From positions 62,575,585 through 62,639,584 of the forward strand of contig NC_060251.1 of NCBI RefSeq assembly GCF_921293095.1: a DNA stretch of 64,000 nucleotides, given 5' to 3'. Made by a program: the position numbers and the translations under genes. The DNA comes from Ischnura elegans. Lineage: Eukaryota; Arthropoda; Insecta; Odonata; Coenagrionidae. The notes under the pieces are model-generated. The model ran no database searches, had not been told where the DNA came from, and was given only the letters and a program-made list of their open reading frames with translations. Numbering within the stretch: position 1 is the stretch's first letter; each line of letters begins with the position of its first letter. Of this stretch, positions 1-64,000 are shown one piece after another.

Positions 1-326
1 GGCACTACTAATTTTGCCATGACGTCACTGCAGAAGACTAATCTGGGTGAATAAAATAACTTCGGCCATTAGCTATCCAATAGAAGCTACGGATTTTTTT
101 CAGGCGTTTCATCAAATTTACTTACGGATTTTGAGTGATAAATTTCAAGGTCCTTGATTAAGAAACACGCCAAAAGTACGCCGATACGCTATTGGTTGAG
201 ATATTTCGAGGTCTATTTGGTCGGTGCCCATAGAAGTATTGCATTCTATTACAGCTAAATTATAAATACATACTTGTCTTTGTTAATGATGTGACCGTCG
301 AGTATGCTTTTCTCTCGCATCAGTTT

Positions 327-974
327 AATAGGGTGGTTTCCTATTATTTTTTTATTGCCTAAATCGAAAGATTATTACTCCTGGAGAACGCATTTCACGC
401 TTTTAGAATTTTAAATGACGATATCTATTTTTCGCGATAAAATTAAAAGTGAAAATTTTCAAGCGCGCGAAAACGCGACGGGTAAGTATGAATGCAGGGA
501 AAACTCCCTGTGACGTCGTTCTGGTTCCCGCTGCCGCAAGTGGTGCGAGGCTATGAGCGCTGATACGACGTTGGATGCTAGCAGGTAGCAGAGTACCATG
601 CTAGCTGGTAGCGCTTGGCTTAAATAAGGATTATTCAAACGAAGAAAACTTTCCGACCTTAGGCAGTTTTAATAGGTGATTAATAAGATATGTTTCCCTG
701 AGCTCTGTGCCTCATGCATGCATTGGTAACCTCAGATGATGTAAAACTCCTATCTACTCGTACAGAAACTAGGTCCCTGTGTCGTCACGTGGAGTGGCAT
801 CGCATGGGCGCCACTCTGGCCTTTTTCAAATGCAGTTAAAATTGACCATTACCATTCGTCTAAACTGGATTAATAAAACCAAGTAATTTGTACATTATGA
901 ATACACTAATGGTGGGTAACGAATCACAATCAATGCCTTTCGTTTTTTTTTTGATGAAGGAAACTACCCTATTG
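327..974 (+). mobile_element. Non-autonomous TIR DNA transposon, family B, copy 1
   Basis: Non-coding element of about 650 bp bounded by imperfect inverted repeats (AATAGGGTGGTTTCC at the left, GGAAACTACCCTATTG at the right). Two further copies lie at 24412-25083 (same orientation) and 53805-54473 (reversed), and alignment by eye defines the same ends in all three. No transposase is visible. I could not find a clear target-site duplication, so the superfamily is unassigned. Confidence 0.75.
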
Positions 975-1110
975 CTTATTTAGAGCACATGAAACCCATC
1001 ACATTAGTGCCGAAGCAAAATTTAACCATCTTACACTCCTTCCTCTGCACTCAAAGAGGGAAAATGAGCGAGAATTACCAAGTGTAAAGTACTCTTAGGA
1101 CAAGTAACCC

Positions 1111-1366
1111 CAGTGGCGGATACAGATGGGGGGCGCGCGCCCCTCCCTTGCGGCCCCGCCCGTATTGCCAAACATTGCTGAATCACAATTATAACTTTTT
1201 TATATCGTTAGATGGGATTGTCTTGCATATGTGTGTAATAAATTTAACTTAAATTTTATTAAACTCTGCATGTGACTAGATTATTTTTATCAGAATAAAA
1301 GTAAAGGTAACTCAAGAAATCTTTTGCGACCCCCCTCTCCCTCGAGTTTTTTCTGTATCCACTACT
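1111..1366. mobile_element. MITE, family CAGTGGCGGATACAG
   Basis: Short element with terminal inverted repeats (CAGTGGCGGATACAG on the left, CTGTATCCACTACTG on the right) and a GC-rich left shoulder. Related copies are at 19355-20066 (split by a nested element), 42099-42333 (left end lost) and 56353-56450 (reversed, truncated). There is no coding capacity. Confidence 0.7.
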
Positions 1367-1496
1367 GAGTAGCTCACAGACTCAATGATTCAAGGAAAAT
1401 AGAGAATTGAAAGAAATGAGCAAGAAACATTCCCATTCCCCATGGCCGTGCTCTTTACTGGGCGAAGAAAGGAAGGCTGCCCAGATAACACATAAC

Positions 1497-1740
1497 ATGT
1501 AATACACCTGTAATACAGCTGTATTACATGCATTATACATGATGTATAGCTGATGTATACATCTGTAATACAGCTGTATTACACGTGTAAAAGTAGCTCA
1601 AAAGTCCTGCCATACAGCTGTAATACATGTGTATTACAGCTGTATTTTTCTGGGAAATACAGCTGTAATACACGTGTATTACAGCTGTATATGTACATAT
1701 ACAGCTAATATACATGTGTATTACAGCTGTATATCCTATG
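1497..1740. repeat. Palindromic minisatellite of CAGCTG/ACGTGT units
   Basis: Tandem alternation of two self-complementary motifs, TACAGCTGTA and ATACACGTGTAT, with minor variants, over about 240 bp. Almost every stretch can pair with its neighbours, so the array could form cruciforms. A 72-codon open frame across it on the minus strand only reads the repeat and is not regarded as a gene. Confidence 0.8.
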
Positions 1741-4513
1741 TATGGATACATCTAAATTATGTTTCTTGCTCAATAGTATTCATTAGCTGACCTCATTATC
1801 TTAAATATGCTGATTCCTCTAATATTAGCTGCTCTGGGAATTAATAAAGAATTTTCTCTTACTTATAAAGGCAGTCAATGGAAAAATTACTAATCTGACT
1901 AAACCTTACTTACGCTCTGTATTTCTAATTTCACTTGATCACACATCATCTTACCATAGCTACTCTAAGTAGCAGCTGTACTAGTTCAAATGCAGAGGCC
2001 CTCAATCTTCCTTGATAAAACGTGATGGCCATGGATGGGGAAAGATGGGGCTTTGGGACGTTAGTAAGCACCAAAATGGAGTGAATCACAACAAATTTAA
2101 TCGAAAAACACAAAACACACACATGTGTGCAAGCTCGCTCATTCACCTAGCAGATTTTCCATGGAGACAGATTTCCGCGTAGGTCTCAAGCACGTACACA
2201 CTGAGGTTGACGAAGTTTACACTTATGCCAGTGACCCTCTCACACAAATAAAATAGGCAAAAGCCAAAAAAATAAAAAAACGCTCGCCCTCCAGTCACGT
2301 TCCTTGCGGATTTGTTTCAAGGAACATATTTTCGCGAGGCAACCACGCACACCAACAAAATCGGTTAAAAAAAATCAAATTAAAAAAATGAAAACGGGAA
2401 AACCCTCACTCACGCTCTCCGCCGATATTCTCTAGGATACAAATTTTCTCGCGGGATTTTTTATTTTTCCATTTATAGTTTTTAATTTCATTGTTTTTTG
2501 CCTTTTTTTTATTTGCGTGAGAGAGTCATTGGCGTAAGCGAAAGCTTCGTTAACCCGAGTGGAAATTCGCTCCTTAGACCAAATCCGCGAAGGGCGAGCC
2601 TGTTTTTTTTTTTTAATTTTGTTTGATTTTCACCCACTTCATTAGTGTGAGTTGGTAAATGCCGTACGCAAAAGCTTCGTAAACCTGAGTTGCTGCGTGC
2701 TTGAGACCTGTGCGGAAATTTGCTCTCTAGGTCAATCTGCTGAGTGAGCTTGCACGTATGAATGTGCTCTTGTGTTTTTAGTTAAACTTTGTTGCATTAT
2801 ACCCCATTGACGTCCTTACTGACTTCCCAACGCCCAATCATAACCTTACTGTCCCTTCGATTGTGCCCCGTATGGCATTGGGAAATTCATTTTCTTTCTA
2901 CTGTTTAACGGGCGTTGACCGTGAATTCATTTTTATGAGAATGGAGGAGGTTAAGTCAGATATCTAGAGAAGAGTATAACGTCATACAATGTAATAACAT
3001 ACCTTCTAAAATCATCACGAAACAGTCACTCCGCTCGATCACTTGTATTTCATATCACTTACGCAAATAAAGTTGGCGGGGGATTAATTGATCCCAAAGG
3101 AATTCGCTTGATGATGGCCAAAGAAACTTTTTTCAATACTGAGGCAAGAGTGCGATTGACTTTTTGTAAAGAAGAGCGAATGACAGTGGTTACAATTCGA
3201 AAACAAATTGACGTATCATTGAGGGAAATATTGCTGAATCAAATTTTAATTTCCTGTCCAGTGGACCGCAGAAGTTAATGCGCATTATCCGACGTTCAAA
3301 CACTCAGAGCTACTGAATTTCCAGGAGGCAAGCCTCCGCCTATCGCATTTTGGTTGATTTTTCAGGAAGCCACGTGCTCTTCGCTCTCATCCCCCAAAAT
3401 ACCTCAGCCTCTCAGTCGCAAAGATATATGAAATGAACTCTATACATATAAAATCGTGGAATAATGCTATATCCATGATTAACACACAAATGGTAATTTC
3501 AATAGCCGCAAAAAAATAAAAACAATAGCCGCAGTCTGGTTGACCGCATGCACTATAATGAGTCATGAATCGCACTCCATTCTGAAAAAATTTCACTTAA
3601 AAGCGCGATTTGCAATTTTTTTACAACATTCTTGATTTTTACGTGTTATTTCATGAGAAAATTGTCTAAACATGATGGAATAACTTCAATTAGCTATGTA
3701 ACACTTAGCGTGACACTTGAAAAAAAGTAAAATACAATTAATACATTTCTTGAAACAACAGCAGTGAGGGAGGAAACCCCAAAGATGGAGTCAGCATTCA
3801 CACCCCCTGAAAGACTTCACTCTTACTTCATTCGGCTGTTTTTGAGGGTAGAAATGCATTGAGGAAGAAGTTCAAGTTTGATGTGGCACGTTAAATTGCA
3901 TACCATACTAATGCATTAAGGAAAAAAATTACTAAAAGAGAGTATCCCACTTTAATTTTGAAACTATTTTAAAGCATCAACTGAGTGTGAACAAAGATAA
4001 ATGCATGAAATTCTACTAAATCATATCTCTAGCATAAAATTTTGAAAGCTCATGCACACATCAGGTATACACATAAGCAGGGACAGTCAGGAGTTATTGG
4101 GGGCCCTCCTTACCAGGGGATTTGGGGATCCACCCCCAGAAAATTTTAGGAAATCGCATGCCCAGAAATATATTTTGACGCTATTCTGGCTCTTAAAAAC
4201 TAGATAAAAGTTAATATAGAATAGCAGCAATTTCATTAGAAAAACTAGGGTGAAAAGTGAGAATTTCATAGGTTATAAAATTTAAAAATTAATTATGGTT
4301 CGATTATCTATTTAGAGCATTTTTCTTCCTTGAAATGCAATGAAATCTAAAAAAAACCTAAAATATCATTTTCAAATAATCCTTTCAAAAAGCATCAGGT
4401 CTTCTTCCTCTATCATCTGACATCTTTATTTTCTTACCTTATCTTTTCACTGAGTATGCTGTAAAGGAAGCAACTAGTACATAGTTTTCTTTTTCGTTTG
4501 CTAACTGCAACAT

Positions 4514-5205
4514 TCTTCAATTGAATAATAAATATATATTAGTAAACATTAATGGGATAAATAAAATGGAGTTGGTATTGAAAATTAATGCATGGAGGCC
4601 GAACTTTCACATATAACACCCAAGTGTTTTTTTGGAAAGAAGATGTGTCTCGTGGAAGGAGTTGGGGTTTAGATGCTGAAAAGAAGGGGTAGGAAGCAGA
4701 CTACGTATTATCCCTTCCCACATTGTCTATACCCCAACTCTTTCCTTCCCAATTAAAACTTTCCTAAGTAATAGAGTTCTATAAATTCAATCTCTTCTAT
4801 TGCTGATGAGTAGGGACAAACAAAACTCGCAAATGCAATAGAACGAATTTTAATGCGAATTCTGGGGTTTTCCCGCAAATACGCAAATTTCGTGATATTC
4901 GCAATTTTCATAATTCTTTCTCATGACCATGCTCCTCCCACGAAAGTTTTTCCAAGGCTCATGTTAATGCCACATTTTTCTGATGTATTGAAGACTTGAA
5001 TATGTTTCTTAACTGATTTTCAAAATTATGCGTTAAAAAAACAGGACTACACTATGGGAATCAACGATTGTGAATGAGTCTTCAGCGAGAAATAACTGCA
5101 GGATATTTTCACCAATAGTATAAAAATGTTATGCTGCTCTAATTCATTGCTTAAATTATCCCTAGTCGATAGCATGAAAAAGTCAGGGCAACAGGCAACA
5201 GGACC
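4514..5205. repeat. Dispersed repeat of about 690 bp, copy A
   Basis: Closely matches 11941-12600 in the same orientation, starting at CTTCAATTGAATAATAAATA and ending near the GGCAACAGG stretch. It is unassigned and has no coding frame. Copy B lies in the last large intron of Strip, so this is a dispersed element or segmental copy, not a local tandem repeat. Confidence 0.75.
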
Positions 5206-5235
5206 CACTTTTAGGGTGACATCTTTATTTTTTTA

Positions 5236-5470
5236 AGGCTTGGTTACACGGTACATTAACACGTACAAGTTAATGCATGTTTGCGTGAATGATTTTGGTG
5301 GACCGGAACAGAACATGTATGAATATAGGAACCGAATTAGAACAGGTTTCACTTTCTGAGCATGCATATGCAGAAGTTGGGTGTTTACACGGTGCATTTT
5401 GGTGTTCATTCTCGTGTTCATACATTTAGATATTAACCTGTACATGTTAATGTATCATGTAACCACGCCT
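5236..5470. mobile_element. PIF/Harbinger-like MITE, TTA target duplication
   Basis: Inverted ends AGGCTTGGTTACACGG and CATGTAACCACGCCT are flanked on both sides by TTA (5233-5235 and 5471-5473). The 3-bp TWA duplication is the hallmark of PIF/Harbinger elements. The interior matches 56500-56686 in reverse orientation. Related elements are at 45863-46096 and 52419-52656. Confidence 0.75.
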
Positions 5471-5477
5471 TTATATA

Positions 5478-7492
5478 CAGTAAAACTTCGATTTTACGCA
5501 CTTTGATTTTACATCAAGTCTCGTTTTTACGCAGCAAAACTCAAGTCCGGCCGGAAAGCATAGGGAATTGCAATGGTGAAACTTCGATTTTACATCTTTT
5601 CTTGATTTTACGCAGTTTTTCGATTTTGCGCAGCATAACCCCAGCCCCAAAGAGGCCGCTAATCTTGATTTTACGCAGTTGTCTTTCGGCTTTTTTTGAA
5701 AATCCGAATGGAGCAATATGAAAGTTAGGTTATTATTTCGTCTCAATGAATTGCAAAAATGAATACAGGAACGGTTGAAATGACGTCGCGCTGTTGAGCG
5801 TGAAACTAAAAACATCGCGAATGTAATTACTGCTTCCCCGTGCGCCCTCTCGGTAATATTTCAGGCTCCTTTACGAACGCGAATGTCGCTCTTAGTTCAA
5901 ATTCGCCGTAGAAGGATATCGAAACCTAAAACACACGGTAATCGCCGTGTATGCATAACTACTTTTGATTAAGACGAATGATCGCCGGAGATATTAACAA
6001 CATCACCTTTCGTTTATTATTCGACTATTTGATCGACGCTGTCTATAACATATTTATGGTAACTACAGTAGATGGTCGTTAATTCGGAATTAGAACTACG
6101 GAATAGCTATCCCAAGGCCCTTATATAAGGGCCATGAGCTATCCCTAACGGAAGGTTTTCTAGAATTTTGCCAACGCTATGTTTTCCGTCGCCACAGCGA
6201 AATATAACGGCGAAATGAGTCGTTAAAAATCCTCCCGTGCCAAACTTTTGGCTTCCGAGGTGATCCAAAAAAGATTGTCGTACTTCTAATATGGACTTAA
6301 GTCGATGGTGATTCAACACGATGGTAAAAGCAGCATGCATTGTCTCATTCCGCGGGCTAACCTCACATCTGTGGGACGAATGGAGGCGAGGGAAAGTTGC
6401 TTGCGAGGCGTGCTTATCAGAACCAACTCAACCTGTATCTCATTGTCAGTGGGTTTAAATTAAACATGGTTGGAACTTGAATAGCTATTAGCTTAACTCC
6501 GTAAGATGGCAAGCGTTTTTTTTTAACGGAACGGGAGTTTATGCCCTCGGAGAATAACTCGCGTCGTCAATCGTCATGTAATCATTGAAGTCAAATTCAA
6601 GATGTGAGTGATAAGGCAGTCCCTTTAAACTCAAGAATGGCTTAGTACCATTAAATCGAAATACAAAAAGTGTCCGGTGTTGTTATCAGATATGGGGAAG
6701 CAAAATATTACGTGAAGATGAGTCACACGGCTCGTGAGTCAAAGGTCCCGGCGCTGAATTTGCGGAAGAATGCCGACAGAGAAGCTATTCCCGGTAGATT
6801 CAATCTACTAATGCCAAAATTTCATGGGAAAATACTTTTTTAATGCGTAAAAATTATAAAGTGGGAAAATTGTTCCGGACTATTAATCATTTTTTACTCA
6901 TCACTGGCGGCATGACGGTAGTTGCGCAGTTATTTAAATAGCTCACTTAAAAAAAGTGATCTCAACACCGGAAAAATCTGAATATCCGAATATCCCGGGT
7001 CCTGTGTGCTCCGTATTATCTATGGTATGCTATTAGGAAGGAGGTAACCGACAGCTGGGGTCATTAGCGCCATGAAGTAGGGGTTTGGGGGATAGGTACC
7101 CTATGTTGGCATTAGCCACGTTGTAATGATAAGCTCAAAAGGGACCAGGACTTAACTTCCCATCTGATGGACAGAGTGGTGCACTTGAAGTGCCCTCCAC
7201 ATTACACTCAAGTAGGGATAGGGCCATCTCTGATAAGTTTCTGCTACTGCCAGGACTTGAACCCAGGCCCACAGGGTGTAAAGCCTTTGTGATATATTAG
7301 CAAAATTTTATGGTATGGAAATAGTTATGACTAAGCCTTCTAATAATAACATTAACTCATTTGAGCAAGTGTTATCCAGAAAACTATACTCCTCCTCAAT
7401 ACCAACTCTTGATTTTAGTATTTTTCACACTTTGATTTTACACAGTGCCCATATTTCAGTCCCTCCAACTGCGTAAAATCAAAGTTTTACTG
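5478..7492. mobile_element. Candidate 2-kb non-autonomous pogo/Tc1-like element
   Basis: The left end CAGTAAAACTTCGATTTTAC and the inverted right end GTAAAATCAAAGTTTTACTG are flanked by TA on both sides, as expected for Tc1/mariner/pogo insertion. Repeats of CGATTTTACGCAG fill the first 200 bp. No transposase frame is visible between the ends. The interior could include captured host DNA, or the two ends could belong to separate short elements. Confidence 0.45.
7060..7300 (-). mobile_element. tRNA-derived SINE fragment (minus strand)
   Basis: On the minus strand a B-box-like motif, TGGGTTCAAGTCCTGGC, lies near 7250-7273 inside a non-coding sequence. This resembles the RNA polymerase III promoter region of tRNA-derived SINEs. 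The boundaries are approximate and the A box is not clear. Confidence 0.35.
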
Positions 7493-8322
7493 TAATCTTT
7501 TTTCACTGAGTATGCTGTAAAGGAAGCAACCAATGAAAACATAGAATTTTAAAATTTCAAAAAAACTTTGGTTCAAGTAATCTGAGTCTCTTTTTATATT
7601 AAACCTTCATAACCAATTCACGATCGGTGGGTTGCGTTATGTGGGGGCCCTTGGCGATTGCCAGCCTAGCCAGACCTCACGTGCATGTGAGTCATAAATA
7701 TAAATTTTCTATACAAGGCTTTTAAACATAAGTGCATAGGGCTTAAAAGCCATTTTCAACCAAAAAGTGTCGCAAAGTTTAATAAAATAATCGTAAGAAC
7801 AAATAATATGTTTGGCATGCGTCCGCCATATTTCTTAAGTAAGGCTGGTACAGCTTCACAGCACATCTTCAGCTGTACCAGCAATACATCTTGTTTTGTT
7901 CATGAAGTTAGCCCTAAGTCAAAAAATGTGATGTCACTTCCAGGAACTGGGGAAATTTAAGTTGTCAATTAAGAAATTTAAATTATGCCTAGCATACCCC
8001 TAAGTGGATTGGAATTCTCAATAGTTCTATCTAATAATGAGCATTAAAATGTGTCTAACCAACATCATGTAGTGACCTACTGTACCGTGTTTGTACTTGA
8101 CCTTGATAAGGAATTTCAAAATTGTTCCCCACAAAACGAAGGAAAAACTCTTATCCTGAGGATTCTATAAAAATACATGCACAGTATTTTATACTCAGAA
8201 ATTTTGCTGGCAAAATGTCATTCGTGAACATATGCATATCCATTAACATAAACCATGGAATAGTGTGTTTGACTGGTAGGAAAATAAAACCTTGTTTGAA
8301 ACCATTTAAATGAGTGTATGAT

Positions 8323-10235
8323 CAATTTATTCATTTGTACTCACACTTTCACAGTGTACAATAATCTTCCAGAATAATGTTACCGATTTAATGAGACATG
8401 ATTGAAGCTACATACATCAAAAGTTAATTCCAAGGCATGAAAAATGTCCATCATGAATATTTGAGGCTGTTGATCGTGGAAAAAATTACTTTTCTTTCCT
8501 CAAACCACAACAAAAAATGCAGTGTGATTTTTTTCCCCTATATGATTCAAAACCTGAAATGCCATCCTTGATCATCACCAAAAATAGTGCTTACATAAAA
8601 AAGAACCTCATTTCTCAGAGAACATACAAACATTGAAGACAAAAGAACTGAATTCATAAGTCTTCATGTTATCAAAAGTTCTGATGATTAATTAATGATG
8701 ATTACACTGGAGCCAGGGTGTATGTGCCAAAGAGTATATGCCACTATTATTCAAGGAAATAACAGCAGACTAGCTAGCGGCATACCTTTACCAATTCACC
8801 CACAAGTGCACATAAAAGTGCGAAAAATCCACAGAAGAAAAATGTTTCGCCTTTACCCGGATTCAAATTGCTTTGGTAGCTTGAATAGAAGAATACTTGG
8901 TTCAAAACAGGGATGCCCAGATTCATATCTTGGTAAAGGCAAACGATAGTTCCTCAATGGAATTTTCCCGTATTAAAGTACATACTACTGTGAACAGAGT
9001 TGTATTCTTAATCAATATCTAATTACTTAGAACTGAATCCTCATCAAACAATTTGCACAAAGTAAACAATCTATAAGGACAGCTACATAAATGAGAGTTC
9101 CTCTCCATTAAAACTTGTATGATGAGACATTCATGATATTTGACACTAGAAAAAAATATAAAAATACCAGCTTGCACACTTCAGGAGTCTAGAAATGAGA
9201 ACAATATTGCTTCATAATTATCCCATACTTCACACAATGCCGAGATATTCCTTACTAAGCCTAAATGAGATAATCATGGGAAAGGGTAAGGACACTTGGA
9301 AAAAGATAAAAAAGAAAGATATCACAAAGCATGCAAGAGCAATTACAAAAAATCAATCAAGATAGCAAGCCTGCATAAGCAGAGTTTCACCTCATGAGTT
9401 ATTTCTAAGATGGTAGAAGTTTCCCATAAAAAAAGACAAGCAGATCTTTGACCAAACCAGCCAAAATGAGCCAAACACGTATGCTAAGGTATACAACTTC
9501 ATCTCACTTATAAGTTAATTGCAATGATGAAACAATTACAATGTAGTTTCATACTAAAAAGTCAAGTTCCAAGATGCAACACAAATTATCAATTCTAACT
9601 TCTATTACATAATGACCATAATTTCTTAATTTGCAAGTAATCCTTGCAATCATTAGAGCTTCTTGATAGGCCTCACTAATAGGTAATAGCCTTGAGTAAT
9701 CAATTTTTCATAGAGGTGCCCAACCTGTTTTAGCTTTCGGCTTCATTTCCCATTGAAATAAATCTCAGAGACCAGAAGGTAAATACTACCAATGCGTCAG
9801 TATGGATATGAGAATAGGATGAAATCGACCAACATCAGAGTTTTTTAACCCCACATTTAGCCCGTGGGCTGTAGGTTGAGCACATCAGTACTAAAGCATA
9901 TTTTTTTTTTTAATGACACAGGCAACTAAAAACCATTTGATGCGCTCACAAATAGTAGAATAAATAACATATATTGATAAAATATACGCAACTGCATCAG
10001 TACCTTCAGCTTAAGAAGTACCCTTCCCTTTCTTCATACACATTACATGATGTATGCTCATATTTTTCAAAATTTGTACAACACTAAGAGCTAAGAATTA
10101 ACTTAAATACAGACTATATACATACCCTCCTTGATTTCCTCCAGGGAACATCAAGGCTCATCAACACCCTATGAACTAAATCAGCTCTTGTGCAGGCTTC
10201 ATCTTGCATATCTTTCACAAAGTAACTGAGGAGAT
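8323..10235 (-). other. Probable 3' untranslated region of Strip
   Basis: This 1.9-kb stretch directly follows the Strip stop codon and carries none of the recognisable inverted-repeat elements found elsewhere. Several AATAAA signals occur on the minus strand, including one near 8322-8330. I infer a long 3' UTR. The true polyadenylation site cannot be fixed from sequence alone. Confidence 0.35.
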
Positions 10236-10345
10236 TTAAGTTTTACTTGCAACAGCTTTTAGTTCACTCTCTTGCGATGAATTTTTCGTTTCACTGGTAT
10301 CAACATTTGTTTCTTCATCACTAATTCGGACTGCATACGCCATCC
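10236..10345 (-). CDS. Strip: Strip last exon: acidic C-terminal extension
   Basis: The conserved family C-terminus ends at the residues WDLLLQ in exon 16, whose last base (10875) leaves phase 1. The next acceptor in phase adds a 36-residue tail beginning [12 protein letters not shown], rich in Ser, Thr and Glu, and then TAA at 10238-10236. The polypyrimidine tract before 10346 is modest. If the donor at 10874 were not used, translation would run into the intron, so the extension is the better reading, but only RNA could prove it. Confidence 0.65.
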
Positions 10346-13300
10346 CTTCACCAACCACAAAACAGAAACATCACTCAACTTCAACAAATATAATGAAATG
10401 GCTACTTGAAGGCGCTAATCACCAAAATGCTGATGCAGCTATAATACACAACGTTTGTACACAACTATTGCATGCCAATAATTCATAGCATGCACGGATT
10501 TTTGTATCCTACACAACTTATCAACAAGACCAACATTACATAGAATATCAACAATTTCAGTCACATTAACATGATTTTTCACATTCATCCCAAAATGCCC
10601 ACCACAGTTTTAAACACAATTAAGTCTTGTTCTCCCAAAAATTTTATTTCAAAGTTTATCTGCTCTTTAAAGGGAAATTTTATCTGAAAGTAAGGACAAC
10701 ATTCACCTTGAGAAAAAAACAGAGATTGTCAACATGAAGTCACAATGCATATTCAACATTGAAGAAGTGATGTTTCAGCCTTACTCGGCATCCACATTCA
10801 CAATTAGCTAACAAATTCACATTCAGGTTTAAATAAGCATGCACACTGAAAAAGAAAACACATCACTACCATACCTTGTAGTAAAAGATCCCAATCAACA
10901 GATGCTTGAAACACCTCTTGTTGGAGCCAAACTTCGTAGTGCTGCTTGAATTCCTCAGTGAGCTCAACAGGACGACCAAGGACACTTGTGATGCAGTTAT
11001 CAACAGGCTCAAATTCTGGATCCTTTAGAGAAAGTTTAGGGATAAGAGATACTAACCCACTAAGATGTCATTGTTCCAATTGTGAATGATTCATTAAATT
11101 GGCCATATATTTCCACAAACAATATCTGTTACAATTCTTAAAATTATTATCATTATTAGTCAATGAAGAAGAAGAATGATCTCTCCTTCAGAAATACGAA
11201 AGTCTTACAGGGTGGCGAGTGCTTGAAGGTAATCCGAATTATTCCAATTGGTTTTCATTCCAAAATGCTGATTCTGATTGGTTAACAACGAGATTGGAAT
11301 TTGTTGTGTTTGAAAATTTTCACTCTGATGACCACATGAGCCTTCTTTGTGAGTAGGTGGAATGAAAATTTTCAAACACAGGAGATTCTCAACTCATTGC
11401 AAGTGATTGGAATCAAAAGCTTTGAATGATCATTGACTGGAATAATTATTTGTATGACAACAATGATTTGAACATATTGATTTATTATATTACTGGTGAC
11501 TTCAGGCTTTATTTTGTGAAACCTCTCCATATTGGAAATAAAGGAATAAAATTTTGTAAGGTTCACTATTACAGTAATAGTGAACCTTACAAAATTTTAT
11601 TCCTTTATTTCCAATATTGATTTATTCATAAAAGTATACAAAGCAACTGAACATGGAAGAAAATGAAGTACAGAAATGTGGGAAAATATTCCCATTATGA
11701 AATACAACTTAAGTAGCTTTCAAAGCCACAAAACCCTTTGTTATATGTATGAGTTGTGTTAACCAACGACATTAAGATGCATTGCAAGTGCCATTCTTGT
11801 ATCATATCTCGCTCCCAACTCCTTTGATATTGCAGAAGAGAACAAAACGATAATAATATGTAATTTAATATGCCATAAACGATAAAATAACATCACATTA
11901 TTGTGATGAGCCTAATACTAACAAGAACAACTACAACACTCTTCAATTGAATAATAAATATATATTAGTAAACATTAATGGGATAAATATAATGGAGTTG
12001 GTATTGAACATCAATCCATGGAGGCCGAACTTTCACATATAACACCCAAGTGATTTTTTTGGAAAGAAGATGTGTCTTGTGGAAGGAGTTGGGATTTAGA
12101 TGCTGAAAAGAAGGGGTAGGAAGCAGACTACGTATTATCCCTTCCCACATTGTCTACACCCCAACTCTTTTCTTCCCAATTAAAACTCCTGAGTATGAGA
12201 GTTCTATAAATTCAATCTCTTCTACTGCTAATGGGTAGGGACGTACAAAAGTCTCAAATGCAATAGAACGAATTTTAATGCGAATTCTGGGGTTTTCCCG
12301 CAAATATGCAAGTATCGTGATAATCCCGATTTTCTTAATTTTTTCTCCTGACTATGCTTCTCCCACGAAAGTTTTTCCGAGGCTCATGTTAATGCCACAT
12401 TTTTCTGATAAATTGAAGATTTGGATATCTTTCTTAACTGACTTTCAAAACTAAGTGGTAAAATAACACGACTACAGCAAGAAATCACTGCGTGATATTT
12501 TCACCAATGGTATAAAAATTTTACGTGGCTCCAAATTCATTGCTTAAATTATCCCTATTCAATAGCATTACAAAGTCTGGGCAACAGGTGGACCCACTAA
12601 AAGTGTGGCACTCGATCAACATGAATCATTTTGTCATGTACATAACTCCTGTATGAAATATTTTATTTAATATGAAATTAAATGGTCGAGGTTCCACATA
12701 CAAGGGATCGAAGATACACAAAACAAAACGAAGATGATGATAGTTGTATTAAAAGTCTTCTTCTTCTTCCTTCCAGGATTAGGCTACTAAGCCTGTTCCG
12801 GCTCCACATCACCATCTTTTCCTTGGTCTTCCTATACTTCTCTTGCCAAATGGTTGATATTCCATTGCTTGCTTTGGAATTCTTTCATTTGGCATTCGAA
12901 GTAAATGTTCTTTCCATCTATGTTTGTATTCTTTTAATTTGTAAGTGACTGCTTGGACACCCAGTTCATCTCTTATTTGAGTGTTTCTTATTTTATCCAA
13001 TATTGTGCAACCTTTAACTGATCTTAAAAATTTCATTTCAGACGATTCTATCTGCCTTAATTCCTTCTTTTTTGTTACCCAACATTCTGATCCGTAGAGT
13101 ACAGTAGGGACTGCCATCACTTTGTAAAATTTTATTTGTGTTTCTTTTCTTGTTTTGTTCTTTAGAGTTCTTCTGATAGTGCCACATATTCTCTGGAAAG
13201 TGTTCACCTTATTTATAATATCTTTTTCCTCGTCATATGTTATGTCGCATCCTAAGTACTGGAAGTGCGACACTTGCTCCAGGACTTGATCCTCAATAAC

Positions 13301-16300
13301 AATTTTTGTTCTTATCGGGTTGCTTCCTAAAAATGCCATAGTCTTTGTTTTGTTTTTTGAAATTCTCAGGTTGTATAGCTTGCTCAACTCGTGTAGTCTG
13401 TGTACTGCCATCTGGAGTTTGTCCTCTTTATCTTGTATTATAACCTGATCGTCAGCAAACAGCATCGTATTTAAGTATTGAGATGGTCCTATTTCTATGC
13501 CTGGTGATACATTATTCTCTTTCCACATTCTTAGAACGTCATCTATGTATAGATTAAACAAGGTTGGGGATAGGCTGCAACCCTGTCTAACTCCTCGGTT
13601 AATGATAATGTCTTGGGTGATCTGTTTCCCTGTGTCAATTACAATTCTGGTGTCTCTGTATAGACTCTGGGAAGCTTTTATCAGATGTCTAGGAAACCCT
13701 CTTTTCTGCATAACTGACCATAACATTTCTCTATTTACATGATCGAATGCTTTTTCAAAATCTATGAATGCCAGATGCGTTTTCAGATTGAACTCTCTTC
13801 GTTTTTGAATTATTTGTTTTAAAGTAAAAACATCGTCGATGCAAGATCTTCCCTTCCTAAATCCAGCCTGTTCTTCTAATAAAATGGTATCAGAGATAGC
13901 TTGTAGTCTAGTATTTATTATTCTACTGTAAATTTTGTATGCAGTATTTAGTAGGCTTATACCTCTGTAATTCTCTGGATTATTTCTTTTTCCTTTTTTA
14001 AACAATGAAACAACCTTCGCCACATTCCAATCCTTTGGGATTTCAAGCTTTTTCCAACACATGTTGTATAGATGGAGGATTCTTATTTGTAGGGATGTAC
14101 CTCCATATTTTATCAGCTCTGATTCAATTCCATCTATGCCAGCAGCTTTCCTATTTTTTGTCTTATTCAGAGCATACTCTAGTTCTTTCAAGTCAATAGG
14201 GTCTACTCCTATTGTTTCCTCTGGAGTGTTGATCATATCATCTAATGTTGGATCATACCATAATCTCCTATTATTAAAAGTCTTGTCTATTTTTTAAGCG
14301 TCTTGGGGGATGAGGGAGGGGCCCTTCCCTAGATCCGCCTATGAGGCTGATCATTCAGTATTGAATTCCTTTCTACGGGACTTCTCCGGAGAGCTTTTAA
14401 AATTGGGGAGAAATGCATATTCAGTAATGCAGTATTCGATATTCGAATGAGGTATTCGGAAAAAAATTAGGTATTCGTATTCGATATTTGAATTAGAGAA
14501 AAATGCTATTCAACCCATCTCTGAAAATAACCCATGATGATGAAATTCCACGTTGAGAGATTAAAGACAAAAAAAAAATGTTTAGCACAATGCAAAGGGA
14601 TTACACATCCTTATCTTCAAGTTACCTTTGAATCAACATTGTATCTCCTGTTATTGAACCTGTCCACACACGCTCTTAAAGCACATTCTTCTGCTTGAAA
14701 GTCCCACGGGCGTGCATCCAAGTCTGCAGGAGGGAAAACAAATGAGTTAAGCAGCTCGCCAATACTTCTGCAACACACTAAAGGAAGTGAAACAAAAAGA
14801 AACTAACCATTTCCAAATGCCCAATCATCATTCAGTCTGTGGCGTACTTTCTGGTAGATAGCACTCATTGTTTTCATGTTGGATTTCCTCCATTGCCTAC
14901 CCAGATATTTAGTCTGCATTTTAAGCAATTTCAATACGTAAAGCTGCATCATCGCATGCCTCACTTTTAAGGTCCTCTTCAGGATTGGAGCTGACTTGAA
15001 TACAACAAGCATCTGTAAAGGAAATGATTATGGAATAAAATAATTACCAGAGTGAACAGCTATAGCCATGAATGACACCCAGCACAAAGCATTTCAACTA
15101 AAATGTAAATACAATGATTCCAGCACCACTTAAGTACATATACAGATGAGAATGAAATGGCATGCTATGTTTTCAAGTCCATGAAGTCCATCTAGGATGG
15201 AACGTTTTGAGGACCATGGGGCTATTACAATGTTAATATTATTGAGGTTATTATGATAGCATGATTAAGATTTAGGGATGCATGACAAGTAGAGGTTTTA
15301 CTGTATGAATACCTACATACAGTGGAACCTCATTAAAGCGAGTACGGGCTATAGCGACACCCCCGCTATTACGAGAGATAGCCGATGCACCGTCAATTGA
15401 CCCTATAATAAGCGTGTTAAAAAATTCGTTTTTACGAGACCCTTTCGGTGTTGGCTCTCGCCATAGCGAGGGTTTCACCGCCGGAAAAACTTACACCAAG
15501 ACTCCTTAATCTCTGTAATTGCTAGCGATCTGTTAGAAATGAAATTAATGGAGTGCTCAGTCTCAAATTTACGTGGTAAACTGTCGTTCGATAAATATAA
15601 TGATTGACGAAACAATGCTTTGCATGATTTTTATTCATTGCGGCGCTTATAAATTGTTTGGATAGTTAGTCGTTATTTGAGTAAGGAAATTTAGTGATGC
15701 AAAAAAACATCGCCTTTCGTCTGGATTTATGCTTACGTTTATCGGATAGATGTTTATCTGTCGCCCTGTTCCTGTGTATCTGTTCAAAACAGGTGTATAG
15801 GCTGTTATTTGCTCCACCTCCGGTAAAGCGACAATTCGCTATAGCGAGTGTTTATTAGTGCACCGTGGGGTGTCGTTATATCGAGGTTGCACTGTATTTA
15901 ATTTAGCATGAAAAGCTTATTACACAAACAATTGAGTGTAATGAACTCTAACACTACATGAGAGAAGTATATAGTCACGCGCAAGTAACATAATGAGTCC
16001 AACCAATCAAAGCAAAAAAATTCATGCATAATTTCAACTTTGGTTTTCCAGGGAAATTTTATAAAATTTCAAGGTTAATCTACGTGATTACTGCAATGGA
16101 TAAGAATAAAACACCCAAAATTAATTCAATACTTTTAAATAATATTATATTAATGTACCTATTTACAAGGACAAGCAATAGGTTAGTTAACACACATTGC
16201 ATTTTAAATTTTAATTTATTCACTGCAAGCCAAGAAGCTGCTTCAGCCTCGTAAGTTGATATCTCCTGTAATTCGATTCTTCATGTTTTTAAATCTTACA

Positions 16301-19300
16301 CGAGTCAAGAGCACTAGAAATTTTCATACTGTTGTCTTGTCTGACTTTCCACATTTCGTGTCGGTTTTAATATAATAGTTTAAATATTCTTCTTAGCTAT
16401 TGCACTTAAAAATTATGACAAACACATTTAAGGGCAAAAAATGGGAATTGAACAGGCAAAATTTTATGCGAAGTGAATTTGAAATGAAAGATTTTGAAAT
16501 TCCAGGTTGGAGCAAAAATTCATGAATAATCCATGCATAATTCCACGGACTAAAAATTCACAATTCCAGGTTTTCCAGGCCCCTGGACACCCTGATAGAG
16601 GTAACCCAGAGCTTCCCTTGGATGAAAAATGCGAAATGAAATTATTCGCAAAGATTGTTTTTCTGTTTTGGGAAGTAGTAAAAATATTTATTAATTTATA
16701 CATCAAGAATGAAATTTGCCATGAAGAAATCATTTTGCTCAGCTGGTATCCCAGCAAAGCCAACATGATTTTTTTCTTAGCAAATTTCATATTTCAGTAT
16801 GTACTAAATTATTGTAACCCACCATGATGCGAGAATGTTTCCACTTTGTTAACTTGTTCAAGATACGAAGTAAATTGATGCAAGAGAACATATTCCGCCA
16901 GCAGAAACGTTGATAATCACCAATTTCAAGACTATCAGTCGTCAACTCAGGTTGGTCGCCAATGATGCATGATGGGAAATCTAATATTGGTATTCTGTAA
17001 ATGTCAATGAATAAATTGAAGTAGCAGTAAACACATACAGGAAAAAGTATGAATAAAAACAGATAATAAGAGACAAATTCTATCGTAGTCATTACAAAAT
17101 ATTTAAATGTAAATAAATTTTAAATATGAATACCAAAATTTCCTAAGACATGAACAAATTAAGAATAATGCCGAAAAATTATAGAAGATCATCTCAGGGG
17201 GAAATTTTGAATTTAATTCCTTCATAATGTAGAGTATTCCTGAAAAAATAGGCAAGAGTGAAAAAATTTAAAGGCACTTAAATCCAATGAACATTTTTTC
17301 CATACAATGGTCTTAGGGTATTCAATTTTAGGCAAAATACTCTATACCCATAATCAAATTATGACCAATATCTGAGACCATAATGGCTAATTTTTGGTAG
17401 AACTGAGCTGAATGATACATATCATTGACAAGCTGACCACAACCAAGCTACCATTGGATAAAGTATACAATTAAGAATACTTACACGTTCTTTGCACCAA
17501 CATATGCTGTAATGTTCTGGTTGAAGAATTTTAGGACCAGTGGAATACAATTGGCGAACACCAAGTGCTGGGACATGAATTCAAACTGATACACATGATT
17601 CAATTTAAAATGCTTCAAAAGTAAAAGTAAAATTCCCGATACCGCTTTTACTATTATTTCCTTGTGCCGATTTACATCAATGCCCAGCTCCATACTCTGA
17701 AGGACAGTCATCCTGCAATGAAACATTTCCGTATTCACAAGAAAAAGGGATAAAAAAAAGACAATTTCACAAAATAAACCTGATATTATTTAGCATATCA
17801 TTATAAGCCAAATTCACTAACGGCATTTCTTCTGGGAGAACATCAGCCATTATGTTGATGGAATCAGTTTTGGCCTTTGAAGTAGGAGCAGCAGCAAGTA
17901 AGATTTTGAGCAATGCAATCATATATTGAGGCAGGTTAGGGAGCATGGCCTGAAATGGATACATAGTTACCGTTACAGATATTGAAAACAAGAGATCCAA
18001 TTCCACCCATCTGCAAAAATTAACAATGCAGCAACAAACCTGATAAAGAACCTCAACTGGTGTCAAAGGAACATCAACTTCTGGATTAGAAACTGGATTT
18101 CTGGCTAGCTCTTCTTCCCTTTGCACTTGGACTTCAGCTAGTGATGTATACATGTGCTGCAAATAAAATTAATAAGCAGTTTGAAATAAGATGTCAGGTT
18201 TCACAGATTCGTAGATTCACAACCTCAAAAACGCAATGGGTTCACTCCCTCTTTTAAAAAACAGATCAGTACCTATAACTTATACATCCAATATTTAAGT
18301 ACTATACATGCGGTGATGACAGAGCTTTTAAATTTTCTAGAAGTCTTTAAATAAAAAAATTGCAGAGCTTTCATCACAAAAATTTTCAGCGATAATACAA
18401 TCATTATAATTTTTTCCTCTAGGGTTTGCACATATAAAAGTCAGTTGATTACAGTGAAGACCATCATGTGAATAGATGGAGAATTCAAAAAAGAATAGGT
18501 TTCTAAGTTGGGCTACAATTTCCTGAGTGTCAAAATCTGTATCTCTTTCCATTCAAAGAAGGATAAAAATTATGCTAATGTAAGGATGAGTTACTGACAA
18601 TACAGAGGAAACATAATTTCCATGGCTTTTGCAGCATGATTCATTGGTGTTGATGGCTTTCATGAGCAACTGCGTATTGCGCTTTGTCACGCGAGCTTTT
18701 GCTGCCATTGCAGGTCGCATTTCATTCATCGCCTGATGATGGAACCTGCAACGGCCGCGGAAGCTCACTTGACAAAGCTAAAAACACAGCTGCTTCAGAA
18801 AGTCGTTGACACCAAATAAATTTCCAGTTGATTTCATTACAACCAATGGAGTAGTTATCAAGACAAAACACTTCAAATTCTGGTACCACAGCTTTTTGTA
18901 AGGGATGATATGTACGACATTCCTGCATTAATAACAGAGCAAATAATGTTCACCAGATTAAAATTTCCATTTTACAACTATTGGGACTTGGTGCTTGATT
19001 TTACTATCAGGCATCGGTATGCACTTGATTGCTTGCAAATTATTTGATCTTTAGCAAAAACTATGCAGGGAGAGTCTGGTAGCCTAGTGGATAGAGATCA
19101 AGACTGCTGATTTAAGTGTCCCAGGATAAAATCCCAGTAGAACCCTTCTGAAAATCCAAAATAAAATCCTAGATGTGTGAGGTGACTGAGGGAAAGAAAC
19201 AAGACCCCTTATAGAGAATGTGAGATAATCAATGCCAACAGCTTAAGGTAAGGAAAATAAGAAAATAAACATTTATTGTTGGATTTTTATGATGAGGAAA

Positions 19301-22300
19301 CATTAATAGAAATCTTAAACACTAAATCAAATGAACTTCACAACAACAGTAGATCAGTGGCGGATACTAATGGGGCATGTGCCCCTTGCGGGACTGCCTG
19401 CATTGCCGAAAATTGCAGAGCCACAATGGTAACTTTTTTATACCATAATTTATCATTGTCTTGTATATGCGTACAATCAGTTGAAATAAAACTATCTTAA
19501 ATTTTGCATGTAACTTAATTATTTTTCATTACCATAAAAGTACAGGTAGCTCAAGATATCTTTTGCACTCCCCCCCCTTAAGCCTGAATCACACAATCAT
19601 TTTTTTTCGTCGCGAAAGTAATCACTATCGAGATCACTTTTCCCGTCGCGAAAAGCAATCGCTCTTGTGATCATTTTTCTGAATCACACGGTCACTCCCG
19701 CCGTCGCTTTTCGCATCATTTCCAATATCACAGCTCGTTGTCATAGTACCCACATCACGAAATTATATAGCGTGTTTGTTTATTTATGCCGTTCCCACAT
19801 TTGTCAAACGTGGCGCTGCAATCACACCATACGGTCATGCGTTCCGATTGGCTGATATGGGGTTTTAGTGACGGTTTTAGCGACGGAAAAAGCGACCGGA
19901 CGAGTGATGAAAAATAGCGATGGGAATCCACATCACGATCGCCAATGCGAAAAACAATTGCCGCCGACGATCATTTTGCGCAGTGCTCGCGATAGTGATC
20001 ACTTTCGCGACAAAAAAAAATGATTGTGTGATTCAGGCTTTAGTGTTTTTTCTGTATCCGCTACTGAAGTAGACTAAAAACATTGGCAAAAGCCCTATAA
20101 TTACTGCTCAGAGACAAAATACCATAACTAAAATACAGACATAATTCAAGCAAAGTTTGCAAGACCCAACAGAAATTTCCATATAGGCTGCATTATATCA
20201 TTTGATGAGGAAAATGGTGACCTGTAAGGTTTGAAATACACAGAATTTTTAACTTAGAAAAGGGTTTCTATTATTGCTGTTGTGATGAATCTGAGTGTGA
20301 CCAATGTTCATGTAGCAGATTTGAGACTATTCACAATGAAATCAACATTTTCTTGTCTGCTTACCTGTTTAAGGACTTTGACTCCTTCATGAATGGGTTG
20401 AGGAAGGCCTGCAAGCGAGTCACGATCACCAAGGAGAGGAAATCCAACAAATTTCTGCCTGGTGCTCTCTAGGAATTGATCAAGATCTTTTTGCCTGACT
20501 TTGGGAGCCCAAGGGAGACCTAAAGGGTAAAACACAAGACATAAACAATTTTTATTGATTGGATATCCTATATCACTATGTTCATGACAGCAGAGAATCT
20601 CAAATATATGAAGCTAGATGCAAATAACATTATAATGACATTAGATAAAGAAAAACTAATTTTGCCATGTGTTCCACAGGTACTTGTATAAACACGGCAC
20701 CTCCCACCCAGTAGGTATCTATGGCAGAATGACGATGAAAAAGTCTTCGATTAAAATGTTGGCAGTGAAGAACTAAATTTCATCATTAATTACTTTTTCC
20801 TTTCCCCTTTCCGCACTATTATTTATTTCCGTTTAGGGCATGACTTATTTCTGTAGCTAAAAACTAAGAAAATCTTTACTCTCTATCAAAGTTACTTCAT
20901 CATCAAAGTTACTACATCATTTTCAACACGGTGAAGAATGAAACCCAAAAACTAAATTAGGCCAACGTTTAGAGGTGCAACTTTTCAGAGTTCATGACAG
21001 CGAACCAACATTGCAAAATTGGAAATCTACACATCGTATAGAAAAGAATGAGCCCAAACATGACGTATTTATGGCATCATTTAAGTTTGTTTAGCATGTT
21101 TATCATAGTTTAATGAAACAAGTTTATAATGTCTGATTGAAGTTTATAATGTCTGATTGTCATGTTTGGACTTCATTAAAATATCAAGCAGATTGCCGAT
21201 TTTCAAATCCCATAGAGATGAAATAATTAACTTAAAAAAGAAGGTGTTTTGCTTAGTTTAGCCCAATAGGTCACTCGTGCTTCCTGACCAAGCTACATTG
21301 ATTTGGGTTTAGCAAGGCAGGTAGCCCAGCAGTATTTTAGGCTGATCACAGGGGAAGGGGATGCTAATCTGACAGCTATCATGGGAGCTTGAACAGACAA
21401 AAATATATGTCGAGAAATGAATAAACCCATGTCATAGCCAATAAAATGAATGGGGATAACTATGTTTTCCAATTGATTTCACCGATAACAGAAAATACTT
21501 CTTCAGCCTCTCTCCAGTAGGAAACTTGACCATGTTGCCGGGAGAGATGAGCCATGCCCTTCTCCACAGCTGAAAAATGTTCCAAGTAGGTAGGGTAAGT
21601 AAGAGCGGGATGGGGATTGCCTGTTTGAGGATGTGGGGTCAGGATAGTGAGAGGTGCAGAGTGCAGGAGGAAGAGGGATGGGTAAAGGTGGATAACTTGG
21701 AAAAGATACGCAAGGTCAAAGGTTATTTCTCGTCCCCGTTAAGTCCAGGGTATAAAATTTGTGAACCTTCTACAGTAGGTTGATAAGTTTACCAGACTGA
21801 AATAAATCCATTGTGATAGGAAAACTTATACTGAATGACCCCTCTCCCCCCCAAATTTAAACCAAAATTCACCAAAGTCTTCCATAAATTAATGGTCAAA
21901 TATTAACAGTTATTTTATTTGTAAGGACTGACTGCTTTTAAAAAGTAAACTGATTTTAAATACCAAGATCAGCAGCAATGGACGATCTTTTTTATGTTTA
22001 CATTTGACACCAAGTCTTAAAACATGTCACTACCTTTCATTCTAGAAATAACAGGTGTCAATGGCCGAGGACTTGGTGGCTGTGGAAGTTCACCAGCTTC
22101 TTCGAGTGCTCTTCGCTCCTCAATTTCCCTCATTTCATCATCCGATTGATCGTTTGGCTCCAAATCAACTCCCATTGGTTCATCTAGAGAACTCTGCTTC
22201 ATCAGACTCTGAATGAAAATACAAATTTCAAAATTACTTCTCAAAGAAAATATGCAAATGCCAATTAAAATTAAGAAAATAAAATGTGTGTGTTTTTATC

Positions 22301-25300
22301 TGGCATTTATATAAATGACACTGGGGATGGTAGAAGCCGGGTAAAACACTAGAAGAATACCTTCAAAGGCAGACAAGTGATATACAACATTGGAGAGGAA
22401 CTGTCCACCTACACTTCACTCATGAGAACAAATGGTCAAATCAAAGAATTCGCTGAATTATTTCTAATACTATTGCAATTACAAAATCAAAATTAATACA
22501 AACCCTTCGAAAAATTCTGTTGTTCCTCTTTTGATTCTGAGCTTCAAGAAGATCAGCTGCACTTGCAGGAGGCGAAGAAGCTCTCATTGTTCTAGCTACT
22601 TCCATTGTGTCTTCTTTCATTTGACTGAGTCCTGCTTTTTCCCTGTATGCACCTGAAATGAGAGTTTGGTCATCTTAATAAAAACAATCCGATAAAGAAC
22701 TCTTTAGATCAGTAGGCTGGTCAACTGCTAAAACAACAAAGGCCAGGCATGTAGGCATGCGGGACAAAGGGGACATCAGCTCCGCCAAAATTTTTTCCCT
22801 TGAGGAGACTATCCGTGACACAGGAGGCGATGAGGAGATTACTAGCGTAGGGGCACATATCCTCTGACACATTTTTCAACAAAGTAACACTTCAGTACTT
22901 CAGACAATATCTAACAATGAATTCAACTTTCAGAATTATTTGCATGAAATGTAGCAGATTTAAGGAACTTTATGGTCTTCCCATGTTAGCGAATTGACGG
23001 AAAAAAAATCACTATAGGAAACCAGTATATAACCCAAGCATCCCTTGATGCATATTTCTAGCTTAATGCCTGACCAAAGCCATAGGATATCATATGAATG
23101 TGGTTGGTCACTCAGACACAAAGCTAAAATTTATCAACAGAATTTGGTGAATGAAAGTGAGAGATAAGTTGCAATGAAAAAGCTCTACCCCATCCAGCCA
23201 TTGGATCGTAAATTTTAAAAATGAGAAAAATTCATGAGTTAGTGATGAAAATACAGTTTTGGTACATTAAATCTTACAGGGAGAATGTTTTATTGAGGGA
23301 AAGAATTGCTTACAACTGTATGAACAACAATGAACCACATACAGCACATGAGCAAGGGCGACCACTATACTATCCTGGTTTCTGAATTCTGATTGCAATA
23401 GCATCAAGGCTATTGGTACTAGGTAAGATGCTAGGAACATGGTACTAGAGCCTCGGTACAATTGCCATGGCTATTCAGGAGCCTGGATAGCGTGGTGGTC
23501 TGCTAAGTGGCCCGGAAAGGCAAAGGTCCATGGTTCGATTCCCAGTCAAGGGGAGTTTTTTATCATCGCAATTCACATAAATGAAAGATTATGGTTCTCT
23601 TAAATTTTCAATTTTTCACACAATAGATAATAAATTAAAATTGGTGAATGAGCCAATTCCATTGTTTTTAGTATACATTGAAGAAATCCATCATGAGTAT
23701 TAAAATATGAATATCTTTTTCAGGCAACAGAATTTTTGAAACTCGATTTTCATTTGGAAAAATACTGTATTCAGCCCGTTAGAGGTATCTCGGTGCAACG
23801 TAATTGCACCACTCGATGCACGTACAAAATTACATTTAAAAGTTTATAGTGTAAACTGCCCCTGTTAAACAGCAATTTAGTATGAATGGAAATAGTATTT
23901 TTCCAAATCAATGAAACATAAAGGTGTCATCATACCTGATTATGATACCTTTCTGTTCACTCTAGTGGTAGCATTAAAATTTGGTAAACTGAAACTTAAA
24001 ATAAGAGTAATGGCAGAAACGATTTAAGCTAACCTCATAAGTGTTTGAATAGGGTGAGCATGGAAACAAGATACACCTGGGCTAAAATTCATCCATGAAA
24101 GGTTCTTGTTCAACCGTGAATATTCAAACTTCATTCCCTTCATACCATTAAAAACCAATCATATGCACCGTAAAATGATAATGGGCAAAAGACCCATGAA
24201 TTTGTCTTCCACAATCTCTCTCACAACTCACGATGGCTTTCACTGCTTTCAGGATTACAGCCATCATTGAAATTTTCATTGAAAATAACAGAGAAGTTCC
24301 TAGCTATTATCAGATTAAGGATAAGCAAGGATACCACACAAGGGTGGTATCCTGTATGGTGGTAATTTTTCAGGACTTCCACTAATCCTAAGACTTGTAC
24401 TTGACACCCAACAATAGGGTGGTTTCCTATTATTTTTTTATTGCCTAAATCGAAAGATTATTACTCCTGGAGTACGTATTTCACGCTTTTAGATTTTTAC
24501 ATGACGATATCTATTTTTCGCCATTAAATGAAAAGTGAAAATTTTCAAGCGCGCGAAAACACGACGCGTAAGTATGAATGCTGGGGAATCTCTCCGTGTG
24601 GCGTATTTCTGGTTCCCGCTGCCACCCTGTGAGGTGACCTTGAGGCGAGTTGAGCGCTGATACGACGCAGGCTGCTAGCGGGTAGCTGAGTACCCTGCTG
24701 GCTGGTAGCGCTTGGCTTAAATAAGGATTATTAATACCTTATCAAATGAAGAAAACTTTCCGACCTTAGCCAGTTTTAATAAGTGATTATTAAGACATGT
24801 TTCCCTGAGCTCTGCGCCTCATGCATGCATTGGTAACCTCAGACGATGTATAACTCCTATCTTCTCGTATAGAAACTAGGTCCCTGTGATGTGTCACGTG
24901 GAGTGGCATCGCATGGGTGCCAATCTGGCCCTTTTCAAATGAGGATAAAAATGGACCATTGCCATTCGCCTAAACCGGTATTTCTAAAACGAAATAATTT
25001 GTATTTTATGAATACAGTAATGGTGGGTAATGAATCGCAATCAATGCCTTTCGTTTTATTTGATGAAGGAAACTACCCTATTGTAAGGATGCTAGCCAGT
25101 ATGCATGCTGGCTCAGGGTTCACTCCCAATTTCCATTTTTAATTTCCCTGGCTCTTTCATGATTTCCAGTCCAGGATTTTATTAAAACAGCTTAGCGGCT
25201 TGAATGCAGTAACAATCAACATTGTCAATTACAACTTTCATATTTTCGCTATGAAACCAGAGTTTCCCAGATCACTTCCTAATTACCCTGACTTGTATGA

Positions 25301-28300
25301 ACCAATTGGCTAGTAAGCTACCCTAGAAGGTATAATCGGAAAGGTCACGCAACTTGGGATTCATGCTTCACCCACTGGCAATTACTAACTCCTGTTTAAC
25401 TATGTGGTATTCCATTTTAAGGTTTCTTAGATAGTTATCAGTGTACAAAAAGAAGTGGTATAAGTAATAAATATTCACCAAAGAAACCTTACAATACACA
25501 TTTACAAATACATATCTACCTAAGTACATATGTCTGCTTCCCAAAGATGATATTGAATTCTATCAATACATAATACGTATTAAAAGTGGGTATTTTATAG
25601 AATTTCTCCCAAAAATTAGCAGAAATTAAATACAGTGAAACCTCTATTTTACACTTTTGAATGGACCACTTACATAATGTGCAAAATTGAGGAAATTGTA
25701 AAATAGAGTATCATTTATTATAGGTGGTATTGTTTGGGACCTGATAAAAAGTGTGCAAAATCAGGGAAAACGTAAAATGGGGGAATGTAAAATCGAGGTT
25801 TCACTGTAATGTGTGTTACCTATTATACAAAAAAAAAGTTAACGAACTTACTTTTAACATTCCGTAGCACATCCATTCCTCCCAAAGAGACAAGAATGAC
25901 TTTCCAGAGCAGCAGCAGCACCTTTTTCATGGGAAAATGGGGGGCTGATCCACTGCAAAAACGAGTGACCATGCCCAAGAGCTTCACTGCTAACACCTCA
26001 TCCCCATTTTGACAGCCTGTAATGACAAAAAACATGATATTTAAGCAAACAAAAAAAATTTAATGACGAAAAACATCAATTTAAATATCAATTTTTTAGT
26101 GAACAAAAAAACAAAACATCAATGTTTTCAGCAAAAATAATAAAAAATTACAGTAACACACGCAATCACCTAGTTCAGCTCTGAAATTTTCCTTGAGGGC
26201 TTTGATTTTTCCGGACTCATCCTCAGGCATAACTCTTATAACTTCGACGATGACATACAGAACACTTAGAATCACCCGCAAATCGGTGGAATCAGCCAAA
26301 CTTACAGCCAATTTACGGAGGGCTGTGGTTGCAGCGGTGTTATTCCTGAAATGATCAAGCATATGCATTCAACATCAACCATCTAAATACATGCCTACCT
26401 AAGTACCTTATTTCTCTGACTATAGCCCCCCTTTATTTTGAGGCTTCAGTTTTGGGAAAAAAATTTACAAATGAATAGGAATTTAGTCCCCCTTTACTTT
26501 TACCCAGAGCATTTTTGAAAAAAAAAGGAGGGACTGTATTCAGATTAATAAGTTTTGTCTGCCTCCCAAAAATGATGCTGCATTTTATCTATGATACATA
26601 ATATGAAAAGTAGGTATTTAATTGAATTTCTCCCAAATTTTCCCACAATATGTTGCCTCAATCATGCAAATGCACCATATATCCCCTGTGAGTTAGTGAC
26701 CCCGTATCAATCTTTCTGTAAGTGAGATAATTATAATTGTAAAGTTAGCTTATAGCATCCATCCAATTGTGACATTAATGAAAAATAATTTGTTCACCAT
26801 CAACTCACAGGTACAAGAGCACACATCAGCTTCAGAGCATGGAATCGAGATTTGAATGAAAAATCCAAGATCACTGATGGATATATAATTTGCTGGCTTG
26901 ATAACAGCGTTCGTTTTCATGTTGTGTATTTTGATTAAAATGTTTATTCCCATTGCGTTTAATACACACAAATAAAGGAAAGCATAAGGACTTTAATAAA
27001 ACCTATTTTTGAGCATGCACATAACTAACTATTTCCTCTTTCCATAACTTTGCTGAAGTTGAAGTTTCATTATTGACCCTGGCTTTTGATTAATGAACAT
27101 CCATCATACACGTTCTCGCATATATTTCCTAAGGTTTTTTGTTAAATCAGTGGTGCTTAGCAGCCAAAAGCATTCGTGTACATTTTTAGAGTTAAAAAAA
27201 TTTATATACACAAGTGTATTAAGAGAGTTCGGTAAGATGGTTTCACTGGTAACTATTGGCATTAGTAGTGCACCAAACAATTTTAATCTTTGCAACCTGT
27301 TTATTATGCCAAAAACTGTTGCATATTATGAGTTATCAACTTCTATTAAAGGACGCAAATGAAGAAATGAGAAGACCAGTTCCCACAGATTGAACTTGCA
27401 CACTTCTAATTCTATTGTTTAGATCTCATTGTAATACTCCCTAACTTAATGCAGAGGGATGACACATAAAGGTTCATATTTGTAAGTGAAAACATGAAAA
27501 TGATGTTCCAAAGTGAAATGCAAGCACAATATCTCATATCACACTTACTCAGTTTCGATATTTAGAAGCTCAACAAAGGATGAAAAAACTCCACACTTGT
27601 AAAGTAAAAGTACATTTTCATATGCCCACTGCTGTTGCTCCTCATCGCTCTGTACTTCAGCCCAGCAACCCTGAAGCGAAAAGAGACCTTAGGGTTAGCA
27701 TTCAGCCGGCAATTAGTCATTATTGGAACACAATGTGGAAGAGGAACATGATTATAGCGACACGTTACTCAAGTACCAAAACTCAAATCACTTTTAGTAG
27801 CATACCCACATAGAGGGGCAAGCTGGAATCAAGTCTGCCACTTTGGCTAGATGCGTCCAGTCAAAATTCAGGATAGAATCCAGCGTGGCTGCTATGTGGG
27901 TAACTATTACACTTTTAGGCGCAGAAAAGTTGGATAACTGACCGCGTCAATAAATGAGCGAGTCACTTCGAGATCATGAATGAGCAATCACTGACTGCGC
28001 CGCACGTACTTACTCCAAGAACACAAATAAACCTTCTAATTCGTTCATATTTACCCTCTCTGAATAAGATATTAAGAGCCCTCAAAATAAAAATAGGACA
28101 TAATACAAATCAAAACCCAAAGATAAAAGTACAGTTGACATAAATTTTTCATGAACCATTCAGCATTTCTATCTCGATTTATTACTCTTTGCACTTACCT
28201 GCGCCAAATATAGCAGGCATCTTGCAGCTTTCATTCTCATGCTTTTGTCTAAAAATTCCAGGTGATCCAATAGCTTCATGACAACAGACTTTCGGTCTGA

Positions 28301-28809
28301 TTCACTCAATGACTGCCAACTCGGTTTGAGTTTGTAGTCTTGCATTAAATCTTCGAACGCCTATGAGAGAGACATGATTAGAAGGGCGTGACAACAATCA
28401 CCACTGAGGCGATTGAGTTTATTATTTCGCATACCTTAACATTAAGTTGGAATTCAGGCTGTTCGGTGTAGCTGTATAATTCCGCTATCTCATTGGCATG
28501 ACAGTCCGCGTCATCGTAAATGAAATCGAGGTCCTGGCTGTCAGCACCTCCCTACATCAAGAAAATCAAAGTAATGAATCTATCAGCAATATCAAACTCT
28601 CGCAACTTTGAATGGCATAAATTAATGACGAAGTCGTCTCATCACTAACAAAACTTCCAAGGAAGCCAATAATTTTCACATATAAAGAATAATGGTCATA
28701 ATTGCTCAGGAGCAGATTCATAATGGCAACTCACATCTGAGTCCTGCATTTGTCCTAGAATATCTTTCAGCTTAGGAATACCACGCCTTCCGTTGCCATT
28801 AGCATCCAT
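10236..28809 (-). CDS. Strip: Striatin-interacting protein (STRIP1/FAM40 family), 17 coding exons
   Basis: Core scaffold subunit of the cytoplasmic STRIPAK phosphatase-kinase complex, which binds striatin/PP2A and acts in Hippo signalling, endosome transport and the cytoskeleton (family knowledge). Exons, high to low: 28809-28735, 28551-28435, 28360-28199, 27670-27549, 26345-26170, 26016-25852, 22652-22504, 22208-22034, 20519-20365, 18156-18040, 17949-17822, 17712-17485, 16994-16823, 15012-14808, 14723-14626, 11022-10875, 10345-10236. Every junction has GT/AG and the phases match, giving about 833 residues, close to vertebrate STRIP1. The N-terminal FAM40 domain covers roughly residues 50-320 ([20 protein letters not shown]). 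An acidic proline-rich linker follows (about 323-380). The C-terminal DUF3402 domain runs from about 380 to 797 ([54 protein letters not shown]). The start ATG gives the conserved short N-terminus. The final exon is inferred from phase and acceptor only. Confidence 0.95.
11529..11617. repeat. Near-perfect foldback related to the Penelope-like element end
   Basis: Arms of about 44 bp (ATTGGAAATAAAGGAATAAA and its complement) meet at CTATTACAGTAATAG. The arm and the upstream sequence from about 11503 match the left end of the Penelope-like element at 40451-40535. It is therefore probably a solo terminal relic of that family, lying in Strip intron 15. Confidence 0.7.
11941..12600. repeat. Dispersed repeat of about 690 bp, copy B
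   Basis: Second copy of the repeat at 4514-5205, same orientation, with scattered substitutions and small indels. It lies in Strip intron 15 immediately before the LINE fragment. No coding frame. Confidence 0.75.
12750..14290 (-). mobile_element. 5'-truncated non-LTR retrotransposon (LINE) with RT domain
   Basis: One open frame of 475 codons (14236-12809) encodes a reverse transcriptase. An N-terminal portion is followed by [18 protein letters not shown] (about residues 89-106), FIDFEKAFD (157-165), [19 protein letters not shown] (215-233), the catalytic FADD (260-263) and a C-terminal half ending GRPRKRW. The frame is open upstream to about 14290 but the endonuclease part is missing, so the copy is 5'-truncated. 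A short GAAGAA-rich tail follows the stop. It lies in Strip intron 15 in the same orientation as Strip. The unbroken frame implies a fairly recent insertion. The clade was not determined. Confidence 0.9.
14300..14334. repeat. End fragment of the GGATCCGCC MITE family
   Basis: The stretch ending AGATCCGCCTATG matches one terminus of the elements at 39612-39819 and 48123-48313. Only the end is present, abutting the truncated 5' side of the LINE. Confidence 0.4.
15320..15894. mobile_element. pogo-like MITE with TA target duplication
   Basis: Ends CAGTGGAACCTC and GAGGTTGCACTG are inverted, and the element is flanked by TA on both sides (15318-15319, 15895-15896). Sub-terminal GCTATAGCGA motifs recur at both ends. 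CAGTGNAACCTC termini with a TA duplication are typical of pogo/Tigger elements. It is non-coding and lies in Strip intron 13. Confidence 0.75.
19076..19150 (+). mobile_element. tRNA-derived SINE head, degenerate
   Basis: TGGTAGCCTAGTGGATAGAG resembles a tRNA A box. About 30 bp downstream is a degenerate B box (GGATAAAATCCCAG). It lies in Strip intron 9 with no full tRNA fold, so it is read as a SINE relic. Confidence 0.4.
19355..20066. mobile_element. MITE (CAGTGGCGGATAC family) split by a nested element
   Basis: The left part (CAGTGGCGGATACTAATGGG) and the right part (TTTTTTCTGTATCCGCTACTG) are the two ends of the same family as 1111-1366. They are separated by a complete 459-bp element at 19581-20039. 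The interruption gives a relative age order. It sits in Strip intron 9. Confidence 0.75.
19581..20039. mobile_element. PIF/Harbinger-like MITE nested in an older MITE
   Basis: Inverted ends AGCCTGAATCACACAATCAT and its complement extend about 40 bp and are flanked by TTA on both sides (19578-19580, 20040-20042). Internal inverted copies of GTGATCACTTT-type motifs make most of the element self-complementary. Non-coding. Confidence 0.8.
23483..23556 (+). mobile_element. tRNA-derived SINE head
   Basis: A tRNA-like segment contains GATAGCGTGGTGGTCTGC (A-box region) and CATGGTTCGATTCCCAGTC (B box). The cloverleaf is imperfect and a non-tRNA tail follows, so it is a SINE rather than a functional tRNA. 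Strip intron 6. Confidence 0.5.
24412..25083 (+). mobile_element. Non-autonomous TIR DNA transposon, family B, copy 2
   Basis: Ends CAATAGGGTGGTTTCC and GGAAACTACCCTATTG are nearly perfect inverted repeats. It is homologous along its whole length to 327-974 and to 53805-54473. It lies in Strip intron 6. The small open frame inside it (24891-25142) reads element sequence that recurs reversed at 53689-54000 and shows no known domain. Confidence 0.8.
25633..25806. mobile_element. pogo/Tigger-like MITE, TA target duplication
   Basis: A 174-bp element with ends CAGTGAAACCTCTATTTTAC and AATCGAGGTTTCACTG, flanked by TA on both sides. It carries internal TGTAAAAT/AAAATTGAGG repeats. Non-coding; lies just upstream of exon 6 in Strip intron 6. 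Confidence 0.85.
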
Positions 28810-29176
28810 CACTAGCAAAGACTTTCATTGGAAAGGAATTCTTTTACCATTACAGGAAACATAGTAAGTTGACAACAAATAATTCTTTTACCAACACGCG
28901 TAAACTCTTCCGAAGCAAGTTTTTCGACTGTCTTCTATCTCTCGCAAACCTCCGAAACTTAAAAAAATAAGTGAAATTATACTGGTACCGATGGCAGCGC
29001 TTTTCACGGTGGTAATATGAAACATAATGTATTGCTTAATTGAGGAGGTGAGGTGTATTATTTGATCACTAGATGCCTCTGCCTTCGAAAACCCAACACT
29101 GAAATACTTTCTTATATATATAGTATTTGAAATTGTAACTTTCTGGCGCGAATTATAAATTACTGGAAAGAGTGAA
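28810..29176 (-). promoter_or_regulatory. Strip 5' UTR and presumed proximal promoter
   Basis: Only 367 bp separate the Strip start codon from the end of the hairpin-rich tandem element. The promoter and 5' UTR should fall here unless a distant first exon lies beyond the element. I see no convincing TATA box at a standard distance. Assigned by position only. Confidence 0.35.
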
Positions 29177-29453
29177 TCTATAATATATACAACCCGATGT
29201 GTGACAGATAGCTCACTGACTCATTCACGTATACAAATTCCCGACCACTTCCGGACGTGCTGGGAAGACGAAATTTTCACCGTTGGTGGAGAAAAAATAT
29301 TCATCGGCGGGAAAAATCCGAAAACTCGAAAAAGTCGATCGGTTTTCGAGATATATCGATCCGAATTAACATTGGAGCCTTATGGGACTAAAACTTTTTC
29401 CTTTCATCGCCTACTTTTACACGTCACTGGAACGTGAAATTTCGCTGACGGAA

Positions 29454-29820
29454 ACTAGATTTTTTGGCCGATTTTTTGATGTGAAACATTTTGCCATATT
29501 TTGATTAAAAGTATTTTTTATAATTTTTTTAAATTTCCAATGCTTTTCTTATGGGCCTATCTTTGGATTTTTTTAAAACCAATTTATAATCGTTGTAGGA
29601 ATAAGTCCTTAACGTATGAGATACTAGATTTTTTGGTTGATTTTTTTGTGTCGTTTCCTTTGCAATATTTTGATTTAAAGTATTTTTTTTAACTTTTTCA
29701 AATTTTCAATGCTTTTCTTATGGGCCGAATTTCGGAATTTTTTTCACCAATTTGCAATAATCGTAGGACAAATTCACTTAAATGCAAGATACTAGATTTT
29801 TTATTCAATTTTTCGGCTAT
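29454..29820. repeat. Tandem repeat of about 169 bp in the AT-rich arm (copy 1)
   Basis: ACTAGATTTTTTGG begins at 29454 and 29623, and ACTAGATTTTTTATTC at 29791. The following sequence (TTTTGATT..AAAGTATTTTTT, AATGCTTTTCTTATGGGCC) repeats with about 85% similarity by eye. The same array recurs 4,467 bp later at about 33921-34287. Confidence 0.8.
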
Positions 29821-30959
29821 CTTCATGTATCCAAACGACGAAAGAATTTCGAGTTATTAACGATTATGTATTTCCATTGAAATTGCGACTCCTACAACGT
29901 TTGGTAACTTACAACACATCCGCCGTGAAGTTTGCATTCCCTCAACACACGATTTTAAATTTTTCCGAATTTTTTTTTACCACTTCCCGACGTGGTACGG
30001 ACATCAAATTCAGGTGATTGACGTCTTTCTCGTGCCCCTACGCGCCGCTACCAGGAGAACGCAGAATATTTAATTTTAACGGGTGACACCGTCGAAAAAG
30101 CATGCTTACACTACAGCTACAGAGCCGAAATTTTTATCCAAGGTAAACGATGCCGCGTTATACAGAACAAGCACTTTAGGTCCCCCGAAAACCCCCTGTG
30201 ACCCCCCCAAAAAAATAAAAATTACTTAATAAGTCGTATATTTCGTGTACCATTCATCCCAGTTGTATCGTTTTTATGGATTCCGAATGGGAATTTTGTC
30301 GGCTATATTTACGCGTCATGTTCAATAATCCTGCCCCAATTACACACCCGCAATAAAACTTCAAATTTTTAAATGTACATTTCTTAACAAAATAGTAGAG
30401 TAATAAAAGGGGTTCCAGGACATGGACACCTAAAAGCGATTTCTTTAAACCACTTCCACATAAGGTACGGCTACGAAATTCAGATTAGTTATGCCTTATT
30501 ACAGCGCCTATGCACCGCTATGTGGAGAATACAGAATTGGTAATCTAAATGTGAGTAATACGAAAAAATTCATTGTTCCCCTACAGTTAGATCGCTGGAA
30601 TTTTTACTGTAGGTAGACAAAGACGTTTTATGCAAGAAAACCCCTCGATATTTTACGTGGCTTCCAAGAAGACCAGGGAAAAAAGGTTTTTTTCTGTGAA
30701 TAGCATGTTCTTCGGTGTTTTCGCATATTTTAGCAGTAATTCCCTTCTCCTATGACTCATCGCTAAGGAATTTATTTGGATGATTGCGACCGTTGTCAGT
30801 ATATTCATAAAAAAACCCTGGAAACCCCCCGGACCCCCTTCAAAACATCGTCATAAGCTTAAATGCAACAATCACGGCTAGCATGCGTCTACATCCAGCC
30901 ACATTATCCCACGGCAGCCTTTGTAAACGATAGGGGAAAGCTGGTAGTACGCATTGCTC

Positions 30960-32480
30960 TGTGAGGAGTGACAACCCTGGCGGCAAAGCTGACCCCGCCC
31001 CAGGAACGACGGAGACATTCCAAGGAGTCAGATGCGCGGAAAACCTCCGAGAACCCTCGAGCGGCAAATCCGCTCCAACACGTGGAGCAGCCGAATGCGT
31101 GTCTTACGAGGGGGGAGGGCGCTTTGGGCGGCGAAGCCGCACAAAGACAAGGAACGGCGAAGCCGTTCCGAGGAGTCGACGGTTCGGGTGGACACAGTAA
31201 ACCTTGGGCGGCGAAGCCGCCCCATCACGCGGAAGGGCAATGCCGTTCCCAGGATTCGACGCCTCAAGGGGACACGGGTAAACCTTGGGCGGCGAAGGCG
31301 CCCCATCACCAGGAAGGTTTCGAGGGGAGGGCGCCGATAACCCTTGGGCAGCGAAGCCGCCCACAGACGAGGAACGGCGATGCCGTTCCGAGGAGTCGAC
31401 GGCTCGGGGGGACACAGTAAACCTTGGGCGGCGAAGCCGCCCTATCACGTGGAAGGGCGACGCCGTTCCCAGGATTTGACGCCTCGGGGGAACAGGGGTA
31501 AACCCCGGGCGGCGAACCCGCCCCATTACGAGGAAGCTTACGAGGGAGGGCGCCGATAACCCCTGGGCGGCGAAGCCGCCCTCACGCGAGGAACAGCGCA
31601 GCCGTTCCGAGGAGGAGATGGCTCGGGGAAATAGGTAAACCTCGGGAGGCGAAGCCGCCCCACTACGAGGAGATAACCCTTTGGCGGTGAAACCGCCCAC
31701 AGGCGAGGAACGGCGCAGCCGTTCCGAGAAGTCGATGGCGCGGGGGGACCCAGGTAAACCTTGGGCGGCGAAGCCGCCCCATCACGAGGAAGGGCGATGG
31801 CGTTCCCAGGAGCCGACGCCTCGGGGGGACTCGGGTAACACGTGTGCGGCGAAGCCGCCCTCCCACGATGAACGGCGAAGCCGTTCCGAGGAAAAAGCCG
31901 ACCCCCGACGAGGAACGGCGAAGCCGTTCCGAGACGTCGGGGGTGGGACGGCGAAGCCGTCCGGTGGGGGCAGCCGGCGAAGCCGGATGCGGGTCGCCGA
32001 TAACCCTCGGGCGGCCGCCCGCCCAAAGGCGAGGAACGGCGAAGCCGTTCCGAGGAGGCTACGGCTCGGGGGGACACAGGTAAATTTTGGGCGGCGAAGC
32101 CGACCACGGACGAGGATCGGCGAAGCCGTTCCGAGAAGTCGCTGGCTTGGGGGGACCCAGGTAAACCCTGGGCGGCGAAGCCGCCCCACCACGAAGAAGG
32201 GCGATGCCGTTCCCAGGAGTCGACACCTCGGGGGGACTCGGGAAACCCTTGGGCGGCGAAGCCGCCCTTGCACGATGAACGGCGAAGCCGTTCCGAGGAA
32301 CTAGCGGGTCTCCGTCACAGGGCTACCTCGATATCTGGGCGGCGAAGCCGACCCCTGACGAGGAACGGCGAAGCCGTTCCGAGACGCCGCGGGTGGGACG
32401 GCGAAGCCGTCCGGTTGGGGCAGCCGGCGAAGCCGGATGCGGGGGGGTTTTAGGGGGCGTAGCCCCCTAACGACTCATCC
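30960..32480. repeat. GC-rich hairpin array, main block (copy 1)
   Basis: Dozens of short perfect palindromes with a 3-nt loop: GGCGGC-GAA-GCCGCC, GGAACGGC-GAA-GCCGTTCC, GACGGC-GAA-GCCGTC, CCGGC-GAA-GCCGG. They alternate in degenerate units of about 81 bp that also contain TCGGGGGGACAC and GGTAAACC. The repeat is duplicated at 35427-36947. The stem sequence varies, but nearly all loops are GNA closed by C-G. Confidence 0.9.
32448..32475. repeat. Internal terminal-like hairpin (GGGGGC-GTA-GCCCCC)
   Basis: TTTTAGGGGGCGTAGCCCCC followed by TAACGA resembles the unit's own 3' tail near 33598-33622 (TTTTAAGGGGCGGAGCCCCTTAACGAG). The second copy is at 36915-36942. It may mark an older element end buried inside the present unit. 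Confidence 0.6.
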
Positions 32481-33189
32481 CCCCGAAATTTATGTGAATG
32501 GATGGTGATCGCCAGGAGTACACACATTTAAACCCCCGGTATCCCCGTGAAATCCCCCCCAAATGTAAAATGTGTCATTTAGTCTCCTATTTGGGAACTT
32601 CTCGCAAACATTACGCCGCACTACCCGTCCCCTCTGAACTCTAGATCCGGAATATTTGGTGAGGGCGAGCCACCGTAAACCATACGGGAAAAAATACCAG
32701 AACACCCCCGATTACCTCCTGGAACATCGCCGAAAAAAAAATAAAACAAATTTAAACTCGCCTTTCCGAATAGTTTTCGACACAATTTAACCGGTGCCCC
32801 TACCACTTATTAAAACCCCCGATAACCCCGTGAAACCTCCCAAAAAATTTCTAATAAATAGCCTCTCCAGGGAAAAGAATCGTAAGACCACTCTTCCGGT
32901 CCCCTAGGACTTATCGGCACGGAATTTATGAGAACTTTTAGTGACCACTGGTTTAACACAAGTATAAAACCCCCGGTATTCCGTAGGAACCCCCCGAAAA
33001 AAAATGAAAAACTTGCCATTAAGTCTTCTTTTATGGGTACTTGTCGCCACTATTAATCCGCATTGCACTACCTTTTACAATCATCGCTACATGATCACTG
33101 TGGACTTTTGGTGACCGCATGCATAACACATTAAAATCCCCGAATCCCCCTGGGCACCCCTCTCGGTGGGGAAGACCATTTATAAGGAC

Positions 33190-33643
33190 TAGGCGGAGCA
33201 GCCGCGGGGGGGGGCTCCTCAACCCGAAGGCGGCGAAGCCGCCCCACAACGAGGAACTGGCGTAGGCGAGGGGGAGCTTCAGCAACCCCCGGATGGCGTA
33301 GCCGCCCCGATGTTCAAGCGGCGCAACCGCTGTGGACTCCCCCCACCTCTGGGCGGCGAAGCCGCCCATTAAACGAATGACGGTGAAACAGTTCCGAAAT
33401 GCCCTCGCCCTCTGGCACACTAAACCCCCAGGCGGCGAAGCCGCCCTTCAGCGAGGAACGGCGAAGCCGTTCCGGGGAATGAGTGGGGCACCTCCCTACC
33501 CCCTGGCCGGCGAAGCCGGCCCCTAGCCGTGTTGAGATTATTCGAACTTCAAAAGTCTTCGAACGACCACAAATGTAGACGGCGAAGCCGGAACCGGGGT
33601 TTTAAGGGGCGGAGCCCCTTAACGAGCGCGCGGAGCGTGCGAG
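33190..33643. repeat. GC-rich hairpin array, terminal block (copy 1)
   Basis: Second cluster of the same palindromes (GGCGGCGAAGCCGCC, GGCCGGCGAAGCCGGCC, GGAACGGCGAAGCCGTTCC). It ends with AAGGGGC-GGA-GCCCCTT and the terminal GCGCGC-GGA-GCGTGC hairpin. The duplicate is at 37657-38110. Confidence 0.85.
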
Positions 33644-36600
33644 TCTATAATATATACAACCCGATGTGTGACAGATAGCTCACTGACTCATTCACGTATA
33701 CAAATTCCCGACCACTTCCGGACGTGCTGGGAAGACGAAATTTTCACCGTTGGTGGAGAAAAAATATTCATCGGCGGGAAAAATCCGAAAACTCGAAAAA
33801 GTCGATCGGTTTTCGAGATATATCGATCCGAATTAACATTGGAGCCTTATGGGACTAAAACTTTTTCCTTTCATCGCCTACTTTTACACGTCACTGGAAC
33901 GTGAAATTTCGCTGACGGAAACTAGATTTTTTGGCCGATTTTTTGATGTGAAACATTTTGCCATATTTTGATTAAAAGTATTTTTTATAATTTTTTTAAA
34001 TTTCCAATGCTTTTCTTATGGGCCTATCTTTGGATTTTTTTAAAACCAATTTATAATCGTTGTAGGAATAAGTCCTTAACGTATGAGATACTAGATTTTT
34101 TGGTTGATTTTTTTGTGTCGTTTCCTTTGCAATATTTTGATTTAAAGTATTTTTTTTAACTTTTTCAAATTTTCAATGCTTTTCTTATGGGCCGAATTTC
34201 GGAATTTTTTTCACCAATTTGCAATAATCGTAGGACAAATTCACTTAAATGCAAGATACTAGATTTTTTATTCAATTTTTCGGCTATCTTCATGTATCCA
34301 AACGACGAAAGAATTTCGAGTTATTAACGATTATGTATTTCCATTGAAATTGCGACTCCTACAACGTTTGGTAACTTACAACACATCCGCCGTGAAGTTT
34401 GCATTCCCTCAACACACGATTTTAAATTTTTCCGAATTTTTTTTTACCACTTCCCGACGTGGTACGGACATCAAATTCAGGTGATTGACGTCTTTCTCGT
34501 GCCCCTACGCGCCGCTACCAGGAGAACGCAGAATATTTAATTTTAACGGGTGACACCGTCGAAAAAGCATGCTTACACTACAGCTACAGAGCCGAAATTT
34601 TTATCCAAGGTAAACGATGCCGCGTTATACAGAACAAGCACTTTAGGTCCCCCGAAAACCCCCTGTGACCCCCCCAAAAAAATAAAAATTACTTAATAAG
34701 TCGTATATTTCGTGTACCATTCATCCCAGTTGTATCGTTTTTATGGATTCCGAATGGGAATTTTGTCGGCTATATTTACGCGTCATGTTCAATAATCCTG
34801 CCCCAATTACACACCCGCAATAAAACTTCAAATTTTTAAATGTACATTTCTTAACAAAATAGTAGAGTAATAAAAGGGGTTCCAGGACATGGACACCTAA
34901 AAGCGATTTCTTTAAACCACTTCCACATAAGGTACGGCTACGAAATTCAGATTAGTTATGCCTTATTACAGCGCCTATGCACCGCTATGTGGAGAATACA
35001 GAATTGGTAATCTAAATGTGAGTAATACGAAAAAATTCATTGTTCCCCTACAGTTAGATCGCTGGAATTTTTACTGTAGGTAGACAAAGACGTTTTATGC
35101 AAGAAAACCCCTCGATATTTTACGTGGCTTCCAAGAAGACCAGGGAAAAAAGGTTTTTTTCTGTGAATAGCATGTTCTTCGGTGTTTTCGCATATTTTAG
35201 CAGTAATTCCCTTCTCCTATGACTCATCGCTAAGGAATTTATTTGGATGATTGCGACCGTTGTCAGTATATTCATAAAAAAACCCTGGAAACCCCCCGGA
35301 CCCCCTTCAAAACATCGTCATAAGCTTAAATGCAACAATCACGGCTAGCATGCGTCTACATCCAGCCACATTATCCCACGGCAGCCTTTGTAAACGATAG
35401 GGGAAAGCTGGTAGTACGCATTGCTCTGTGAGGAGTGACAACCCTGGCGGCAAAGCTGACCCCGCCCCAGGAACGACGGAGACATTCCAAGGAGTCAGAT
35501 GCGCGGAAAACCTCCGAGAACCCTCGAGCGGCAAATCCGCTCCAACACGTGGAGCAGCCGAATGCGTGTCTTACGAGGGGGGAGGGCGCTTTGGGCGGCG
35601 AAGCCGCACAAAGACAAGGAACGGCGAAGCCGTTCCGAGGAGTCGACGGTTCGGGTGGACACAGTAAACCTTGGGCGGCGAAGCCGCCCCATCACGCGGA
35701 AGGGCAATGCCGTTCCCAGGATTCGACGCCTCAAGGGGACACGGGTAAACCTTGGGCGGCGAAGGCGCCCCATCACCAGGAAGGTTTCGAGGGGAGGGCG
35801 CCGATAACCCTTGGGCAGCGAAGCCGCCCACAGACGAGGAACGGCGATGCCGTTCCGAGGAGTCGACGGCTCGGGGGGACACAGTAAACCTTGGGCGGCG
35901 AAGCCGCCCTATCACGTGGAAGGGCGACGCCGTTCCCAGGATTTGACGCCTCGGGGGAACAGGGGTAAACCCCGGGCGGCGAACCCGCCCCATTACGAGG
36001 AAGCTTACGAGGGAGGGCGCCGATAACCCCTGGGCGGCGAAGCCGCCCTCACGCGAGGAACAGCGCAGCCGTTCCGAGGAGGAGATGGCTCGGGGAAATA
36101 GGTAAACCTCGGGAGGCGAAGCCGCCCCACTACGAGGAGATAACCCTTTGGCGGTGAAACCGCCCACAGGCGAGGAACGGCGCAGCCGTTCCGAGAAGTC
36201 GATGGCGCGGGGGGACCCAGGTAAACCTTGGGCGGCGAAGCCGCCCCATCACGAGGAAGGGCGATGGCGTTCCCAGGAGCCGACGCCTCGGGGGGACTCG
36301 GGTAACACGTGTGCGGCGAAGCCGCCCTCCCACGATGAACGGCGAAGCCGTTCCGAGGAAAAAGCCGACCCCCGACGAGGAACGGCGAAGCCGTTCCGAG
36401 ACGTCGGGGGTGGGACGGCGAAGCCGTCCGGTGGGGGCAGCCGGCGAAGCCGGATGCGGGTCGCCGATAACCCTCGGGCGGCCGCCCGCCCAAAGGCGAG
36501 GAACGGCGAAGCCGTTCCGAGGAGGCTACGGCTCGGGGGGACACAGGTAAATTTTGGGCGGCGAAGCCGACCACGGACGAGGATCGGCGAAGCCGTTCCG

Positions 36601-38110
36601 AGAAGTCGCTGGCTTGGGGGGACCCAGGTAAACCCTGGGCGGCGAAGCCGCCCCACCACGAAGAAGGGCGATGCCGTTCCCAGGAGTCGACACCTCGGGG
36701 GGACTCGGGAAACCCTTGGGCGGCGAAGCCGCCCTTGCACGATGAACGGCGAAGCCGTTCCGAGGAACTAGCGGGTCTCCGTCACAGGGCTACCTCGATA
36801 TCTGGGCGGCGAAGCCGACCCCTGACGAGGAACGGCGAAGCCGTTCCGAGACGCCGCGGGTGGGACGGCGAAGCCGTCCGGTTGGGGCAGCCGGCGAAGC
36901 CGGATGCGGGGGGGTTTTAGGGGGCGTAGCCCCCTAACGACTCATCCCCCCGAAATTTATGTGAATGGATGGTGATCGCCAGGAGTACACACATTTAAAC
37001 CCCCGGTATCCCCGTGAAATCCCCCCCAAATGTAAAATGTGTCATTTAGTCTCCTATTTGGGAACTTCTCGCAAACATTACGCCGCACTACCCGTCCCCT
37101 CTGAACTCTAGATCCGGAATATTTGGTGAGGGCGAGCCACCGTAAACCATACGGGAAAAAATACCAGAACACCCCCGATTACCTCCTGGAACATCGCCGA
37201 AAAAAAAATAAAACAAATTTAAACTCGCCTTTCCGAATAGTTTTCGACACAATTTAACCGGTGCCCCTACCACTTATTAAAACCCCCGATAACCCCGTGA
37301 AACCTCCCAAAAAATTTCTAATAAATAGCCTCTCCAGGGAAAAGAATCGTAAGACCACTCTTCCGGTCCCCTAGGACTTATCGGCACGGAATTTATGAGA
37401 ACTTTTAGTGACCACTGGTTTAACACAAGTATAAAACCCCCGGTATTCCGTAGGAACCCCCCGAAAAAAAATGAAAAACTTGCCATTAAGTCTTCTTTTA
37501 TGGGTACTTGTCGCCACTATTAATCCGCATTGCACTACCTTTTACAATCATCGCTACATGATCACTGTGGACTTTTGGTGACCGCATGCATAACACATTA
37601 AAATCCCCGAATCCCCCTGGGCACCCCTCTCGGTGGGGAAGACCATTTATAAGGACTAGGCGGAGCAGCCGCGGGGGGGGGCTCCTCAACCCGAAGGCGG
37701 CGAAGCCGCCCCACAACGAGGAACTGGCGTAGGCGAGGGGGAGCTTCAGCAACCCCCGGATGGCGTAGCCGCCCCGATGTTCAAGCGGCGCAACCGCTGT
37801 GGACTCCCCCCACCTCTGGGCGGCGAAGCCGCCCATTAAACGAATGACGGTGAAACAGTTCCGAAATGCCCTCGCCCTCTGGCACACTAAACCCCCAGGC
37901 GGCGAAGCCGCCCTTCAGCGAGGAACGGCGAAGCCGTTCCGGGGAATGAGTGGGGCACCTCCCTACCCCCTGGCCGGCGAAGCCGGCCCCTAGCCGTGTT
38001 GAGATTATTCGAACTTCAAAAGTCTTCGAACGACCACAAATGTAGACGGCGAAGCCGGAACCGGGGTTTTAAGGGGCGGAGCCCCTTAACGAGCGCGCGG
38101 AGCGTGCGAG
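33644..38110 (+). mobile_element. Hairpin-dense 4,467-bp unit, copy 2
   Basis: Exact-looking second copy of 29177-33643, offset by 4,467 bp. It is joined directly so that the GCGAG end of copy 1 abuts the TCTATAAT start of copy 2 with no spacer. After the second GCGAG the host sequence resumes with TTTCGTTTTA. This suits rolling-circle read-through or insertion of a circular dimer. A local duplication or an assembly artefact is also possible. Confidence 0.7.
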
Positions 38111-38855
38111 TTTCGTTTTATATAAGCGGATGAACAAATATAAATTGATGGAGTAATAGGTCTATCATAGATCCACAATTCTTAAATCGTCTGAATCGTT
38201 TATCTATTTTAGGCACAAAATCCGTGTAGTTCTCTTTCATGCTCTTAGGCAAATGTTATGTGTTTTCCCTTGCCTTCAACTCCGAGCACGTTTAAGAATA
38301 TCATTGCCCTACCAATGAATTAGAAGAGTTTCAAATAAAATTATAGTATAATAAACCTCAAAATTTAAACATTAATAAGTAGCTTTTGTTGAATTATTTA
38401 AGCATACTTTTCCCATCATTCCAGCAATGAATCTAGCCATGAGGCACAGTGTGTCCCCCTTATCTTATTGTTAGTCATCCACGTAATGCTGAACACAATG
38501 AATATCCCCATCTTCAAAACTTCTGGCTTATCCTACGACACTGTCCTGCCTTTAGAGCATGGAATGAACCCTCAAGACCCTGAAAAAAGTCATAAACCCT
38601 CATAAATTCTGTTTTCGTATTTGAGTGAATGACTCCATAGTGATTTCAGATCTCACCGAATGGCTCTATAACCACTGCCTAAGCAAAGGCCTATGGAACA
38701 GGTTTCTTTCTACATACTACATGTTTCTCAAACTAGTAGTCATGTAGCCAGGGGAGGGGTATTAAGGCTTGAGCCCTCTGCACGCCCCCCAAAATTTCTC
38801 CCTCCATAACCACTGCCTGCAATACATTCCCCTTAAAAGATATCTAGCCTTCTCT

Positions 38856-39090
38856 CAGTGGAGGTAGCCAGGAATTTTGTTCAGGGGAGGGACAAAAACC
38901 AGGGGAGGGAAATTTTTTAAAAACAGTGTACTAAGTAGAGGGTTTTAAACTAATTTTAACACCTTTCATAATCGAAAAACTTCATTTGTCAAAGAAATAT
39001 TTTGTGGAATCACGACTTTTCTATATATTTTTTTCTTTTATGAAGGAAAGTTATTGTGTTTTTGTTTTTCCTGGGGTCCCCCCGTAACCC
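38856..39090. mobile_element. Truncated MITE, CAGTGGNGTAGCCAGG family
   Basis: Starts CAGTGGAGGTAGCCAGGAAT and shares the interior (AAACAGTGTACTAAGTAG, TTTTAAACTAATTTTAACAC) with 42951-43239 and 51797-52048, but lacks the right terminal repeat. Confidence 0.6.
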
Positions 39091-39611
39091 CATAATAAAT
39101 TTGCTCAAAATGAGATAATTTATTTACACGTTAAAGACTAATTTTTTTAAACTTACCCCTGTGGCCAGCAGAGCTTCTGATAAATGGGGCCATACAAAAT
39201 TAAATACCAATTTAATTAAAATATTTTAATTTATTATTAAATTGTTTGTAAATTAAAATTAGGGGTCATGCAAAACTTGTGTGTGTGGCCATATCTACGT
39301 CCCCGTTTATCAGAATATAGCAGGTATATTTCCCAGCAAGATTGTTTTTTTTTGCAGACAAATTCAATTAATTTAATTACTCAATATTAAATTACTAATG
39401 AAAATACAAAGGAAATAGATTTTAATACTTCGTCTTCTGATGTAATCATTACCCACTTAGACAATGTAGTTACCATGTACCACCATGGATGGCATACACA
39501 GAGCGGAATGAAGAAAACAGGAGTTAGGTACCTCGTGACCCATCTATAGTAACAGATGGCGCATAAAACATGAGCAAACTAGTCACTCATCTGTACTACT
39601 GTTGTCAGCGG

Positions 39612-39819
39612 CATAGGCGGATCTAGGGGGGGGGAGGGGCACGGGGGCACGTGCCCCCCCCAGACCCTTAGAAAAGGTGCAAGATTTTTAATACGGTCCC
39701 ATTATCATTGCATTCGATTTGTATTACGAGGTATATCCTTGTGCCCCCCCCAAGAACAAAATCCTGGATACGACCTTGCTTGAGCCCCCCCCCAGAAAGA
39801 AATCCTGGATCTGCCCCTG
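39612..39819 (+). mobile_element. MITE, GGGGCGGATCCAGG family, copy 1
   Basis: The left CATAGGCGGATCTAGG and the right CCTGGATCTGCCCCTG are inverted ends. The centre carries G- and C-runs around GGGCACGTGCCC. The element at 48123-48313 is the same family in reverse orientation. Non-coding. Confidence 0.7.
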
Positions 39820-41043
39820 GTTATCAGAACCCTGGCATTCAAAATGTTTTGAAAATTCATTTGGATCTCTGAAGCCTTTGGAGACCAAGCCATAATAACT
39901 ACGGCCATTTCAGTGAAGACCAATGAGGATTTTAAATTTCAGCATATTGTAAGCAAAATTTATAGCTATAATTTAATGAAATTTATGGCCATATGATTTG
40001 TGGGAATTGAAAATAAATTATCAGTATAGACAACCCGCATATCACCAAAGCCATCCTCGAAACTATTTTATGGCACCATGCCAGCTAGGTAATATACCTA
40101 CTCAGGTTTCCTACTACCTCAGTTTATACTCAGGTAGTACTCAGGTATACCTACTATCTCAGTTTTGGATCCTCACCATTCTCTTTCTCCTACCCTTTCA
40201 ATGTGCCCATAATGGGGCCACAATTCTAGCTCATAAAATTTCCTTCTAGAAGACATTTCATAGAAAAGGCATTGCTAGAAAAAAAAATTGGGGGCTTTGG
40301 GGAGCAATTTTAAGACCACATCTCTTCAGCATTTAAGGATGGGACATTTTGACCCCCTTGAGTCCACTGCTGGCAAAGATCTTGTTCCATATTACATAGA
40401 ATTGCTGATTTAAACTACGCTTAGTAGAGCATTCTATTACTAAAATATGTAACTAATAACTTCAGGATTTACTTTGTGAAACCTCTCCATATTGGAAGTA
40501 AGGAAATAAAACTTTGTAAGGTTCATTGTTATTTAATTATGGGCACGACCCGGGTTTCATCGTCTGGTGACTGAACCTGCATGCATCATACATTTATACA
40601 CAAAGTACACAAGTGACTGTGAGGACATCTATCGGAAAGGAAAAGGACTGGTTGAAAGAGCGGGGGTGAGGGTTAAACTAGGACTGAAATAGGGAGAGGG
40701 GGTGGGGGAAAGGGGCCGCCGTGATTTGGGACAAGAGTTTTTCCTTTGAGGATAGGTATCTGACCAGCCAGGGGAGGGCGGGGTTAAAGTGGGTGAGGAG
40801 ACGAGAGCTAAAGAAGGTGGTGGTGTTGGGGAAGAAAGAGAGGATTAGCGGGGTTCATTTTCTAAATCACAATAGTCTATGGAAGGTCGTTGAGTCTGGC
40901 TGTGGAAGGTCCTGGTATGGGTTAATGATTTCCCCGAAGGACATGGGTCACTGGGGGAATTTTGGTAAAGGCACTGCTTAGTATTCGTTCTTGGAAAGTT
41001 TAATGGCACACAGGTGGATGGGCACTTAAAAATTTAAAGGTTG

Positions 41044-41418
41044 TCACTGTAGGAGTTCATTGATGGGGATGAAAAAGAGAGGGGAGTGGGAGGGGAGCAC
41101 TTGCTCGTTGGCAAGGGGGGTGTTGTTCTTTAAATGTTGTATAATCTCCAACGTTTCCAGGGCATCGAGTCTCCTCCTGTTTCCTTCTGAGTGTAGGATA
41201 TCCGGCTTAAAATCACTATTGTGTTTGCCATCTATTAAATGATTGGTGAAGTTGGATTGATCTTTCTTCTTTTTGAAGCAGTTGCCATGCTCACTCACTC
41301 TGATATTAACACTTTTCTCCGTTCTGCCGACGTATTTCATGCCACAATCGTCACACTTAAGGCAGTAAATTCCACTTCTTCTTTCTGGTGGGAAACGATT
41401 TTTGCAGTTGGGCAGCAA
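41044..41418 (-). CDS. GIY-YIG endonuclease domain of a Penelope-like element
   Basis: A frame of 124 codons, open upstream of the first Met by about another 15 codons (reading TPSTLKTL). The GIY motif is at residues 16-18 (SGIYCLKC), followed by three cysteines (CLKCDDC) as usual in Penelope-type nucleases, then YVGRT at 29-33 and IRVSEH with a conserved Arg and His. The C-terminal part (LDALETLEIIQHLKNNTPLA) matches the style of Penelope-like proteins. It nicks target DNA for retrotransposition in intact elements. Here the RT is missing, so it is likely a relic. Confidence 0.85.
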   Translation of the reverse strand: MLPNCKNRFPPERRSGIYCLKCDDCGMKYVGRTEKSVNIRVSEHGNCFKKKKDQSNFTNHLIDGKHNSDFKPDILHSEGNRRRLDALETLEIIQHLKNNTPLANEQVLPSHSPLFFIPINELLQ

Positions 41419-41590
41419 TGTTTTGAGAGTTGAGGGGGTGTAATAGGCGATTCTGTATTTTTCTTTCGGGAAGCAAGAGGTAACGGAATGAGAAATTTTC
41501 CCTAGGAAGGGAATCCTGCACCAATTTTTTGGGGTGTTGATGGGGAGAGAAAGGACACCATTGATAAGGCCTGTTTCTTCCGCACTCTTC

Positions 41591-41635
41591 AGTCACTTGA
41601 TGATGTAACCAAGTTACGAAACCCGGGTCGTGCCC
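41591..41635 (+). ncRNA. Hammerhead-ribozyme-like sequence at the Penelope-like end
   Basis: The order is CAC, TTGATGA, stem GTAAC/GTTAC, CGAAAC, minimal self-complementary stem CCGGG, then GTC and GTG. This follows a type I hammerhead: stem I CAC/GTG, the CUGAUGA box, stem II, GAAA, short stem III, GUC cleavage triplet. The first C of the CUGAUGA box is T, so activity may be lost. The other end (minus strand, 40537-40575) keeps only GAAACCCGGGTCGTG with stem II deleted. Confidence 0.5.
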
Positions 41636-42049
41636 ATAATTAAATAACAGTGAACCTTACAAAGTTTTATTTCCTTACTTCCACTAAAATATGTGATGCT
41701 TTTGTACAGACATTTTCAGCATACAATGTTCAATGCTTCACTTAACACCTTCAGCCTTCAATTGACGTGGTCCCGTCCAAGCCGAAATACGGAGCATGTC
41801 AATTGACGTGCTCTGCCGGTCAGACATGGGGCCTTTCTCCACCTCCGTACACGACTAATATCCACTCCCGAGTCTTCCGCTCGTGTGCATGGCCTTCAGC
41901 AAGCTTCCCTCTTTCGACCCGTGTGCACCTTTGTAAATAGCAGTATTTGAACGGAAGTTATGGCGAGAAAACCTCTCTCTAGTTTTCTTTCTTATTTTAT
42001 CGGCCGATTCTGACGATGTTCGTGAAAATTGGACCCACATTGAATGTGT

Positions 42050-42490
42050 TACCCTTGGATTCTCAAGGTGCCATTATATCCACTTTCACCTTAAAACGAT
42101 ACATATGGAGGGCACGCGCCCCTCCTTGCTGTGCCACCCGCATTGCTAAACCACAATTTTAGCTTTTATGATATGACATGGCCTTGAATATGATGCATAC
42201 CTCTTTATCAGTTTAAGTAAAACTTTCTTCAACTTTGCATGTGACTTAATTATTTTTCATTACGACAAAAGTAAAGTTAGCTCGAGATGTCATTTGGCAC
42301 CCCCCCTTTGAGTTTTTTCTTTATCCACTACTGATGCTAAGAGCAATGAAACAGAGATAGAGATGGATAGAGGGCGAAGTGCGGTAATGTCCTCCGCAAA
42401 TCATGCAAGAAAAGATTTTTCTGAGACTCATGATTAACCCTTGGATTCTCAAGGTGCCATTATATCCACTTTCACCTTAAAACGATCCAG
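42050..42490. repeat. 50-bp direct repeat around a truncated MITE
   Basis: ACCCTTGGATTCTCAAGG and the following 32 bp (to AAAACGAT) occur at 42050-42099 and again at 42437-42486. Between them is a truncated member of the CAGTGGCGGATAC family (42099-42333) and about 100 bp of other sequence. This looks like a local tandem duplication hosting an insertion. Confidence 0.7.
42099..42333. mobile_element. Left-truncated MITE, CAGTGGCGGATAC family
   Basis: Starts within the GGGCACGCGCCCCTCC shoulder and ends TTTATCCACTACTG like 1111-1366. The left terminal repeat is lost at the junction with the 50-bp direct repeat. Confidence 0.6.
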
Positions 42491-42950
42491 ATGTTGATAC
42501 ATCGGCCCATGAAAAAATGATCGAAAAAGCTATTTTGAGTTAGTTTCACTTTTATTCTGAATTTTAAGGATCTTTATTGATTCCTGATGAAATGGTATTT
42601 CTTCTGCAGTATTTAGTGTTTCATAAAAACAAAAGAATTTGTTTACATAGATAATTTTTTATAGAATGCCTGATGCCTTCTTGAATCGGAGGTAAGTTTT
42701 CTGGGAGATAAAACTGAAATTGCCATGAGAGAGAATGGGCTGAACACATTATAAACATACTCTACTAAAAGTCTGTCAAATTTCATCCAGAACCACTATC
42801 TCCTATTGAAGAGGGAGGTGCTTAAGAGGAGGCGCCATACCAGGAGCCATAGAGAAGACTTTTGCTGTGGATAGACATAGATATATTTTTTTAATCTTGG
42901 GTTTTGTATTCTAAGGCTACTTTTCTACCTGTGAGTGCTGGGGAGAAGTT

Positions 42951-43239
42951 CAGTGGCATAGTCAGGAATTTCTTTCGGGGTGGGGGTTGAAGGGTAGGGG
43001 GTCCAAAACGAAGGTGGGAATTTTTTTAAAAACAGGTACTAGGCGGAGGGCTTAAAACTAATTTAAACACTTTCCATAATCGAAAAAATTTCATTTGTGA
43101 AAGAAATATTTTGTAAATTGGTAATTTTACAATATTTTGTTTTCTCTTATGAAGGGAAGATTCTCTTAAGTTTTCTCTTGTATTTTCATATTTTGGGGGG
43201 TTCTTGACCCCCCAGACCTCCTCCCTTGCTACGCCACTG
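42951..43239. mobile_element. MITE, CAGTGGNGTAGCCAGG family, complete
   Basis: The inverted ends are CAGTGGCATAGTCAGGAA and TTGCTACGCCACTG. The AT-rich core is shared with 38856-39090 and, reversed, with 51797-52048. Non-coding. Confidence 0.7.
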
Positions 43240-44348
43240 GAGTACTTCCCTCAAAATATGTGACTAGATCATTTAGAGGGAAGGAATAGTTCATCAGCAA
43301 TGAAGTAAAATGGCCAATTACAAGTGATAAAATAATTATTATAACATTAAAAACATTTTGAACATATTGCATACAGTTTTATAAGTTACTTGTTCTAATG
43401 TAAAAGAGATTCTTATAACTTATCGTCCGACCCAATATTCATGGTGGACATGATGTCACATGAATGTTGAAAGTACATCATATGATGAAGGGTCTTCTAA
43501 GCTAACATATATCACATGTGGAAAACATTCAATTCTTGTAAAATTATTGTTGAGACATGGTAAATTAGATTGAGTTATTCATGTTATCATTGATAATTTC
43601 AAAGATAGACAAAATTGCACGTTAAAATCTCAGCTACTACCTCACCTGCTTATATTTAAGCTTGAGATAAGCTTGACAGAATTAATTACTCCCAATGTGG
43701 GTAGGAATACTTGAATAAAATAGTGAGATTGAAACAAATAATGATACCCAATTTTTTAAAGTGACTTATAATACTCTATTTATTATGATCCAGCTATGAC
43801 TTGTCACTCATTTTTAAAGTGCAAGAGGTGCTATTGCTCATTCTGAGTTATGCCCAGTATCTTTTCTCTTTTGTTGTTACTTCAATCAATTCAATTTCTA
43901 GAGGGATTTACATCCTTAAATACACCAGGAACATTTAATTTGATGCTAGGAAAACTAACTTTCAAAATTTTGAATCTGCAATGATTATAAAATGAAGTGG
44001 AAAACTACTCCACCATAATTGTGAAAATATACGTCCAGTCTCATTTAAAGCAGGAATGAGTAATGCCTGCATGGTATAAAATACTAATATTGTTAGCACT
44101 AAAAACTTAAGTAGTAGCTCAATCTTTTGATCATTTCAAATGTTTGTCTTTTTAGTTGCATTATCAAATTGAATTTGGGGTGGAATACATGTATGATATG
44201 CAATGATGTTTTGCAATCAACATACACCAAGAATGTTTGTATCATTTTCATGTCCACTTGCTGTTGTCCGTAGCATGAAAATTATAATTCAACACACTTA
44301 GGATACAATATCATCTTTCTTTCACACTTGGGGACTAAATTCACTGAT
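43240..44348. other. AT-rich intergenic sequence; part may be serpin 3' UTR
   Basis: No gene, repeat or RNA structure is recognised over about 1.1 kb. The part next to 44348 should include the 3' UTR of the serpin, but no single polyadenylation signal stands out. Confidence 0.5.
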
Positions 44349-47300
44349 TTACCCCCTGGGTGAGCGGTAGGCACCAGCAAATAGAATGCTCTGGGCAACT
44401 CTATCATAGATGAAGAAGGCAAATGGGTGGTTCGCTACAAAAACTGTTGGTTCAAGGGGGCGTGAAGAGCGGAAAGAGAAGATGGCAGTGGCTGCAGCAG
44501 CCTCAGTTCCCTTCTCATCAATGTCGACCCTTGCCCTGTGGATGGCTGCATCCAGAGCGATGGGCCTGCGGCCTGTGGGTTTGCTCATGTTCTTCTTGTT
44601 TAAGTCATCTTCTCCAACAAAGTCTGTGAAATCTGCCTCAGCATCAAAGATGGGTCCAAGACCCAAGTGGGTTAAGGTCTGAAAAGAGCAGAGAAAAAGG
44701 AATCAATAATGGATGATAACATTGTTCTTATGCACATATTTAAAAAAAAAAGAAAAAAAAAGATCCCAATCAGCTTAAGGTTGGAAGGCGATATTTGGTG
44801 GAACTTGTTGACAGGAAACATAATGAAGATGTGAAGATACACTTTTGTATGTTCCACAAGAGTTTTTAATACCAACCCAGGTTTCAGCAGTACACACTGT
44901 CATTATCAAGGTGAATATACATTTTTGTATATTCACCTTGATAATGACAGTGTGTACTGCCGAAACCTGGGTCGGTATTAAAAACTCTTGTGGAACATAC
45001 AAAAGATCCCAACATTCAGACTGAAAGTTTAAAAAGATTCAGACTCCCACTGTAATTCAAGGAAATTTTTTTAAGGATAGAGCATGGATTAAAAAATTGA
45101 TCAAATCCTATCGAACAATTCTTTTTCAATAAATTCAACAGATTCAGGCTTCAATTGGTGGAAGTTAAACATATGTATTTCAATAAAAGATCGTAACACT
45201 TTTCCACAAAATTTTTTTAATGCGTACAAGGCATTTCGGCTCTCTGAGCCATCATCTGGTACAAGAGCTTGATCTTTTATTTAAATTCTTTTTCAGTTGA
45301 ATCATAGAATTTGAAATTTGCCTTGTCTTCAGAAAATTTCATTACACAGTGGCACTTCATCTTAAAATCCTTCCCTCATGGAGCTATAAGGGACATGAGG
45401 TGACCTCAGGATCATCCACCCTAAGGTAGGTATAGAGGACACTCCTACTTCAGGTTTTTCCACCACAATTGAAAAAAATTAACTTTCCAAAACTAAAATT
45501 AATCATAATTTTTGGTGACATTTTCTTTTGATACTGAAAGATTATTACAGCGCTGTGTTAAGCACAGCTACCACAACTTTGATTTTTCAATTTTCACTGG
45601 TGGTCATGGTCCATCTGGAGGGGCCTGCCCCCTGGTAAAATCCTCAGAAATATCCCATAATACTAAATTAGGAGACAAATGTTTCAATGGTGCATTTTGC
45701 CATCTTCCTTAGAGTTAACGTTGACCTTCTTGAAACTGGTAGTACCTATTAGGACTACTTCACCCTTTTTGCTATCAAACCTTTCCACCAGATTAAAATG
45801 CCCAATAGTAGCCCTTCACTGATGGATTTAATTTGAACACCTTTTAATTACCGAGCCCATAAAGGCCGTTTTACACGGTACACGGAATTGCACAGGTTAG
45901 AGCTGCATTAATTTCTAAAATGGCGTGGAATTGCGCGAATGCATGAACGAAATTAGAACAGGGGCTATTTTGCCGTCTCGCATCCACGCATTCTCGCATG
46001 TGTTCTAGCAATTCACCGCTTTACACGACGCAATTTTGATTGCGCCTTCGCACGTACGTCAGACTGCTCAATTCCGTGTACCGTGTAAAACGGCCTTAAC
46101 AGTAGACCAGGCACCAAGTGGAGCTATGCATTTTCTCATGCCCATACGGGTATAAAGTACAGAGCTGTTTCATTTGATATGTTTAACATACAAAATTTCC
46201 ACGAAGTGTGTATCGCATCCATCCCTTTATTTAAGAAGAATTCAAACTTGTAGCCTCTAGGTTAGCAAGCTAAGACTTTACCCCATTGCCACCAAGCCTG
46301 GCAATGAGACATGGATCTTCATATTTCAGGCCCTTCTTTACTTTTTCAATCAATGAGGACACCCTCACTAATTTTTGGCCGTTTTCCAATCCACGCAGTA
46401 TGCACTCATTCCCTTTTTCCCTTTCTCCCTTGCACCGTGCTCCCTCTACTGGTGCCATGAAGTGTGAACGGAAATAATGCGAACTATTGATAGTAACGAA
46501 ATGTGAAGCGCAGGGTGGTGTTAGGACATCTGGGTGGTGATTTAAGGATCAATTTCACCTTTATACTTATATTTTTGCAGGTGAAGAGCAAGAATTCACA
46601 ATACCGATATAATATTACGTAAAAGAGCTCACGTAATAAACACCAAATTACTTAAAACTCCAGTTCAAGATTTCTGAATTTTCCATTGCCGCCATTTTCA
46701 CGTCCACTTCCTACGAGGGGAAGGTAGCGAGGGAGCATCCGCGTTCCCTTGCTCACTTACCCTTCGTTCCCCTGCGCCCTCGCCGATTGGATCCACCCTT
46801 GCTGTCGTCACATCCGTAAGTTGATGATCCAAAAGTGCACGAAGGGTGAATAATTGCGAATTGGAAAACGGCCTTTGTATCAGCGTGCACTTATTACTCA
46901 CCGGTTTAAGGTCAATGCTCTGCTCTATGGAGAACTTGGGGATAGCAACTTCTAGTGGTCTTGCAAGTGCTGATCCAGGAGCCAAAGCTTCTCGGAGAGC
47001 ATCAACATTGAGTTGTGCAATTGTTCTCTCCAAACCATCAGGAAGAGCAAATGGAGGCAGAAGAATCACTAAGCTGGCAGTCTCTCCCATGTACGGAAGT
47101 TCAAGAACCTGACATCCAAGGCGCTCGGACACAACTGCAGAGAAACAAAAGTTAGAAATGAGTCAGCAGGAATAAAACTGCCTGTCAATTTTATTGCTCC
47201 AGAGATCAGTGAAAAGGGACTTTATTTTAATCATGTTCAAAAAGATATTTTTTTTAAGTAAATCATAAATGGGATGAGTACACTTAAAAAATACAAATGC

Positions 47301-50300
47301 AAATACAAATTCAAGGCGAATGATTTTTTCTCTGTGGATTTTTCGCACAATTGTGCATTGCGGGTGACTCCCGTAAAAAGTTATCACCGCGGCTAGTCCC
47401 GGTATACTTAAATTCGTCAAAGAGAGAACACCTATATGTGTTCAAAGTTAGGACTTTACTCTCCGGCTGTGGCGCCGTGCGCACGATTTGGACTGCTCGT
47501 CGCATAATATGCTCGGCAGTCCATACCACCTTGTCCGGTATAGTCCAGAAATTTCCACAGGGATGAATGACGCCTCGGTAGCTTAACTGGCTAAAGCACT
47601 CGGCCGGAAATCGAGGGATCCGGGTTCGAATCCCGGTCAAGGCGAATGATTTTTTCTCTGGATTTTTCGCACAATGCAAATACTGACTAATGTTGAAATA
47701 ATTAAATTACGTCACCATGAAAGCACTAGATTCAGTGAAGGAATCAGATGGGGACATTCACGAGTTGTGTAAGATAAAAAGGAAAACCACAAATCCACTT
47801 CCATTGCTGGATATGTTAAGAATTAGTGATATCTATTATTTCTACATTCTACAATTCACGAGTTTGATAAAATGTCACTTTATGGGTACTCACGATGGTT
47901 GAAATTTCCCTTCTGGTGCATCATCTCCACAAGTGTTTGCTTGGATCTAGATTCATAGAAGACCTCCTTCACAGTGCGCTCTTCAGAGAACTGGGATGCC
48001 CACAGGCCCTTAAAGTATGCTGCATTTACCTTTTTTTGGATGAGGAGTGAAAAATAAAAGATTATGAGAATCCTGAGTCATTGCAAAATAAAAAATAAAC
48101 TTAACTTGGAATGAGATCTTAGCAGGGGCGGATCCAGGTTTTTTTTCTGGGAGGGGCACAAGCAAGGCCGTATCCAGGATTTTGTTCTGGGTGGGGCACT
48201 AGGATACCTCGTAATACAAAACGAACGCAATGATAATGTATTAAAAATCTTGCATATTTTTGAGGGTCTGGGGGGGGCACGTGCCCCCGTGCCCCCCCCT
48301 GGATCCGCCTATGGATCTTAGAGCATGCAACAAATCCATTCTGAATCAAACGGCCTAAAAATGCTGAATGATAATTTTGATTCACAACATATAGAAAGGC
48401 TGACCATTCCTACATGTGAAATGGTAAGCATAATAGAAATATCAAATTGGTTTTCACACTCTAGAATTTGTGCAGGCAAATTTATAGTGATTGAAAATAT
48501 TTATATTATTTATAAAAGAATATTTTTTCAAATTCATATTATCCTATAAATCCCCCATGATTAATTTTCTTGATTAATGACATGTTTACAATGATCCTTA
48601 ACACTATATATCCATTCTGTGGCAAATTTCACAAGTATTTAACAGAGGAAAATCTTCTCAAAAGTTGGGGGCCATCATATATGACAAAACTGGTCTCATG
48701 GCACTGTTTTTCAAATGTTCCTGCCATCTTCCAAATTCTAAGATAACCACATTTGGTGGGACAAACTCAAGAACCACTGCACCTTTATCTCCCCCGTAGC
48801 TACTGCAGTGCTGTCCAAGTATTAATTATTGAAAAGCAGTATGGGGAGCATTACCTAAAATCTACATTTTAACTGGAAAAATTGGGGATCATCTTATATA
48901 CCCAGTTTTCTCATACTCCAAAATACATGGCATTCATAACCAAAATTCCCAAGTTTGAGGACTTACCACGACAAGGTTGGTGTTGTGGGTGATTCCACCC
49001 TGAGGAATGAGATCCTTGATGTGGCCTTTGGTTTCCATCTCTACCCAAGAGTTGATTTCATTCCTGGCCGGTTCAGGTGCATTTTCAAAGTCCAGCTTCT
49101 TTATCTCTGCTTCCAAAAGTTTCTGCAGGCATGGACGGACCTCTTCTTTGTTGTCAAAATACAAGCGGTTGGAGACTGAGAGCTCGTATCCAAGCCCTTG
49201 GCTCTTTTTCTGTTCATCTGTAGCATTTTCTGTTGAGGAAACAGGTGGAAAACAAGGTGTAATGAATGTTTAGCTATCCCAATATCAGCAGCATTCCAGA
49301 GTGCACTTGGGTCAGGGTCTGAAAAATGCTGGAAAACCTGAAAAAAAAAATTATCCCGGACAAAAATACATTTAAGTACAAAGAATTCTTGAGTAGGACT
49401 TGTACTTAAAATCAGGAAATAAGCAGGTGAATCTGGTAATAAAAATAGCATATCATTTTCACACACAGCTATTATTTTATACACATCCTAATCAAGTACA
49501 TACGCAAAAAAATTTTAGGGGAAAATGGGCTGGTAAAGTCGCTAACATTCGTTTTGCTTTGTTTATGGTCAATACTGAAAATGTTAAGAACACAGTGAGA
49601 TTCAATGATACTGATAAGAAATCACTGCAGATTGAAATGAAAATAACCATTCCCTCAAATTGTTGCAGGTATTTACAGCTTTATTTCTTCTGCACAAAAA
49701 TGCAATGTAACTGAGATATACGCAATACCTTTAGAAAATCAGGTCGCAATTTCTACATTTAAATGGTTCGATTTAGAAAAAATGTCTTTTATAAGGCAAT
49801 GAAAGGAGAAACAAATCCATGAAACATAATTTTAATTACATGAATGGATGAATATATTCTTTGTTCAGTGCTGGATAGTGAAAATTCTGGTATGTGTGCA
49901 AAGAGGAAGCATACTTGTGTTATTTTCGATGGAGGATTAGGTGATAGAATGCACCAATTTCTTCATTTCCCCTGGCAGTTTGCCCATTTCAGGAAATAAT
50001 TGAGTCTCTTAACGAATTGAATGCACAATGACCATTTTTATGGCCTCATAAAAATGACAGAAATTTCTATGATTCACAATCAATGTACATAATGTACATA
50101 CTGAATTTCCAATGGTGTTTACCATCAAGAATTCTGTTGAAGTTACACTTCCTTGAGTACCAGGAACTTATATTCTTGCTTTCACAATTTTTATAATTAC
50201 TTGAAATCCTTTAAAAATCATTCCAATACACAACCTATCTATACTAATACACATTTTTTAAGCTCTTTATGTAAACCATGTTCTTTATAGTTACTGGGAT

Positions 50301-51340
50301 GGAAAATATTTACTCACCAGGTGGTGGTGTCATAGTGGAGTATGCCTTGACAGTTGTTCGGAACATTTTCTCCAAGTGGTACGCTTGCATAGCTGTAAGT
50401 TTGTCACCCTTCACATCTCCATCATCCATATGGAGTGCCTTACGCAAAGCATTGGCAGTAGTTGATCCTTCTGCTGCCCCAAAGTATGTCATGAGTAGAG
50501 CATAGTACGTGCTGCAATAGACAACGAGATGCAATTTATGAATAATACATAATCAGGCTTCCAAACAAATGTACGTTTGAATGGGCGAGGATAGAGATCT
50601 ACCATCAGACTTAAGCGATGTGCATGTGACACTCATGCTAGTGAAAGGGGGCCAGTTTTTTTCCCTAGACAACTTCTCATTTATAGGATAATGTCAGGTG
50701 TTTAACCCACGATGTTAACCTGTAACTATTCATTTGGCTAACAAAAACTACTAAATGAGTCTGAATGCCCCCCATGAAAAGTGAAAGGGATTCGTAAACT
50801 TCCAAATGAAAATAAGACTATCGCAATAGATTCTTTTGTATTGGAAAGGCCCTCATAATAACTTCATTAAATTGTCTGGGGGATATATCTCTCATATCAA
50901 ATGTGGGGAGACGCATCCCCCACAGGATCGACACTAGTGCATCTAGCCAGAACTTTGCTTCAGGGAGGGCTAGGGTGGTTTGTGGGTTGCGTATGCGGAT
51001 AGTTTGTTGTCATCACAGTTGCATTTGCTTACCTGTATGGGGAGAAGAAGACGTTTTGTGCAGGCGCATCCCCATCACTCCTCTTGAACCACACCTTCTT
51101 GGCATATTGCGGGTAGGGTCCGGGTGGTGGTGGAGGGGCCATGGTGCTGCCACCTGGACCTAGCACTAGAGTCCGCAGCATGTCCAAGCTGAACTCCTGC
51201 TGCCCCTTGAGCAGGGCCTCCCGGGCACTGTCTCCCGCGCTTGAGTCAGAGTCGTTCTTGGTCAGGCACTGCCCGGAAGAAGGGGAGGCGAACATCCACA
51301 CAGCCAGCAAGGCTGCCGTCCACAGCAACGTCTTCGTCAT
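44349..51340 (-). CDS. Secreted inhibitory serpin, Spn88Ea-like, 6 exons
   Basis: Exons, high to low: 51340-51033, 50511-50318, 49229-48967, 48029-47894, 47134-46902, 44678-44349. All junctions are GT/AG and in phase, giving about 487 residues. Residues 1-24 are a signal peptide (LLWTAALLAVWMFASPSSG). A Pro-rich insert (APPPPPGPYPQ) precedes the canonical NVFFSPYS. Further serpin motifs are NRLYFD, INSWVEMETKGHI, NAAYFKGLWASQF, LVILLPP and FVANHPFAFFIYD. The reactive loop starts DEKGTEAAAATA (hinge, about 430-441), with the small residues needed for loop insertion. The likely P1 is Arg448 (FR|SS), predicting inhibition of trypsin-like proteases. The loop and downstream RPLEP closely resemble Drosophila Spn88Ea, a secreted regulator linked to wing expansion. 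P1 could instead be the next Ser if the loop is counted strictly. Confidence 0.93.
44842..45005. repeat. 164-bp near-perfect palindrome in a serpin intron
   Basis: Two arms of about 79 bp differ at about two positions and meet at TATACATTTTTGTATA. The right arm contains GCCGAAACCTGGGTCGG, which resembles the 3' half of a hammerhead ribozyme (GAAAC, short palindromic stem III, GTC). It is interpreted as a foldback relic of a Penelope-like terminal repeat. Confidence 0.85.
45222..45266 (-). ncRNA. Hammerhead-like segment, Penelope relic
   Basis: On the minus strand: TTGTACCAGATGATGGCTC, a 3-nt turn, GAGCC, GAAA, then TGCCTTGTAC. CAGATGA stands for the CUGAUGA box and GGCTC/GAGCC for stem II, but the GTC cleavage triplet is not clear. 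It lies between inverted AAAAGATC/GATCTTTT motifs in serpin intron 5. Confidence 0.35.
45863..46096. mobile_element. PIF/Harbinger-like MITE, TAA target duplication
   Basis: Inverted ends AGGCCGTTTTACACGGTACA and its complement extend about 28 bp and are flanked by TAA on both sides (45860-45862, 46097-46099). Serpin intron 5. The same family as 52419-52656 and 5236-5470. Confidence 0.85.
47311..47560 (+). mobile_element. SINE tail, 5'-truncated copy
   Basis: Begins AAGGCGAATGATTTTTTCTC and GGATTTTTCGCACAA, the same sequence that follows the tRNA-like head at 47572-47644. It therefore appears to be the body of the same SINE without its head. Serpin intron 4. Confidence 0.5.
47572..47685 (+). 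mobile_element. tRNA-derived SINE with intact head
   Basis: The first 73 bp fold like a tRNA: GCCTCGG and TCAAGGC make an imperfect acceptor stem, the anticodon arm is CTCGG..TCGAG, and the T arm is CCGGGTTCGAATCCCGG with a perfect B box. A loop reading GGA would mean tRNA-Ser, but the long variable arm is missing and a SINE tail (AATGATTTTTTCTC) follows. It is therefore a SINE, not a tRNA gene. Serpin intron 4. Confidence 0.65.
48123..48313 (-). mobile_element. MITE, GGGGCGGATCCAGG family, copy 2
   Basis: Reverse-oriented relative of 39612-39819, with ends AGGGGCGGATCCAGG and CCTGGATCCGCCTATG and the central GGGCACGTGCCCCC. Serpin intron 3. Confidence 0.75.
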
Positions 51341-51500
51341 CTTTTAAGTGACTGTACTCCTATCGGTTAGTTTAAACCTGAGAAGAATGAGGAGATAGAA
51401 GTAGAATTAGTCTAGGAGCACACATCGAAGCAGATGCATCTGGCATGTGGGAGACCCATACAGGACAAGACTGATTGCAGAAAACATCAGGGTACAGCTA

Positions 51501-52200
51501 GGGCTGGGCAAAATACAGGCCGAGGAGTATTTTAAATTCAAAATACTGGCTCCAAATATATTTGAAATGCAAAATACAAAATATCTTTGACTTGAGTATT
51601 TGAAAAACAAATTACAAAATAGTATTTTAAATACCTATCTCTTAAAATAAAAATACATTTGTATGGAAACTAAGTGATCTTAAAAAAATAACAACTGCCT
51701 TGTCACGTGATGTATATTTGCAAACTTGAAGAAAACGATTATATCAAAAACGAAGTAATCTGTAAAGGATAATGTTACAGAGGTGTTATAAGAGCTCAGT
51801 GGTGTAGCCAGGGGAGGTCTGAACTCCCCCCCCTCCCCCCGAAATATAAAAACACAAATATTTTCTTTCATACAAGAAAACAAAATGTTGAAAAATCATG
51901 AATTTACAGAATATTTCTTTAACAAATGGAGTTTTTTTGATTATCAAAAGTGTTAAAATTAGTTTAAAACCCATTACTTAGTATCCCATTTTTTTTTATT
52001 TCCCCCTCGTTTTGGACCCCCCGAAAGAAATTCCTGGCTACGCCACTGTAAGTGCGACTTCAAAAGTTTTTTTACAAATATATTTTTTATTTTAGAATGG
52101 GAAAATAACAAAAATCGGTATTTTAAATACAAAATACAAATTACAAATGTATTTCAAATAAGTATTTTTAAATACTTTTATTTGAAATACTGCCCAACGG
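51501..52200. mobile_element. AT-rich inverted-repeat element interrupted by a MITE
   Basis: The left end GGGCTGGGCAAAATACAG and the right end GAAATACTGCCCAACGG are roughly inverted. The body is made of AAATAC/GTATTT repeats. A complete element of another family is inserted at 51797-52048. Non-coding, upstream of the serpin. Confidence 0.6.
51797..52048. mobile_element. MITE, CAGTGGNGTAGCCAGG family, nested
   Basis: The inverted ends are CAGTGGTGTAGCCAGG and CCTGGCTACGCCACTG. The core runs reversed relative to 42951-43239. It is nested inside the 51501-52200 element, hence younger. Confidence 0.8.
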
Positions 52201-52418
52201 TGGGTGAAGCGCAGGGCAGCCATATCTGTGATGGGTTGCTACAGAGCTGTGGGAAAATTATCCTGGTGGGTATACCATACCCCCACGCACCCCGGTATTA
52301 GTTGCACCTAAACCCCCTCCCCCCAGCCTTAATTCCTAGCTGCGCCCCTGTCAGAGAGGACGTGTTCGCAGTTGACATGAAAAGTATACTTCATTCACCA
52401 TATACTCGCATGTATTAT

Positions 52419-52656
52419 GGTCGATTTACACGGTGAATTTTTATTCGAATGATCATGGTAATGATCTTGTGCATGACCATCATTCACCGTGTAAAATTAA
52501 AACAACGGAAATATCGTTAGAATCGAAATACATTATCGATAGTTGCACCAGTGGGCATCGTTTCTTCGCAGAAAATTCGCCGAAATCATTCACCGTGTAA
52601 AGCGGTCACGGCGAATGAATTTAATTCGAAGGATAATTCACCGTGTAAAACGGCCT
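52419..52656. mobile_element. PIF/Harbinger-like MITE, TTA target duplication
   Basis: Ends TGGTCGATTTACACGGTGAA and TTCACCGTGTAAAACGGCCT, flanked by TTA (52416-52418, 52657-52659). TTCACCGTGTAAA motifs are repeated inside. Non-coding. Confidence 0.8.
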
Positions 52657-52748
52657 TTATAGTAGAAGAGATCACGTGATGAAGATAAAAGAAATAGACT
52701 GAAGAATAGAGAGATATAATATGTCGTACTTTCCTGGGGCTATTGGGC

Positions 52749-53059
52749 ATGGGCATACCCAGAATCAAAACTGGGGAGGAGGAGGTAAAACTAGCCGTGG
52801 TATTTCAAGTTGTAACTTTTTTTGCACAGAAAAGGTTAATTAAAAACAAAATTTTAAGGAAATTATAGCAGAAATTTATTAGTTTTTAATAATTATTTGA
52901 TTGAAAAAATAGTGATTTTTATTTTAGTTCCATGTCTTATACTAATATCATTTTTCTTCAAAAGGAAAATTTGTTCATAACTTTTTTTTAACTAAATTTA
53001 TTTTTGCTTCGAGGGGGGGCTGGTCCCCCCTCTACCCTCCCGCTGGGTACGCCCATGCC
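52749..53059. mobile_element. MITE, ATGGGCATACCCAG family
   Basis: Ends ATGGGCATACCCAG and CTGGGTACGCCCATGCC are inverted. A C-rich stretch near the right end and an AT-rich core resemble the other short families here. This is the only copy seen in the window. Confidence 0.6.
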
Positions 53060-53804
53060 ATCGAGGATTGTAACAGATGAAAAATTGAATGAGGTGAATA
53101 GCTAGCACATTTTATATGGCCGACCATCGAATGCGCGGAGGTGTTGGCAGAGGATTATCATCTGTGGATAGTAATCGGAAGAGAGAATACGGGGAGAGAA
53201 ATCTTGGTTTCACACTTATGTATTCCAAAGGAATTAAGGGTACACATTCCCCCAAAACAAGTAATTCCGACCCCCCTTCTAATACTAAAAGTATCACCGC
53301 ATGCTCTACAGGATACCCAGTTTATTATACTGCGCTGGGCGCAAAGGATTCAATTTTAATTGCTTCATCCCGGTACTTCTATGAATAATAACATCAAATA
53401 ATAAATTCGTGAAATTTAAGTTTTAGTAAGGAGTCATCTCTTAATTTAAAGATTCCCGCAACAATCATTGTCGCATTTGTATGATACATTCCCCGTTTGC
53501 GGCCGTGGTTCTCTATCACATTAAGTCGAAAACACAGCTGTTTAATTTACTTACCTGACTGATTATTGTAGTCAGGATTTTATTCACAAAATGATGAGAT
53601 GCTATGCAGCGGGATGGATATGTCTCTTTGGCTTATAATTCAGTGGTATGATATTGGGAAATGGGTCGAAGAGAATAAAAACTCTCGGTTAACTGCTTTC
53701 ATTATCAACAGCTTTTTCTACCATTGTAAATAGCTTTTTTATCGAGCAAGGCCAATCACGCAAATAACAATATCTCCAATGATCGCAGGTGCATCCGATA
53801 ACGA

Positions 53805-54473
53805 TAATAGGGCAGTTTCCTTCATCAAGGAAAACGAAAGACATTGATTGCGATTCGTTACCCACCATTACTGTATTCATAAAATACAAATTATTTCGTT
53901 TTAGAAATACCGGTTTAGACGAATGGCAATGGTCCATTTTTATCCTCATTTGAAAAGGGCCAGATTGGCGCCCATGCGATGCCACTCCACGTGACGTCAC
54001 AGGACCTAGTTTCTATACGAGAAGATAGGAGTTATACATCGTCTGAGGTTACCAATGCATGCATGAGGCGCAGAGCTCAGGGAAACATGTCTTAATAATC
54101 ACTTATTAAAACTGGCTAAGGTCGGAAAGTTTTCTTCATTTGATAAGGTATTAATAATCCTTATTTAAGCCAAGCGCAACCAGCCAGCAGGGTACTCAGC
54201 TACCCGCTAGCAGCCTGCGTTGTATCAGCGCTCAACTCGCCTCAAGGTCACCTCACAAGGTGGCCGCGGGAACCAGAAATACGTCACACGGAGAGATTTC
54301 CCGGCATTCATACTTACGCGTCGCGTTTTCGTGCGCTTGAAAATTTTCACTTTTCATTTAATCGCGAAAAATAGATATCGTCATGTAAAAATCTAAAAGC
54401 GTGAAATACGTACTCCAGGAGTAATGATCTTTCGATTTAGGCAATAAAAAAATAATAGGAAACCACCCAATTG
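53805..54473 (-). mobile_element. Non-autonomous TIR DNA transposon, family B, copy 3
   Basis: Reverse-complement copy of 24412-25083, running from AATAGGGCAGTTTCC to GGAAACCACCCAATTG. The overlapping open frame (53689-54000) reads the same element sequence as the frame in copy 2. Confidence 0.8.
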
Positions 54474-55078
54474 CCATAGGTCGTTGTATCGCCTTTTGCT
54501 CCACGAGTGAAAAAAAGCCACGGGCAGATATATCGCCTCAAGCGCAGACCGCATTTAAAATCATGATAAGGTGATCATTAAAATCATGATAAGGATCATT
54601 TTGCTTTATCCCTCATCCAATGAATTACAACGTTATAACCAACAAATAATTCCTTTTTAGTAAAATTAAAAAAAAACATTACAAATATCTAACATAGTAA
54701 CTTAATATTGCGTTTTTTCATAAAGTGCTACATGTTCTTAAATTTAAACGAGCACTTTTTGCTATTACGACCAAATTTAGGCGGCACTAATAGTGAGAGG
54801 GTTAAAAACGCGCATACCGAAGGGGGACTCGAAGGCAGGCGAGACCTTAACCCCACCGAGGCCGGCAAAATAATGAATTAGTCCACCTCGATATGCGCCT
54901 CCCACACAAATTTCGCTACCATAAAAAAATCTCTCGCTAATCCCTTGTAATTCCAACGTTTGAGGAAGACTTGGGCGTGACTGCGTACAAAGTTGCTCAT
55001 TTACAGGAGTGGCTTATTAAGCACCCTCTCCTATGGCACAGAGTGGACTTCTTCGGTTAACCCAGTCTAATATTTACT

Positions 55079-55166
55079 TTGGCAGGAGATGTATTAGTGG
55101 CATAACTAAGTAGTAGACCTGACTGGCGTTCGGGAGACCCGGGTTCGAATCCCGGCCAAGCCAAAT
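55079..55166 (+). mobile_element. tRNA-derived SINE head
   Basis: TTGGCAG and CAAGCCAA make a weak acceptor stem. GTATTAGTGGCATAACTAAG is A-box-like, and CCCGGGTTCGAATCCCGGCC is a perfect B box with a T arm. The central arms do not fold as a standard tRNA. A SINE is favoured over a tRNA gene. Confidence 0.5.
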
Positions 55167-55416
55167 AATTTCTAAATGGCGAATTTTATCGATCGTTTTA
55201 TATAACATTGCACCCGCGAGCCTGACTGCGCACGAAGTCACTTGTTCTATGCAAAGCATTGGAAAAGACTTAATTTTATAATTGGCTATCTCAATGAAAT
55301 CGGCATTATTAACCTTTGAGGCTTAACTTTGCCTTCTGAACGAGTGTTATCGGTGGCAAAGTAAATAATTTTTTTCCTTATCTTGACCTCGTTTAATACA
55401 CGTTTAAACATTTCTT

Positions 55417-55556
55417 GGAGTGTAGGTCAACGTATGTTATGCAAAAAAGTTATAGCCAACGTTTCTGTTTATTTAAAACCATCATCAGGGCTTAACTTTG
55501 TACATATTTATAGATTGTACATATTTTTTGCATAACATACGTTGATCTACACTCCA
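55417..55556. repeat. Foldback element with hammerhead-like loop
   Basis: GGAGTGTAGGTCAACGTATG and the following 12 bp recur inverted at 55523-55556, separated by about 75 bp. The loop, read on the minus strand, holds CCCTGATGATGGTTTT, a turn, then AGAAACGTTGG. That is an intact CTGATGA box and a GAAAC, but stem II is weak. Probably a Penelope-like relic. Confidence 0.55.
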
Positions 55557-56352
55557 AAAAATATTTTAACATAAAGTAAATGAAAAAAAACCTCGATAGT
55601 AATGCATAAATACCAGAGCGCTTGCCGTCCTTCAGGAGAAGAGTTAATCCTGTTGATATCTGGCCGTGGGGGGAGTTATTGGGGACACACCGTGTGACAT
55701 CGAACAGCTCTCTCTCTCTTCCCCCCACCCCCTTCCGTCGATCCACTGAAATACTTTCACTCAAAAGTTGGCTCACTCGCGCGTGAATGGACCGGGGAAT
55801 ACCGAGCGCAACGAAATAGACAGACTGGGAAAATATCCTCCCCTCAAATATTCAATGAGAGTAGGCAAGGCCCAAGAAGAGGCCCAATTCCATCCCATAG
55901 AAGGCTGATTTCCGTTGCTACTTCGGTCGCATTTTGATCGGCTTTCAAAAATGCTTACGGCGCTGTGATGAGTGCTATGCGATCCACTTTTTTTTACAAT
56001 ATTTTGCAGTTAAGTGTTTGCAATTGTTAGGAATGGATTTAAAAGCTATGAATTTGGTAGATACCATCATCGTGTATATAAATTTCGGTTAACTCCCCTA
56101 ATTACACCTTATTTTCTCGCGTAACTTGGGTCAACTTGTGCGTCAGCGACGCGAGTGGCGACTTCAGTAAACACATTTAATGCGCGGTGGGCGATAACAC
56201 ATTTAGAGGCCAACTTAAAGATCCTCTTGTGAGTGTAGGAGTAACGACAATGACGAAAAACTCGATTCAAGCATAACAAGCCTCATGGGCGGAGTTGAGA
56301 GTTTTACGTTGGGGCAATCCTACCGGGGGGGGTTTACAGAATACCACCTAGT

Positions 56353-56450
56353 CAGTAGCGAATACAGAATAAACTCAAGGGGGGGGGGTCGCAAAATATA
56401 TCTTGATCTACCTTTAATTTTGTCGTAATAACAAATAATTATGTCACATG
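56353..56450 (-). mobile_element. Truncated MITE, CAGTGGCGGATAC family
   Basis: Reverse orientation; starts CAGTAGCGAATACAGAATAA with a G-run, and is truncated after about 100 bp. Same family as 1111-1366. Confidence 0.5.
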
Positions 56451-56499
56451 AAAAGTTTAATGGAAAATTTGTTTAAATTAGCATCTGAAGACAACATTT

Positions 56500-56686
56500 T
56501 AAGTACAATTTTAAGAATGAACACGAAAATGCACCCTGTAGCCACCCAACTTGTGCGAACGCATGAACGGAAAATAGAACCTGTTCTAATTTGGTACATG
56601 CAGTCGTACATGTTCCGGTCCACAAAAATCATCAACGCAAACAGACATTAACTCGCACATGTTAATGCATCGTGTAAACAGGCCTT
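56500..56686 (-). mobile_element. PIF/Harbinger-like MITE, one end degraded
   Basis: Reverse-complement relative of 5236-5470 (shared GAACCTGTTCTAATT and ACATGTTCCGGTCCAC stretches). It ends CATCGTGTAAACAGGCCT followed by TAA. The left terminal repeat is not recognisable. Confidence 0.65.
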
Positions 56687-56699
56687 AAGACTAAAATGT

Positions 56700-58717
56700 A
56701 TTTAAACTTTTAATGTTTTTGTTTTCAATAAATTTTAATGCACGGGTTTCGTTCTTTTTTCGGAAAAATTGCCGATTTAGTTAGGGGGGCCAGGGTCCCA
56801 GCCTCCACCAAAACTCCACCCATGACCAGCTAATTGATCTTATTACTCACTTTCGCTCGCTAGTGAGGTTTTGCCCTCCATTACTCCCTCAGCCTGCAGC
56901 CTTTTCTGGTCACCCTGCCAGTTCTTTCAATTTTTGTCTGACGTTTGTTCTTTAAGAATCTTTTTTTTTCGCTGATATCTTACCTACTTATATTGAATCA
57001 TAGGAATACCAAACAGTTTTTGGAGTCCAGACTTTCTGACTGTTATAATGTGTAGACTAATGACTACTTCAATGACTTTGGTGCCATTAGCTAGCGTCTT
57101 CGCTATGTCATTAGATAGCGTCTTCCTCAATTTTCTCATTACCATCGGTTTTTTATCCCAAATTCCCCCAAAAAGTAGAGGTATAGGGGCAGTCGGCAGC
57201 ACTATAATATATATAGAAAATTTAGTGTTTCCACAACTTTTCCTGAGGTTTCAGACGATTTTAGAGAGGGTCGATTCTATGACTTTTTGTCTCGTTCATC
57301 TCGTCTCGTTTACCCCAAAATCTTGTATGAATCAATCAGTCAGTAGTCTGAAGCGAGTTTTATAATATCCTGATACGTAAATCTTATAATAGGTGCAAAT
57401 ATAAATGTTGAACTGAGAGCCGTCTTTAGAGCCAATTTTGGGCAATTTTGCTATTTCTATAATTTTAATACTGGGTTTCGCCTTCTAAGTATAGTTAGCC
57501 GAGAACTTGCCACCTAACTCTCTGTGTAGTCAAATAATAAAAAAAATATTGGATGTTGGACAGGGCTGAGTTTATCCGATCCCGAACTACATCATTAACT
57601 AAACAGCGGTTGAAACATAGGTCGGTAGCTAAAAAGTTTTTTTAGAAAGAATCTAACTAGGTTTGCTTATCCTGCTTTAACTTTTCACGGCTTCAAATGT
57701 TACGACAAAGTGAAAATTCTGGCCAGGTTAAGCTTGACGCAATGCCTTAGTTCGACAAAGTCCGCATGTGGTGACATTTCGCGAAAACGTTTTTGCATTG
57801 ATGGCATTATTCTCGGCATCACAGGACAAAACGAATAATTTTATCTCTTCACTCACCTATCACGTAATATTTTTCATTCAATTCATTCACAGCAAAATGG
57901 AATTTTCTAAAGAACATTGTGCACAGCATACTTCCAGGTATACACCTGTCGTGCATTTCCTAGGTTGAAGTATTTTTCAAAGCGGCGCATGATTGGCAGA
58001 AAAACATTACCCCACGAGACCCTTTTCATTCGTAGCACTTGTGGAAAATCTCATACATCACTTCATCGTCGACGCATGGAAATATTCTTTTATATCCAAT
58101 GAGATTCTAGAAAGGAAGGCTGAAGTATTTTCTCAGAAGTAGAAGACGTTATATTCGCACATCCCGGCAAATTCTCTCCGGCACAATGGGATTTGATTCT
58201 TCGTAACTCCCGAAGGCCTTGGGTCAAGATGCAGACCTTCAGCTGGTATTATTGATTCTACAGAATTGCTGATGAAACTTGATTCTCCATAGCGCTTTCA
58301 TCAGTCACGATTCCTTGGAATGTTTGCGGTGACACCGAATAATCAACGAATCCTGATTTTGCGAATTCATAATTAAGTGGAAAATTTCGATTTTCATGAC
58401 GATTCCATTTCATTCGATGCAGGCAATGGGAAAATGTCAAACGCACGCACAGAGAACATGTTGTGCAATAAAATTATCAATAACTCATCAGTAGATCTCT
58501 ATTCGGTCCAAATGGATATCTTTCAGTATGCAGTATAACAATAAGTTGAGGAAATGACCATTTTACAGCACCTATAAAGATATCTTTCAATAGAATATGC
58601 ACGTAGGTTTAAAAATGAGGATGGTCTAAAGTGAATCGCTTCGAATAGAAATTTTAAGGGAAAAAATTACTTATATAGTCTGAGGTTTCAGGCGAGATGG
58701 AGTGGAAACGTGACATA
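56700..58717. other. Intergenic sequence without recognised features
   Basis: About 2 kb of AT-rich DNA. The open frames are short, without domains, and unlike neighbouring exons. I see no RNA gene or terminal inverted repeat. Confidence 0.5.
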
Positions 58718-58861
58718 ATGAAAATGAAAAAGCAGGAGCAATTTCCACAATTTTACATTTATTGATACGACCGGTTTCGCTTTTAATGTAAAGCGGTATA
58801 AAGTGTACCGTATCAATAAATGTAAAATTGTGGAAATTGCTCCTGCTTTTTCATTTTCATT
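58718..58861. repeat. 144-bp foldback with hammerhead-like centre
   Basis: Arms of about 58 bp (AATGAAAATGAAAAAGCAGG and its complement; the last part ATTTATTGATACG) surround a 28-bp loop. Read on the minus strand, CGCTTT-acatt-AAAGCG, GAAAC, CCGGTC, GTATC fits stem II, the GAAA box, a minimal stem III and the GTC site of a hammerhead. The CTGATGA box is not evident. Confidence 0.6.
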
Positions 58862-61059
58862 AAAAAATTACTTATTCTGTTCGAAGACAAAATTAGTCAT
58901 AGATAAAATTATGTCAGTGTATTTCAGCACTATATAATTGTAAAAAGCGGTAGCCCCTATTTTCAATAAAAAGCTAACCCAAACTGATATACAATGTCAC
59001 TATATAATGAGTGAATTAGTTGAATTGCATTAGTTCAATCATCCTAGCGAGTGCAGCTATTCCTGTGATGACTGTCGTTAAGTCTGACTGAATCTCTTAT
59101 CTATCTCTCACCCCACTCGGAAGTGAGTAATGACATTGGGAGGCTTCCTCTCTTGTGTGTATTACATTCTGGGATGATGGGGGATTTTTTTCGATTCGAT
59201 TTCGTTAGAAGTACCCTGTGCATTACGCCGCATACCTTCTTTTAATCTTTAAGGATTTTGAATAGTGGAATGAGGTTCTACCCTTTATGATTTTAACTAT
59301 CAAAATTTAACCTTGTTTAATCTCAGCTTTCATGGAATTCTGTAATCAGCTTCTAAATATTCCCATATCACCTTATCTAGATTGTATAATACCGAGCATC
59401 TGACATCTGCTGAAAATATATCATGTCTTGTGGAATTTTCAAGTACTTCCGCTTTACGTGTTCGCTCTGGTTGAGGTAGATCACCATGGTGTTTATCCTT
59501 GTCTCACCTTGAATTTCGACGTCAAAAAAAACCGGGAATTTCCCCAAGGGGAAAGCGACCTTGCTAATTTCTCAATGATGAGGCGTAAAAAATGACATTT
59601 CCCACACCAGGAAATGGGACATTTTCTAAGTCGCACCATATGTCGTGAGAGAGGAAATCTTAACCATTAAGAAAATGCATCCATTCCTTTATATCGGGTG
59701 TATTTGACCAATCTATGCGCCCAATAAATTCTTCAAAAATTCAATTATTACCTTAAAATTGTTTGTACACTTGAGTAATTTCTGTAAATAATTGCCAACA
59801 TCGCTTTTGTTTAAAATGTCATATCTCATAAAATACAATTTGTAAAGCGGTCAAATTTAAGGTACAGGCAAATGTTTTTTAGGATCTATTTGATGTACAA
59901 ATTCCAGAAGAAAAACGAATATCTTATGCCTATAGCGTCAGATTTGTGAGCGGGAGTCATGAGTCAGCTTGAAAGTCAAGGATCAACGTATGCATTGGCA
60001 TACAATCTGAACGGACGAATTAATTAAAAATTCGTACCAGTTTTAGGTCCCATTTAGCACGCTATCCAAATGAAAATCATACCACTAGCAAATACTTCCG
60101 AATCTTCACGTATAAATACAAACCAAATTTCAGAAAGGACTACAAAAAAGTTTATTCAATTTTTGTAGAGAACCGACATACCATAGTTCTAGCGGCTGTA
60201 TTTCAATGCTTCTGATATTGTATTATTTTCTTTTATTTAATCCCGTCAGTGAACAACAACCAAATTATTGGCTCTAAACGGTGAAACAGCGATAGCTAGC
60301 CGGAAAGGTAGGGGAAACAAAAAGCAAAACGGAAGGAACGTGATAAAAATATACATAGAGCGATAGAGCCATGACAACAAAAGAAAGGTGTGAAAATACG
60401 AGTTAATAATGCCATTGATTTTTAATAGTTTGGTTAATGTCCTCATCAAAACTAAAAATCCGTCATGAGCATGAATACGGTGGATGATTTGTTGCAGTCT
60501 CCAAACTTACAATTCCAAGTCAACAAAAGGATTGAATTCATGAGTAAGTGGGTGGATGTTAATTGAAATAAAATAACAGTTCATATGTTTGAATTATTTT
60601 GATGGACACATTTTAGAGTGTATTGAGCATTTTCAAGTAACTATTAGCAAAAATATTTTTGATATTCTCGCAGAGTAGTTCAATAGCCGCATAAACAGAT
60701 AATGCCTCATTTTCAGCCCATTAAGACATAGCTAGACGGTGATTTAGCACGAACGAGTATGTGTACGAATGCAAGTCCCTTCCCATGCTTGGATTCGGAT
60801 TCATTCACGCGAATGAAGTACATCAGAGTGTGATTACGCGGCGAGTGAGTACGCTCAAGGTCTCCCATATTTCTAGAGAGCATTTATTAAGCGGCTGTTT
60901 CGTTTCCACTCAACTTGATCCCGTAAGCGTGGAACCTCGACGATCAATATAAAAACGATTAAAATGCGCCCGTAGTAGCAACAGAAATCAGCCTTAGAAA
61001 TCCTCTACGCAGTCCCTTTGCCCTAAACCATCTTCTGAGTCCGTATCTCTGCAGTGTAC
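58862..61059. other. Intergenic sequence without recognised features
   Basis: About 2.2 kb with no domain-bearing open frame, tRNA or clear transposon terminus visible. Confidence 0.5.
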
Positions 61060-61640
61060 ATGACTCCGCGCGACATGAGGCTCCTAGCTAGCCTTTTCTT
61101 CACATCCGCAAACTATGCTTCTCTATACTCTCACTTGTTCATCAATGCCTTAAGCAACCCCAACTATATATAACCCTATACCCATCACTCCAATAGTCCC
61201 CCCATCCCTCCACCTCACCTCGCATAATCCTAAGATATCTATCCTCACTTTATCCATTTCCCTTTTGATATTTTCTAACTTCCCCGCCCTCATCATAGTC
61301 CTTACATTCCACGTCCCTAAATTTATAGCCGACTTATTCTTCTCCATCTTCTTGGTCTTATTTTCTTCTCTCTTCATTGATGTTGCCGCTGATGATGATA
61401 AGTCTCTGCAATGATTTCGCATGTTGACGACCGCGAGGACCTTGCCGACCTCGCTGCCGTGCCCGACACCCGCCCTTTGCGGACGGGTCCCGGGCGATGA
61501 GATTCCGAGGCTCATTTGGTTGTACTCCATGTTTTCGGGGAAGAGATAGTTGGTAGGGTTTCCTACTTCAATTCCAACAGTGTTTTTCACGTGGCACCAT
61601 CACGTGGACTACCTTTCGTCTGGCTCCTACCCTTCGACCT
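61060..61640 (-). mobile_element. LINE fragment with start of the APE-like endonuclease
   Basis: A 146-codon minus-strand frame (61590-61150) has a low-complexity leader. From about residue 91 it reads LGTWNVRTMMRAGKLENI and then DILGLCEVRW, the N-terminal motif of the apurinic-like endonuclease of many arthropod LINEs (the exonuclease-endonuclease-phosphatase fold, also seen in craniofacial development protein 2-like copies). The frame then diverges and stops, so the rest of the nuclease and the RT are lost. Confidence 0.75.
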
Positions 61641-63539
61641 AGCTGGCAAGAATAAGAATGCCTGAAAATGAATTTTTATAAATTCCTCGAATATCAGTTG
61701 GTGCTCATCGTGATAATACTCATTAACTACTTAAAGACTTTATCGATTCTATCCTGTACGATTTTTGGCAAGATGCGGTGGATATTCTAAATGCTCAAAA
61801 AAATGAGATATTGAGAAAAATTTCCGCACTACATGTTTCGTAGTCACTTCAACATTCTCCGAAAAACGCGACGAGCGGAAAAACTTTTGTTGAAGTACCG
61901 TGTTCACTTTTTAAATCACTTGTTAACAATCATTGGAATTTAGGACTTAAATACGGTTTAAAAAATAGTTGGTCGGGTGCACTGTCGGTGAATCGTTCGA
62001 GTTTGAATCAAGAGAGAGAGCAGGACTGATAAAGATAAACTTTTCTTTTTTTAAGGACCGTTACAGGGAGTGAATAGATGATGCTTTTCATTAGCTCCTG
62101 ACTGCGTTTCACGGTCTGCTTTCTCTCTCTCCAGTCGCATCCTGCCTGTCCTAATTCCGGGCGGTCCTTCATTATGCAGATGACCCGCTATCCACTCTCC
62201 CATCCCCCCCAACCCCTCTGCTTCTCGCCGGTGTCAAACTGACGGGATTGAAAAAACATTGTCACTCCCACCGTTTCAAATTTGAGTGCCTTCATTTCCT
62301 CTTCCGACGGTCTCCGAAAGTGAAATCCCCCTGAAGGTAGGTCGTGTATGCCCGTAGCTTGTGGTGCAGACAGCGGCGTTGCTGTATGATACTTTATATT
62401 CCGGTTGTTCGGGACTCCTTGGAACCGGTATAATTTGCCCCATTTTAGCTGCTAACCCGTTCAACTGAAGCTCTCCGTAACTATACGTGCATGGAAGTTG
62501 AAATGTAACGAAGAAGAGTATTCGTCTGAGATATTAAGTTTCACATTCCCGCCTTCTATCTTCATGGATTTCTTAAATTAAAAAATATAGATTAAATTGA
62601 TATAAAATAGAATTAGATTCAAAATATGCATTTATCATTGATATTAATTTATTCTTATTACGATTCTCTGACATCCTTGTCCTACCGCTGCAATCCCATG
62701 TTTATTTTGAAGAATGACCGCAGGCTTTCCCTGCGTACATCGAAACGTCTACCGAGATGGAGTTGGAGGACCTGACCCGGTGGAATTCCCGAGAAAGCTT
62801 CCACGATTATGATTATTTTGATTGTGTTAGTAATTAAATTTTGGGACTGAAAAACGCTCTTTTTTGTTAACTATTATTTAGTTAAAACATAATCAGGTAA
62901 AAATATTTTAAACATATATTTTTCCTGAAATACTGAGAGTAGATTACCAAAACTATAATATTTTTATAAGACTTGAATATCTTTAAGTATACTTAGCAGA
63001 TTCTTGACAATGATACAGCGTACCACAAACACTAAAATTGACCATAGCACATAAATAGATTGAGAAAATGGCATGAAGTTCGATGTCGAGAAAGGTCGCA
63101 GCGCAGTCGAGCGGTATTTTCATGGGAGCACGATTAGTAACAGGCTTGTGCTGGACCCCTTCTTAGGGCGGCGGACGGCCATGGCCAGAGGGCGCCAGCA
63201 CTATGTAGGGGATGACTACCGGAAAGATCCAGAATGAATTATACTAATTTAAATTATTGTTTTGTTTACTTAACACGGTGTTAGTTATGCTGCTAAACGA
63301 GACATCATTGAAATCAAGTTAACTGTTAATGTTGGTATTCTGACTGTAAAATTTGTCAGCTCCGGAACAGGAGGGCACCAAAGATTTCCACGCTGGAGGG
63401 CGCACCGGGACACGTCTACATCTACATGATACCCCGCAAGCCGCCTTAAAGGCGTGTGACAGGGGGTGTTAGGACACGAGCCATTTACAAATAAAAAGGA
63501 AGTGCTGTAAGGAAATTACGATTGGCATTTATTGAAACC
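61641..63539. other. Intergenic sequence without recognised features
   Basis: No supported coding region. Positions 63070-63440 are richer in GC and may be repeat-derived, but no family could be identified. Confidence 0.4.
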
Positions 63540-63830
63540 CTATATGGTTCGGGGGAAAAACGAATTCGCATATCTATCCGTTTGGCAAAACATCGCTCTT
63601 AATTTATCGCTTCTGTCGGACCTGGAAATATAGTGCGGCTCTAATATTATGTTCTCCGTGTCGCTCTGAAAGATATCCATTCTCAATTGTTCCAGCAATC
63701 TAAGCCTAGCTCGCAGCTTCCGAGTCTCCAGCTGCTCCCATCCTAATTCGCTCAAAATCTGGGTAACACTGCTTGTATGCCCGTAGCGGCCCGGAGTCCC
63801 GGCGGCCAAGCAAGGGCCTGATTAGTGATA
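63540..63830 (-). mobile_element. LINE reverse transcriptase C-terminal fragment
   Basis: About 90 codons on the minus strand read GRYGHTSSVTQILSELGWEQ, then LRARLRLLEQLRMDIF and finally NSFFPRTI. The SSVT..L..LGW..L..RR..RL pattern and the SFFPRTI ending are characteristic of the region after the RT domain in jockey/CR1-like LINEs. No ATG starts it and nothing recognisable lies upstream, so this is a relic. Confidence 0.65.
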
Positions 63831-64000
63831 TGGTTTAATGTTGGCTGAGGCTATAGGCTACCGCGCAGCTAGCCAACCTGGTTTGCTCATCCGTGCTCTC
63901 ACAGTTTCCTCTCCTCAGCATATTGAAATCTGGCACTCGTCAGCAGGACGCGTGGGGGTAAATTCGCTGAGCTACCCTCAGCCAAGAAACCGCAGCCGTG

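What the first reader, a model, noticed from the sequence alone, without database searches (positions are those of the whole stretch)
29177..38110. Head-to-tail pair of 4,467-bp hairpin-rich units: candidate unusual Helitron-like element
The two units look identical and abut with no spacer. The host sequence ends in A on the left and resumes with T on the right. The unit starts with TC and ends just after a GC hairpin. No terminal inverted repeats and no target duplication are visible. These are rolling-circle (Helitron) traits, but the 3' end reads CGAG rather than CTRR and no Rep/helicase is encoded. It could be a new non-autonomous family or an integrated circular dimer.
Basis: partly seen in the sequence, partly recalled or inferred. 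Interest (0 to 1): 0.88.

Follow-up and report, generated by a model that had tools for sequence, protein, structure and literature searches.

The report
Tandem jumping genes with unusual ends
Two identical 4,467-base copies of a protein-less Helitron-type jumping element sit head to tail in a eukaryotic chromosome; hundreds of relatives and a likely enzyme-encoding parent share the genome, and they tend to insert at sites that look like their own left end.

Summary
In detail: window 29177-33643 and 33644-38110 are identical (0 of 4,467 differences). The unit is a non-autonomous member of a large Helitron-type family in a 1.72-Gb genome, probably of an invertebrate. Ends are A|TCTATAWTATATACAAC on the left and two GC hairpins plus CGAG|T on the right. 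Host 5' flanks end in A in 25 of 26; 3' flanks begin with T in 24 of 24 not selected for T. One insertion has 21 paralogous empty sites; two, read base by base, show no duplication. A likely autonomous partner with similar ends lies inside the same arrays: 24,750 bp, Helraiser-like RepHel (E 4e-163 to 7LCC), weak herpesvirus-tegument-DUB-like N-terminus. Differences from canonical Helitrons: CGAG instead of CTRR, hairpin spacing, GC-hairpin body. Of 481 exact 5' ends, 287 follow GCGAG, another unit's 3' end. Host 3' flanks carry a positioned TATA mimicking the element's 5' end (35 of 62; shuffles mean 5.2, maximum 13). I infer that target recognition reuses 5'-end recognition, so resident 5' ends would attract new copies. 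The window unit is a composite, unique among hits scored, joined at microhomology with loss of an internal terminator.

The parts
29177..33643 (+). Unit 1: non-autonomous Helitron-type element, 4,467 bp
33644..38110 (+). Unit 2: identical copy, head to tail
   Evidence: 0 of 4,467 mismatches
29177..29206 (+). 5' end (LTS) TCTATAATATATACAACCCGATGTGTGACA; 481 exact copies in the genome (W at position 7), 287 of them preceded by GCGAG
29292..29879 (+). 5' region similar to the likely autonomous partner (77-78% identity, partner positions 110-533)
31105..32400 (+). Array of GC hairpins of the GGCGAAGCC type, sub-repeats mostly about 80 bp
32453..32473 (+). Remnant internal 3' terminator (GGGGGCGTAGCCCCC hairpin + TAACGA) that lacks the last 19 nt seen at the 3' end of the L012 unit
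32464..33643 (+). 3' module (unit 3288-4467) shared with second units in L023 and L017 (97.7 and 99.2% identical); fusion inside a short microhomology ending AACGA
33602..33622 (+). Subterminal hairpin TTAAGGGGC/GCCCCTTAA, 9-bp stem as folded (RNA energies)
33626..33640 (+). Terminal hairpin GCGCGC-GGA-GCGTGC, 3 nt from the end (RNA energies)
33640..33643 (+). 3' terminus CGAG (not CTRR)
38069..38110 (+). The same two terminal hairpins and CGAG end in unit 2, followed by host T
38111..38126 (+). Host 3' flank TTTCGTTTTATATAAG: TATA at positions 9-12, the motif found in most host 3' flanks sampled

Best explanation
The feature is a recent tandem dimer of a composite non-autonomous Helitron-type (HUH-RepHel rolling-circle) element. 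Proposed mechanism: the RepHel of the 24.75-kb partner nicks the plus strand at A|TC, unwinds to the 3' hairpins, cuts after CGAG, and inserts the circularised or multimeric product between A and T. Missed termination (hairpin bypass with a microhomology switch) made the composite. Copying past the CGAG|TC junction, or insertion of a second copy at the first copy's A|TC end, made the identical dimer. Shown here: exact ends, target dinucleotide, empty site of one copy, a likely partner with similar ends, arrays, composite junction. Inferred: the enzymology, that this partner mobilises the unit, and which of the two routes made this dimer.
For: Ends: 25 of 26 host 5' flanks end in A (11 of 11 after leaving out one array junction; 14 of 15, places picked because GCGAG does not precede them). 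24 of 24 distinct host 3' flanks not selected for T begin with T (the other 38 of 62 were picked by a pattern that requires T). In 30 of 30 slices placed by BLAST hits the 3' end is CGAG followed by T. Empty site: 21 of 31 hits to the joined L023 flanks run across the junction in one piece; the two that were fetched match 117 of 120 bases with no indel. Partner: TCCCGTCTATATACAGC... to ...CTAGCGAGCTACAGCGAG|T, 24,750 bp on C11, head to tail between units of this family. An uninterrupted 1,816-aa frame from its C4 relative matches Helraiser 7LCC at E 4e-163, with PF14214 and PF05970 and the PHAH, YLFKY and GPGGYGKT motifs. A second RepHel lineage on C13 has a 3' end nearly identical to some units'. 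Arrays: 18 of 21 loci carry a head-to-tail junction (the only one in L027 has one extra T), and 287 of 481 5' ends are preceded by GCGAG. The composite junction is matched in full only by the two window units; the other 38 of 40 scored hits match only bases 91-200 (2,634 first-look candidates).
Against: The 3' terminus is CGAG, not CTRR. The last hairpin of the unit is 3 nt from the end, while the partner's clear GC hairpin stands about 17 nt from its end (sequence), so the two 3' ends are not the same in this respect. The partner's similarity to the window unit is limited to the 5' region (77-78%) and the 3' hairpin region (83% over 65 bp). Mobilisation in trans is not demonstrated. The dimer was not checked with reads. 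One of 26 5' flanks ends in T. The window's own flanks are single-copy, so its own empty site could not be shown.
Confidence: 0.92

Rival explanations
1. Identical dimer = single insertion of a rolling-circle multimer (copying past the 3' terminator of a circle), rather than two successive insertions.
For: The composite is found only at this locus among the 40 hits scored, and both units carry the same fusion with 0 differences. Runs of equal start-to-start spacing exist (three spacings of 3,030 bp on C2, two of 3,018 bp on C5). Head-to-tail circles are experimental intermediates of Helraiser (passages of PMC5876387 and PMC4778049).
Against: Heteromeric arrays are common in the fetched loci and need insertion at an exact resident boundary or remobilisation of older arrays.
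Confidence: 0.5
2. Arrays, including this dimer, grow by insertion of a copy at the A|TC 5' end of a resident copy, because the target signal equals the 5'-end signal.
For: Host 3' flanks mimic the LTS: TATA starting at position 8-10 in 35 of 62 (dinucleotide shuffles mean 5.2, maximum 13 of 1,000; equal-width controls at 20-22 and 30-32 give 1 and 2) and at 7-12 in 47 of 62 (shuffles mean 9.6, maximum 18). In the second sample, taken after the idea was formed, the count was 21 of 39 distinct flanks, or 20 of 38 without an array junction (shuffles on the 39: mean 3.5, maximum 11 of 2,000). Mixed head-to-tail arrays exist.
Against: The mimic is partial (16 of 62 match TATATACARC at 8 or more of 10; shuffles mean 1.9, maximum 7). 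A+T-rich 3' flanks are known for other Helitrons. Other junction orientations were not searched for. One identical dimer does not need this route.
Confidence: 0.4
3. Assembly artefact or ordinary segmental tandem duplication.
For: The two copies are perfectly identical and no reads are available.
Against: The junction is exactly 3' end | 5' end, as in 286 other places. Heteromeric arrays with non-identical units are not expected from collapse or expansion errors. Unequal exchange would not create the first junction at exact element ends.
Confidence: 0.06
4. A non-Helitron element (TIR transposon, or other HUH element) or a Helentron/Helitron2.
For: CGAG is not CTRR; the GC-rich hairpins are unusual.
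Against: A|T insertion without duplication, 5' TC, no TIRs found, and a Helraiser-like RepHel with similar ends in the same arrays; no endonuclease domain matched in the 1,816-aa protein.
Confidence: 0.02

Closest known systems
Helraiser / Helibat1 (bat Helitron)
   Same: RepHel homologous over 453-1814 (7LCC, E 4e-163); TC start; A|T target without duplication; 3' hairpin; A+T preference strongest on the 3'-flank side reported for Helraiser (passages of PMC4778049)
   Different: CGAG instead of CTAG; hairpin spacing; 24.75-kb partner against a 5,296-bp element; tegument-like N-terminal domain; positioned TATA in the target (the Helraiser target logo is a figure and was not seen); GC-hairpin array body
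Helitrons and Helentrons with VTD (tegument-like DUB) domains (PMC9741609, passages)
   Same: Weak match of the N-terminal domain to PF04843 Herpes_teg_N (24.5 and 22.6 bits, just under the 25.0 cut-off)
   Different: That paper assigns its VTD Helitrons to Helentrons with a C-terminal endonuclease; none matched in this protein
Tandem Helitron arrays in plants, bats and others (cited in passages of PMC5876387 and PMC5148889)
   Same: Head-to-tail junctions and multimers
   Different: Here mixed arrays contain the likely autonomous partner, 287 of 481 exact 5' ends are internal to arrays, and ends and target share a motif; those array papers themselves were not read
Composite FoHelis of Fusarium (PMC5148889, section 16 and passages)
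   Same: Composite elements with lost or duplicated internal termini, proposed to come from self-insertion
   Different: FoHelis have asymmetric inverted repeats and different ends; here a 3' terminator was lost at a microhomology

Membership tests
Helitron superfamily (RepHel rolling-circle elements) | Autonomous partner encodes HUH-Y2 Rep plus PIF1-like helicase | tested here: met
   PF14214 110.7 bits, PF05970 173.1 bits; 7LCC E 4e-163; PHAH 896, YLFKY 1038, GPGGYGKT 1382. The window unit itself encodes none, and that this partner serves it is inferred.
Helitron superfamily (RepHel rolling-circle elements) | Insertion between A and T, no target-site duplication | tested here: met
   A in 25 of 26, T in 24 of 24 not selected for T; two empty sites read for one insertion
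Canonical Helitron (Helitron1) ends | 5' TC | tested here: met
   Host-flanked 5' ends; the position of the end was fixed by BLAST
Canonical Helitron (Helitron1) ends | 3' CTRR | tested here: not met
   CGAG in the window and in 30 of 30 slices placed by BLAST hits
Canonical Helitron (Helitron1) ends | Hairpin about 10-12 nt from the 3' end | tested here: not met
   Window unit: last hairpin 3 nt from the terminus; partner: clear GC hairpin about 17 nt from the terminus (RNA energies)
Canonical Helitron (Helitron1) ends | No terminal inverted repeats | tested here: met
   None of the 23 inverted pairs of 12 nt or more listed for the unit joins the two ends
Helentron / Helitron2 | C-terminal AP endonuclease (Helentron) | tested here: not met
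   No such domain matched in the 1,816-aa protein at E up to 0.1
Helentron / Helitron2 | T-rich / TT target, asymmetric terminal inverted repeats | tested here: not met
   A|T target; no such repeats of 12 nt or more. The partner's 5' end TCCCG...CGGGA can form a 5-bp stem (sequence).
VTD deubiquitinase | Tegument-like DUB fold with catalytic residues | tested here: inconclusive
   Pfam score just below cut-off; no meaningful PDB sequence match. A QCVVNS Cys and an FDSH motif are present in the sequence; calling them catalytic is recalled.
Active element | Current transposition | not testable with these tools
   Identical units and an uninterrupted RepHel frame suggest recency only

The most novel reading that the evidence does not exclude
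A Helitron lineage in which target choice and 5'-end recognition are one signal (A|T, then TATA(TACARC) about 7-9 bases on). Every resident 5' end is then a preferred landing site, so elements, including their autonomous partner, build self-extending mixed head-to-tail arrays.
Probability: 0.45. Interest if true: 0.72.

Novelty: new variant of a known kind. Interest (0 to 1): 0.57.

Why it matters
How Helitrons choose A|T targets and why they form tandem arrays are open mechanistic questions. Here hundreds of copies with exact ends, a full-length RepHel partner candidate and a positioned target motif that copies the 5' end make both directly testable. Annotation tools that require CTRR would be expected to miss this family (inference, not tested).

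Tried and rejected
Rejected: repeated insertion of this family at one retrotransposon site. In one search two partial hit pairs looked like further insertions at the L023 site, but the fetched sequences (L118, L119) hold inserts that do not match the unit and have their own inverted ends, and L120 is unresolved, so they are not evidence for target specificity of this family.

No support found: host gene cargo in the 24.75-kb partner. Of the 26 ORFs of at least 70 aa listed for the stretch before the RepHel frame, ten were scanned with Pfam and gave two sub-threshold matches only; the other 16 were not scanned. The interior holds many diverged direct repeats.

Led nowhere: a viral-contig scan with RepHel found nothing. 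A PDB sequence search with the N-terminal domain found nothing meaningful. The window's own joined flanks match only themselves. Organism: not identified; a nuclear COX1 fragment reads with the invertebrate mitochondrial code, and calling it invertebrate or arthropod-like is recall and inference.

Corrected on the way: the junction script under-filtered array junctions; one search corrected this but still kept one (L013), removed. The first count of distinct flanks holds mis-parses (L009, L057). A draft of this report gave T at 62 of 62 3' flanks; 38 of these were chosen by a pattern that requires T, so only 24 of 24 are a test.
Full report
Observation. The window is C6:62575585-62639584 of a 1.72-Gb, 110-contig genome. 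The two units at 29177-33643 and 33644-38110 are identical and abut exactly. The unit has a 5' A+T-rich region, a GC-rich array of GCGAAGC mini-hairpins (29 occurrences of the 7-mer against 0.35 expected), and a 3' end with two hairpins followed by GAG. Five of its seven ORFs of 100 aa or more gave no Pfam match.

Family and ends. A search with the first kilobase scored 40 copies at 95-100% identity out of 2,298 first-look candidates. Twenty loci were fetched. Their junctions put the ends at TC... and ...CGAG. In one search the ends were found by pattern, 30 of 30 slices placed by BLAST hits to the 3' 500 bp (30 of the 40 hits) end in CGAG followed by T. Host 5' flanks end in A in 11 of 11 (after leaving out an L027 array junction) and in 14 of 15 further places picked because GCGAG does not precede them; the exception ends in T. 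Host 3' flanks: 24 of 24 not selected for T begin with T; the other 38 were picked by a pattern that requires T. Exact-pattern counts are 481 for the 5' 30-mer and 346 for the 3'-end pattern followed by T and a non-C base, with zero control matches.

Empty site. The heterodimer in L023 sits inside a repeat whose flank looks reverse-transcriptase-like (read by eye). Its joined flanks have 31 hits: 21 run across the junction in one piece, most at the same length as the query stretch and two one base longer; one more spans it at 70% identity; the other nine are partial. Two of the continuous copies were fetched and match 117 of 120 bases with no indel. The window's own flanks are single-copy.

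Arrays. In 18 of 21 loci at least one 3' end is followed directly by a 5' end (L022, L024 and L028 show none by this pattern, and the one in L027 has an extra T). Genome-wide 287 of 481 5' ends are preceded by GCGAG. Arrays mix families: TCTATA... units followed by TCCTATC... units, among others. Only head-to-tail junctions were looked for. Regular spacing also occurs, for example the same fragment at C6:61949092, 61951336, 61953579 and 61955822, 2,243-2,244 bp apart, and four array-internal 5' ends 3,030 bp apart on C2.

Likely autonomous partner. PF14214 matches 119 places in the genome, some of them next to these arrays. On C11 one element, read in full, runs from 26193947 to 26218696: 24,750 bp, starting TCCCGTCTATATACAGCGGGATGTG and ending CCCCCTAGCGAGCTACAGCGAG|T, with units of this family directly upstream and downstream. 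On C4 a relative is 99.3% identical over 10.8 kb and has the same 3' end before a TCCTATC unit; the same 5' end stands behind another unit's 3' end upstream, but about 11.3 kb between was not fetched. The C4 copy has an uninterrupted 1,816-aa frame; the C11 copy has one in-frame stop. The C4 protein matches Helraiser (7LCC) at E 4e-163 over 453-1814. The N-terminal domain resembles the herpesvirus tegument DUB family just below the Pfam cut-off. Such VTD domains are known in Helitrons that the authors assign to Helentrons (passages of PMC9741609), but no endonuclease domain matched here. A related lineage on C13 has the 3' end GGGGGCGTAGCCCCCTAGCGAGCGCGCGCAGCGCGGCGAG|T, nearly identical to that of some non-autonomous units. 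The C11 partner's 5' region is 77-78% identical to the unit's over partner positions 110-533, and the 3' hairpin region 83% over 65 bp; its clear GC hairpin is about 17 nt from the end, not 3. That this partner mobilises the unit is inferred.

Composite origin of the unit. At 32453-32473 the unit carries a hairpin terminator that lacks the last 19 nt of the L012 unit's end. From 32464 on it matches the 3' part of second units in L023 and L017 (97.7 and 99.2%). The two parents share a short microhomology ending in AACGA at the join. A 200-bp query across the join matches fully only the two window units; the other 38 of 40 scored hits start at base 91 (2,634 first-look candidates). So the composite appears unique and was doubled here. 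Bypass of the 3' hairpin is given as the prevailing explanation for capture by Helitrons (passages of PMC6431247).

Target motif. The first 25 host flanks suggested a TATA near position 9: 15 of 25 start at 8-10 (shuffles mean 1.8, maximum 7 of 2,000). A second sample of 40 places, chosen by 3' end followed by T and a non-C base, gave 21 of 39 distinct flanks (shuffle mean 3.5, maximum 11 of 2,000; six equal-width control windows 0-1), or 20 of 38 after removing one array junction. Over all 62 host flanks the count is 35 (shuffle mean 5.2, maximum 13 of 1,000; control windows 1 and 2), and 47 of 62 for starts at 7-12 (shuffle mean 9.6, maximum 18). The element's own 5' end has TATATA at positions 8-13. 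The match to TATATACARC is 7 or more of 10 in 40 of 62 and 8 or more in 16 of 62 (shuffles for 8 or more: mean 1.9, maximum 7). Thus the target looks like the element's own 5' end, beyond A+T content. Earlier work reports A+T-rich 3' flanks for Helraiser (passages of PMC4778049) and for rice Helitrons (passages of PMC2575219). I found no report of a positioned mimic of the 5' end in the listings of searches or in passages of PMC5148889, PMC5876387, PMC4778049, PMC6544945, PMC13286980 and PMC2575219; figures (such as target logos) are not held, and subscription papers are mostly missing.

Mechanism. RepHel elements of this type form head-to-tail circles that can reintegrate (passages of PMC5876387 and PMC4778049). 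Two routes to the dimer fit: a multimer made by copying past the CGAG|TC junction, or insertion at a resident A|TC end. The data do not separate them for this dimer. Mixed arrays favour the second route as at least one contributor (inference).

Novelty. It works like, and by its likely partner belongs to, the RepHel Helitrons, but it fails the canonical CTRR test and the hairpin-spacing test. I file it as a new variant.

Noticed in passing
C11:26193947-26218696 (L015, L035, L032, L029): Giant likely autonomous Helitron: about 16.5 kb between the 5' end and the RepHel frame has no ORF of 200 aa or more and many diverged direct repeats; a tandem repeat of about 277 bp follows the frame.
   Followed up: partly
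C11 partner positions 1-21; L101: The partner's 5' end TCCCG...CGGGA can form a 5-bp stem around the TATATA block; a variant 5' end at L101/L102 keeps the same stem.
   Followed up: no
C4:98347876-98455428: About 107-kb region with many family 3' modules (one of those listed in opposite orientation) and two RepHel matches with 1,816-aa frames 44,292 bp apart.
   Followed up: partly
C13:4879689-5119126: Dense cluster of family members and four RepHel matches on a 21-Mb contig.
   Followed up: partly
window 12809-14236 (-): 475-aa frame with a reverse-transcriptase domain (PF00078, E 8e-41).
   Followed up: no
window 47572-47644 (+): tRNA gene by Rfam (55 bits).
   Followed up: no
L118 and L119: Two other inserts of about 1.08 and 1.73 kb with their own inverted ends lie at the same TA-rich position of the repeat hit by L023.
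   Followed up: partly
C3:1252005-1252781 (L117): Nuclear copy of a mitochondrial COX1 fragment, readable with the invertebrate mitochondrial code.
   Followed up: partly
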